40,001 nt of DNA from Oscillospiraceae bacterium (GTDB lineage: Bacteria > Bacillota > Clostridia > Oscillospirales > Oscillospiraceae), in contig JAFQNL010000030.1 in the NCBI GenBank assembly GCA_017395935.1, positions 1-40,001 of the forward strand, given 5' to 3'. The notes below the pieces were generated by a model, which was given only the letters and a program-made list of their open reading frames with translations, had not been told where the DNA came from and ran no database searches. The translations under genes and the position numbers were made by a program. Position 1 is the stretch's first letter. Each line of letters starts with the position of its first letter. This document shows, piece after piece, positions 1 to 40,001 of the stretch.

Positions 1-862
1 CGGCCTTCTTCTTGCCGGGCTTAGCGCAGTGTACCATAGCCAGAGCAGCGCCGGGGATACCGAACATCATGCTGGGGAAGAAGCCAGCCATTTACATACC
101 GACTGACCAGCCAGTATCAGCAGCAGTCAGGCCGCCCCAGTAAGCAGTCAGGTCGCCCAGGCCGATGGTGTCGAACCAGAAGACGTTGTTCAGAGCGTGG
201 TGCAGGCCGGTGGGGATCAGCAGACGGTTCAGGAAGGCATACAGGCCGGCGCCGATGGCGTCCAGACCGACGATAGCCTGACCGATGGAGACCAGAACGC
301 CGAAGACGATGGGCCATACGAACAGCAGGATAGCGGAGACAATGATGGTGACGACTGCGGTGACGATGGCGACAGCGCGCTTGCCGCTGAAGAAGGCCAG
401 AACGTCAGGCAGCTTGGTGCCCTTGAACTTGTTGTAGCAAATGGCGCCAATGATACCGGCCAGGATGCCGATGAAGGGGTTGGCAATCTTGGAGAAGGCG
501 ACCCAGTTGGTGGTGTCGGGCTGGCACAGAGCGGGAGCGATGACGCTGACCACGCCGGTGGACAGCAGGTTGGTCATCATCAGCCAGGAGACCAGACCGG
601 CCAGACCAGCGGTACCGTCGTTGTTGTCAGCCAGACCAACAGCGACACCGATGGCGAACAGAATGGCCATGTTGTCGATCAGAGCGCCGCCGGCCTTGAT
701 CAGGAAGAAGCCGAGGACGTAAGCGAAGCCTTCAGTGGCGCCGGCAGCGCCCATGACGGCGGGAGCGAGAGCATAGCCCAGACCCATCAGGATACCACAA
801 ATGGGAAGGCATGCTACGGGCAGCATAAGAGCTTTGCCCAGTTTCTGCAGATGCTTCATCAT
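1..862 (-). pseudogene. PTS EIIC, glucose/N-acetylglucosamine type, with in-frame TAA
   Basis: Membrane channel subunit of a glucose-family phosphotransferase system, which carries a hexose across the membrane for phosphorylation by EIIB. From the start at 862 (AAGGAGA upstream) 256 codons read as a typical EIIC: N-terminal MKHLQKLGKALMLPVA, then hydrophobic segments and the conserved block RLLIPTGLHHALNN, which looks more like NagE than PtsG. At 92-94 a TAA stop interrupts the frame. After it the same frame continues to the window edge with MAGFFPSMMFGIPGAALAM, the conserved EIIC continuation, so the stop replaces one residue (probably Tyr, G-M-Y-M-A-G-F-F-P). The gene lies 147 bp downstream of EIIA on the same strand. 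It may be a nonsense mutant, a sequencing error or, less likely, read through. The real 3' end is outside the window. Confidence 0.85.
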
Positions 863-927
863 AAGAAATAGTTCTCCTTTCTATTCTCGTTCCATTTTAA
901 ACCAGGAACATGGTTAACAAGGGGGGA

Positions 928-991
928 TCTCGTAGCAGAGCATGTCTCCAGACCTGAGGGAGGGACCGGAGACAGAGAGAACGCTATGAGA
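928..991 (-). other. long imperfect hairpin between EIIA and EIIC
   Basis: In the crr-EIIC intergenic gap, TCTCGTAGC (928-936) pairs with GCTATGAGA (983-991) with one mismatch, and inside it TGTCTCC (943-949) pairs perfectly with GGAGACA (968-974). No T-run follows on the minus strand, so it looks more like an mRNA processing or stability element than a terminator. Its role is inferred. Confidence 0.5.
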
Positions 992-1009
992 TATCGGGGA
1001 GGTGGAAGC

Positions 1010-1489
1010 TTACTTGATGGCCAGCACGGTATCGCCGGGCTTGACAGCGCCGGTCTTTGCCTCGATGGCCTTGTAGTCGTCGCTGTTGCAGACGATGACG
1101 GGGGTGATAGTGTTCAGACCGGCGGCGCGGATGGCGTCCAGATCGGCCTCAATGATCAGATCACCCTTCTTGACCGTGGAATCCTCTTTGCCGTGGATGG
1201 TGAAAGCGGAGCCCTTCAGACCAACTGTCTCCAGACCGATATGGACCAGCAGCTCCACACCCTTGTCGGTGGTCATGGCGAATGCGTGGCCGGTGGGGAA
1301 GAGAGTGGTGATTTCACCGTCGGCGGGGGCATAGAACTTGCCGTCGCTGGGGATCACAGCCACACCCTGACCCAGGATGCCTTCTGCGAATGTGGGATCG
1401 GGTACCTCGGACAAAGCAACTGCTTTGCCGCTGACGGGGGAAGCGATCTCATTGCCCTTCTTGCCAAAGAGGCCGTCAAACAGACCCAT
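1010..1489 (-). CDS. crr: PTS glucose-type EIIA component
   Basis: Soluble phosphocarrier that takes phosphate from HPr and passes it to EIIB of a glucose-family PTS. The 159-residue protein is a stand-alone EIIA (PTS_EIIA_1 fold). It holds the two active-site histidines, His68 in the PTGHAFAM segment and the phosphorylated His83 in LLVHIGLETVG. The start at 1489 was chosen because AAGGAGA lies about 7 nt upstream; an in-frame start 8 codons earlier has no better site. It is the first gene of a unit with the EIIC at 1-862. A free EIIA of this type often serves several transporters, so it may still work although the neighbouring EIIC is interrupted. Confidence 0.93.
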   Translation of the reverse strand: MGLFDGLFGKKGNEIASPVSGKAVALSEVPDPTFAEGILGQGVAVIPSDGKFYAPADGEITTLFPTGHAFAMTTDKGVELLVHIGLETVGLKGSAFTIHGKEDSTVKKGDLIIEADLDAIRAAGLNTITPVIVCNSDDYKAIEAKTGAVKPGDTVLAIK

Positions 1490-1536
1490 GAGAACATCTC
1501 CTTTCGTGTTCACGTTTTGTTCATTATAACGATTAA

Positions 1537-1584
1537 ATTATGGCACGGCGGTTGCCTTTTGTCAATGGGCTTGTTAAAATTAAC
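1537..1584 (-). promoter_or_regulatory. crr promoter with adjacent inverted repeat
   Basis: On the minus strand TTGACA (1560-1565) and CATAAT (1537-1542) are 17 bp apart, about 50 nt ahead of crr. Just upstream of the -35 lies GTTAA-AA-TTAAC (1573-1584), a possible operator. The promoter is well supported; the operator is inferred. Confidence 0.75.
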
Positions 1585-1629
1585 TAAGCAAAAGTGTATC
1601 GAAAACTTCTCATCAAAACCGAAAAAATA

Positions 1630-1658
1630 TTGGATTTTGTCTTGAAATATTATAAAAT
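1630..1658 (+). promoter_or_regulatory. glycerate kinase promoter
   Basis: TTGGAT (1630-1635), 17-bp spacer, TAAAAT (1653-1658), about 70 nt before the glycerate kinase start and divergent from the crr promoter. Confidence 0.65.
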
Positions 1659-1677
1659 GTATAGTACAAGGCAAGTA

Positions 1678-1713
1678 GAACGAAAAGCGAACAATTCGTA
1701 TTTTGAACGAAAA
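1678..1713 (+). promoter_or_regulatory. possible operator repeats before glycerate kinase
   Basis: GAACGAAAA occurs at 1678-1686 and again at 1705-1713, 27 bp apart; the second copy forms an inverted repeat with TTCGT (1695-1699). The repeats lie between the promoter and the SD, as expected for a repressor site. The binding protein is unknown. Confidence 0.4.
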
Positions 1714-1728
1714 ATGAGGTGAAACGCG

Positions 1729-2871
1729 ATGAAAAAGATCATTCTGGCTCCGGATTCTTATAAAGGGACTTTGGACGCTGTCGGGGCATCCGAGGCGATG
1801 AGAGCGGGGATTACAGAGATATTTCCCGACTGCCGGGTGGTCTCTCTTCCGGTAGCCGACGGGGGAGAAGGGACGGTAGCGTGCTTTCTCCGGGCGATGG
1901 AGGGACAGCAAGTGAGGGTTTCGGTGACCGGTCCCTTCCCCGGGGAGCGTGTGGAGGCGGTCTATGGCCTGCTTGGCTCTTGCGCGGTGATCGAAATGGC
2001 TGCCTGCGCTGGGCTTCCTCTGGCAGAGGGCCGGCTGGATCCCCTGCGTACCACCACTTACGGGGTAGGGGAGCTGATCGCCCATGCCTTGAAGGCCGGG
2101 GCGAAGGAGATCCTTCTGGGACTGGGTGGAAGCTGTACCAACGACTGCGGCGCCGGTATGGCTGCCGCTCTGGGCACCGTCTTTTATGACCGGAAGGGAG
2201 CGTCCTTCCTGCCTGTGGGAGGGACGCTGGACCGGGTGGAGCGCTATGACGACAGCCGGACCCGGGCGCTGCTGGAGGGGGTCTCCGTTACCGCCATGTG
2301 TGATATTACCAACCCCCTCTATGGCCCTGAGGGGGCGGCGTATGTCTTTGCGCCCCAGAAGGGAGCGGACGGGGAATGCGTCAGAAAACTGGATCATAAT
2401 TTACAAAAAATGGAAAATGTGATCCGTCAGCAAACCGGGCTTCTGGTCCAGTCCATGGCCGGGGCCGGAGCGGCCGGGGGCATGGGCGCCGGAGTGGCCG
2501 CCTTTCTGGGCGGCCGGCTGGCACCGGGTATTGACGAGGTTCTCCGGCTGACAGACTATGAGGGACATCTGGCCGGGGCCGATCTGGTTATTACCGGTGA
2601 GGGACGCTTTGACAGTCAGAGTCTGGAGGGCAAGGTGGCCTCCGGTCTGGGCCGGAGGGCAAAGGCGGCCGGGGTTCCGCTGGTAGTACTGGCCGGCGCG
2701 CTGGGAGAGGAGCTGGACTGGGCCCGGGCGGAAGGGCTGGGTATTTCCGCCGCCTTCTCCATTAACCGGGCGCCGGAGCCCTTTGAGACGGCCCGATATC
2801 GGACGGCGGAAAACCTCCGCCGCTCTGTCCGGGAGCTTATGCGGCTGATCCGGCGGCTGGAAGGGAATTGA
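1729..2871 (+). CDS. glycerate kinase (GarK/GlxK family)
   Basis: ATP-dependent phosphorylation of D-glycerate to phosphoglycerate, feeding the lower glycolytic pathway from glycerate, glyoxylate or sugar-acid breakdown. The 380 residues match the family length. Visible family blocks are the N-terminal KIILAPDSYKGTLDAVGA, the ADGGEGT segment, and GLGGSCTNDCGAGMAAALG near residues 130-150. The ATG at 1729 follows an AGGTG site. It is a single-gene unit, divergent from crr and closed by a strong hairpin at 2899-2928. Whether the product is 2- or 3-phosphoglycerate cannot be told from the sequence. Confidence 0.93.
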   Translation: MKKIILAPDSYKGTLDAVGASEAMRAGITEIFPDCRVVSLPVADGGEGTVACFLRAMEGQQVRVSVTGPFPGERVEAVYGLLGSCAVIEMAACAGLPLAEGRLDPLRTTTYGVGELIAHALKAGAKEILLGLGGSCTNDCGAGMAAALGTVFYDRKGASFLPVGGTLDRVERYDDSRTRALLEGVSVTAMCDITNPLYGPEGAAYVFAPQKGADGECVRKLDHNLQKMENVIRQQTGLLVQSMAGAGAAGGMGAGVAAFLGGRLAPGIDEVLRLTDYEGHLAGADLVITGEGRFDSQSLEGKVASGLGRRAKAAGVPLVVLAGALGEELDWARAEGLGISAAFSINRAPEPFETARYRTAENLRRSVRELMRLIRRLEGN

Positions 2872-2898
2872 GGAGAAACGGGTCTCAGAAGAAAACAG

Positions 2899-2928
2899 AC
2901 AGGGCACCGGCTTAGTCCGGTGCCCTGT
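2899..2928. terminator. bidirectional terminator, glycerate kinase / gluQ
   Basis: Perfect 12-bp stem ACAGGGCACCGG / CCGGTGCCCTGT with a 6-nt loop, between two convergent genes. Followed by TT and a T-rich stretch on the plus strand. Confidence 0.8.
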
Positions 2929-2937
2929 TTCGCTGTT

Positions 2938-3873
2938 TTATTTGACGGGGATGTCCTCTTTTTTCACCCGCTGCCAGTCAAAGAGGGGGATTAGCTCCCG
3001 GGGAGAGAGGGGCTCCGGCCGGTCGATCAGGCCGGCCCAGCAGGCCAGACGGCCCACGATGGCCTCGGGCGACACCCCGGAGGCCCGCAGCGCGGCCAGA
3101 TCCAGATCGCCGTCCCGCTTGGACAGCCGTCTGCCGTCGGCGGCGGAGAGGAGGGGGACGTGATAATACTCCGGATGGGCAAAGCCCAGCTGCTCCTGCA
3201 GCCAGAGCTGCCATGGGGTGGAGGAGAGCAGATCCCGGCCCCGAACCACCTGAGTCACGCCCATAAGCCCGTCATCTGCCACCACGGCAAGCTGATAAGC
3301 ATGGACCCCGTCAGACCGGCGGAGGATAAAGTCTCCGCAGTCCCGGGCCAGATGGACAGACTGTGCTCCCTGCAGGCCGTCGATGAAGAAGCATTCCTTC
3401 TCCGGGACTCTGGCCCGGAGGGCAGGACGGCGAAGGAGGGCTTTTGCCTCCTGTTGCTCTCTGGTCAGGTCCCGGCAGGTGCCGGCATAGAGAAGAGTGC
3501 CGTCCGAGGCGTGGGGGGCATTGGCGGCGTGGAGCTGGCCCCGGGTGCAGAAGCAGGGATAGACCAGACCCTGCTCCCGGAGCCGGTTCAGACAGTGCTC
3601 ATAGATCTCCCGGCGGCAGCTCTGATAGTAGAAATCGCCTCCCGCGCTGCCGCCCTCGTCCCAGTCCAGACCCAGCCAGAGCAGATCCTGCTCCAGCTGA
3701 TCGGCATAGTCCCGTCGGCAGCGGACCGGGTCCAGATCCTCCTGACGGAGGATCATTTGGCCTTGGGCGGAGCGGACAGAGAGCCAGGCCAGCAGGGCGG
3801 AAAAGGCGTTGCCCAGATGCATCCGTCCGCTGGGACTGGGGGCAAAGCGGCCGGTAACAGCGGCTGACGTCAT
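2938..3873 (-). CDS. gluQ: glutamyl-Q tRNA(Asp) synthetase
   Basis: Activates glutamate and attaches it to the queuosine base at position 34 of tRNA(Asp), not to the 3' end. The 311-residue protein has the class I synthetase catalytic core without an anticodon-binding domain, which separates GluQ-RS from GltX. The HIGH-like motif lies in FAPSPSGRMHLGN (residues 10-22), the KMSKS-like motif is LSKRDGD near residue 250, and the zinc ligands are Cys107, Cys109, Tyr129 and Cys133, with the family spacing. The start at 3873 (GGAGGG upstream) overlaps the stop of the preceding P-loop kinase gene by 4 nt, so the two are translationally coupled. Confidence 0.92.
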   Translation of the reverse strand: MTSAAVTGRFAPSPSGRMHLGNAFSALLAWLSVRSAQGQMILRQEDLDPVRCRRDYADQLEQDLLWLGLDWDEGGSAGGDFYYQSCRREIYEHCLNRLREQGLVYPCFCTRGQLHAANAPHASDGTLLYAGTCRDLTREQQEAKALLRRPALRARVPEKECFFIDGLQGAQSVHLARDCGDFILRRSDGVHAYQLAVVADDGLMGVTQVVRGRDLLSSTPWQLWLQEQLGFAHPEYYHVPLLSAADGRRLSKRDGDLDLAALRASGVSPEAIVGRLACWAGLIDRPEPLSPRELIPLFDWQRVKKEDIPVK

Positions 3874-4379
3874 ACAAATCCCTCCATAAAATGATCCAGT
3901 TCCCTCTGGCTTTTCAGAAGGGTGACCTTCCCGGCGTACTGCTCCAGAATGGAGCGAAATGCCTCCCGATGCTTGTGGTCGCGCCCTTTCCAGAGGATCC
4001 ACCAGAGAAATTCAGCGTCGATCTTCTCCGGGCAGCCCTCGGTGATGGAGGAGCGGGTCGTCCCGGCGTAGGAAAAGCGCCGCTTGATAATGCGGGAAAG
4101 GCAGACCAGACGGGGAAAGTCCATCATCACGATCCGGTCAGCTTCCTCCAGACGGCGCTCGCGGCAGAGCTGGGAGTAGTTCCCGTCGATGACCCAGCTC
4201 GCATGGTCGTCCAGAAACCGGGTCACGATGGCAGCGGATTCTGCCCGGTCCCGCTCTGTCCAGCCGGGCAGCCAGTGGACGCAGTCCAGATGAAGGAGGG
4301 GCAGGTTTCCTTTGCGGCTCAGAAATTGAGCCAGTGTGGATTTTCCGCAGCCGCTCTGGCCCATAATGACAATCTTCAT
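3870..4379 (-). CDS. P-loop adenylate-kinase-like protein (FlaR/topology-modulation type)
   Basis: A 169-residue small kinase-like NTPase. The first 20 residues hold the Walker A motif GQSGCGKST; next comes LHLDCVHWLPGW, which resembles the substrate-binding region of proteins annotated as 'DNA topology modulation' or FlaR-like kinases. Their true substrate is generally not known and I make no claim about it. It is the first gene of a two-gene unit with gluQ (4-nt overlap), with a clear SD (AGGAGGAG) and its own promoter upstream. Confidence 0.8.
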   Translation of the reverse strand: MKIVIMGQSGCGKSTLAQFLSRKGNLPLLHLDCVHWLPGWTERDRAESAAIVTRFLDDHASWVIDGNYSQLCRERRLEEADRIVMMDFPRLVCLSRIIKRRFSYAGTTRSSITEGCPEKIDAEFLWWILWKGRDHKHREAFRSILEQYAGKVTLLKSQRELDHFMEGFV

Positions 4380-4409
4380 CTCTCTGCTCCTCCTGTTATC
4401 AGTCCTTGT

Positions 4410-4438
4410 ATTGTAGCGGTTTTTGCCGGGGAAGTAAA
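4410..4438 (-). promoter_or_regulatory. promoter of the P-loop kinase-gluQ unit
   Basis: On the minus strand TTTACT (4433-4438), 17-bp spacer, TACAAT (4410-4415), about 30 nt before the start codon. Confidence 0.65.
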
Positions 4439-4449
4439 GGGCAAAGAAC

Positions 4450-4482
4450 AGCGCAGGAGCGATACAGTACCGCTCCTGCGCT
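4450..4482 (-). terminator. terminator after murE
   Basis: Perfect 12-bp stem AGCGCAGGAGCG / CGCTCCTGCGCT with a 9-nt loop just beyond the murE stop. The following minus-strand sequence is only moderately T-rich. Confidence 0.75.
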
Positions 4483-4487
4483 GAGTG

Positions 4488-5966
4488 TCAGTGCTCGATC
4501 ATGCCGGTCTCGGCAATGATCTCGTTGATGAGATCCCGCTCATCCATATGATATTTGACGCCCCGGATCTCCTGATAGTCCTCGTGGCCCTTGCCGGCCA
4601 GCAACACTACGTCGCCCTCACGACCGATTTCCATACAGTAGCGGATGGCTTGCTTCCGGTCAGGGATGGTGACGTACTGGCCGGGAGCTTTTTTCACGCC
4701 GGTGAGGATATCGTTAATAATATCCATGGGCTCTTCAAAGCGGGGATTGTCAGAGGTGACCACGGTGAGATCGGCCAGCCGGGAGCTGACCTCGCCCATC
4801 TCATACCGCCGGCTCTTGGCCCGGTTGCCGCCGCAGCCGAAGAGGCAGATAATCCGCCGGGGTCCGTAGGCCCGGAGATTGGTCAGCAGCGCCTCCAGAC
4901 TCATGGCGTTGTGGGCGTAGTCGATCATCAGCGTATAGGCGCCGGGAGTCTTGACGATCTCCAGACGACCCTTGACCTGAATGGTGTCCAGAGCCTTCAA
5001 AATGGCCTCCCGGGAGATGCCCAGATGACGGCAGAGGGCGATGGCGGCCAGCGAGTTGTAGACGGTAAAGTCACCGGGAATATCCACCCGGACGGGATAC
5101 TCCTCCAGACCCTGAAGGTCATAGGCGATACCCAGATAGCCGCTCTTGTGGATCCGGTGGATGTTCACCGCCCGGAGATCGGCCTTCTCGCTCATACCGT
5201 AGGTCTCCAGACGGCAGGTATGGCCGGCCAGCACCTCTTCCAGATAGTCAGCCTCGGCGTTGGCCAGACCGACCCGGCTGCGCTGGAAGAGCATGCCCTT
5301 GCAGGCGATGTACTCGGCCATATCCGCGTGCTCACCGGGGCCGATATGGTCCTCTTCCAGATTGGTGAAGATGGCATAGTCAAAGGTAAAGCCGGAGACC
5401 CGATCCAGCTTCATGGCCTGAGAGGAGACCTCCATGACCACATATTTGTTTCCGGCCGCCACCATGTCGGCAAAATGCTTCTGGACCAGCCAGCTCTCGG
5501 GGGTGGTATTGACGGCGGGGGTGTGCTTGCCGCCGCAGATAACCTCGATGGTGCCGATCAGGCCGGTGGAGAGACCGGCAGACTCCAGAATGGAGCGGAT
5601 CATGTAGGTGGTGGTGGTTTTGCCCTTGGTGCCGGTGATACCGATGGTGATCAGCTTTTCCGCCGGATGGCCGAACCAGGCGGCCGAGAGCTCGGCCAGG
5701 GCCAGCCGGGCGTTGTCAACCTGAATGAGGGTGACCGATGAGGGAACGTGGAAGTCCAGCTCATGCTGGATGACCAGAGCGGCAGCGCCCTTGGAGACGG
5801 CGTCGGCGGCATACTTGTGGCCGTCGGTGACGGCGCCGGGGAGGCAGACGAAGATACAGCCGGGTTCTACCTTCCGGGAGTCGTAGACTACGGCGGAGAT
5901 CTCCCGGTCCAGATCGCCTCCCATAAAGGTGTAACTCAGATTGGCAATGAGATCAATGAGCTTCAT
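4488..5966 (-). CDS. murE: UDP-MurNAc-L-Ala-D-Glu:meso-DAP ligase
   Basis: Cytoplasmic Mur ligase adding the third residue of the peptidoglycan stem peptide with ATP. The 492 residues contain the Mur-ligase P-loop GTKGKTT (112-118), the central-domain LEEDHIG region and the specificity motif DNPR at 406-409, which selects meso-diaminopimelate over lysine. This is direct evidence for DAP-type peptidoglycan. It lies 47 bp after dapF, whose product is the amino acid MurE attaches, so the two form a supply-and-use pair. The start at 5966 has AAGGAAC upstream. Confidence 0.96.
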   Translation of the reverse strand: MKLIDLIANLSYTFMGGDLDREISAVVYDSRKVEPGCIFVCLPGAVTDGHKYAADAVSKGAAALVIQHELDFHVPSSVTLIQVDNARLALAELSAAWFGHPAEKLITIGITGTKGKTTTTYMIRSILESAGLSTGLIGTIEVICGGKHTPAVNTTPESWLVQKHFADMVAAGNKYVVMEVSSQAMKLDRVSGFTFDYAIFTNLEEDHIGPGEHADMAEYIACKGMLFQRSRVGLANAEADYLEEVLAGHTCRLETYGMSEKADLRAVNIHRIHKSGYLGIAYDLQGLEEYPVRVDIPGDFTVYNSLAAIALCRHLGISREAILKALDTIQVKGRLEIVKTPGAYTLMIDYAHNAMSLEALLTNLRAYGPRRIICLFGCGGNRAKSRRYEMGEVSSRLADLTVVTSDNPRFEEPMDIINDILTGVKKAPGQYVTIPDRKQAIRYCMEIGREGDVVLLAGKGHEDYQEIRGVKYHMDERDLINEIIAETGMIEH

Positions 5967-6013
5967 AGAGAAAAGGTTCCTTTCTGGCAGCAGATAAGAG
6001 GAGAGGAGAGCGG

Positions 6014-6841
6014 TCAGACTTCCCCTTCAAAGACGGTGACGGCGGGGCCGGTCATAAACATAAGATCCCGCTCCTCGTCATACTCAATCTCCAGCTCACC
6101 GCCCAGCAGATGGACGGTGACCTTCTTGTCAGTCAGACCGCAGCGCCATGCGGCGTAAGTGGTGGCGGTGGAGCCGGAGCCGCAGGCCATGGTCTCGTCC
6201 GAGCCCCGCTCCCAGACCCGCATTTTGATATTCTGCCGGTCCAGAATCTGGGCAAACTCGGTATTTACCCGGTCGGGGAAGACGGGGTGGTGCTCAAACT
6301 GGGGGCCGATCTCCTTCAGATCCAGCGCCATCACATCCTCCGTCCAGACAACGGCGTGGGGGTTGCCCACCGAGACGCAGGTCATACGCCAGTCCCGGCC
6401 GGCCACATGGATGCTCTGGTCAATGACCTCCGGACCCAGACCGGAGACGGGAATGAGCTCGGCCCTGGTGATGGGGTGGCCCATATCCACCCGGACACGG
6501 GTGACCTTGCCCTCTTCTACGGTAAGATCCAGATACTTAATACCTCCCAGCGTCTCCACCGAGATAGAGGTCTTGTCGGTCAGTCCCTTGTCGTAGACGA
6601 ACTTGCCCACGCAGCGGATGCCGTTGCCGCACATGGAGCCCTCGGAGCCGTCTGCGTTGAACATCCGCATCCGGAAGTCGGCCACCTGAGAAGGGTTGAT
6701 GGTGATCAGCCCGTCCGAGCCAATCCCTTTGTGCCGGTCGCTGTAAGTACGGGCAAAGCCGTTGGGGTCCTCCAACTGCTCGTGGATGCAGTCCACATAG
6801 ATATAGTCGTTGCCGCAGCCGTGCATTTTGGTAAACTTCAT
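6014..6841 (-). CDS. dapF: diaminopimelate epimerase
   Basis: Converts LL-DAP to meso-DAP for lysine and peptidoglycan synthesis. The 275-residue protein has both catalytic cysteines of this PLP-independent epimerase: Cys71 in SMCGNGIRCVGKF and Cys220 in ETMACGSGSTAT. The more common form of the second site is ACGTGACA, so the Ser residues are a mild variation. The start at 6841 (MKFTKMHGCGNDY) follows AAAGGAGGG; the longer open frame upstream has no family similarity and was rejected. First gene of the dapF-murE unit. Confidence 0.95.
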   Translation of the reverse strand: MKFTKMHGCGNDYIYVDCIHEQLEDPNGFARTYSDRHKGIGSDGLITINPSQVADFRMRMFNADGSEGSMCGNGIRCVGKFVYDKGLTDKTSISVETLGGIKYLDLTVEEGKVTRVRVDMGHPITRAELIPVSGLGPEVIDQSIHVAGRDWRMTCVSVGNPHAVVWTEDVMALDLKEIGPQFEHHPVFPDRVNTEFAQILDRQNIKMRVWERGSDETMACGSGSTATTYAAWRCGLTDKKVTVHLLGGELEIEYDEERDLMFMTGPAVTVFEGEV

Positions 6842-6881
6842 GACAGGCCCTCCTTTGGACAGAAAAATCAGTCTGTAGTCT

Positions 6882-6909
6882 ATTATATCGACCGGAAATG
6901 AAAAGTAAA
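6882..6909 (-). promoter_or_regulatory. dapF-murE promoter
   Basis: On the minus strand TTTACT (6904-6909), 16-bp spacer, TATAAT (6882-6887), 40 nt ahead of the dapF start. Confidence 0.7.
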
Positions 6910-7006
6910 CGGGTATTTCTACTGGAGAGAGGGGAAAAAGTGCTGTGGCAGGAGGGAAGGGCGGTCTCCCCGCCTCAACCGGGGAAAAAAGGACAGGGGA
7001 AGGCCG

Positions 7007-7036
7007 TTGCCCGGAAGGGGCGGGATATGCTATAAT
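7007..7036 (+). promoter_or_regulatory. tetR promoter
   Basis: TTGCCC (7007-7012), 18-bp spacer, TATAAT (7031-7036) preceded by TGC (extended -10), about 37 nt before the regulator's ATG. Divergent from the dapF promoter. Confidence 0.65.
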
Positions 7037-7073
7037 CAGAGAAACGATCCCGACGTAAGACAGGTGAAGCGCC

Positions 7074-7658
7074 ATGGCCAGAAAGAACAACCGAAATACC
7101 CGGGGCAAGATCGTCTCCGCCGCCTGGAAGCTCTTTTACGAGCAGGGCTATGACGAGACCACGGTAGACGAGATCATTGCCGCCTCCCATACCTCCAAGG
7201 GCTCCTTCTACCACTATTTCAGCGGCAAGGACGCCCTGCTCTCCTCCCTGTCCACCCTCTTTGACGACAAGTATGAGCAGCTCATTCCCACGCTGACCGG
7301 GGAGATGGGCAGCTTTGACAAGCTGATCTATCTCAACCATGAGCTGTTTACCATGATCGAATCCACCGTCTCGGTGGAACTCATGGCCCGGATGTACGCC
7401 GCCCAGCTGACCACTCAGGGCGAAAAGCATCTGCTGGACCGGAAACGGATCTACTATAAGCTGCTGCGTCAGATCGCCGCCGAGGGACAGGAGCGGGGAG
7501 AAATCACCCGGGAAATGTCCGCCGGCGAGGTGGCCCGGATCTACACCCTCTGCGAGCGGGCGCTGATCTATGACTGGTGTATCCGGGACGGCAGCTACTC
7601 TCTGGCTGTGGAGTCGGAACGGCTGCTGCCGCTGATGCTGGCCAAACTGAAAGCCTGA
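7074..7658 (+). CDS. TetR/AcrR family transcriptional regulator
   Basis: A 194-residue DNA-binding regulator. The N-terminal helix-turn-helix reads from about residue 8 to 55 with the typical TetR blocks AAWKLFYEQGYDETTVDEI and TSKGSFYHYFSGKDAL; the rest is a helical ligand-binding domain of normal length with no recognisable ligand. It is transcribed alone and divergently from dapF, and converges with an alpha/beta hydrolase gene. TetR regulators often control a neighbour, but no clear palindromic operator was seen near either promoter, so its target is open. Confidence 0.92.
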   Translation: MARKNNRNTRGKIVSAAWKLFYEQGYDETTVDEIIAASHTSKGSFYHYFSGKDALLSSLSTLFDDKYEQLIPTLTGEMGSFDKLIYLNHELFTMIESTVSVELMARMYAAQLTTQGEKHLLDRKRIYYKLLRQIAAEGQERGEITREMSAGEVARIYTLCERALIYDWCIRDGSYSLAVESERLLPLMLAKLKA

Positions 7659-7671
7659 CAGAACCGGAAAA

Positions 7672-7699
7672 ACACCCCATCCCGATCGGGATGGGGTGT
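7672..7699. terminator. bidirectional terminator, tetR / hydrolase
   Basis: Perfect 28-nt palindrome made of ACACCCCATCCCGA and its complement, between two convergent genes. Confidence 0.75.
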
Positions 7700-7714
7700 A
7701 ATTGTTATGTCAAC

Positions 7715-8647
7715 TTATACCATGTGATTCCGGAAGAACTCCGTCTGGTCGTCGTTGGCCTGCCGGCCTTCGGGGCAGCGGAGATTGACATGGAAGACGT
7801 GGGCGACCTCCTCCTGTTCCGGGGTGCCGTAGATCTGGCAGACGGCCTCGACCCCCTTGGCGTGGAGGTATTCGGCCATGGGAGCGCACTCCTCAAAGAG
7901 GAAGTCGTTGGGAGAGCTGGTCAGGTGGGTGGGAGGATAGTTGGAACCAATTCGGCTCAAAACGTCCAGTTCTCCCTTGAAATGGCTGGGATCGGCACCC
8001 AGATAGTCCATTAACATGAGGCTGGGGATCTTCCGGAGGGCAAGGCGCTTGAGGTCGTACATACCGCAGTTAAGACCCAGAGCCCGAATGGTGATCTCCG
8101 GAATCTCCAGACCCAGCAGCTTGTCGTAGTGGTTGCTGCCCCAGGCGGCGGCATACTGGCTGGCAATCTGGGCGCCGGCGGAATCGCCTACCAGGAAGAG
8201 GTTGTTTATGTCAACTGAATACTCTGCCGCGTGTTCCTTCAGCCAGGAGAGCAGACGGTTGGTGTCCTCCAGAGGGGCGGGGAAGCGCCATTCGGGAGCC
8301 AGACGATAGTTGAAGTTGACCACCGCGAAGCCCCGGCGGGCCAGGTCCATGCAGTAATACTGATAGGTCTCCTTGGTGCCGTAGAAATAGCCGCCGCCGT
8401 GGATACTGACGATAACGGGAAGCGAGCCCTTCAACCCCTTGGGGCGGTAGAGGTCCAGCAGATGCCACTTGGGATCGGGGCCGTAGCTCAGGTCACAGAA
8501 GCGCTCCACATCCTCGGGAATCTCCAGTCCTTCGTCCCGGCGGTTGTCTCCGTCGGCCCAAAGCTGGCGGCGGAGCCGGACCCGGATGGGAGTCTTGCCC
8601 GAGTTTCTGGGGCGGGTCCACTGGAAGGTAAAGGGAGAATTTGACAT
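7715..8647 (-). CDS. alpha/beta hydrolase (HSL/acetyl esterase-like)
   Basis: Probable esterase or lipase of the alpha/beta-hydrolase fold. The 310 residues contain the oxyanion-hole motif HGGGYFYG, the nucleophile elbow GDSAGA with the catalytic Ser, and a C-terminal AHVFHV segment able to supply the catalytic His. This set places it in the hormone-sensitive-lipase-like (fold-3) group. No signal peptide is seen, so it is cytoplasmic. The start at 8647 has GAGGGGA upstream and its own promoter. The substrate cannot be told. Confidence 0.88.
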   Translation of the reverse strand: MSNSPFTFQWTRPRNSGKTPIRVRLRRQLWADGDNRRDEGLEIPEDVERFCDLSYGPDPKWHLLDLYRPKGLKGSLPVIVSIHGGGYFYGTKETYQYYCMDLARRGFAVVNFNYRLAPEWRFPAPLEDTNRLLSWLKEHAAEYSVDINNLFLVGDSAGAQIASQYAAAWGSNHYDKLLGLEIPEITIRALGLNCGMYDLKRLALRKIPSLMLMDYLGADPSHFKGELDVLSRIGSNYPPTHLTSSPNDFLFEECAPMAEYLHAKGVEAVCQIYGTPEQEEVAHVFHVNLRCPEGRQANDDQTEFFRNHMV

Positions 8648-8684
8648 GGTGTTCCCCTCCTTGCTAGAAATAGTCTTCACCCTT

Positions 8685-8713
8685 ATGATAACACCCATTT
8701 TCCCCGATGACAA
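8685..8713 (-). promoter_or_regulatory. hydrolase promoter
   Basis: On the minus strand TTGTCA (8708-8713), 17-bp spacer, TATCAT (8685-8690), 38 nt before the start codon. Confidence 0.7.
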
Positions 8714-8891
8714 GGGGCTGGATTGGCGAAAATGACCGAACAAAGGGGCGGAGTTTCGGCTTGTCATGGTCAGATGGGACAAAAATGGGGAAAATACGAT
8801 CAGTTCCGTTCCGTGGTCATAATTCGTATAGCCGAAAAGTCTTGAAATATAAGGGATCTTAGGGAAAATAGGGTAAATTCGTCTGGAATGA

Positions 8892-8940
8892 GTTCTGTAC
8901 TTTGTTCTGTATTGCGTCCTGAACTTTACTGTGCTAAACT
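8892..8940 (+). promoter_or_regulatory. putP promoter overlapped by 12-bp direct repeats
   Basis: TTGCGT (8912-8917), 17-bp spacer, TAAACT (8935-8940) preceded by TGC. Three imperfect 12-bp units follow one another at 8892, 8904 and 8916, each beginning GTTCTG or GTCCTG, and they overlap the -35. Apart from this and the hydrolase promoter, nothing else is evident in the 8648-8976 gap. Confidence 0.6.
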
Positions 8941-8976
8941 GTTAAACAGTTCCTGAAAGAAAAGAGAGGTTTCACC

Positions 8977-10530
8977 ATGACACAAGAACAGATCTGCATT
9001 CTGATCACCATTGCCCTCTATCTGGGCTTTATGCTCTATCTGGGTGCCCGCTACAGCAAGAGTACCCGGAGCACTGACGACTTCTATCTGGGCGGACGGC
9101 GGCTGGGCCCCTATGTGACGGCCATGAGCGCCGAGGCCTCGGATATGTCCTCCTGGCTGTTGATGGGTCTGCCCGGCGTTGCCTATCTGACGGGCATCTG
9201 TGAGCCGATCTGGACCGCTCTGGGTCTGGGCATCGGCACCTACTTCAACTGGCTGATTGTAGCCAAGCGGCTGCGCCACTATTCGGAGATCGTGGACGCG
9301 GTTACTGTCCCCTCCTTCTTTGACAAGCGCTTCCGGGACAAGAGCCATATCCTGCTGGGAGCGGCCGCGGTGGTAATCGTGGTCTTCTTTGTACCCTATA
9401 CCGCCTCCGGCTTCAATGCCTGCGGCACCCTCTTTGCCTCCCTTTTTGGCATTGACTACCGGGTGGCTATGATTGTATCGGCCGTTGTCATTGTGGGCTA
9501 TACCGCCATGGGCGGCTTTACTGCCGCCTCCACCACCGACTTTATCCAGTCTATCGTCATGAGTATCGCGCTGGTTATGGTCCTCTGCTTTGGTATCAGC
9601 GTGGCCGGAGGCCCGGGCGTGGTCATGGCCGACGCTGCCGGTCTGGAGGGCTATCTCTCCCTGACCCACAGCTACAATGCTGCCGGAGGCGAGGCAGTCA
9701 GCTACGGCGGTCTGCTGGGAATTGTCTCCACGCTGGCCTGGGGTCTGGGCTACTTTGGTATGCCCCATATCCTGCTCCGCTTTATGGCCATCCGGGACCC
9801 CAAGGAGATCAAGGTCTCCCGCCGGGTGGGCACTGTCTGGGTCTTTATCGCCATGGGCGTGGCCATTGTGATCGGTATGGTGGCTCTGAGCATGACCAAA
9901 GTAGGCGCTCTGGCCGATCTGACCGTCAACGGCTCCACCTCTGCCCAGCGGGCCATTATTGAAATTGCCAATCTTCTGGCCTCCAACGGTATCTTCCCTG
10001 CCCTGCTGGCCGGTGTGGTCATGGCCGGTATTCTGGCCTGCACCATGTCCACCTGCGACAGCCAGCTGCTGGCCGCCTCCTCCTCGGTCTCGGAGGATAT
10101 TATTCAGGGCGTCTTTGGTATTAAGGTCTCGGAGAAGATGACGCTGGTGATCGCCCGTGTGACGCTGGTGATTATCGCCGTCTTTGCCGCCCTCTGGGCC
10201 TGGGAAGAGGGCTCTGTCTTTGCCATTGTCTCCTTTGCCTGGGCCGGCTTCGGCGCGGCTTTCGGACCGGTCATGCTCTGTGCCCTGTTCTGGAAGCGGG
10301 CCAACGCGTGGGGCGCCATTGCCGGCATGATCGGCGGCGGCGTAACCGTCTTTGTCTGGGAGTATCTGGTCAGCCCCATGGGCGGTATCTTTGCTATCTA
10401 TGAGCTGCTGCCCGCTTTTATCGTGGGTCTGGTCCTGTGCGTGGCGGTGAGTCTGCTGACGCCCGCTCCCCAGCAGGCCATTCTGGATGAGTTCGCGCTG
10501 GCCGCCAAGCTGGATAAGGAAGATAAGTAA
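8977..10530 (+). CDS. putP: sodium/proline symporter (SSS family, PutP-like)
   Basis: Integral membrane Na+-coupled solute uptake protein; within the family the sequence is closest to proline permease PutP. At 517 residues it has the usual length and about 13 hydrophobic segments. The family signature FYLGGRRLGPYVTAMSAEA followed by SDMSSWLLMGLPG covers the region of the Na+ and proline sites in transmembrane segment 2. The ATG at 8977 follows AGAGAGGT. It is monocistronic, with its own promoter and a strong terminator. Substrate assignment to proline is from family similarity only. Confidence 0.9.
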   Translation: MTQEQICILITIALYLGFMLYLGARYSKSTRSTDDFYLGGRRLGPYVTAMSAEASDMSSWLLMGLPGVAYLTGICEPIWTALGLGIGTYFNWLIVAKRLRHYSEIVDAVTVPSFFDKRFRDKSHILLGAAAVVIVVFFVPYTASGFNACGTLFASLFGIDYRVAMIVSAVVIVGYTAMGGFTAASTTDFIQSIVMSIALVMVLCFGISVAGGPGVVMADAAGLEGYLSLTHSYNAAGGEAVSYGGLLGIVSTLAWGLGYFGMPHILLRFMAIRDPKEIKVSRRVGTVWVFIAMGVAIVIGMVALSMTKVGALADLTVNGSTSAQRAIIEIANLLASNGIFPALLAGVVMAGILACTMSTCDSQLLAASSSVSEDIIQGVFGIKVSEKMTLVIARVTLVIIAVFAALWAWEEGSVFAIVSFAWAGFGAAFGPVMLCALFWKRANAWGAIAGMIGGGVTVFVWEYLVSPMGGIFAIYELLPAFIVGLVLCVAVSLLTPAPQQAILDEFALAAKLDKEDK

Positions 10531-10551
10531 AATTACATCTATGGAACGCCA

Positions 10552-10585
10552 ACAGCGGCACTCCTTCGGGAGTGCCGCTGTTTTT
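10552..10585 (+). terminator. putP terminator
   Basis: 13-bp perfect stem ACAGCGGCACTCC / GGAGTGCCGCTGT with a TTCG tetraloop, followed by TTTT. Confidence 0.92.
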
Positions 10586-10641
10586 CTGACGGCGGGACCG
10601 AGGGGCCCCGGTGAGAGATGGGTGGGGGGCGGCGGCGCTGA

Positions 10642-11031
10642 TCACTCGTTGATCTTCAGCAGCTCTTCTACCAGAGCGGCGCACTCGGCGCACAGAGCGT
10701 CGCAGTGGCTCTTCTTGTCCCCGTCGCCCAGACGAGCCAGAAGACCGGCGCAGCTGACGTCGCCCTCGTGGCGCTCTTTAATTATCCGCTGGAACTCCTT
10801 CACCGTCTCGTCGTCGGCGCCGGAGAGGCCGAGGGCCATAAGAGAGCCGGTAACTGCGCCGCAAACGGTGCCGGTAAGCATGCCGGCCCGGAAGGGGGAG
10901 CCGATCCGGAAGGCGGTCTCGTGGTCCAGACCGTGTGCCTCGGCGGCAGGGATAAAGGTGGCGTGAGAGCAGCCGTAGTGGCGTTCGGTGACGGCCCGGA
11001 GCTCCCTGCAGCGTTCAACGTAGTTTCCCAT
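10642..11031 (-). CDS. C_GCAxxG_C_C family protein
   Basis: A 129-residue small cysteine-rich protein of the family named for its spaced cysteines, thought to be redox-active but of unproven function. Visible here are Cys at YGCSHATF, the core GTVCGAVTGSLMALG (family pattern C-G-A-x-x-G), Cys in VSCAGLLARLG and the C-terminal CDALCAEC. It has a good SD (GAGGAGG) and lies 102 bp downstream of recG on the same strand. Whether the two are cotranscribed is uncertain. Confidence 0.82.
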   Translation of the reverse strand: MGNYVERCRELRAVTERHYGCSHATFIPAAEAHGLDHETAFRIGSPFRAGMLTGTVCGAVTGSLMALGLSGADDETVKEFQRIIKERHEGDVSCAGLLARLGDGDKKSHCDALCAECAALVEELLKINE

Positions 11032-11133
11032 GTTCTGTTCCTCCTCAGGTTGGATAGTGTAAAATCAATCAGGGAGAGCCTGACAGCCTCCCGGTCAGAT
11101 AAGGGGATAGGGGGACGGCCCGTCAGAGGGGCG

Positions 11134-13212
11134 TCAGTTAAAGGTGTCCCGGTTGGCCTCAAAGAGCTGCTCCACCCGGCTGCGGATCTGCCGGTGACCG
11201 GGCAGGGAGAGCTGGGGGTCCTCCTCCAGCAGGGACTGAGCCGCCTGCTTTGCCTCGTAGAGAACCCGGGTATCGCCGGCCAGATCGGCCACCTTCAGAG
11301 GGGGCAGACCGTGCTGCCGGGAGCCAAAGAAATCGCCGGGGCCTCGAAGCTTCAGATCTTCCTCGGCGATCTGGAAGCCGTCGTTGGTGGCGCAGAGGGC
11401 CCGGAGCCGCTGCCGGGCCTCCTGACCTCTGGCCGAGGAGACCAGAACGCAGTAGGACTGGCTGCTGCCCCGGCCCACCCGGCCCCGGAGCTGATGGAGC
11501 TGGGAGAGACCGAAGCGCTCGGCGTTTTCAATGACAATCAGCGTGGCGTTGGGCACGTCCACGCCTACCTCGATTACGGTGGTGGCCACCAGCAGCTGGG
11601 TCTCGCCCCGGGCGAAGGCGGCCATGGCCGCCTCCTTCTCTTTGGGCTTCAGCTTGCCGTGGAGCAGGCCAATCTTCAGATCGGGGAAGACCGACTCCCG
11701 AAGTTCCCGGGCGTAATCGGTGACGTTTTTCAGCTCACCGCCCGGCAGCAGGGCCATGCCCTCGCTCTCTTCCACCGCCGGGCAGACCAGATAGACCTGA
11801 TGGCCTTCCTCGACCTGCTTGCGGATAAAGCCGTACATCCGCTGCCGCTTGTCCTCGCCGATCAGAAGGGTCTGGACCTCCTGACGGCCGGGAGGCCGCT
11901 GGTCAATGACCGATACGTCCAGATCGCCGTAGACGATCAGAGCCAGTGTCCGGGGAATGGGAGTGGCGGACATAACCAGGACATGGGGCTGCTCGCCCTG
12001 CTGATGCTTGCCCACCAGCGCCGAGCGCTGGCCGACGCCGAAGCGATGCTGCTCATCGGTGATGACCAGACCCAGACGGCGGAAGACCACGTTCTGGGTG
12101 AGCAGGGCGTGGGTGCCGATGAGCAGGTCGATCTCTCCGGCCTCCAGCCGGGCCAGCAGCTCCCGACGCTCCTTGGCCCGGGTGGAGCCGGTGAGCAGCG
12201 CCACAGTCTGGCCGCTGCGCTCCAGCAGGGGGGAGAGGGTCTTCCAGTGCTGCTCGGCCAGAATCTCGGTGGGCGCCATGAGGGCGGACTGGCAGCCATT
12301 TTTGGCCATGAGCCAGGCGCAGGCGGCGCCCACGACTGTCTTGCCGCTGCCCACGTCTCCCTGTACCAGCCGGTTCATGGCCCGGCCGGAGGTCATATCA
12401 TCGAAGGCCTCGCCAATGGTCCGGAGCTGGGCGTCGGTCAGGGTGAAGGGGAGGGTATCGGTGTAGTTCTTCAGCGGGTGGGAGGCACAGGCGATGCCCT
12501 GCCGGCGCAGCCCGCTGCCCTTGAGCATGGAAAGGCCCAGAGAGAGGAGAAAGAGCTCTTCAAAGACCAGCCGCCGCTTGGCCACCTCCAGCTCCTCCCA
12601 ACTGGGAGGGAAGTGGACCGTCCGGACGGCGTAGCCCACCTGAGCCAGCTGATGGCGGCGGAGGATCTCCCGGGGGAGCGGCTCCTCCAGCTGGTCGGTG
12701 CAGTCCTCCAGTACCCGGCGGAGAGCGCCTGCCAGCAGATTGTTGGAGATGCCTGCCGTCAGCGGATAGACGGGCATAATGCACTGGGTAAAGCGCTGCC
12801 CCTCTTCCGGCTCAAAGACGGGATTGGTCATGGTATAGCGCCGGCCCTTGCGCTGGACAGAGCCGAAGAAGATACAGACCATACCGGGGGTGAGGGCGGT
12901 ACGGACATAGGCCTGATTGAAGAAGGTGATCTCCATGGTCTCCCGGTCGTCCACCACCGAGACCTTGACCAGCTCCAGCCCCTTTCGAATATGGGTGGCT
13001 CTGGGCGGGGTGGCCACCATGGCCCGGACGCAGACGCTCCGGTCTTCGGGCGCCTCGGCAATCGAGAAGAGCTCCCGCCGGTCCTCGTAGTTTCTGGGGA
13101 ACCAGAAGAGCAGGTCCCGGAGGGAGAGAATGCCCAGCTTTTCCAGCCGCTTTGCCCGGGCAGGGCCGATGCCGGGGAGGATCTGGATGCTATCAGTGAG
13201 TTGGTAGGCCAT
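11134..13212 (-). CDS. recG: ATP-dependent DNA helicase RecG
   Basis: Branch-migrating superfamily 2 helicase that reverses stalled replication forks and resolves recombination intermediates. The 692 residues have the RecG layout: N-terminal wedge/OB domain (about 1-150), Walker A GDVGSGKT (285-292), the motif II variant DEQH (386-389) followed by RFGVGQR, motif III MSATPIPRTLAL, and motifs V-VI in the block ending HQLRGRVGRG. The ATG at 13212 follows AAGGAGG. A weak minus-strand promoter (TTTTCA, 17 bp, TACACT) lies between it and the divergent DUF4145-like gene. Confidence 0.97.
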   Translation of the reverse strand: MAYQLTDSIQILPGIGPARAKRLEKLGILSLRDLLFWFPRNYEDRRELFSIAEAPEDRSVCVRAMVATPPRATHIRKGLELVKVSVVDDRETMEITFFNQAYVRTALTPGMVCIFFGSVQRKGRRYTMTNPVFEPEEGQRFTQCIMPVYPLTAGISNNLLAGALRRVLEDCTDQLEEPLPREILRRHQLAQVGYAVRTVHFPPSWEELEVAKRRLVFEELFLLSLGLSMLKGSGLRRQGIACASHPLKNYTDTLPFTLTDAQLRTIGEAFDDMTSGRAMNRLVQGDVGSGKTVVGAACAWLMAKNGCQSALMAPTEILAEQHWKTLSPLLERSGQTVALLTGSTRAKERRELLARLEAGEIDLLIGTHALLTQNVVFRRLGLVITDEQHRFGVGQRSALVGKHQQGEQPHVLVMSATPIPRTLALIVYGDLDVSVIDQRPPGRQEVQTLLIGEDKRQRMYGFIRKQVEEGHQVYLVCPAVEESEGMALLPGGELKNVTDYARELRESVFPDLKIGLLHGKLKPKEKEAAMAAFARGETQLLVATTVIEVGVDVPNATLIVIENAERFGLSQLHQLRGRVGRGSSQSYCVLVSSARGQEARQRLRALCATNDGFQIAEEDLKLRGPGDFFGSRQHGLPPLKVADLAGDTRVLYEAKQAAQSLLEEDPQLSLPGHRQIRSRVEQLFEANRDTFN

Positions 13213-13322
13213 GAGAATACACCTCCTTCTTCTGTTCTTTTTCTATCAGTGTAACACAAAAGAGAAAAAATGAAAACTCCCCATTCCGGAGGGGAGAAGA
13301 GAGAAAAGAAGGAAAAAATCGC

Positions 13323-13351
13323 TTGCAATCTGTGGTATCATATGATATATT
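13323..13351 (+). promoter_or_regulatory. promoter of the DUF4145-like gene
   Basis: TTGCAA (13323-13328), 17-bp spacer, TATATT (13346-13351). Transcription would start near 13358, which excludes a start codon at 13355 and favours the ATG at 13386 with its AGGAGG site. Confidence 0.7.
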
Positions 13352-13385
13352 ACAATGCTCTCAATGAGGTCAGGAGGAAAGGTCA

Positions 13386-13869
13386 ATGAGCGAATACATT
13401 CCCGGTCTGGAAAGACACCCCGGCTGGAGGGCTATCTCCGACTGATTCGGGAACATCTTCAGGGCGGCCGGCCCGATGATGCCAGTACAAATATGAGAAA
13501 GAGCATAGAGTATATTCTGAGCCAGTACATCCGGGAGAATCCTCAGTATGCCGCTCCCGACTTGTTCCGGCAGCTGGAAAACCTGTCGTCCATTCTGCCC
13601 CGGGAGACGGTGGATACCTTCCACAAGATTCGTCTCAACGGCAATACCATCGGCGCCCACGACAACGACCAGAACGGCCCCGCCGTCCGGGCTGCCCGGG
13701 AACAGCTGCCCGGCCGGTGAGACCGGTGGCACCCCAGAAACCGGTGGCACCCCAGAGACCGGTGGCACCCGCCCTGCCGGTGAGACCGGCTGCGCCCCAG
13801 ACTCCGCTGGCAAAGCCCTCCGGCACACTGTCCGATCTGCTGGCCGGCCTCTTTGGAAAGGAGAAATGA
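13386..13869 (+). pseudogene. DUF4145/HEPN-like protein with two apparent -1 frameshifts
   Basis: Three reading frames in turn carry sensible protein. From the ATG at 13386 (AGGAGGAAAG upstream) the first frame gives MSEYIPGLERHPGW and stops at 13443-13445. The next frame, entered near 13420, carries a helical domain resembling DUF4145: YLRLIREHLQGG, then NMRKSIEYILSQYI and FHKIRLNGNTIGAHDND. It stops at 13718-13720. The third frame continues with a Pro-Val-rich linker of PVAPQ-type hexapeptides and a tail TLSDLLAGLFGKEK ending at 13867-13869, 2 nt before the next gene. Two single-base deletions, real or from sequencing, explain this most simply. The intact protein would be about 160 residues. 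Function unknown. Confidence 0.65.
13722..13775 (+). repeat. 18-bp tandem repeat (3 copies) in coding linker
   Basis: Three 18-bp units starting ACCGGTGGCACCC at 13722, 13740 and 13758. Read in the third frame of the DUF4145-like gene they encode a repeated PVAPQK/R hexapeptide linker. Confidence 0.8.
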
Positions 13870-13871
13870 CC

Positions 13872-14810
13872 ATGAATAGACGGGGCTGGTATGCCTCTCC
13901 CGGCGCCCTGCTCCCTATGGCGCTGGCAGCCACCTTTCTGTGGGGCTGCGCCTATCCGGCGCTGAAGGAGGGCTATGCCGCCTTTGGCGTTCGGAGCGAC
14001 GATATTCCCAGTCTGCTGGTCTTTGCCGGGCTGCGCTTTCTGCTGGCCGGTCTGGCAACGCTGGGACTGGGGGGACTGATGAGCGGAAAGCTGCCCATTC
14101 CGCCCAGAAGCGGCTTTGCCGCCATTGGCTCGCTGGCACTGCTGCAGACGGTGGGCCAGTACGCCTTTTACTATGTAGGTCTTGCCAATACCACCGGCGT
14201 CCGGGCCAGTATCCTCAACGGCAGCTCGTCGCTGCTTACTGTCCTGCTCTCCGGCCTGCTGTGGCCCCGGCAGGAGCGGCTGACCGGCCGCAGACTGGCC
14301 GGCTGTCTCATGGGACTGGGGGGCGTAGTGCTGGTCAATCTGGGCTCCGGCTTTGGAGAGGCCCCCTTCCGGCTATTGGGAGAGGGGTGTATCCTGCTGG
14401 CGGCGCTGATGACCAGTCTGGGCGCCCTTGCCAATAAGCTGACCATGGCCGGACAGGACCCTATGACCATTACCGGCTGGCAGCTCTCGCTGGGCGGTCT
14501 GATCCTGCTGCTGGCAGGGGGACTGGCCGGCGGCAGACTGGAGATTCCGGGAGCAAAGGGCGTACTGCTCATGGGGCTGATGGTCTTTATCTCCTCGGCC
14601 GCCTTTACCCTCTGGACCATCCTGCTCAAGCATCACAGCGTCGGTCAGGTGGCCGTCTATAACTTCCTCACTCCTGTCTTTGGTGCCCTGCTCTCAGCTC
14701 TGTTTCTGCCCGGAGAGGCGCTTTCCGCCGTCACTCTGCTGGCGCTGGCGCTGGTGGCCGGAGGTATCCGTATGGTCAATCAGCACGAAAAACAGGCTGG
14801 AATACAGTGA
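13872..14810 (+). CDS. DMT superfamily (EamA) transporter
   Basis: A 312-residue integral membrane permease of the drug/metabolite transporter superfamily, with two EamA repeats and about ten hydrophobic segments. The first repeat opens with ALAATFLWGCAYPALKEG, and the second follows GEGCILLAALMTSLGALAN. Such proteins export amino acids or other metabolites; the substrate here is unknown. The ATG at 13872 (AAAGGAGA upstream) was chosen. The same frame is open further upstream, but that part is out-of-frame sequence of the preceding gene, whose stop lies 2 nt before this start, so the two were probably cotranscribed. Confidence 0.88.
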   Translation: MNRRGWYASPGALLPMALAATFLWGCAYPALKEGYAAFGVRSDDIPSLLVFAGLRFLLAGLATLGLGGLMSGKLPIPPRSGFAAIGSLALLQTVGQYAFYYVGLANTTGVRASILNGSSSLLTVLLSGLLWPRQERLTGRRLAGCLMGLGGVVLVNLGSGFGEAPFRLLGEGCILLAALMTSLGALANKLTMAGQDPMTITGWQLSLGGLILLLAGGLAGGRLEIPGAKGVLLMGLMVFISSAAFTLWTILLKHHSVGQVAVYNFLTPVFGALLSALFLPGEALSAVTLLALALVAGGIRMVNQHEKQAGIQ

Positions 14811-14829
14811 ATTTTTTGCTGAAAGACCC

Positions 14830-14886
14830 TTGCATTTTAGGGTAAGTGTGCTAGAATAATAAGGAAGCATCAACTTTTCTAAAAGT
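14830..14886 (+). promoter_or_regulatory. ROK regulator promoter and inverted repeat
   Basis: TTGCAT (14830-14835), 16-bp spacer, TAGAAT (14852-14857). Downstream, ACTTTT-CT-AAAAGT (14873-14886) is a short perfect inverted repeat between transcription start and SD, a possible autoregulatory site. Confidence 0.6.
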
Positions 14887-14908
14887 ATAAAACAGAGGAG
14901 TTATTCAT

Positions 14909-16033
14909 ATGGCTACCTACAATACCGCCGAACTGCGGCGACAGAATCGCAATCGCGTCTTCCGTTATATTTATTCCTCCGGCAACCCCGTTACCAAGCA
15001 GGACATCGCTCAGGCACTGAACCTGAGTCTGCCCACCGTAGGTCAGGATCTGAAGGAGCTTCAGGAGGCCGACCTGCTGGAATTCCAGGGTACCTTTGAC
15101 TCCACCGGCGGCCGCAAGCCCCGGGCAATCGGCATTGCCAACAACGTCCGCTATTCCATTGGCGTCTATATCGGCCATAAGCGGATTCACATGGCCTGTA
15201 TCAATATCCGGGCTCAGCTGCTCTGCTCCCAGCGGGTCTCCCGGCCTCTGACCAACGACGAGGAGTATGCCCGATTCCTGGCTCAGGCCATTGAGGACTT
15301 CATCCAGATCAACAATATCGATACCAGCCGTCTGCTGGGTGTCGGTATCGCCGTGGCCGGCGTTCCCCAGCCGGACAAGGGCGTAGTGACCATGTCTCCC
15401 GTACAGCCGGTCACCGAGCTGGACATGAACCTGCTGGCCAGCCATATTCCTTATCCTGTCCTGTTTGAAAACGACGCCAACGCCGGCGGTCTGGCCACCT
15501 GGTGGGTCAATCCGGAGAAGAAGAATATGATCTATCTCTTCCTCCACCGGGGTATCGGCGGTACCATGCTGCTGGGCGGTCAGCCCTACCACGGCAGCAC
15601 CCTCCACGGCGGCGAGTTTGGCCATATGTGCCTGGTCCCCGGAGGCGAAGCGTGCGGCTGCGGCCAGAAGGGCTGCTTCGAGGCCTATTGCTCCACCAAG
15701 CGGCTGAGCGAGGACCTGGGTATCAGTATTGAAGAGTTCTTTGAGGGCCTGCAGAAGGGCAGCGAGGAGTATCAGAAGATCTGGGATTCGTATCTGGACT
15801 ATCTGGCCATCGGGATCAACAATATCCATATTGTGCTTGACTGCCAGGTGGTTCTGGGCGGTCTGCTGGCCGGCTATATCGGTCCCTATCTGCCTGAACT
15901 GAGAGAGCGCCTGAGCAAAATCTCCACCTTTGAGACCGACGGCAGCTACTGCACCGTCTCCACCTTTGGCTACTGGTCTACCTGCGTGGGTGCCGCTCTG
16001 AACTTCGTATCCCGTTTCATGGACGAGATCTGA
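14909..16033 (+). CDS. ROK family transcriptional regulator (NagC/XylR type)
   Basis: A 374-residue sugar-responsive regulator. Residues about 10-60 form a winged helix (VTKQDIAQALNLSLPTVGQDL), followed by a ROK domain with the zinc-binding CGCGQKGCFEAY. The phosphate-binding DxGxT motif of ROK kinases is replaced by GVYIGHKR at residues 85-92, with Asp changed to Tyr, so kinase activity is unlikely, although the catalytic-type Asp in FENDANA is kept. It is followed by a hairpin terminator and then the split transketolase, a plausible but unproven target. Confidence 0.9.
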   Translation: MATYNTAELRRQNRNRVFRYIYSSGNPVTKQDIAQALNLSLPTVGQDLKELQEADLLEFQGTFDSTGGRKPRAIGIANNVRYSIGVYIGHKRIHMACINIRAQLLCSQRVSRPLTNDEEYARFLAQAIEDFIQINNIDTSRLLGVGIAVAGVPQPDKGVVTMSPVQPVTELDMNLLASHIPYPVLFENDANAGGLATWWVNPEKKNMIYLFLHRGIGGTMLLGGQPYHGSTLHGGEFGHMCLVPGGEACGCGQKGCFEAYCSTKRLSEDLGISIEEFFEGLQKGSEEYQKIWDSYLDYLAIGINNIHIVLDCQVVLGGLLAGYIGPYLPELRERLSKISTFETDGSYCTVSTFGYWSTCVGAALNFVSRFMDEI

Positions 16034-16071
16034 TTAGTTTGCCCTTGAAAGAGGACAATATTGCTAATTTG

Positions 16072-16113
16072 AAAATCCGCCGCTGCAAGCTCTTGCAATG
16101 GCGGATTTTTTTG
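16072..16113 (+). terminator. terminator after the ROK regulator
   Basis: Stem AAAATCCGCC (16072-16081) / GGCGGATTTT (16100-16109) with an inner TGCAAG-CT-CTTGCA stem, then a T-run. Its distal arm contains the -35 of the next promoter. Confidence 0.88.
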
Positions 16114-16121
16114 TGTATAAT
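16093..16121 (+). promoter_or_regulatory. transketolase promoter overlapping the upstream terminator
   Basis: TTGCAA (16093-16098), 17-bp spacer, TATAAT (16116-16121). The -35 and most of the spacer are the 3' arm and T-run of the ROK terminator. The leader is about 85 nt and holds ACGAACAAATCG, similar to the sequence before glycerate kinase. Confidence 0.75.
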
Positions 16122-16213
16122 GTTTGGGTAAGAAGTGATTTGTGAGGTAAAAACGAACAAATCGCACAAAAAATGAAACAAATGAAACAATCGTTTAAGG
16201 AGTGTGAGATCGC

Positions 16214-17059
16214 ATGACCGCAGCTGAGAAAAAGCAGCTTGCTATCACCGCCTGTAAGGTGCGCATGGGTGTCGTTACTGCCACTCACGGCGCAAAGGCC
16301 GGCCATCCCGGCGGCAGCCTGTCTGCAGCAGATATGTTTACCTATCTCTATTTCAAGGAGATGAATGTGGATCCCGCCGACCAGAAGGGCGCCGACCGCG
16401 ACCGCCTGGTTCTCTCCAAGGGCCACACTGCACCCGGCCTGTACGCTACGCTGGCTCTGCGCGGCTTCTTCCCCGTAGAGGATCTGCCCACCCTGCGCCA
16501 TATTGACAGCTATCTTCAGGGCCACCCCAATATGAATACCGTTCCCGGCGTGGATATGTCCACCGGCTCTCTGGGTCAGGGCATCTCTGTGGCCGCCGGT
16601 ATGGCCAAGGGCGCCAAGCTCCAGAACAAGGACTTCCGGGTCTATACTATTCTGGGCGACGGCGAGATTCAGGAAGGCCAGGTCTGGGAGGCACTCATGT
16701 TCGGTGCTCACTATAAGCTGGACAACCTCTGCGTGATCGTTGACAACAACGGCCTGCAGATCGACGGCAACGTGGCCGAAGTTATGAGCCCCTATCCCAT
16801 CGTGGACAAGCTGGAAGCCTTCGGTTACGAGGTCTCCGCCATTGACGGCCACAACTTCGACGAGATCGAGGCCGCTCTGGCCAAGGCAAGAGCCACCAAG
16901 GGCAAGCCCTCTGCCATCGTCATGAAGACGACCAAGGGCAAGGGCGTCTCCTATATGGAGAATAAGGCCGGCTGGCACGGCAAGGCTCCCAACGACGAAG
17001 AGTACAAGATCGCCATGGATGAGCTGCAGGCTCAGCTGGCAGAACTGGAGGCGAACTGA
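16214..17059 (+). CDS. transketolase, N-terminal (TPP-binding) subunit
   Basis: First half of a split transketolase, which moves two-carbon ketol units between pentose-phosphate-pathway sugars. The 281 residues hold the TPP pyrophosphate-binding motif, from GDGEIQEGQVWEA to the IVDNN end, and the N-terminal KAGHPGGSLSAAD with a conserved substrate-contact His. The start at 16214 follows AAGGAG. The C-terminal subunit begins one nucleotide after this stop codon, so both halves are translated together. The split form is common in Clostridia and archaea. Confidence 0.95.
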   Translation: MTAAEKKQLAITACKVRMGVVTATHGAKAGHPGGSLSAADMFTYLYFKEMNVDPADQKGADRDRLVLSKGHTAPGLYATLALRGFFPVEDLPTLRHIDSYLQGHPNMNTVPGVDMSTGSLGQGISVAAGMAKGAKLQNKDFRVYTILGDGEIQEGQVWEALMFGAHYKLDNLCVIVDNNGLQIDGNVAEVMSPYPIVDKLEAFGYEVSAIDGHNFDEIEAALAKARATKGKPSAIVMKTTKGKGVSYMENKAGWHGKAPNDEEYKIAMDELQAQLAELEAN

Positions 17060-17060
17060 G

Positions 17061-17999
17061 ATGGCAGACGTGAAGAAGATCGCGACCCGCGAAAGCTACG
17101 GCAACGCCCTGAAGGCTCTGGGCGCGGAGCATCCTGATCTGGTCGTTCTGGACGCCGACCTGGCCGGCGCCACCAAGACCGGTACCTTTATGAAGGCATA
17201 TCCCGAGCGTCATATTGACTGCGGTATTGCCGAGGCCAATATGATCTGCGTGGCCGCCGGTATGTCCACCACCGGTCTGGTCCCCTTTGCCTCCACCTTC
17301 GCCATGTTTGCTGCCGGCCGCGCCTATGAACAGGTCCGCAACTCCATCGGCTATCCCCATCTGAACGTGAAGATCGGCGCCACCCATGGCGGTATCTCCG
17401 TCGGCGAGGACGGAGCTTCCCATCAGTGCTGCGAGGACTTTGCCCTCATGCGTACCATTCCCGGTATGGTGGTCATGAACCCCGCCGACGATATCGAGGC
17501 CAAGGCCTGCGTCAAGGCTGCCTACGAGCACGAAGGCCCTGTCTATATGCGCTTTGGCCGCGCTGCCTGCCCGGTCTTCCATGACGAGGACTTCCAGTTC
17601 CAGATCGGCAAGGGCGAGCTCATCTCCGACGGCAAGGACGTGGCCATTATCGCCACCGGTCTCATGGTGGCCGAGGCCATCGAGGCTGCCAAGGTGCTGG
17701 CCGAGGAGGGAATCTCCGCCCGGGTTATCAATATCTGCACCATCAAGCCTCTGGACGAGGAGATTGTCCTTCAGGCTGCCAGAGACTGCGGCAAGATCAT
17801 CACCGCCGAGGAGCACTCCATTATCGGCGGTCTGGGCGAGGCTGTCTGCGCCCTGCTGTCTGAGCAGTGCCCCGTTCCCGTCAAGCGGATCGGCGTCAAC
17901 GACGAGTTCGGCCATTCCGGCCCTGCTGCCGCTCTGCTCAAGCAGTTTGGCCTGTCTGCCGAGCACATTGTGGAAGTGGCCCGGGAAATGGTCAAGTAA
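17061..17999 (+). CDS. transketolase, C-terminal (pyrimidine-binding) subunit
   Basis: Second half of the split transketolase: the pyrimidine-binding domain (about residues 1-190, with the ATHGGISVGEDGASHQ segment) and the C-terminal domain (about 190-312). The catalytic Glu that activates TPP lies in DCGIAEANMICVAAGM. The ATG at 17061 (MADVKKIATRESYG) is one base after the first subunit's stop, with GGAGG inside that gene's end as SD. A longer open frame reaching back into the first subunit was rejected. A strong terminator follows. Confidence 0.95.
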   Translation: MADVKKIATRESYGNALKALGAEHPDLVVLDADLAGATKTGTFMKAYPERHIDCGIAEANMICVAAGMSTTGLVPFASTFAMFAAGRAYEQVRNSIGYPHLNVKIGATHGGISVGEDGASHQCCEDFALMRTIPGMVVMNPADDIEAKACVKAAYEHEGPVYMRFGRAACPVFHDEDFQFQIGKGELISDGKDVAIIATGLMVAEAIEAAKVLAEEGISARVINICTIKPLDEEIVLQAARDCGKIITAEEHSIIGGLGEAVCALLSEQCPVPVKRIGVNDEFGHSGPAAALLKQFGLSAEHIVEVAREMVK

Positions 18000-18023
18000 G
18001 AAAAAACGACAGAATCTGTTTTG

Positions 18024-18054
18024 CCCGGAACGGCCAAAGCCGTTCCGGGTTTTT
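18024..18054 (+). terminator. transketolase terminator
   Basis: Perfect 11-bp stem CCCGGAACGGC / GCCGTTCCGGG, 4-nt loop, then TTTTT. Confidence 0.92.
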
Positions 18055-18055
18055 G

Positions 18056-18085
18056 TTGCGTCCGGGCCGGGAGGCATGATAAAAT
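18056..18085 (+). promoter_or_regulatory. galM promoter
   Basis: TTGCGT (18056-18061), 18-bp spacer, TAAAAT (18080-18085), 34 nt before the galM start and directly after the transketolase terminator. Confidence 0.6.
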
Positions 18086-18119
18086 GAGAACAGAATTAAG
18101 CAAACAGGGAGGAATCTCT

Positions 18120-19160
18120 ATGGCCATTACTCAGAGCCCCTTCGGCATGACCCGGAAAGGGGAACCGGTTACCCTCTACACCCTGACCAACGATTCCGGA
18201 ATGGAGGTTCGGATTATCTCCTACGCCGCCTCCGTCCAGTCCATTCTGGTCCCCGACCGGGAGGGCAGACGAATCGACGTAGCGCTGGGCTATGACCATG
18301 TTCCGGGCTATGAGGAGGATAAGTGTTTCTTCGGAAACTTTGTGGGCCGCTATGCCAACCGGCTGGCCGGCGCCCGCTTTTCCATTGACGGGCAGAGCTG
18401 GCAGCTCCAGCCCAACGAGGGAGAGAACCATCTCCACGGCAGCTACTGCTTCCGGAACTTTGAAGGGTCCATCGAGGGGGATTGTCTGGTCTTCTCCTTC
18501 CTCAGCCCCGATGGGGAGGAGGGCTTCCCCGGCAACCTCTCTGTCCGGCTGAGCTACAGTCTGAGGGAGGACAATACTCTGCTCATTGACTATCAGGCTG
18601 TTACCGACAGCGCCACCGTCCTCAACCTGACCAACCATACCTACTTCAATCTGGACGGCCATGACAGCGGTCCCGCGACCGATACCATGCTGACCATCCG
18701 GGCCTCCCGCTTTACCGAGAGCAACAGCCAGAGCCTGCTCACCGGCGAAATCTGCCCGGTAGATGGGACACCCTTTGACTTCCGGACGCCCAAGCCCATC
18801 GGCCGGGACATTGACGCTGACCATCCGATGATCGGCTTTGGCTCGGGCTACGACCTGAATATGGTGCTGGATGAGCCCTCCATGGAGACTCCCTCGGCCA
18901 CCGCGTGGAGCCGGCGCTCGGGTATCGCCATGGACTTCTATACCACCCAGCCGGGAACCCAGTTCTATTCCGGCAACTTTATCTCGCCCGACGGCCCCCG
19001 GCCCTGCAAAGAGGGGGCGCTCTACGCCGGCCGGCAGGGATTCTGTCTGGAGAGCCAGAACTTCCCCTGCGCCCCGGACTATGACCAGTTCCCCTCCGCC
19101 GTTCTCCGGCCGGGAGAGCGCTACCATCATCAGACCGCCTACCGTTTTTATCTCAAGTGA
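18120..19160 (+). CDS. galM: aldose 1-epimerase (mutarotase)
   Basis: Interconverts alpha and beta anomers of glucose, galactose and related sugars. The 346 residues match the family. The active-site pieces are present: NHLHG and the catalytic His in NLTNHTYFNLDG, and the catalytic Glu in FCLESQNFPCAPD near the C terminus. The start at 18120 follows AGGGAGGA; an open frame reaching back over the terminator was rejected. It is a single gene with its own promoter and a terminator at 19219-19247. The low-GC island begins just after it. Confidence 0.93.
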   Translation: MAITQSPFGMTRKGEPVTLYTLTNDSGMEVRIISYAASVQSILVPDREGRRIDVALGYDHVPGYEEDKCFFGNFVGRYANRLAGARFSIDGQSWQLQPNEGENHLHGSYCFRNFEGSIEGDCLVFSFLSPDGEEGFPGNLSVRLSYSLREDNTLLIDYQAVTDSATVLNLTNHTYFNLDGHDSGPATDTMLTIRASRFTESNSQSLLTGEICPVDGTPFDFRTPKPIGRDIDADHPMIGFGSGYDLNMVLDEPSMETPSATAWSRRSGIAMDFYTTQPGTQFYSGNFISPDGPRPCKEGALYAGRQGFCLESQNFPCAPDYDQFPSAVLRPGERYHHQTAYRFYLK

Positions 19161-19177
19161 GAGACTGAAAGGAAGAA

Positions 19178-19218
19178 AAAACTGCCCCGCCTAACTGCGG
19201 ATGCTCATATAACAGTTT
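19178..19218 (+). repeat. left 41-bp arm of outer inverted repeat
   Basis: Starts AAAACTGCCCCGCC and ends AACAGTTT. It matches the reverse complement of 20401-20441 at 32 of 41 positions without gaps, including the first 14 and last 8 bases. The two arms enclose about 1.26 kb of lower-GC DNA. Confidence 0.7.
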
Positions 19219-19247
19219 CAATCCCGACAGATTCTCTGTCGGGATTG
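19219..19247 (+). terminator. galM terminator
   Basis: Perfect 13-bp stem CAATCCCGACAGA / TCTGTCGGGATTG with a 3-nt loop, followed by a T-rich stretch. It abuts the left arm of the 41-bp repeat. Confidence 0.8.
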
Positions 19248-19274
19248 TTCTATCTTTCAGCGATATGATAAAAT
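19245..19274 (+). promoter_or_regulatory. candidate promoter of the island GNAT gene
   Basis: TTGTTC (19245-19250), 18-bp spacer, TAAAAT (19269-19274), about 40 nt before the ATG. The -35 overlaps the end of the galM terminator. Confidence 0.5.
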
Positions 19275-19317
19275 GGGAAAAACAATTAGATAAACTGTAA
19301 TTTCACGAGGTAATAAA

Positions 19318-19749
19318 ATGGTACATTTAGTTGATATTGATGGCGGAAATTGGCGAGTTCCCTTAAAGGTTTCAAAAGAACAAGAAGTATATGTAGCAAA
19401 CAGCACAACAATTCTTGCACGAGCATACGCATATCGAGACTCCAGAAGTCGTGCACTCTTAATTTACGAAGATGAAAGGCCCATAGGAATGGTTTTATAT
19501 CACGATGAAGAATTACTCAATGCGTATATTTTCAGTGAACTATTCATCGATGAACAGTTTCAAGGAAAAGGATATGGGCGGACAGCAACAAAACTTGTAT
19601 TAGATAGCATGAAGAAAGACGGAAAATATAGCAAAGTCATCCTTTGTTATATTGAGGGTAACGAAGCAGCAAAAAAACTGTATAAGCACTTTGGTTTTGT
19701 TGAAATAGACCGTGATGACGATGAGGTAATTATGGAATTGGAATTATAA
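19318..19749 (+). CDS. GNAT family N-acetyltransferase (low-GC island)
   Basis: A 143-residue acetyl-CoA-dependent acetyltransferase. The CoA-binding motif A is clear (FIDEQFQGKGYGRTATKLV, about residues 81-100), followed by the second conserved region NEAAKKLYKHFGFVE. The general shape resembles diamine/spermidine N-acetyltransferases, but the substrate is not established. Its DNA is AT-rich (roughly 35-40% GC by eye) with codons such as AAA, ATT and TTA, unlike the 60% GC neighbours, which suggests recent transfer. The start at 19318 has ACGAGGTAA upstream. It lies inside the outer 41-bp inverted repeat, upstream of the DUF559 unit. Confidence 0.88.
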   Translation: MVHLVDIDGGNWRVPLKVSKEQEVYVANSTTILARAYAYRDSRSRALLIYEDERPIGMVLYHDEELLNAYIFSELFIDEQFQGKGYGRTATKLVLDSMKKDGKYSKVILCYIEGNEAAKKLYKHFGFVEIDRDDDEVIMELEL

Positions 19750-19830
19750 GGAAGGGATAAGCCAATCCCAATATGTCAAACCGAGGGGCGCACTTCTATA
19801 CACCGTTCGGTGTAGCGCGTTGAACGCGGT

Positions 19831-19926
19831 ACTTGGCTCTCCCTTTGGGTGAGCTGGCGGTGAAGCCGACTGAGAGGGACTTGGCTCTCCCTTTGGGAGA
19901 GCTGGCGGCGAAGCCGACTGAGAGGG
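19831..19926 (+). repeat. two tandem 48-bp palindromic units (left)
   Basis: Units at 19831-19878 and 19879-19926 differ at 2 of 48 positions. Each begins ACTTGGCTCTCCCTTTGGG, where GCTCTCCC-TTT-GGGAGAGC forms a hairpin (perfect in the second unit), then a shorter CGGC-GAA-GCCG hairpin, and ends GACTGAGAGGG. Confidence 0.9.
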
Positions 19927-19932
19927 CAAACA

Positions 19933-20313
19933 ATGACCATACCAAAAGATAACAGCCAATTGAAAAATGCCCGTCGGCTTCGCAGGGAAATGACTCCCCA
20001 TGAGCGCAAGCTCTGGTACCTTTTTCTCCGCAAATACCCAGTAAAGATTTACAAGCAGCGGATTATCGGAAAATTCATTGTGGACTTTTACTGTGCTTGC
20101 GCAAAGCTGGTTATCGAAGTAGATGGTTCCCAGCATTATGAGCCTCAAGGTATGGCATATGACGCAGAACGTTCCGCATTTTTATCGGCTCTGGGCTTGG
20201 AGGTCTTACGATTTTCCAACCGGGATATCGACAGGGATTTTCGTGGTGTGTGCGAACAAATTGACATTACCATTCAAACCCGGCTGCAAGGCCCTCTCAG
20301 TCACCTGCGGTGA
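19933..20313 (+). CDS. DUF559 (Vsr/PD-(D/E)XK-like) protein
   Basis: A 126-residue protein of the DUF559 family, whose fold is related to very-short-patch-repair and other PD-(D/E)XK nucleases. Visible are the N-terminal ARRLRREMTPHERKLWYLF and the putative catalytic core IGKFIVDFYC followed by LVIEVDGSQHY, where an Asp and the E-x-D pair are candidate metal ligands. Nuclease activity is inferred; DUF559 has no settled function that I know of. The ATG at 19933 has only the repeat tail GAGAGGG as a possible SD. The final residues PLSHLR and the stop are encoded inside the inverted repeat unit. GC content is intermediate between the island GNAT gene and the core genome. Confidence 0.88.
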   Translation: MTIPKDNSQLKNARRLRREMTPHERKLWYLFLRKYPVKIYKQRIIGKFIVDFYCACAKLVIEVDGSQHYEPQGMAYDAERSAFLSALGLEVLRFSNRDIDRDFRGVCEQIDITIQTRLQGPLSHLR

Positions 20314-20338
20314 CAGCTCTCCCAAAGGGAGAGCCAAG
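20292..20338 (-). repeat. inverted 47-nt palindromic unit (right)
   Basis: Read on the minus strand it begins CTTGGCTCTCCCTTTGGG, keeps the first 25 nt of the left consensus, has an 11-nt variable part within a GTCACC-GCA-GGTGAC hairpin and ends GACTGAGAGGG. Same length and layout as the left units, in opposite orientation. Confidence 0.9.
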
Positions 20339-20370
20339 GCTGCTTGCAATCGAATGTATGGATATAAGAA

Positions 20371-20400
20371 ATGGAGCGTATCGGTATTGATACGCTCCAT
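20371..20400. other. 12-bp hairpin at the right end of the island
   Basis: ATGGAGCGTATC (20371-20382) and GATACGCTCCAT (20389-20400) form a perfect stem with a 6-nt loop, abutting the right 41-bp arm. It could be a terminator for the island transcript, though no good T-run follows. Confidence 0.7.
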
Positions 20401-20441
20401 AAACTGTTTTACGAACACCCGCCTAATGGCGGGGCAGTTTT
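20401..20441 (-). repeat. right 41-bp arm of outer inverted repeat
   Basis: Reverse complement of the left arm at 19178-19218 (32/41 identical). It contains an inner hairpin CCCGCC-TAAT-GGCGGG (20418-20433). It ends 28 bp before the 2-hydroxyacid dehydrogenase stop codon. Confidence 0.7.
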
Positions 20442-20469
20442 ACTGTTAGATCGGGCGGGAAGGGCTGGA

Positions 20470-21426
20470 TCAGAGCTTCCGGTATCCGGTCTTGAAGTCC
20501 ACTACGCTCTCCATTTCGCCGCTGTTGAGATAGGCGCTCAGATTGCGCAGGGCGATATTGACCACCCGGACCAGCGTCTCGGGCAGGTTGTAGTTGCCGG
20601 TGACGTGGGGAGTGAGGATCAGCCGGGGGCAGTCCCAGAGCGGATGGTCGGCGGGCAGAGGCTCCTGATGGACCACGTCGATGACGGCACCGCCGATGGA
20701 GGTGCTGTTGAGGGCGGCGACCAGCGCGTCGGTGTCTACGGCGCTGCCACGGCCCACATTGATCAGCAGCGCCGACTTCTTCATGAGGGCAAACTGCTTT
20801 TCACCCATGATGTTCCGGGTCTGAGGGCTCTGAGGCAGGGAGAGGGCCACAAAGTCGGCCAGCGGCAGCAGCTCATCCAGCTTGTCCATCTGGTAGAGGG
20901 CGGAGACATAGTCAGGCTTGTCGGTGACGTTCCGGCGGATACCGATCACGGTGCTGCCCAGAGCGTGCATCCGCTGGGCGAAGGAGGAGCCGATATCGCC
21001 AAAGCCTACCACCAGAGTGGTGGAGCCGTCGATGGAGGAGACCTGACCCAGATTCTGCCAGATATGGCGGCGCTGATTGACCTGATACTCGTCCAGACGC
21101 TTGATCAGGGCCAGCGTGCCGGCCAGCATACACTCGGAGATGGCCAGACCATAAGCGCCGGAGGCGTTGGTCAGAATGACCCCTTCCGGCAGCACGCCGG
21201 GGGCGGCGTAGTTGTCGCTGCCGGCATAGTTGAGCTGAAGCCACTTGAGATGATGGGCCTCTTTCAGCAGGGGGATGGGGACGTTGCCCAGAATAATCTC
21301 TGCCTGAGAGACCTGCTCCTGTGTGACGTCGTCGGCGGTGGTATAGGTTACGGCGGCCTGAGGAGCGATGGCGCTGACGGTCTTCTTCTGCTCCTCGGTC
21401 ATGGGGATGGCGATCAAAATGTTCAT
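20470..21426 (-). CDS. D-isomer-specific 2-hydroxyacid dehydrogenase
   Basis: NAD(P)-dependent reductase of 2-keto acids, or oxidase of the D-2-hydroxy acids. The 318 residues have the usual two-domain layout. The Rossmann motif is VVGFGDIGSSFAQRMHALG (about 150-170), and the catalytic triad lies in INVGRGSAVD (Arg), HQEPLP (Glu) and LTPHVTGNY (His). The exact substrate (phosphoglycerate, glyoxylate, lactate or other) cannot be told; the length excludes a SerA with regulatory domains. It is the second gene of a two-gene unit: its start at 21426 overlaps the stop of the upstream GNAT by 4 nt, with AAGGAGGA as SD. Confidence 0.9.
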   Translation of the reverse strand: MNILIAIPMTEEQKKTVSAIAPQAAVTYTTADDVTQEQVSQAEIILGNVPIPLLKEAHHLKWLQLNYAGSDNYAAPGVLPEGVILTNASGAYGLAISECMLAGTLALIKRLDEYQVNQRRHIWQNLGQVSSIDGSTTLVVGFGDIGSSFAQRMHALGSTVIGIRRNVTDKPDYVSALYQMDKLDELLPLADFVALSLPQSPQTRNIMGEKQFALMKKSALLINVGRGSAVDTDALVAALNSTSIGGAVIDVVHQEPLPADHPLWDCPRLILTPHVTGNYNLPETLVRVVNIALRNLSAYLNSGEMESVVDFKTGYRKL

Positions 21427-22010
21427 AAGAGTTCCTCCTTGCTGCAGTAGCCTTCAATGAAGACGTTGGCCCTGAGCCGGGCCGGGTCGGGGTTCTGGAC
21501 CTTGTAGGCCAGATACATATCCTGAGCGCAGACTCTGGCGCCCTCTCCGGGCAGACTGGGAGCCCAGAGATGGAGCAGGAAAATCTCGCCCCAGATTTTA
21601 TTTTTGAACGGATAGGGTACCCAGCCCTCCCGGGTATAAAAGGCCTGACGGCGGCGGCGCAGGGCCTGTACCTCCGGGGGCAGGGAGTCCAGAATGGCCT
21701 CGGTCTCCAGCAGGATGCCCTGAGGATAGACCTCCTTCAGGGCCCGGAGACAGGCGGTACCATAGCCCTTTCCCTTGTCGATCATCATCAGGTAGTCCAG
21801 AAAGGCATATCGGGCGCCGGGGGCCATAACAAACAGGGCCAGACCCCGTACAGTGTCCTCCTCCACCAGCTTCCACATCTCATAGACGCCGGCGTCAATG
21901 AGCTGATGAAAGTGGGGGAGCTTCTTGATCTCGCTGGGAGGAAAGTGGGCTTGGAGCAGGGGATAAAAGTCGTCCAGCTCGGCCGGAGACAGGGGCTTGA
22001 GTGTAAGCAT
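21423..22010 (-). CDS. GNAT family N-acetyltransferase
   Basis: A 195-residue acetyltransferase-like protein. The CoA-binding region is DKGKGYGTACLRALKE (about residues 79-93). The C-terminal third carries FYTREGWVPYPFKNKIWGE, as in other clostridial GNATs of unknown substrate. The start at 22010 follows GAGGGA and lies downstream of a good promoter; the open frame extends 20 codons further upstream, but that part has no SD. Coupled by a 4-nt overlap to the dehydrogenase, so the pair probably acts on related metabolites. Confidence 0.82.
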   Translation of the reverse strand: MLTLKPLSPAELDDFYPLLQAHFPPSEIKKLPHFHQLIDAGVYEMWKLVEEDTVRGLALFVMAPGARYAFLDYLMMIDKGKGYGTACLRALKEVYPQGILLETEAILDSLPPEVQALRRRRQAFYTREGWVPYPFKNKIWGEIFLLHLWAPSLPGEGARVCAQDMYLAYKVQNPDPARLRANVFIEGYCSKEELL

Positions 22011-22041
22011 GAAGATCCCTCGATTCTCTGTATCTGCTGTT

Positions 22042-22070
22042 ATTGTCTCTGTTTCCCGTCGGTTTGTCAA
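22042..22070 (-). promoter_or_regulatory. promoter of the GNAT-dehydrogenase unit
   Basis: On the minus strand TTGACA (22065-22070), 17-bp spacer, GACAAT (22042-22047), 31 nt before the GNAT start. Confidence 0.7.
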
Positions 22071-22314
22071 GGGCGGAGAGGGGAGCGCCCTGTCTCAGAG
22101 AGAAAAGCCTGCTATGCCGCGGGCGGAAGCAGGGCAGTTCAACGGGCTTTGCCGCCCGCTCCCGTATCCGGCTGACGGGAGGGGCTGGGCTGAGCCCTGA
22201 GCTGTTCCCGGGCGCGGATCCCCTTGCGGTAGGGGCGGGGAGGAATGGCCGACCGGAAGACTGGGCCGGAGACAGAAAAAACGGGCGGGAGACGCTGCTT
22301 TTTTCCTTCTCTTC
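22071..22314. other. gene-free GC-rich spacer between divergent units
   Basis: Between the minus-strand GNAT promoter and the plus-strand asnS promoter. Short overlapping frames occur on both strands, but none has a convincing SD, known motif or normal composition. No tRNA-like or T-box sequence was seen. Confidence 0.5.
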
Positions 22315-22343
22315 TTGCAAATAATGGCACAGGCGTATATAAT
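22315..22343 (+). promoter_or_regulatory. asnS promoter
   Basis: TTGCAA (22315-22320), 17-bp spacer, TATAAT (22338-22343). The leader of about 68 nt is too short for a T-box, so asnS is not controlled that way here. Confidence 0.8.
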
Positions 22344-22417
22344 AAGTCTGTTATGACGTAAAAGACAGCCGTTCCCTCCGGGAAAGCTGATCAGGATTCC
22401 GAAATGGAGTGAATATT

Positions 22418-23812
22418 ATGGAACGTATTACGATTTCCCGTCTGCACGCCGACTCCGCCCTCTACGCGGGCAAGAACGTCACCGTCTGCGGCTGGGCCCG
22501 GACCATCCGTGATCTGAAGGGCTTTGCCTTTATCTCCCTCAATGACGGCAGCTGCTTCTCCCCCCTGCAGGTAGTTCTGGAGCGGGAGACGCTGGCAAAC
22601 TATGACGAGGTCGTCCATCAGAACGTGGGTACCGCCTTTATCGTCAAGGGCACCTTTGTTCTGACCCCCGGCGCCAAGCAGCCCTTCGAGCTCAAGGCCG
22701 CCGACGTCTTTGTGGAGGGCGCCTCCGCCCCCGACTATCCCCTGCAGAAGAAGCGCCATACCGTAGAGTATCTGCGTACCATCGCCCATCTGCGTCCCCG
22801 GACCAATCTCTTCTCTGCCGCCTTCCGGGTCCGCTCTGTGGCTGCCCATGCCATCCACTGCTTCTTCCAGGAGCAGGGCTTCGTCTACGTCCACACGCCC
22901 ATTATCACCGCTTCCGACTGCGAGGGCGCCGGCGAAATGTTCCAGGTGACGACGCTGAATCTGGAGGATCTGCCCCGGACCGAGGAGGGCGCCGTGGACT
23001 ACAGCCAGGACTTCTTCGGCAAGTCGGCCAACCTGACCGTTTCCGGCCAGCTCAACGCCGAGAACTTCGCCATGGCGTTTGGCAACGTCTACACCTTTGG
23101 CCCCACCTTCCGGGCGGAGAACTCCAACACCCAGCGCCATGCCGCCGAGTTCTGGATGATCGAGCCTGAGATGGCCTTTACCGATCTGGCCGGCTATATG
23201 GACAACGCCGAGGCCATGATCAAGTATGTGATCCGGACGGTCATGGAAAAGTGCCCGGAGGAGATCAACTTCTTCAACTCCTTCGTGGACAAGGGCCTGA
23301 AGGAGCGGCTGCTGCATGTGGCCAACTCCGACTTTGGCCGGGTCACCTATACCGAGGCGGTGGCCATTCTGGAGCAGAACAACGACCGCTTTGACTACAA
23401 GGTGAGTTGGGGCTGCGACCTGCAGACCGAGCACGAGCGCTATCTGACCGAGCAGGTTTTCCGGCGCCCCGTCTTTGTCACCGACTATCCCAAGGAGATC
23501 AAGGCCTTCTATATGCGCGCCAACGACGACGGCAAGACCGTTGCCGCTGCCGACTGTCTGGTTCCCGGCGTGGGCGAGCTCATCGGCGGCAGCCAGCGTG
23601 AGGAGCGTCTGGAGGTTCTGGAGGCCCGGATCCGGGAGCTGGGTATGGACCCCGAGGATTACCGCTGGTACTGCGATCTGCGCCGCTACGGCTCCTGCCG
23701 CCATGCCGGCTATGGCATGGGCTTCGAGCGCATGGTGATGTACCTGACCGGTATCTCCAACATCCGGGACGTGCTGCCTCATCCCCGTACCGTGGGTAGC
23801 GCCGAGTTCTGA
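22418..23812 (+). CDS. asnS: asparaginyl-tRNA synthetase
   Basis: Class IIb synthetase charging tRNA(Asn) with asparagine. The 464 residues have an N-terminal OB fold for anticodon binding (about 1-110: [21 protein letters not shown]) and a class II core: motif 2 includes [21 protein letters not shown], shortened here to its core, and motif 3 is [13 protein letters not shown] followed by [12 protein letters not shown]. The RHAAEFWM form separates AsnRS from AspRS. The ATG at 22418 has GGAG 8 nt upstream; an in-frame GTG at 22409 overlaps that SD and was rejected. Confidence 0.96.
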
Positions 23813-23837
23813 TTCTGCAACTGCTAAAGAAAAAGAG

Positions 23838-23869
23838 GGACCTTCCGCCTGGGGCGGAGGGTCCTTTTT
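23838..23869 (+). terminator. asnS terminator
   Basis: Stem GGACCTTCCGCC / GGCGGAGGGTCC with one G-T pair and a short loop, then TTTTT. It also faces the convergent ECF S-component gene. Confidence 0.85.
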
Positions 23870-23946
23870 CCGTGCAAAAAAACGGCTCCCGTGAGAGATG
23901 GGAGCCGGTTTGGTTATCTTGTTTTGTCCGGGAAGAGCCGGGGGAC

Positions 23947-24555
23947 TCAGCGCTTGAAGGCCCGGGAGACGCCCTTGGCCACAGTACCGCCCACCAGAGC
24001 GCAGACCACAGCCTCTACCAGACCCTGCAGGCCTACCAGAGCGACAATGAAATGGATGGGGTTGACAGCCCCGTGGAGATTGACCAGATTCTGAATGTAC
24101 TCAGTCTGGTAGAAGACCAGCACGATATAGCCCATAAAGAAGCAGGTATTGAGCAGGGGAGCGGACAGGGCGCCCAGGTAGTAGCTGACGATGCCCTTTT
24201 TGTCCAGCTTGCGGGCGGCTTTGAAGATCCAGCCCACGCAGAAGCCCAGCAGAATCCGGGTGCCGGCACAGAGGATGAAGGTATTGACGGGATCCAGCTG
24301 GAAGAAGATGGCCGTCATATTGCCGACGCCGGTGATGGCGTCGTAGTAGCTCATAATGCCATAGGCGCCGCCCATAATCGCGCCGGCGGCAGGGCCCATA
24401 ATAATGGCGCCCACGGCGATGGGGACGGTGAGAAAGGACATATTCAGCGGGCCGAAGGGGACGCTGCCCAGACCGAGGGTCTTCATAACCAGCTCCACCG
24501 CGATCAGCAGAGCCAGCTGGGTCATATAGCGGATATTGGATGGTCTCTGATTCAT
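23947..24555 (-). CDS. ECF transporter S component, probably pantothenate
   Basis: A 202-residue membrane protein with about six hydrophobic segments, the substrate-binding subunit of an energy-coupling-factor vitamin transporter. The blocks VPFGPLNMSFLTVPIAVGAI and GPAAGAIMGGAYG resemble the PanT/FolT-like S components. The AT and T modules are not in this window and are usually shared. The pantothenate assignment rests on its position divergent from coaBC, which turns phosphopantothenate into phosphopantetheine; another vitamin is possible. The start at 24555 has CAGGAGG upstream. Confidence 0.72.
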   Translation of the reverse strand: MNQRPSNIRYMTQLALLIAVELVMKTLGLGSVPFGPLNMSFLTVPIAVGAIIMGPAAGAIMGGAYGIMSYYDAITGVGNMTAIFFQLDPVNTFILCAGTRILLGFCVGWIFKAARKLDKKGIVSYYLGALSAPLLNTCFFMGYIVLVFYQTEYIQNLVNLHGAVNPIHFIVALVGLQGLVEAVVCALVGGTVAKGVSRAFKR

Positions 24556-24612
24556 AAGTAAGCAACCTCCTGCTGCTGTTCCCGACGGGGATACAGCGCA
24601 ACGATAAATAGC

Positions 24613-24643
24613 CGGCAGGGGGGAAGGGGGATGCCCCCTGCCG
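24613..24643 (-). promoter_or_regulatory. GC-rich hairpin in the S-component leader
   Basis: Perfect 10-bp stem CGGCAGGGGG / CCCCCTGCCG with an 11-nt loop, in the leader about 60 nt upstream of the S-component start. No T-run follows and it matches no riboswitch I know; it could still control expression. Confidence 0.45.
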
Positions 24644-24690
24644 TCCGTCCATGGGTACCGCGGGGGCGGAAAAAAGTTCCTGCCGCAGTC

Positions 24691-24719
24691 ATTATAGTAG
24701 ATGGTTGGGAGAAATGCAA
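24691..24719 (-). promoter_or_regulatory. S-component gene promoter
   Basis: On the minus strand TTGCAT (24714-24719), 17-bp spacer, TATAAT (24691-24696), giving a leader of about 130 nt. Confidence 0.78.
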
Positions 24720-24754
24720 ATACTAAATGCGGGGAGAAGAAAAAGATCGCTTTC

Positions 24755-24783
24755 TTGTCTTAGGAGAAGGAATGTGCTATGAT
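24755..24783 (+). promoter_or_regulatory. coaBC promoter
   Basis: TTGTCT (24755-24760), 17-bp spacer, TATGAT (24778-24783) preceded by TGC, 44 nt before coaBC and back to back with the S-component promoter. Confidence 0.7.
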
Positions 24784-24827
24784 AGAAAAGAGAAAGAAGA
24801 GCAGCTTCCAAAGGAGGAATTTGCAGT

Positions 24828-26033
24828 ATGTTAAGAGGAAAGACTGTCGTTCTGGGCGTTACCGGCGGTATCGCCTGTTATAAGTCGGCCTCGCTGGCCT
24901 CGGTACTGGTCAAGCAGCACGCCAATGTCCAGGTGCTCATGACCGAAAATGCCACCCAGTTTATCTCCCCCATTACCTTTGAACAGCTTACCGGCAATAA
25001 GGCGCTGGTGGATACCTTTGACCGAAACTTCCAGCACAATGTGGCCCATGTATCGGTGGCCGATCAGGCAGACTTTGTGCTCATCGCGCCGGCCACGGCC
25101 AATGTGCTGGCCAAGCTGGCCCACGGGCTGGCCGACGATATGCTGACCACCACCGTTCTGGCCTGCAACTGCCCCAAGGCGGCGGCCCCGGCCATGAATA
25201 CAAAAATGTATGAAAACCCGGTGACTCAGGACAATCTGGACATCCTCCGCCGGTACGGCTGGGAGATTATCGAGCCTGCCTCCGGCCGGCTGGCCTGCGG
25301 TGCCGTGGGCAAGGGCAAGATGCCCGAGCCGGAGGATCTGCTGGAAGTCTGTCTCCAGCAGCTGGCCCATGAGAAGGACATGAAGGGTAAGAAGGTACTG
25401 GTCACCGCCGGCCCCACCCGGGAGTCGCTGGACCCGGTCCGCTATCTCACCAACCATTCCTCGGGCAAGATGGGCTACGCCATTGCCACAGCCGCTGCCC
25501 GCCGGGGCGCGGAGGTGACGCTGGTCTCCGGCCCGGTGGAGCTGAAGAAGCCGGCCTATATGGAAGTGGTGGATATTGTCTCAGCCCAGGATATGTTTGA
25601 GGCGGTCACCAGCCGGGCAGCCGAAATGGATATTATTATTAAGGCGGCGGCGGTGGCCGATTACCGGCCGGCGACGGTGGCTGAGAATAAAATGAAGAAG
25701 AAGGAAGAGGGGGAGATGTCCATCCCTCTGGCCCGGACCCGGGATATTCTGGCCTGCCTGGGCCAGAACAAGCGGCCCGGCCAGTTCCTCTGCGGCTTCT
25801 CCATGGAGACCGAGCATATGCTGGAAAACAGCCGGAAAAAGCTGGAGAAAAAGAAACTGGACATGATTGCCGCCAACAATCTGAAGGTGGCCGGCGCCGG
25901 CTTTGGTGTGGACACCAATATCCTCACCCTGATTACCCCGGACAGCGAGAAGCAGCTCCCCCTGCTGAGCAAGCAGGAGGCGGCCAACGCCCTGCTGGAT
26001 GAGATCCTGCTCCGCCTGAACGGGCGAAGCTGA
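24828..26033 (+). CDS. coaBC: bifunctional phosphopantothenoylcysteine decarboxylase / phosphopantothenate-cysteine ligase
   Basis: Two consecutive steps of coenzyme A synthesis. The 401 residues show CoaC first (about 1-185): the flavoprotein start GVTGGIACYKSASLASVL, the His-containing NVAHVSVAD, PAMNTKMYENPV with the conserved Asn, and the substrate clamp Cys in GRLACGAVGKGKMPEP. CoaB follows (about 186-401), with VTAGPTRESLDPVRYLTN and NHSSGKMGYAIA for nucleotide binding. The ATG at 24828 follows AAAGGAGGA. It is divergent from the probable pantothenate S component. Confidence 0.96.
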   Translation: MLRGKTVVLGVTGGIACYKSASLASVLVKQHANVQVLMTENATQFISPITFEQLTGNKALVDTFDRNFQHNVAHVSVADQADFVLIAPATANVLAKLAHGLADDMLTTTVLACNCPKAAAPAMNTKMYENPVTQDNLDILRRYGWEIIEPASGRLACGAVGKGKMPEPEDLLEVCLQQLAHEKDMKGKKVLVTAGPTRESLDPVRYLTNHSSGKMGYAIATAAARRGAEVTLVSGPVELKKPAYMEVVDIVSAQDMFEAVTSRAAEMDIIIKAAAVADYRPATVAENKMKKKEEGEMSIPLARTRDILACLGQNKRPGQFLCGFSMETEHMLENSRKKLEKKKLDMIAANNLKVAGAGFGVDTNILTLITPDSEKQLPLLSKQEAANALLDEILLRLNGRS

Positions 26034-26054
26034 GTCCGGATCGGAAGAAAAGAA

Positions 26055-26096
26055 ACGCTCCCCTGATACCAGAGTGTATCAGGGGAGCGTGTTTTT
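26055..26096 (+). terminator. coaBC terminator
   Basis: Perfect 14-bp stem ACGCTCCCCTGATA / TATCAGGGGAGCGT, 8-nt loop, then GTTTTT. Convergent with the NlpC/P60-like gene. Confidence 0.9.
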
Positions 26097-26116
26097 ATGG
26101 CTGACTGACTTGGGGC

Positions 26117-26884
26117 TCAGTCCCAGTAGCGCCGGGCACAGACAAAGCGCTGGGAGAAGTAATTTCCCTCCAGATCCAGCTCGCCTACCGGCTTTTCCTC
26201 GTTTCGGGCGGCTACAAACTTGCCCTCACCAATATAGATACCGGCAAAGCCGATCTGCTCCGGATCCTCGTTATAGAAGAAGAGGGCGTCACCGGGGAGC
26301 AGATCGTTCCGGCCAATCTCGGTGCCGTAGACGGCCTGTTCGCTGACCGGACGGGGACAGTCCACATCCAGCTGGCCGTAGCAGTAGTAGAGCAGACCGG
26401 AGACATCAAAGCTGTCAGGGCCGGCGGTGCCGTAGCTGTAGCTCTTGCCTACCTGCTCCAGAGCCAGCTCGGCGATCTGCTCGCCGAGGGTCAGATCGGC
26501 GGGGGGAAGGACTGCTTCCGGCTCCTCCTCCGGAATCTCTTCCGGCTGGGGCTGGTCCTCTATCAGAACGTCCGGCTCCTCCTCCACAGGAAGCTCTTCC
26601 TCCACAGGGAGCTCTTCTTCCACAGGGAGCTCCTCTTCCACAGGAAGCTCTTCTTCGACGGGAAGCTCCTCTTCAGCGGGAGGCAGCTCCTCCTCTGCCG
26701 GAGTCTCCTCCGGCTCCTGCTCGGTGATCTGGGTATTGTCGGCGTCCGGGGCCTTTTCCCCCTTGGGCCAGACAATATAGAGAAGCAGGGCGAAGGCGAT
26801 TGCGATCAGAATGACCAGAAGGACGGGGAAGGATTCGCGCTCAGCCTTCTGCTGACGGCGTCCGGGGGCTTGTCTGTTGGCCAT
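26117..26884 (-). CDS. membrane-anchored NlpC/P60-like protein lacking catalytic Cys and His
   Basis: A 255-residue protein: short basic cytoplasmic N terminus, one membrane segment (about 20-38), an acidic Pro/Glu stalk with five LPVEEE repeats (74-103), and a C-terminal NlpC/P60 (CHAP-like) domain (about 133-255). In active relatives the nucleophile lies in F-D-C-S-G; here residues 159-163 read F-D-V-S-G, with Val161 (codon GTC, 26402-26404) in place of Cys. The His of G-H-V-G-I-Y-I-G is replaced by Phe213 in GFAGIYIG. It is therefore probably not a peptidoglycan hydrolase but a binding or scaffold protein outside the membrane. Third gene after perR and the TSCPD gene. Confidence 0.85.
   Translation of the reverse strand: MANRQAPGRRQQKAERESFPVLLVILIAIAFALLLYIVWPKGEKAPDADNTQITEQEPEETPAEEELPPAEEELPVEEELPVEEELPVEEELPVEEELPVEEEPDVLIEDQPQPEEIPEEEPEAVLPPADLTLGEQIAELALEQVGKSYSYGTAGPDSFDVSGLLYYCYGQLDVDCPRPVSEQAVYGTEIGRNDLLPGDALFFYNEDPEQIGFAGIYIGEGKFVAARNEEKPVGELDLEGNYFSQRFVCARRYWD
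26576..26665 (-). repeat. 18-bp tandem repeat encoding LPVEEE x5
   Basis: Five adjacent 18-bp units encode residues 74-103 of the NlpC/P60-like protein; degenerate related units (EEELPPA) precede them. The copy number is likely to vary between strains. Confidence 0.85.
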
Positions 26885-26905
26885 AATCGTTTTGCTCCCC
26901 CTCTC

Positions 26906-27157
26906 TTACTTGTCCCGATACTCTTTCAGAGCGCGGGAGATCTGGTCGGGACAGCTGGTGGGCTTAAAGCCGCAGGTGACTCCCTCCAGACGGGAGATAA
27001 CCTCATCAATACGCATGCCGGGCAGCAGCTTGGAGATACCGGAAAGATTGCCGGGGCAGCCGCCGCGAAAACGCATGGCCAGAATGACGCCGTTTTCCAC
27101 GTCAAACTCAAACTGTTGGGCACAGACGCCCTTAGGACGGAAGTGAATGGTTTCCAT
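26906..27157 (-). CDS. TSCPD domain protein (TIGR03905-like)
   Basis: An 83-residue protein with the TSCPD motif itself at PTSCPDQISRAL near the C terminus, preceded by GGCPGNLSGI and EGVTCGFK. The same domain is found at the C terminus of some ribonucleotide reductases, where Cys pairs occur; the stand-alone clostridial form has no settled function. The three cysteines in or near these motifs suggest metal or redox chemistry (inference). It lies 18 bp after perR and 21 bp before the NlpC/P60-like gene, so it is probably under the same Fur-type control. Confidence 0.88.
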   Translation of the reverse strand: METIHFRPKGVCAQQFEFDVENGVILAMRFRGGCPGNLSGISKLLPGMRIDEVISRLEGVTCGFKPTSCPDQISRALKEYRDK

Positions 27158-27175
27158 ATAGATCGTTCCTTTCCA

Positions 27176-27562
27176 TTATTGCTGATCGGCGGCGCAGCCG
27201 GGGCAGAGACCGAAGAAGAAGCTCTCATGCCGCTGGATCTGGTAGCCGCAGCTTTCGCTGGCCAGCTGATCCAGCCCGGAGTCATAGTCAATCTTCAGAT
27301 CATGTACGCTGCCGCAGCCGCTGCAGATAAGATGGGGATGGGGGTTGGTAAAGCCGTCGAACCGCTCGACAGGCAGGGGAAGCTTGAATATGATCCCATC
27401 GTCAGACAGCAGATTCAGGTTGCGGTAGACTGTGCCGCGGCTGAGACCGGGGAAGCAGTCCTTCAGCGCCTGATAGATCTCCTCGGCGGTGGGGTGGTCC
27501 GTGCTCTGCTTGACGTATTCCAGGATCAGACTTCGCTGGGGGGAAAATCTGGTTCGTGCCAT
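27176..27562 (-). CDS. perR: Fur family regulator, PerR-like
   Basis: A 128-residue metal-dependent repressor. The N-terminal winged helix is RFSPQRSLILEYV to RGTVYRNLNLLSDDG (about 5-60). The C-terminal metal/dimer domain has the regulatory segment RFDGFTNPHPHLIC with His ligands and the two structural zinc CxxC motifs, CSGCG and CPGCA. The His/Asp pattern and short length favour a PerR-type peroxide sensor over Fur or Zur, but subfamily choice is not certain. It is first in a three-gene unit and a 21-bp inverted repeat lies on its own promoter, so autoregulation is likely. Confidence 0.87.
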   Translation of the reverse strand: MARTRFSPQRSLILEYVKQSTDHPTAEEIYQALKDCFPGLSRGTVYRNLNLLSDDGIIFKLPLPVERFDGFTNPHPHLICSGCGSVHDLKIDYDSGLDQLASESCGYQIQRHESFFFGLCPGCAADQQ

Positions 27563-27587
27563 AGCTCGCCTCCATTCTAAATGTATT

Positions 27588-27608
27588 AAATAGGAATGAT
27601 TCTTATTT
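27588..27608. promoter_or_regulatory. Fur/Per-box-like operator
   Basis: AAATAGGAAT-G-ATTCTTATTT, a 10-1-10 inverted repeat with one mismatch and the 7-1-7 core typical of Fur-family sites. It overlaps the -10 and start region of the perR promoter. Confidence 0.75.
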
Positions 27609-27633
27609 TAACATAGACTGGAAGGGAATGCAA
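27605..27633 (-). promoter_or_regulatory. perR-TSCPD-NlpC promoter
   Basis: On the minus strand TTGCAT (27628-27633), 17-bp spacer, TAAAAT (27605-27610), directly followed by the Fur-type operator. Confidence 0.75.
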
Positions 27634-27753
27634 TGGCTCGATGGGGGAAGTGACGGATTTTTTCCTCTGCAGGCGGGTATTTTTTCGCCTGGCGGACAGA
27701 CTAAGGAAACTGCCGGATACCGCGGCAGAATGTCAACGGATGGAGGAATGAAT

Positions 27754-28098
27754 ATGAAACGGATGGCAGCGGTGTTTGCGCTGTTTGCGCTGACGCTGGC
27801 GGTTGTACTGACCGGCTGTGTAAACCGGGAAGAGGCGCCGGCAGCGGTCCCTGACGGGCAGGAAGACGACCGGTACTACGCCGGGGAGGACAGCTACTAC
27901 GCCCAGGAGGACGGCCGGGTAGAGGAGGAGCGTCTGCCCGAGAGCCCCGATAGGGAGCCGGAGGGAGAACTGGCGCAGGGCGCGAAGGACGCGCTGGAAC
28001 AGGCGGGGGACGCCGCCCGTGACGCGGCCCGGGACGTGAAGGAGGGCCTTCGTGAGGCCGGGGAGGAGATTACCAACCCGGACGACCGGCTGAGATAA
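27754..28098 (+). CDS. small lipoprotein of unknown function
   Basis: A 114-residue predicted lipoprotein: basic N terminus, hydrophobic stretch and lipobox VLTGC with the lipidated Cys at residue 22. The mature part is acidic and Tyr-rich at first (DDRYYAGEDSYYAQEDGR) and ends in an amphipathic Ala/Glu/Arg helix. No family recognised. The ATG at 27754 was chosen because GGAGG lies 7 nt upstream; an open frame extending about 40 codons earlier lacks lipoprotein logic. It is divergent from perR, so the Fur-type site could affect it as well. Confidence 0.8.
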   Translation: MKRMAAVFALFALTLAVVLTGCVNREEAPAAVPDGQEDDRYYAGEDSYYAQEDGRVEEERLPESPDREPEGELAQGAKDALEQAGDAARDAARDVKEGLREAGEEITNPDDRLR

Positions 28099-28113
28099 GG
28101 CCGGGAAATAAAA

Positions 28114-28144
28114 GTGCCTCTCTGTTTTCCCGAACAGAGAGGCA
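28114..28144. terminator. bidirectional terminator, lipoprotein / rpmB
   Basis: Perfect 12-bp stem TGCCTCTCTGTT / AACAGAGAGGCA with a 7-nt loop between convergent genes. Confidence 0.8.
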
Positions 28145-28163
28145 TTTGCGGTCGGCGGAACGC

Positions 28164-28349
28164 TTAGGCGCGCTCGACTTTACCGGAACGGAGGCATCTA
28201 GTGCAGACGTAAACGTGGGTGGGAGTGCCATTCACGATCGCCTTGACGCGCTTCACGTTGGGCTTCCAGGGACGATTGGAACGACGGTGGGAATGGGAAA
28301 CCTGAATACCAAACATTACGCCCTTGCCGCAAAAGTCGCATTTAGCCAT
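28164..28349 (-). CDS. rpmB: 50S ribosomal protein L28
   Basis: Component of the large ribosomal subunit. The 61 residues are the zinc-binding (C+) form: Cys4 and Cys7 in MAKCDFCGKG and Cys49 and Cys52 in VYVCTRCLRSGK. The signature HSHRRSNRPWKPNV is present. The start follows GAGGAGG and the gene is monocistronic, with its own promoter. Confidence 0.97.
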   Translation of the reverse strand: MAKCDFCGKGVMFGIQVSHSHRRSNRPWKPNVKRVKAIVNGTPTHVYVCTRCLRSGKVERA

Positions 28350-28395
28350 TTTGCAAAACCTCCTCGCTAGAAATTACTTTAGAACAGCATTGATA

Positions 28396-28424
28396 ATTCT
28401 AGCAGAAGGCGAGAGAAAAATCAA
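28396..28424 (-). promoter_or_regulatory. rpmB promoter
   Basis: On the minus strand TTGATT (28419-28424), 17-bp spacer, TAGAAT (28396-28401). Confidence 0.75.
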
Positions 28425-28510
28425 GCCCTATTTCAAATTTTTTCACTCTTTTTCGAAAAAAGTGAGCCGGGGATGGAGAAAGACTCTTTCCAAAAGGAAG
28501 GGCAAAACAG

Positions 28511-28539
28511 TTGCCTTTTCCCCCGGGAAACGATATACT
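28511..28539 (+). promoter_or_regulatory. hprK-glk-suhB promoter
   Basis: TTGCCT (28511-28516), 17-bp spacer, TATACT (28534-28539), 41 nt before the hprK start. Confidence 0.72.
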
Positions 28540-28580
28540 TAATCTGACAGAACATTTGCCCGAAAAGGAGGCGGCCAGCT

Positions 28581-29528
28581 ATGGAAGGCGCACACAGCAT
28601 CAGTCTGGACCGGATCGTACAGGAATTTAATCTGGAGGTAGTTTGCGGCGATCCCGGCTCGGTCAAGGTGTTTCGGCACAATGTGAACCGGCCCGGTCTG
28701 CAGATTGTGGGCTATTACGACTACTTTGATAACCAGCGGATCCAGATGATTGGCCGGATGGAATGGAGCTATCTGGCGCAGCTGACTCCGGAGCAGCGGG
28801 CCAAGAGCTTTGACGACCTCTTCTCCCGGCCCATTCCCGCCCTGATCGTGGCCAGAAGTCAGGAGATTTTCCCCGAGTGCCGGGAGGCGGCGGAGAAGTA
28901 TGGCCGGGTGCTGCTGGCCAGCGACCAGCCCACCGTCTGGCTCCAGACCAATATTATTGCCGCCCTGACCCGCTATCTGGCCCCCTGTATTACCCGTCAC
29001 GGCGTTCTGGTGGAGGTCTACGGCGAGGGTATCCTGCTGATGGGCGAGAGCGGCGTCGGTAAGAGTGAGACGGCGGTGGAGCTGATTAAGCGTGGCCACC
29101 GGCTGATCGCCGACGACGCGGTGGAGATTCGCCGGGTGGGCCCTGACGCGCTGATTGGCATGGCCCCCGAGCTCATCCGCTATTACGTGGAGCTCAGAGG
29201 TATCGGCGTGGTGGACGTTCGCCGTCTGTTCGGTATGGCCGCCGTCAAGGACAGCCAGGAGATCAATATGGTCATCAATATGGAGCTCTGGCGGGACGGT
29301 ATGCTCTATGACCGGCTGGGTCTGGAGGATCGGTATACCTCAATTCTGGATGTCCCCCTGCCCACGCTGACGGTGCCGGTAAAGCCGGGCCGTAATCTGG
29401 CTGTCATTATCGAAGTGGCCGCCATGAACAACCGTGATAAGAAGATGGGCTACAACGCGGCCAAGGAATTTACCGACCAGATCAACGCCCACTTCGATCA
29501 GCAGCTGGCCGGCAGCGGCCGGATGTGA
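28581..29528 (+). CDS. hprK: HPr kinase/phosphorylase
   Basis: Phosphorylates HPr on Ser46 and removes that phosphate, the central switch of carbon catabolite repression in Firmicutes. The 315 residues have the usual N-terminal domain and a C-terminal catalytic domain with His140 (ITRHGVLVEVYG), Walker A GESGVGKS (155-162) and the HprK signature around EINMVINMELWRDG. The ATG at 28581 follows AAAAGGAGG. It starts an operon with glucokinase (12-bp gap) and an inositol-monophosphatase-family gene, and fits functionally with the PTS EIIA at the start of the window. Confidence 0.96.
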   Translation: MEGAHSISLDRIVQEFNLEVVCGDPGSVKVFRHNVNRPGLQIVGYYDYFDNQRIQMIGRMEWSYLAQLTPEQRAKSFDDLFSRPIPALIVARSQEIFPECREAAEKYGRVLLASDQPTVWLQTNIIAALTRYLAPCITRHGVLVEVYGEGILLMGESGVGKSETAVELIKRGHRLIADDAVEIRRVGPDALIGMAPELIRYYVELRGIGVVDVRRLFGMAAVKDSQEINMVINMELWRDGMLYDRLGLEDRYTSILDVPLPTLTVPVKPGRNLAVIIEVAAMNNRDKKMGYNAAKEFTDQINAHFDQQLAGSGRM

Positions 29529-29539
29529 GGTGAAGGGCC

Positions 29540-30484
29540 ATGGTACGGATCGGCATCGACGTAGGCGGCACCAATCTGGTGGCCGGCGTAGTGAACGATA
29601 ACTATGAGATCATCGCCCGCGCCAAGGTCCGGGCTTCCGACTTCCGGACGGGAGAGGAGATGACGCTGGGTCTGGTCTCCATTGCCCGGGAGGCGGTCCG
29701 GCTGGCAGGGCTGGAGGAGGATCAGGTCCGCTCTGTGGGGATCGGCATTCCCGGAACGGTGGATCAGCGGACGGGCGTGGCCATTAAGACGGTAAACGCC
29801 CCCTTTGACCATACTCCGGTCAGGGAAATTTTTCAGAGCCGGTGGAATGTGCCGGTGCTGCTGAATAACGATGCCTGCTGCGCCGTGCTGGGAGAGGGTC
29901 TGGCCGGCTGCGGACAGGAGAGCAGCTTCTTTATGATGTTTACGCTGGGTACCGGTGTAGGCGGCAGCTATCTCAAACGCTCCTCCCACGGGATTCAGGT
30001 CCGGGGCACCGAGATCGGCCATATGGTCATCCGGGCCGGGGGCCAGCTCTGCAGCTGTGGCCGCCGGGGCTGCTGGGAGCAGTACTCCTCGGCCACCGCT
30101 CTCAAGCGCCAGACCAGAGAGGCCATGGAGCAGGCACCGGACAGCCTCATGTGGACCATTGGAGGGGGCAAGGTCAGCGGCCGAACCTCCTTTATGGCAA
30201 AGCGGGCCGGAGACCGGGCGGCGGCAGAGCTGGTAGAGCGCTACCTCTCCGATCTGGCCGACGGACTTGCCAACGCCATCAATATCTTCTCCCCCGAGCT
30301 CATCTGTCTGGGCGGCGGCGTGGCCAACGAGCGGGAGGAGGATCTCCAGTATCCGCTGGAGAAGCTGGTAGCCCAGCGGACCCGATTCCGTCAGGGAATC
30401 CAGTCCACCCGCTTCGTCAAGGCCCGGCTGGGCAACGACGCCGGCATTGTGGGCGCTGCCCTGCTGGATCTGGCAGAGAACTGA
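29540..30484 (+). CDS. glk: ROK family glucokinase
   Basis: Phosphorylates free glucose with ATP. The 314 residues begin with the phosphate-binding motif GIDVGGTN, unlike the degenerate motif in the ROK regulator at 14909. They have LLNNDACCAVLGEG with the catalytic Asp, GTEIGHMVIR, and the ROK zinc site CSCGRRGCWEQY. No DNA-binding domain is present. It lies 12 bp after hprK with GAGGTGAAG as SD. Other ROK sugar kinases cannot be fully excluded, but length and motifs fit glucokinase. Confidence 0.92.
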   Translation: MVRIGIDVGGTNLVAGVVNDNYEIIARAKVRASDFRTGEEMTLGLVSIAREAVRLAGLEEDQVRSVGIGIPGTVDQRTGVAIKTVNAPFDHTPVREIFQSRWNVPVLLNNDACCAVLGEGLAGCGQESSFFMMFTLGTGVGGSYLKRSSHGIQVRGTEIGHMVIRAGGQLCSCGRRGCWEQYSSATALKRQTREAMEQAPDSLMWTIGGGKVSGRTSFMAKRAGDRAAAELVERYLSDLADGLANAINIFSPELICLGGGVANEREEDLQYPLEKLVAQRTRFRQGIQSTRFVKARLGNDAGIVGAALLDLAEN

Positions 30485-30511
30485 GCTTACATAGCAGAAA
30501 AGAGGAGCAGT

Positions 30512-31294
30512 ATGAAAATCGCCATTCGGGAACGGGAGATTATCGAGCTGGTCCGGTCTCTGCGGCCTCTGATTACCGACCGGGAGCAGGCCGGGCAGGT
30601 CCGGGAGAAGGGGCTTGCCGACTTTGTCACGCAGGTGGATCTCTCCGTCCAGCACAGGCTGGCGCAGGAGCTGGGCCGGCGCTGGCCGGAGATCCAGTTC
30701 ATGGGCGAGGAGGAGAACGCCGCTCCCCGGGACCGGAAGCGGCCCATGTGGATTCTGGACCCCATTGACGGCACCACCAACCTGATTCACGACTATCGGG
30801 AGAGCGCGGTCTCTCTGGCCCTTTGGGATGGCCGGAGGGTGGTACTGGGAGTGGTCTACGACCCCTTCCGGGAGGAGGTCTTTTCCGCCTCCTATGGAAA
30901 GGGCGCCCGATGCAACGGGCTGCCCATCTCGACCAGCGGCCGGAAGGATCTGGCCCATTCCCTCTCTATTTTCGGCACCTCTCCCTACCATAAGGAGTGG
31001 GCGGACCGGGTCTTTTCCGACGCCAAGGCCCTCTACCTGCGTACGGAGGATCTCCGCCGGGGAGGAAGTGCCGCGCTGGATCTGTGCAAGATTGCCTGCG
31101 GACGGGCGGAGGTCTACTTTGAGTACGACCTCAAGCCCTGGGACTATGCCGCCGGAATGCTCATCGTCAAAGAGGCGGGAGGCTGCTGCACCGGTATGGA
31201 CGGAAGCGCTCTGCCGGTGGTGGAAAACGGCGATCTTCTGGCCACCAACGGCCATGTCCATCCGGAGGCTCTGGGCTTCTTTGCCGGACGATAA
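30512..31294 (+). CDS. suhB: inositol monophosphatase family protein
   Basis: Mg2+-dependent phosphatase of the IMPase family. The 260 residues have the metal-binding motifs in order: GEEEN (about residues 68-72), DPIDGTTNL (about 85-93) and WDYAAGMLIV near the C terminus. In the family, substrates include inositol-1-phosphate, other sugar phosphates and 3'-phosphoadenosine phosphates; the exact one here is unknown. It is the last gene of the hprK-glk operon (27-bp gap, AGAGGAG as SD), closed by a hairpin. Confidence 0.9.
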   Translation: MKIAIREREIIELVRSLRPLITDREQAGQVREKGLADFVTQVDLSVQHRLAQELGRRWPEIQFMGEEENAAPRDRKRPMWILDPIDGTTNLIHDYRESAVSLALWDGRRVVLGVVYDPFREEVFSASYGKGARCNGLPISTSGRKDLAHSLSIFGTSPYHKEWADRVFSDAKALYLRTEDLRRGGSAALDLCKIACGRAEVYFEYDLKPWDYAAGMLIVKEAGGCCTGMDGSALPVVENGDLLATNGHVHPEALGFFAGR

Positions 31295-31326
31295 GCGGGG
31301 AGACGGACAAGAGAAAAACAAATAAG

Positions 31327-31366
31327 CAGTGCCCTGCCGGCCGGATCTTCGGTCAGCAGGGCACTG
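31327..31366. terminator. terminator after suhB
   Basis: Perfect 11-bp stem CAGTGCCCTGC / GCAGGGCACTG with an 18-nt loop, followed by a T-rich stretch. It also faces the convergent unknown gene. Confidence 0.78.
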
Positions 31367-31386
31367 TTTCTGTCTTTTGGAAGGGC

Positions 31387-32199
31387 TTATCGTTCCGGCC
31401 GGGCATCGGCAAGGCGATAATAGATCTCGGGCAAATCGTGGTAGTCATTTTGAAAGGCGGCGAAGTAGCCGGCCAGCTCCTCTGTTTCCGGGAGATGGGT
31501 CAGGTCGACGGACAGGGCGTTCATGGCCTCCTGCCGGGTGGTCCGGGCGTATTCCAGCGTATTCCAGTGATCCGGGCTGTCGTCGGGGGTGAGCAGGAAG
31601 AAGAGAGACAGCTCCTGATCATAGCACCAGCTCTCACCGTAGCCGTGGGGACCGGCGGGGCTGTGGAGGAGCAGAATACCCTTCCAGTGCTCCTTCAGGG
31701 TCTGGGTATAGATGGCCTTCCGGCTCCGCTCCAGCGCGATCAGGCTCTGGGGGATGGGCAGGCGGATGGGGCTCCGGTCCGGCCGGCCGGAGAGGACGTA
31801 GGCGCAGTTCCGGTAGAGCAGGGCGGGGGAGCTGAGCTCGCCCACGGTATGACTGCCGCCGGGGGAGAGGATGTCCCGCCAGAGCAGGGGGCAGCGCTTT
31901 TTCAGCAGGGCGATCACCGGGGCGTTGATGCTCCGGTACCAGTCCTCCCGGGCAGAGCGGATCAGATCCTCGTTGCCCTGCCCCAGCCGGCTCTCGGGGG
32001 CGGAGTAGAAGGCTGCCATGGTTGCTCCATAGGCCAGATCGGCGGCAGCGGCCTGAGTGAGGATGAGAGACTCAATCTCCCGGAGAAAGCCGGGTACATC
32101 CTTCCCGACGGACCGGGGGAGCCGGGGATCCTTCCGGGGTTGGGAAGGGCCTTTTTTCACTGTCCGGAAGCGGAAACGAAAGGGAAACTGAACTGTCAC
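31387..32199 (-). CDS. hypothetical protein, GTG start
   Basis: A 270-residue protein I do not recognise. The start is GTG at 32199 (GTG ACA GTT CAG), with AAGGAGGT about 9 nt upstream, so translation is well supported. The N terminus is strongly basic (about residues 6-35), with no signal peptide or membrane segment; the rest is soluble and mixed helical, with a Trp/Tyr-rich middle (HWKGILLLHSPAGPHGYGE). It is a single gene, convergent with suhB and divergent from the DHHW lipoprotein gene. No function is claimed. Confidence 0.75.
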   Translation of the reverse strand: MTVQFPFRFRFRTVKKGPSQPRKDPRLPRSVGKDVPGFLREIESLILTQAAAADLAYGATMAAFYSAPESRLGQGNEDLIRSAREDWYRSINAPVIALLKKRCPLLWRDILSPGGSHTVGELSSPALLYRNCAYVLSGRPDRSPIRLPIPQSLIALERSRKAIYTQTLKEHWKGILLLHSPAGPHGYGESWCYDQELSLFFLLTPDDSPDHWNTLEYARTTRQEAMNALSVDLTHLPETEELAGYFAAFQNDYHDLPEIYYRLADARPER

Positions 32200-32365
32200 A
32201 GGCGGGGACCTCCTTTCCGAAATGATTCCAACGCTAACTATAATATACCATAGGGAGGGGGAAAAAGAAAGCGATTGCCGGGCAGAGTCCTCCTTTGTCA
32301 GAAGAAATCAGAAGCGGGAAATTCAGAAAGCTTAACGCCGCTTTCAGAACTCTTACAGAGCTCCG

Positions 32366-32419
32366 GATGCTATAATGATTGCCATAATGATTTACATAAT
32401 CCTGACAAGAATGATTGCT
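32366..32419 (+). promoter_or_regulatory. DHHW-gene extended -10 promoter followed by 12-bp repeats
   Basis: TGC-TATAAT (-10 at 32371-32376) with no good -35. From 32372 four imperfect 12-bp units follow (ATAATGATTGCC, ATAATGATTTAC, ATAATCCTGACA, AGAATGATTGCT) up to 32419, filling the leader before the SD at about 32421. Confidence 0.55.
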
Positions 32420-32433
32420 ACGGAGGAAGCGCC

Positions 32434-33561
32434 ATGAAAGAAAAGCTGTCTGTTTTGCTCTTTGCCCTCGGGCTGACCCTGCTGCTGTCCGGCTGCGGCG
32501 GCGGGGAGGGGCCGTCTCTGCCGCCGGAAGGGGAGGCTTTGCCGACAGAGGAGACCGGGGCGCCGGAGAAGGCTGAGGAGCCGGGGGAGGACGAAGGGCC
32601 GGAGGAGGAAAGGAGCGTGCCTGATCTGCCGGAGGAGGCGTTGATCCAGCAGATGGGGGCTGTGCTTACGGTGGATGGCAGCGGCTATGAATACTACAAC
32701 TTCAAGCGGGAGACTGCCGACCGCTATACCGCCGCGCTGAACCGGGCGGCGGAGGAGCTGGGGGATCAGTGCCGGGTGTTTGCTCTGGTGGCGCCCAACA
32801 GTATGGGCATCTGTATCCCTCCGGAGCTCCAGAGCCAGCTCAATACCTCCGATCAGGAGAAGGCCATCGACTACCTCTATGCCTCGCTGGACGATGAGAT
32901 CCGGCCGGTGGAGGTCTATGATACCCTGCTGGAGGGCTATCTGGGGGGAGAATACCTCTATTTCCGTACCGATCACCACTGGACGGCCCAGGGAGCCTAT
33001 CTGGCCTACCAGCAATTCTGCCTGCAGGCGGAGCGGGAGCCGGCGGGTCTGGAGGAATTTGAGGAGCACCAGTTCCCCGGTTTTCTGGGCAGCTTCTACG
33101 CCAGTACCGGCAACCAGCTTATGAAGCAGACGCCGGACACGGTGACGGCCTATGAGCTGCTGGCCACCAATACCATCTATATCACCGACAAGGACCGGAC
33201 CGACTGGCCCTATGTGATTGTGGGCAATGTGGAGCAGACGGATTCGGCAGGCAAATACGTCACCTTTATCGGCGGCGACAACCCCTACAGCTGGATCGAG
33301 AACCCGGAGATCACCGATGGCTCCTCCATCCTGCTGGTCAAGGAGTCCTACGGAAACGCCTTCGCCCCCTTTCTGGCCGCCAGCTACCAGCGGGTCTATA
33401 TCGTTGACTACCGCTATATCCACCAGATTGAGGACCGGACACTGGCCCAGCTCTGCCGGGATCTGGAGGTGGAAGACCTGCTCTTTCTCAATACCATCTC
33501 CACCACCCGCTCAGATAAACTGGTTGAACGGCTGGAGACGTTTGTGAGAGGGGAAAGTTAA
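32434..33561 (+). CDS. DHHW family lipoprotein (SGNH/AlgX-like)
   Basis: A 375-residue predicted lipoprotein: signal peptide with lipobox LLLSGC (Cys21), an acidic Pro/Glu linker to about residue 68, then a DHHW domain with the name-giving motif Asp180-His181-His182-Trp183 in FRTDHHWTAQGAYL. A late Ser in LLVKESYGNAFAPFLA fits the SGNH-hydrolase-like nucleophile of the AlgX/AlgJ group. Such proteins act outside the membrane in O-acetyl transfer to polysaccharides, but the clostridial DHHW members are uncharacterised, so the reaction is inference. The ATG at 32434 follows CGGAGGAA; earlier in-frame codons lie in the repeat leader and were rejected. Confidence 0.87.
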   Translation: MKEKLSVLLFALGLTLLLSGCGGGEGPSLPPEGEALPTEETGAPEKAEEPGEDEGPEEERSVPDLPEEALIQQMGAVLTVDGSGYEYYNFKRETADRYTAALNRAAEELGDQCRVFALVAPNSMGICIPPELQSQLNTSDQEKAIDYLYASLDDEIRPVEVYDTLLEGYLGGEYLYFRTDHHWTAQGAYLAYQQFCLQAEREPAGLEEFEEHQFPGFLGSFYASTGNQLMKQTPDTVTAYELLATNTIYITDKDRTDWPYVIVGNVEQTDSAGKYVTFIGGDNPYSWIENPEITDGSSILLVKESYGNAFAPFLAASYQRVYIVDYRYIHQIEDRTLAQLCRDLEVEDLLFLNTISTTRSDKLVERLETFVRGES

Positions 33562-33586
33562 CATAATATTTTCCGCGCAAATAAGG

Positions 33587-33618
33587 CAGCCCTGCCCGGT
33601 GAGGTCCGGACAGGGCTG
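33587..33618. terminator. bidirectional terminator, DHHW / DUF815
   Basis: Stem CAGCCCTG / CAGGGCTG (33587-33594, 33611-33618) with further inner pairing, between convergent genes; T-rich on the plus side. Confidence 0.7.
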
Positions 33619-33626
33619 ATTTGCTT

Positions 33627-34790
33627 TTACATGGCGACCAGGCTGTCGATAAACTGGACGGCGGAGCGGGGGGTACGGTTGGGGTTCCGGGCGTCCCAGC
33701 GGACGGCCAGCGACATAAGTACATTCTGGTCGATGGGCACCTGACGGATCTGGGCCAGCTCCCGGATCATATCCAGGAACTGGGGCTTGGTCAGCTCATG
33801 GTAGATCACCCGCAGACCGAAGCGCTCGGAGAGAGAGGTCTTTTCCTGAATGGTCTCGGTGGCGTCGATCTCGTCGCCCAGACGGTCGGAGAAGGTCTCC
33901 CGGACCAGATGGCGCCGGTTGCTGGTGGCGTAGACGGCCACGTTGGCCGGCCGGGGCTCGACGCCGCCTTCCAGAATGGTCTTAAGCAGGGAGTAGTTCC
34001 GGTCGTCCTTGTCAAAGGCCAGATCGTCGATAAAGAGGATAAACTTCTGGGGCTGATGGCCCAGCATCCGGACCAGCTCGGGGATACCGGCCAGATCGGA
34101 CTTGTCCACCTCGATCAGCCGCAGATTTTCCATTCCCTCCAGATTGAGCAGCGACTTGACGGTAGCCGACTTGCCGGTACCGCTGACGCCGTAGAGGAGC
34201 ATATTGTTGACCCGATGGCCGGCCAGCATGGCCCGGGTATTGCTGGCCACCTGCTCCCGCTGGCGCTGGTAGCCCAGCATCTCCTCGGGGGGAATGCAGT
34301 CGGGCTCCTTCACCGGAATCAGGCTGCCGTCCTGCCAGACGAAGGCCTTATAGCGGGCGAACTGGCCGCAGCCGCTGCGGCGATAGAAGTCGTTGAGCTC
34401 CTCGGCGGAGGGGAGGCTGCCCCGCTCCCAGAGGGGAAGGGCAGGGCTGACCGACCGGCAGAGACCGGCCCAGTCCAGCGCCAGCAGGCTCTCCAGCCGG
34501 GCCAGATCGTGGGCGGCGGCCTGAATCAGCAGGGGAGAGGCCTGAGCTTTGGCCACGGCCAGGGCGTAAGGGGACTCGTCGTAGCGCAGATGGTCGGCGA
34601 TACAGTCGCCCAGAGAGAGCTGGCCCTCTCTGGCCAGCAGGAAAAAGGCCCGGCAGTAGAGCTCGCTCCAGTCCTCGTCCTCCTCGTCGATGGCTTTGAG
34701 CAGCTTGTCCAGCGTGTGAATCAGGGGCAGCTCCTTCAGATGGTAAAAGGCGGTGAGATGGCTCAGGGCCCGGGGATCGGTGATCTTCAT
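33627..34790 (-). CDS. DUF815 family AAA ATPase
   Basis: A 387-residue ATPase of the DUF815 family. An N-terminal helical region (1-150) precedes an AAA-type core with Walker A GVSGTGKS (201-208), Walker B in KFILFIDDLAFD (about 248-259) and the sensor-like NVAVYATSNRRHLV. Cellular role unknown. The start at 34790 has TTAGGAGCG upstream. It is preceded by a hairpin and the anchored-protein gene on the same strand and may share its transcript in part. Confidence 0.87.
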   Translation of the reverse strand: MKITDPRALSHLTAFYHLKELPLIHTLDKLLKAIDEEDEDWSELYCRAFFLLAREGQLSLGDCIADHLRYDESPYALAVAKAQASPLLIQAAAHDLARLESLLALDWAGLCRSVSPALPLWERGSLPSAEELNDFYRRSGCGQFARYKAFVWQDGSLIPVKEPDCIPPEEMLGYQRQREQVASNTRAMLAGHRVNNMLLYGVSGTGKSATVKSLLNLEGMENLRLIEVDKSDLAGIPELVRMLGHQPQKFILFIDDLAFDKDDRNYSLLKTILEGGVEPRPANVAVYATSNRRHLVRETFSDRLGDEIDATETIQEKTSLSERFGLRVIYHELTKPQFLDMIRELAQIRQVPIDQNVLMSLAVRWDARNPNRTPRSAVQFIDSLVAM

Positions 34791-34816
34791 CGTTCTTCGC
34801 TCCTAACAGATAGCAA

Positions 34817-34840
34817 GGCGCACAGCGAAAGCCGTGCGCC
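34817..34840 (-). terminator. weak terminator or attenuator before DUF815
   Basis: GGCGCACAGC / GCCGTGCGCC with one A-C mismatch and a 4-nt loop, between the anchored-protein gene and DUF815. The following minus-strand sequence is only slightly T-rich, so partial read-through into DUF815 is likely. Confidence 0.5.
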
Positions 34841-34866
34841 TGAGAGAGTGGTGGGGGTCAGGGGGC

Positions 34867-35415
34867 TCAGCCCATGTCAACAGTAAATTCAGAGACGATT
34901 CCGGTCATTTCCTCTCCGTCGCTGATACGCTGGGCGTCGATGGTGACGGTGATTTTCCGGGAGCCGGTACCGGGATCGAAGGTGTCGGTTACCTTCCAGT
35001 CCTCGCTCTGGCCGGGCTGGAGGGGGGCGGTGGAGAAGACCACCTGGCTGTCCTCGTCGGTGAGGGTGAAGGAGAGGGTGACGGTATTGGCGCTGTCATT
35101 ATACAGGGAGACGGTGTCTACGCCGTTGGTGATACTGAAATCCACAAAGCCGGGGAAGAGGATAATGGTCTCTTCCTGCTCCTGCTGGGGGGGCAGATCG
35201 GCTTGGCCGCTGCCGTCAGGGGTGGCCAGACCGGAGTTTTCCGCGTCGGAGACACCGACCCGACTGGGGGCGTCGCTGGTGCCGGGGGGATCGAGGATCT
35301 CCAGGCGGAAGGCAAAGTAGGCCACGGCCGCCAGAATCAGGCAGATCACCAGGATCAGACCGGAGGTCAGCAGGAGATTGGCCTCGTGCTCAGGCATACG
35401 GGTTCGCTTTCCCAT
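34867..35415 (-). CDS. membrane-anchored protein, unknown function
   Basis: A 182-residue protein with a short N terminus, one membrane segment (about residues 14-38, LILVICLILAAVAYFAF), a Ser/Gly/Asp-rich linker and a C-terminal domain of alternating hydrophobic strands (for example NTVTLSFTLTDEDSQVVFS and TGSRKITVTIDAQ), which suggests an Ig-like beta sandwich outside the membrane. No family recognised. The ATG at 35415 with GGAGGT about 10 nt upstream is preferred; an in-frame TTG 6 codons earlier overlaps the SD. Confidence 0.75.
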   Translation of the reverse strand: MGKRTRMPEHEANLLLTSGLILVICLILAAVAYFAFRLEILDPPGTSDAPSRVGVSDAENSGLATPDGSGQADLPPQQEQEETIILFPGFVDFSITNGVDTVSLYNDSANTVTLSFTLTDEDSQVVFSTAPLQPGQSEDWKVTDTFDPGTGSRKITVTIDAQRISDGEEMTGIVSEFTVDMG

Positions 35416-35452
35416 AGAAAGGATACCTCCCAAATAGGATATACTGGATTAA

Positions 35453-35481
35453 ATTATAGACGATGAAGGGGGAAAATACAA
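35453..35481 (-). promoter_or_regulatory. promoter of the anchored-protein gene
   Basis: On the minus strand TTGTAT (35476-35481), 17-bp spacer, TATAAT (35453-35458), 37 nt before the start. Confidence 0.75.
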
Positions 35482-35505
35482 GACGTAATTCATCGACTCC
35501 TCTCA

Positions 35506-35534
35506 TTGACGGTCTTTCCCCCCTTTGTTAAAAT
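35506..35534 (+). promoter_or_regulatory. ylmH promoter placing the start at the ATG
   Basis: TTGACG (35506-35511), 17-bp spacer, TAAAAT (35529-35534). Transcription would begin about 35541, next to the ATG at 35542, leaving no room for a leader. Confidence 0.65.
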
Positions 35535-35541
35535 GTATCCT

Positions 35542-36330
35542 ATGAACAGAACGGACTTTTTATCAAAAATATCCCGGACACCGGAGGAACGGCTGCTGCT
35601 GAGCCGGGTTTGGGATCAGATGGAGACCGCCCAGCGGCGGGGCATCCCACAGGCCACCCATTTTCTCTCTCCCGACGAGCAGAACGCCGTCCGGAACCTT
35701 CTGGCCGCTCAGGGGCATCCCCCCCATCGGTTCTGGGGCGGCTATCAGGAAGCGCAGCGGCAGATCTGCGTCTTTCTGCCGGATTGGATGAGCTGGGAGG
35801 ACTATGACCAGCAGCCCATCTCCGCCCTCCGGGCCCAGTGGTATCAGAGCGACAGCCTGACCCACCGGGATCTGTTGGGCGCGCTCATGGGTCAGGGCAT
35901 TAAGCGGGAGACGGTGGGCGATCTGCTGGTTTCAGAGCACAGCTGCGACCTGCTGGTGCTCAGTGAGATGGCCGGCTATCTGGAGCGAAATCTCACCTCC
36001 GCCGGCCGGGTCAGCCTGTCGGTCAGTCCCGTACCCCTGGGCCATCTGCATATTCCCGTTCAGGCCTTCCGCCAGATTCGGGATACCGTGGCCACCCTCC
36101 GGCTGGATGCGGTGGCTGCCTCCGGCTTCTCGGTGAGCCGGGCGAAAATGGCTGACTATATCCGCGCGGGCAAGATGACGGTGAACTGGGCTCTGACCAC
36201 CCGGACTGATCTGCCGGTCAGGGAGGGGGATATTATCTCCTGCCGGGGTCTGGGCCGCTGCCGGCTGGCCGAGACGGGCGGACTGTCCCGAAAGGGCAGA
36301 ATCAATCTGCTGCTGGAACGCTATCTGTAA
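35542..36330 (+). CDS. ylmH: YlmH-like S4-domain RNA-binding protein
   Basis: A 262-residue protein of the YlmH family, linked in Bacillus to ribosome rescue on stalled nascent chains and near the division gene cluster. The N-terminal region includes RGIPQATHFLSPDEQ; the S4 RNA-binding domain lies at about residues 190-240 (ASGFSVSRAKMADYIRAGKMTVNW). No SD precedes the ATG, and the promoter is only 7 nt upstream, so translation is probably leaderless; an in-frame ATG at 35533 overlaps the -10 region and is excluded by that promoter. The DUF896 gene (43 bp) and MATE gene follow. Confidence 0.9.
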   Translation: MNRTDFLSKISRTPEERLLLSRVWDQMETAQRRGIPQATHFLSPDEQNAVRNLLAAQGHPPHRFWGGYQEAQRQICVFLPDWMSWEDYDQQPISALRAQWYQSDSLTHRDLLGALMGQGIKRETVGDLLVSEHSCDLLVLSEMAGYLERNLTSAGRVSLSVSPVPLGHLHIPVQAFRQIRDTVATLRLDAVAASGFSVSRAKMADYIRAGKMTVNWALTTRTDLPVREGDIISCRGLGRCRLAETGGLSRKGRINLLLERYL

Positions 36331-36372
36331 GCTGACTTCCTCCCGGGAGGAAGAGAAAACGAGGTATCTATT

Positions 36373-36585
36373 ATGGAACAGAAAAAGATCGACCGTATCA
36401 ACGAACTGGCCAGAAAGGCCAAGACAGTCGGCCTCACCCCTGAGGAGATCGCCGAGCGGGACGTCCTCCGCCGGGAGTATATCGACGCCGTCAAGGCCTC
36501 GCTGGTGGGCCAGCTGGAGAACACCTATCTGGTGGACGAGCGGGGCAATAAGCGGCCTCTGCGGAAGAAGGGGCCGCTCAACTGA
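36373..36585 (+). CDS. DUF896 (YnzC) family protein
   Basis: A 70-residue basic protein of the DUF896/YnzC family. The whole protein is the domain: KIDRINELARKAKTVGLTPEE, then IAERDVLRREYIDAVKAS, forming a two-helix hairpin, and a basic tail. Function unknown; the B. subtilis member is linked to the SOS operon yneA-yneB-ynzC. CGAGGTAT precedes the ATG. It lies between ylmH and the MATE gene (21-bp gap). Confidence 0.93.
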   Translation: MEQKKIDRINELARKAKTVGLTPEEIAERDVLRREYIDAVKASLVGQLENTYLVDERGNKRPLRKKGPLN

Positions 36586-36605
36586 GAGCAGCCGAGCCAT
36601 ATCCC

Positions 36606-38000
36606 ATGAAACTCAAGCGACTGATTGGTACCGCCGACTTCTACCGGACCGTTCTGACGGTGGCGGTGCCCATTATGATCCAGAACGGAATTACCACCTT
36701 TGTAGGTCTGCTGGACAATATTATGATTGGGCAGGTAGGTACCGAGCAGATGTCCGGCGTGGCCATCAGCAACCAGATCATCTTTGTCTATAATCTGGCC
36801 CTCTTTGGAATTATCTCCGGCGCCTCCATCTATGGCGCCCAGTTCTTCGGCAACCGGGACATGGAGGGAGTCCGCTACGCCTTCCGGTTCAAGCTGCTGT
36901 CCAGCAGCTTGATCTTTGCCGCCGGAACGGTCATCTTTCTGTTCTGGGGAGCGCCGCTGATCGGCCTCTTCCTCCACGAGGGAGAGAGTGGCTCCGATCT
37001 GGAGCTGGCGCTGGCGTCAGGCGTGGAGTATCTCCGGCTGATGATCTTCGGCCTGTTCCCCTTTGCCATCTCTCAGGCCTACGCCGGAACCCTCCGGGAG
37101 ACGGGAGAGAATGTGGTGCCCATGTATGCCGGCGTGGCCGCCGTCATCGTCAACGTGATCTTCAACTATCTGCTTATCTTCGGCAAGCTGGGTCTGCCCG
37201 CGCTGGGGGTGGCCGGCGCCGCCATCGCTACCGTCCTCTCCCGATATGTGGAGCTGGCTATTATCCTGATCTGGGCCCATACCCATCTGGACCGGAACCC
37301 CTATCTGCGGGGGGCCTACCGGAGTATGAAGATTCCCGGCCGGCTGGTCCGACAGATTGTGATCAAGGGGGCGCCGCTGGCAGCCAACGAGGTCCTCTGG
37401 TCGGTGGGCATGACTGTCCTGATTCAGTGCTACTCGGTCCGGGGTCTGGAGGTGGTGGCCGCCTTCAATATCTCCAATACCATCAATAACGTCTTCTCCA
37501 CCGTCTTTATGGCCATCGGCAGCGCCGTCAGTATTCTGGTCGGTCAGCAGCTGGGCGCCGGAGAGCTGGAGCGGGCCCGGGACACGGCCTACAAGACCAT
37601 TGCCTTTGCCTTCCTCTGCTGCGTGACCATCGGCGGGGTTATGGCGCTGGCCTCGCCCTATTTCCCCCTCATTTACCAGACCAGCGATCAGGTCCGGAGC
37701 CTTGCCTCCACCCTGATTCTGATTGTGGCCATCTGTATGCCTCAAAACGGCGTGCTCCACTCCACCTACTTTACCATCCGCTCCGGCGGCAAGACGCTGA
37801 TCACGCTCCTCTTTGACAGCGGCTTTGTCTGGGGCCTGATGATCCCCATCGCCTGGGGGCTTACCCATTATACCAGCCTGTCCATGCCCCTGGTCTTTAT
37901 CGCCGTCAGCGCCGTGGATCTGGTCAAGTGCTTTGTGGGCTTCCGGCTGCTGCGGAGCGATATGTGGCTGAACAATATGACCCGCTCGCTGGAATTTTAA
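36606..38000 (+). CDS. MATE family efflux transporter
   Basis: A 464-residue integral membrane cation-coupled exporter with about 12 hydrophobic segments in two MatE repeats. The first opens with TVLTVAVPIMIQNGITTFVG, and the second is near residues 240-300 (GAPLAANEVLWSVGMTVLIQ). Substrates of the family include cationic drugs and metabolites; none can be named here. The start at 36606 has only a weak SD, so it may be translated by coupling to DUF896, 21 bp upstream. No terminator lies directly after the stop; the hairpin at 38137 may serve. Confidence 0.92.
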   Translation: MKLKRLIGTADFYRTVLTVAVPIMIQNGITTFVGLLDNIMIGQVGTEQMSGVAISNQIIFVYNLALFGIISGASIYGAQFFGNRDMEGVRYAFRFKLLSSSLIFAAGTVIFLFWGAPLIGLFLHEGESGSDLELALASGVEYLRLMIFGLFPFAISQAYAGTLRETGENVVPMYAGVAAVIVNVIFNYLLIFGKLGLPALGVAGAAIATVLSRYVELAIILIWAHTHLDRNPYLRGAYRSMKIPGRLVRQIVIKGAPLAANEVLWSVGMTVLIQCYSVRGLEVVAAFNISNTINNVFSTVFMAIGSAVSILVGQQLGAGELERARDTAYKTIAFAFLCCVTIGGVMALASPYFPLIYQTSDQVRSLASTLILIVAICMPQNGVLHSTYFTIRSGGKTLITLLFDSGFVWGLMIPIAWGLTHYTSLSMPLVFIAVSAVDLVKCFVGFRLLRSDMWLNNMTRSLEF

Positions 38001-38059
38001 AAATCTTAATCTTTTCCCCTCTTGCAATTCGATGGAAATGGGTTTACTATAATGGAAAA

Positions 38060-38183
38060 AGGGCGGAGTTATGTAAAATGGAAGAACTTTCCAGCGCCGC
38101 CTTTTTCCCATGGCCTGTGAAGAGAAGGAAAAATACGAGCAGACCGCACTCCGGACACACGGACGGTCTGCTCTTGTTTTTTT
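38060..38183 (+). ncRNA. candidate small RNA with own promoter and terminator
   Basis: In the MATE-XRE gap, TATAAT (38048-38053) follows TTGCAA (38022-38027) at a long 20-bp spacing. Downstream come a stem of GAAAAAGG(G)CGG with CCGCCTTTTTC enclosing TGGAA-TTCCA, then a strong terminator at 38137-38183. A short frame from the ATG at 38079 runs through the terminator and does not look coding. It could also be the MATE transcript tail. Confidence 0.4.
38137..38183 (+). terminator. terminator of the MATE unit or small RNA
   Basis: Perfect 10-bp stem GAGCAGACCG / CGGTCTGCTC, an inner TCCG-CGGA extension, then TTGTTTTTTT. Confidence 0.88.
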
Positions 38184-38246
38184 CCTGCCGCTGCAGCGCA
38201 AGAGGCTGCCGGGGCGTTCTTACTAATAGAGGGGGAGGAGAATCCC

Positions 38247-38489
38247 TTACTCCTCCAGCATGGGGGCGCTGCTTCTGGGATAGGGGGCAGGATGGTCGGT
38301 CCGCCCCAGCAGATAGTCCACGCTGGTCTGGTAAAAATCTGCGAGTTTACATAATGTAGCGGATGGAATATCATGCCGGCCGCTTTCGTAGAGCGAGTAG
38401 CAGGACTGGGTACAGTTGAGATAGTCGGCCAGGTCCTTCTGCTTCAGGTCCCGGTCCTCTCTCAGATCCCGGATTCGTTGATAGGCCAT
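38247..38489 (-). CDS. XRE family helix-turn-helix regulator
   Basis: An 80-residue single-domain regulator. Residues about 5-60 form an HTH_XRE domain (IRDLREDRDLKQKDLADYL and YSLYESGRHDIPSATL), ending with the common YLLGRTD motif; no second domain. The ATG at 38489 has AGGGGTGA upstream. It is divergent from the SHOCT gene, and a perfect 8-1-8 palindrome lies within that gene's promoter. It is the obvious candidate to bind it, though XRE sites vary and this is inference. Confidence 0.92.
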   Translation of the reverse strand: MAYQRIRDLREDRDLKQKDLADYLNCTQSCYSLYESGRHDIPSATLCKLADFYQTSVDYLLGRTDHPAPYPRSSAPMLEE

Positions 38490-38533
38490 AAGAATCACCC
38501 CTGACCTATTATGAGATATAACAAAATGTAATA

Positions 38534-38562
38534 TTGACTAATATGACGATTCGTCATAAAAT
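38534..38562 (+). promoter_or_regulatory. SHOCT-gene promoter with operator in the spacer
   Basis: TTGACT (38534-38539), 17-bp spacer, TAAAAT (38557-38562). The palindrome TATGACGA-T-TCGTCATA (38542-38558) is perfect and fills the spacer, so a bound dimer would block RNA polymerase. Confidence 0.78.
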
Positions 38563-38599
38563 GGATAGAACATCAGCCGAGAAGGAAGGAGGAATGGAT

Positions 38600-39037
38600 A
38601 TGGGTCGGGCACGTTACAGCTTTACCCAGCCGAGGGAGTTTCCCTTTTTCTTTGCCCGGAAGGTCCGGGTGGATATTTACGATGACCGCCTGGTCTGTCA
38701 GGACCGGACGCTGAACTATGAGGATATTTCCTGTATGAGCTGGCACCCGGAGGGGGCGCAGGGGGCAATCCGCCTCTGCGGCGGAGAGGACCGGTTTGGC
38801 CGGCCCCGGGTGATTATGGAGCTCCGGGCCCGGGAGGAGGACTACGGCGCCCTGCGGGAGCAGTATGACCGTTTCTGGCAGGAGAACGTGGAGGACTCGC
38901 TGGGCAAGGTCTCCTGGACCCAGGACCTGGCTCAGCGGCTGAAGGACCTCCGGGCGCTGAAAAAACAGTATGACGCCGGAGAGATCACCTAGGAGGAATA
39001 CGCCCAGCTCCGCCAGCAGCTGCTGGTCGGACTGTAA
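38600..39037 (+). pseudogene. PH-like/SHOCT protein with in-frame TAG
   Basis: From the ATG at 38600 (AAGGAGG 7 nt upstream) 130 codons run to a TAG at 38990-38992. The N-terminal 100 residues form a beta-rich PH-like domain (FFFARKVRVDIYDDRLVCQD). The C terminus starts a SHOCT motif: LKDLRALKKQYDAGEIT, then the stop, then in the same frame EEYAQLRQQLLVGL to a TAA at 39035-39037. SHOCT domains normally read G-x-I-T-E-E-E-Y/F here, so the TAG replaces Glu (GAG to TAG). The short form lacks only the last helix and may still work. Divergent from the XRE gene and probably repressed by it. Confidence 0.75.
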
Positions 39038-39053
39038 AATGGGGGCTTGTCCC

Positions 39054-39082
39054 TTGACTTTCTTCGGGATTGGTGCTATATT
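39054..39082 (+). promoter_or_regulatory. thrS promoter
   Basis: TTGACT (39054-39059), 17-bp spacer, TATATT (39077-39082) preceded by TGC, giving a leader of about 300 nt. Confidence 0.8.
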
Positions 39083-39089
39083 CTTTCCA

Positions 39090-39354
39090 TAATCGGCATA
39101 GATGGGGAAGAATCCGCAGCGGACGGCCAGAGAGAAGCGCCTTGAGCTGGAAGCGCTTTGCGTACCAAACCGGTGACACCGCCCCGGAGCCGCAGGTGAA
39201 AATGAGCTGGGAGACCGGCTTACAAGCCTGCCGTGATCCGCGCGTTACAGCGGCCAATGAGTGGACGAGGGAGCTTTTCCCCCGCCAATCAGGGTGGAAC
39301 CGTGAGATGACTGTTCATCCCACCCCTGATCCAGTCAGGGGTGGGATTTTTTTT
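39090..39354 (+). promoter_or_regulatory. T-box riboswitch (threonine) before thrS
   Basis: The conserved T-box bulge AGGGTGGAACCG is at 39291-39302. It is followed by a terminator with a perfect 12-bp stem TCCCACCCCTGA / TCAGGGGTGGGA (39318-39329, 39335-39346) and a run of eight T. Upstream, AGAGAGAAGCGCC and GAGCTGGAAGCGC look like stem I. Uncharged tRNA(Thr) should pair with the bulge and permit read-through. A possible ACC specifier is at 39178-39180; I could not fold stem I to prove it. It fills the gap between the SHOCT gene and thrS. Confidence 0.9.
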
Positions 39355-39393
39355 ATTCCCTCCCCGGAAATCAGATTAAGGAGGAAACACACC

Positions 39394-40001
39394 ATGGCAA
39401 ACGAATTTACCTTTGAAAACGAGCAGTATCGCAAGACGTATTGGCATACCTGCTCCCATGTGCTGGCCCAGGCCGTCAAGCGCCTGCATCCCGAAGTGAA
39501 GCTGGCCATCGGCCCGGCCATCGACGAGGGCTTCTACTACGATATCTTCTCTCCCGTCGCCTTCACCCCCGAGCTGCTGGAGCAGATTGAGGGCGAGATG
39601 CGCAAGATCTGCAAGGAGAAGCTGAAGCTGGAGCGGTTTGAGCTGCCCCGGGAAGAGGCGCTGGAGCTGATGAAGGAGGAGCCCTTCAAGGTAGAGCTGA
39701 TCAACGACCTGCCTGAGGATGCCGTCATCTCCTTCTACAAGCAGGGCGACTTCATCGACCTGTGCGCCGGCCCCCATCTGGACTCCACCGGCCGGATCAA
39801 GGGCAACGCCATCAAGCTCACCTCCTGCACCGGCGCCTACTGGCGGGGCGACTCCAACCGGGAGACCCTCCAGCGGATCTATGGTATCGCCTTCCCCAAG
39901 AAGGACGAGCTGGATGCCTATCTGGCCAAAATTGAGGAGGCCAAAAAACGCGACCACCGCAAGCTGGGCAAAGAGTTGGGTCTGTTTATGCTCCGCGATG
40001 A
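39394..40001 (+). CDS. thrS: threonyl-tRNA synthetase, no TGS domain (partial, cut by window end)
   Basis: Charges tRNA(Thr). The 202 visible codons open directly with the N2 editing domain: the H-x-x-x-H motif (His18, His22 in [14 protein letters not shown]), [13 protein letters not shown] and the C-A-G-P-H motif (Cys124, His128). The catalytic core lies beyond the window; its linker begins at [18 protein letters not shown]. The usual N-terminal TGS domain of about 60 residues is absent. The ATG at 39394 follows AAGGAGGA and the T-box terminator ends only 40 nt upstream, so there is no room for it. Regulated by the T-box. Confidence 0.94.

Follow-up and report, generated by a model that had tools for sequence, protein, structure and literature searches.

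Genes of the DUF559 family are found, across phyla, next to repeats with the geometry of intrastrand triplex motifs, commonly with inverted copies on both sides. In the window, a stretch of 40,001 nucleotides from the Oscillospiraceae contig JAFQNL010000030.1, one such gene and its repeats probably form a small mobile element. The DUF559 nuclease, whose association with the repeats is observed, would mobilise them in a manner resembling the REP/RAYT systems, but with an unrelated nuclease. The features of the locus are collected in Table 1.

Table 1. Features of the DUF559 locus and of the cassette around it (positions in the window)
Feature	Position	Strand	Basis
Bidirectional terminator arms	left 19182..19191; right 20428..20437	+ (left arm)	read by eye
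Left terminal inverted repeat CTGCGGATGCTCATATAACAGTTT	19195..19218	+	relatives compared; followed by a hairpin, 19220-19246
Cargo gene, GNAT acetyltransferase	19318..19749	+	profile
Hairpin CGCAC..TACACCGTTCGGTGTA..GCGCG left of the repeats	19789..19819	+	sequence; also among the close relatives listed
Outer left unit, 48 nt, type A	19828..19875	+	repeat comparison; one stem mismatch (GGGTGAG)
Inner left unit, 48 nt, type A	19876..19923	+	repeat comparison and triplex finder
DUF559 (PD-(D/E)XK, Vsr-like) nuclease gene, 126 aa	19933..20313	+	open reading frame and profile
Right inverted unit, type A	20291..20338	-	repeat comparison and triplex finder
Right subterminal hairpin	20371..20400	+	repeat comparison, relatives
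Right terminal inverted repeat AACTGTTTTACGAACACCCGCC	20402..20423	+	relatives compared, end-pattern search

The protein encoded between the repeats matches the PF04480 profile with an E-value of 4.8e-30 and a score of 104.1 bits (cut-off 20.6), which confirms the assignment to DUF559 and the PD-(D/E)XK superfamily that had been proposed. The two left units are 94% identical to each other and the right unit is 88% complementary to 19880-19927 over a span of 48 nt. The GAGAGGG tail on the left ends at 19926, 6 nt upstream of the ATG, and from this position it may double as the ribosome-binding site of the gene. At the other end, the residues P-L-S-H-L-R and the stop codon are coded within the right unit. 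The palindrome TACACCGTTCGGTGTA (19799-19814) is contained in the longer hairpin upstream of the repeats and is common to the close relatives listed. The original prediction had described two direct 48-nt units before the gene and one inverted unit after it, a left tail ending 6 nt ahead of the start codon, the last six residues and the stop inside the right unit and a further palindrome upstream, and each of these details can be read directly from the DNA.

Each unit is built, in order, of a pyrimidine arm CTCTCCC, a TTT loop, a purine arm GGGAGAG, a second loop of 18 nt with a hairpin of its own and the tail GAGAGGG. Read in mirror order, the tail matches the purine arm of the stem, a feature that the original prediction did not mention; this is the geometry of an intrastrand triplex with a purine third strand. 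All three elements (pyrimidine arm, complementary purine arm and mirror purine third strand) are present, and two of the three window units are perfect over 7 triplets while the third has one stem mismatch. A finder of triplex geometry places the perfect motif CTCTCCC/GGGAGAG/GAGAGGG of the inner left unit at 19885-19926 (+) and that of the right unit at 20292-20333 (-), in both cases with the tail directed towards the gene. For the window repeats, intrastrand triplex motif is a better description than plain REP.

The stems vary by lineage (CCTCCCTT, CCTTCCCCT, CCCCTCC, TCCCCCTTT and others), and the tails appear to vary with them. With candidate tails picked without regard to the stem, the third-strand rule (G opposite C; A or T opposite T) is followed perfectly in 76 of 131 distinct units, compared with a mean of 19 and a maximum of 27 when the tails were dealt among the stems in 500 permutations. 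Since units within a lineage are related, this covariation of third strand and stem across lineages is to be taken as support and not as a calibrated probability.

In an alignment of 39 DUF559 sequences, from which rows with internal stops were left out, 11 columns are invariant: E24, W28, Q42, D51, F52, E62, D64, G65, H68, D77 and R80. By analogy, the invariant residues D51, E62, D64 and H68 are predicted to form the catalytic core. A relative of solved structure is identified by sequence in PDB entry 3HRL (E 7e-14). The accessible text of PMC1189080 places E. coli YcjD near Vsr within the PD-(D/E)XK superfamily. The DUF559 domain also occurs in Caulobacter VsrA, a protein that the available part of PMC12907096 connects with DNA-damage signalling and predicted mismatch repair.

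To determine how general the arrangement is, DUF559 loci were gathered by profile from relatives, the phylum and the class, by similarity in genome contigs and from a plasmid collection. Inverted flank copies, scored by an alignment that is blind to triplex geometry (score at least 14), are present at 49 of the 69 usable loci (72 in total) but at 3 of the 185 other genes taken from these loci. The triplex motif itself lies within about 230 nt of the gene in 136 of 144 DUF559 loci (of 150 gathered); among control genes the figure is 59 of 451, and shuffling of the flanks leaves 1 of 144. It stands on both sides with the tails gene-ward in 83 of 144 loci against 4 of 451 control genes. Because intergenic flanks might be special, a narrower control set took in just those genes whose gaps on either side measure 60 nt or more; any motif is present in 26 of these 130, and inward motifs on both sides in 3 of 130. 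Inward motifs predominate over outward ones on the left (112 versus 46 loci) as well as on the right (97 versus 52). As close copies are not independent, the proteins were clustered at 60% identity, after which the motif is retained in 39 of 43 representatives and both flanks are inward in 20 of 43.

The arrangement recurs across phyla: motif-bearing loci include those of Anaerolineaceae (L098), Bacteroidales (L109), Omnitrophota (L102) and WOR-3 (L104). The possibility that the repeat occurs in the window alone, or that homologues elsewhere lack flanking copies, is thus contradicted by the repeats and flanked homologues found in other genomes. Of the 144 loci, 136 have a motif, at differing places, and the triplex finder detected none in the remaining eight (L020, L025, L221, L156, L086, L090, L105 and L108). 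In the plasmid collection (16 of 33 records used) the strict motif accompanies 12 of 16 DUF559 genes and 4 of 19 control genes, and both flanks carry it in 6 of 16 and 2 of 19, respectively; this contrast is weaker than that of the main set, and one record (L291) encodes a fused long protein.

Two loci have a context of their own. On a Sphingomonas plasmid (L283, 1462-1872) a DUF559 gene flanked on both sides by triplex repeats sits between sufB and sufC. At an N. gonorrhoeae locus (L281, about 1501-1791) the gene has long direct flank repeats (score 75) together with a triplex motif on its right side.

The names A and B that we give to the Clostridia units are those of this analysis and do not follow the TMECO type A/B sequence rule. 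With a rough pattern rule, both flanks could be typed in 34 loci, and in 17 of these the two units differ in type, the window pair being A and A. By the same rough typing, the right flank in the genome set is type A in 38 of 73 cases and type B in 13 of 73. A strict B-gene-A order was considered and is not established, unlike types being found in just 17 of 34 loci.

Five DUF559 matches contain in-frame stops (G011, G032:C36, G395:C60, G435 and G376). Among such loci, L213, L222 and L206 still adjoin a motif and L025 has none. These interrupted genes suggest turnover.

The repeats also occur without the gene. We mapped 40 repeats in 266,559 bases of genome G514 and 14 in 113,908 bases of G580, of which 35 and 13, respectively, are intergenic; the reversed sequences gave 6 and 2 matches. 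Tail-to-tail neighbours at most 400 nt apart number nine in G514:C1 and three in G580:C4, and all 12 pairs are heterotypic. Eleven of them are spaced by 21-47 nt, and the twelfth, with a spacing of 399 nt, brackets the DUF559 gene of the G580 contig. The solitary repeats and doublets look like non-autonomous derivatives that lack the gene.

A pattern for the common form of the repeat is found in 36 of 243 genomes of the class, while its reversal gave one match overall. Where a standalone DUF559 (48 bits or more) is encoded, 24 of 29 genomes contain the pattern, compared with 12 of 214 where it is not, and five or more copies are present in 14 of 29 and 6 of 214, respectively; as the pattern was drawn from DUF559 flanks, these figures are biased towards them. 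The profile search returned no DUF559 match in the repeat-rich genomes G514 (59 copies), G394 (26) and G391 (17). Y1 transposases (PF01797) are encoded in 147 of the 243 genomes, the repeat-rich G366, G367 and G391 included, but no PF01797 match was obtained in the host genome or in G436, G580, G548, G514 and G394. The latter five contain 13-59 repeat copies, and the repeats therefore need no RAYT there.

Paralogues within one genome indicate what is shared between places. Of 32 such pairs compared, the eight with the most similar genes or flanks were taken to locate the edges of homology. In four of the eight (L017/L032, L190/L217, L201/L224 and L024/L035) the core homology of 78-87% has its limits at or within the repeat units, and repeat-gene-repeat can therefore move as one unit; L017/L032 and L201/L224 have further separate short matches besides the core. 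For L188/L215 the homology continues beyond the repeats, in two pairs that involve L214 it stops at the gene end close to the end of a contig, and L213/L013 has separate flank matches without a core match. The proteins of the remaining 24 pairs are mostly diverged (38-67% identity).

In the host genome itself (2.07 Mb) the repeat is rare. One further place was found at E <= 0.001, C30:42110-42186, and a search for the stem pattern with up to three mismatches added one weak site, C12:3571-3590. The expectation of numerous solitary copies in the host therefore failed, and dispersed copies are plentiful in other genomes such as G514 and G580. The C30 copy also matches the DNA that follows the right unit, and the element therefore runs past 20338. 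This second host copy (L002, 1482-1640; G000:C30 from 42110 onward) consists of a partial repeat and the right end with no DUF559 gene between them, and it resembles a deletion derivative.

In a search for empty sites, the hydroxyacid dehydrogenase gene downstream of the element was looked for in 32 genomes of the genus. The element is absent downstream of that gene in nine of the ten closest relatives (L228-L237 without L234; L232 ends at a contig end). These nine loci were rejected as a clean empty site because galM was found next to the dehydrogenase gene in none of the 16 relatives tested, and upstream synteny is thus not kept. For the inner repeat-gene-repeat unit no target-site duplication was established.

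The DUF559 unit of the window is nested in a cassette of about 1.2 kb (approximately 19195-20423) that the original prediction did not mention. It is bounded by terminal inverted repeats (..GTAAAACAGTT), has hairpins close to its two ends and includes a cargo gene. The cargo is a GNAT acetyltransferase in the window and in L051, a MazG-like protein in L049 and a RidA-like protein (Ribonuc_L-PSP) in L056. As an insertion, the cassette seems to occupy the loop of a bidirectional terminator with the arms CTGCCCCGCC and GGCGGGGCAG; similar arms were recognised by eye in L049, L054, L056, L057 and L064. The right end of the cassette is present in 37 of 295 genomes of the order (two matches for the reversed pattern), also at places where no DUF559 gene was seen. 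The cassette therefore explains the horizontal spread of this copy and not the association of DUF559 with the repeats, and it was probably moved by another enzyme. At L325 (G758:C24, near 24932-24950) a cassette-like end adjoins a fragment of a DDE_3 transposase, presumably of IS630 type, which is a candidate mover of the cassette. A similar block, CAACCC.GT..GACAGATGCCGTAAAATAGT..ACTGTYTTACGAGCACC, lies near the right-end motif at L309, L311, L312, L319 and L331; these sites seem to be short derivatives, or else a different element that shares this end.

A related situation exists in E. coli, where the DUF559 gene is ycjD (PF04480, E 1e-48). In KE47 the last codons of ycjD lie within a TMECO repeat at 1815-1850 (minus strand), and another TMECO follows at 2022-2057. 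NEBExpress (B lineage) has a truncated motif at the end of ycjD, and there the finder marks just the intact one that lies about 170 nt downstream. The gene was seen at one locus, between sapF and fabI in the fetched strains, and the ycjD stretch is covered to at least 80% in 3365 of 5426 genomes. Four fetched strains without ycjD have efflux genes after sapF, in agreement with the accessible part of PMC12817139; this indicates replacement at that locus, and ycjD was set aside as an empty-site case.

Copy numbers in E. coli were taken as the places with any match to a 683-nt query, and they are lower bounds (at least the number given) in 1440 records. Among the 60 listed of 5399 records, less one record of 0.23 Mb, the median number of other matching places is 32 (20-36) for the 37 that have ycjD and 7 (2-32) for the 22 that lack it (p 5.8e-9). 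Among the same records listed, some without ycjD are nevertheless rich, with 21 places in an O157:H7 record and 25-32 in three others. This correlation probably follows phylogroup; according to the available portion of PMC12817139, ycjD occurs in two further sequence types besides phylogroups A, B1 and C. K-12 and an O157 strain have a TMECO doublet before mrcB that is missing at this site from SE15 and P276M and has collapsed into a single hairpin in EH2252, from which it follows that doublets come or go.

A RAYT gene stands alone between inverted palindromic REPs, and REPs also occur singly and as inverted doublets, mostly in intergenic DNA. The DUF559 loci share this layout with REP/REPIN and RAYT (TnpA-REP) systems, having one gene between inverted repeats that are also solitary or in doublets and mostly intergenic. 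They differ in that the gene encodes a PD-(D/E)XK nuclease, with no Y1 HUH gene, and in that the repeats carry a mirror purine third strand. Since the enzyme is not a RAYT, the window unit would work like a REPtron without being a member: inverted repeats do flank the gene, but DUF559 takes the place of the Y1 HUH gene and the genome has no PF01797 match. The REPtron-like unit originally proposed is supported, with two corrections. Flanked homologues elsewhere and paralogues that share the gene and repeats alone (four of eight pairs) agree with it; the corrections are that the enzyme is of another kind and that the repeats, which are rare in the host, are triplex motifs. As in the original prediction, we infer that DUF559 cuts or spreads the repeats. 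The known REP superfamilies are tagged GTAG or CGTC, as far as the accessible text of PMC3733652 describes them.

The repeats have a closer counterpart in the TM/TMECO/boxC/PIT repeats. The portion of PMC4666352 available to us reports intrastrand triplex motifs from more than 260 genomes, including the TMECO/boxC repeats of E. coli, describes a three-stranded fold of TMECO in vitro and notes that triplex loci are unstable in E. coli. As in the window, these repeats have pyrimidine, purine and mirror purine arms; as with the repeats of G514 and G580, they fall into two types, are intergenic and form heterotypic inverted pairs (5 of 5 for TMECO), whereas the window pair is A and A and the DUF559 flanks are unlike in half of the typed loci. 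The second loop of the TMECO consensus is 3 nt, whereas that of the window unit is 18 nt with a hairpin (PMC4666352, same portion). The window further differs in having a nuclease gene between inverted copies, while that portion of PMC4666352 reports that no genetic-mobility activity was found around TMECO sites. E. coli YcjD (NF007294/PRK09767) likewise belongs to the DUF559 family and its gene ends in a triplex repeat (intact in KE47, truncated in NEBExpress), but the window protein, at 75.9 bits, falls short of the cut-off of the YcjD model, which is 218. The Vsr-like nucleases are related to the window protein through the DUF559 domain (VsrA) or sequence similarity (3HRL); VsrA is treated as a mismatch-repair enzyme and no link to repeats is described in the accessible part of PMC12907096. 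We found no report that connects a DUF559 or ycjD nuclease with triplex or boxC repeats in the open literature, most subscription papers and bioRxiv lying outside this coverage.

Other explanations of the association differ in what they take DUF559 to do. It could be a selfish homing endonuclease that uses existing triplex repeats as safe intergenic landing sites, with something else spreading the repeats, but we consider this unlikely. The EDxHD homing enzymes are Vsr-like, and homing would fit the repeat-rich genomes without a DUF559 match (G514 and G394) and the paralogue pairs in which homology ends within a repeat (L201/L224 and L024/L035). The accessible part of PMC6083498 names EDxHD as a homing endonuclease family. 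However, the repeat sequence changes along with the gene between lineages, and the unlike flank types in half of the typed loci are not expected from the splitting of one repeat. Homing also leaves the repeats without a mobility enzyme; the five repeat-rich genomes G436, G580, G548, G514 and G394 gave no Y1 match. The lack of a PF01797 match in these genomes and in the host likewise makes it hardly credible that Y1 (HUH) transposases move the repeats with DUF559 as a bystander, in spite of the REPIN-like architecture and the wide occurrence of Y1_Tnp in the class, some repeat-rich genomes included.

A housekeeping role, in which DUF559 as a structure-specific repair nuclease would trim folded repeats or resolve them and would be kept nearby because it limits their instability, is distinctly improbable. 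The damage-related role of VsrA and the instability of triplex loci in E. coli (accessible text of PMC12907096 and PMC4666352) are in its favour; a repair gene, however, need not be bracketed with both tails inward, nor share exactly repeat-gene-repeat between places, as four of eight paralogue pairs do. A passive neighbourhood, with repeats and DUF559 gathering in permissive intergenic or horizontally acquired regions and no functional link between them, is very improbable. Close relatives of the window unit, from differently named genomes and with proteins at most 94% identical, do appear to have been transferred with the larger cassette. This reading had nevertheless already been weakened by the controls, in which other genes of the loci, intergenic-matched ones too, have a motif far less often, and the pattern persists over the 43 protein clusters.

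In the mobilisation of the repeats by DUF559, which we favour, a repeat that becomes single-stranded, on the lagging-strand template or in a transcription bubble, would fold into a hairpin or triplex. The element's own DUF559 would recognise the folded repeat and nick or cut at or beside it. Repair or strand transfer would then copy the unit, or a gene-less doublet, into a new intergenic site. In the window the unit would additionally ride in the GNAT cassette inserted in the terminator.

We give even chances to the wider proposal that DUF559 mobilises triplex repeats throughout bacteria. These would then constitute a new class of mobile element, whose Vsr-like nuclease would recognise folded and perhaps three-stranded DNA at the ends of its own unit, spreading itself and, in trans, the gene-less doublets; ycjD with boxC/TMECO would be the K-12 representative. 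If this is true, a cognate nuclease would account for the dispersal and pairing of the triplex repeats and for the instability near them, and a function would be gained for a family that is widespread but of unknown role and has an E. coli K-12 gene among its members. The question of what DUF559 does is directly testable in K-12.
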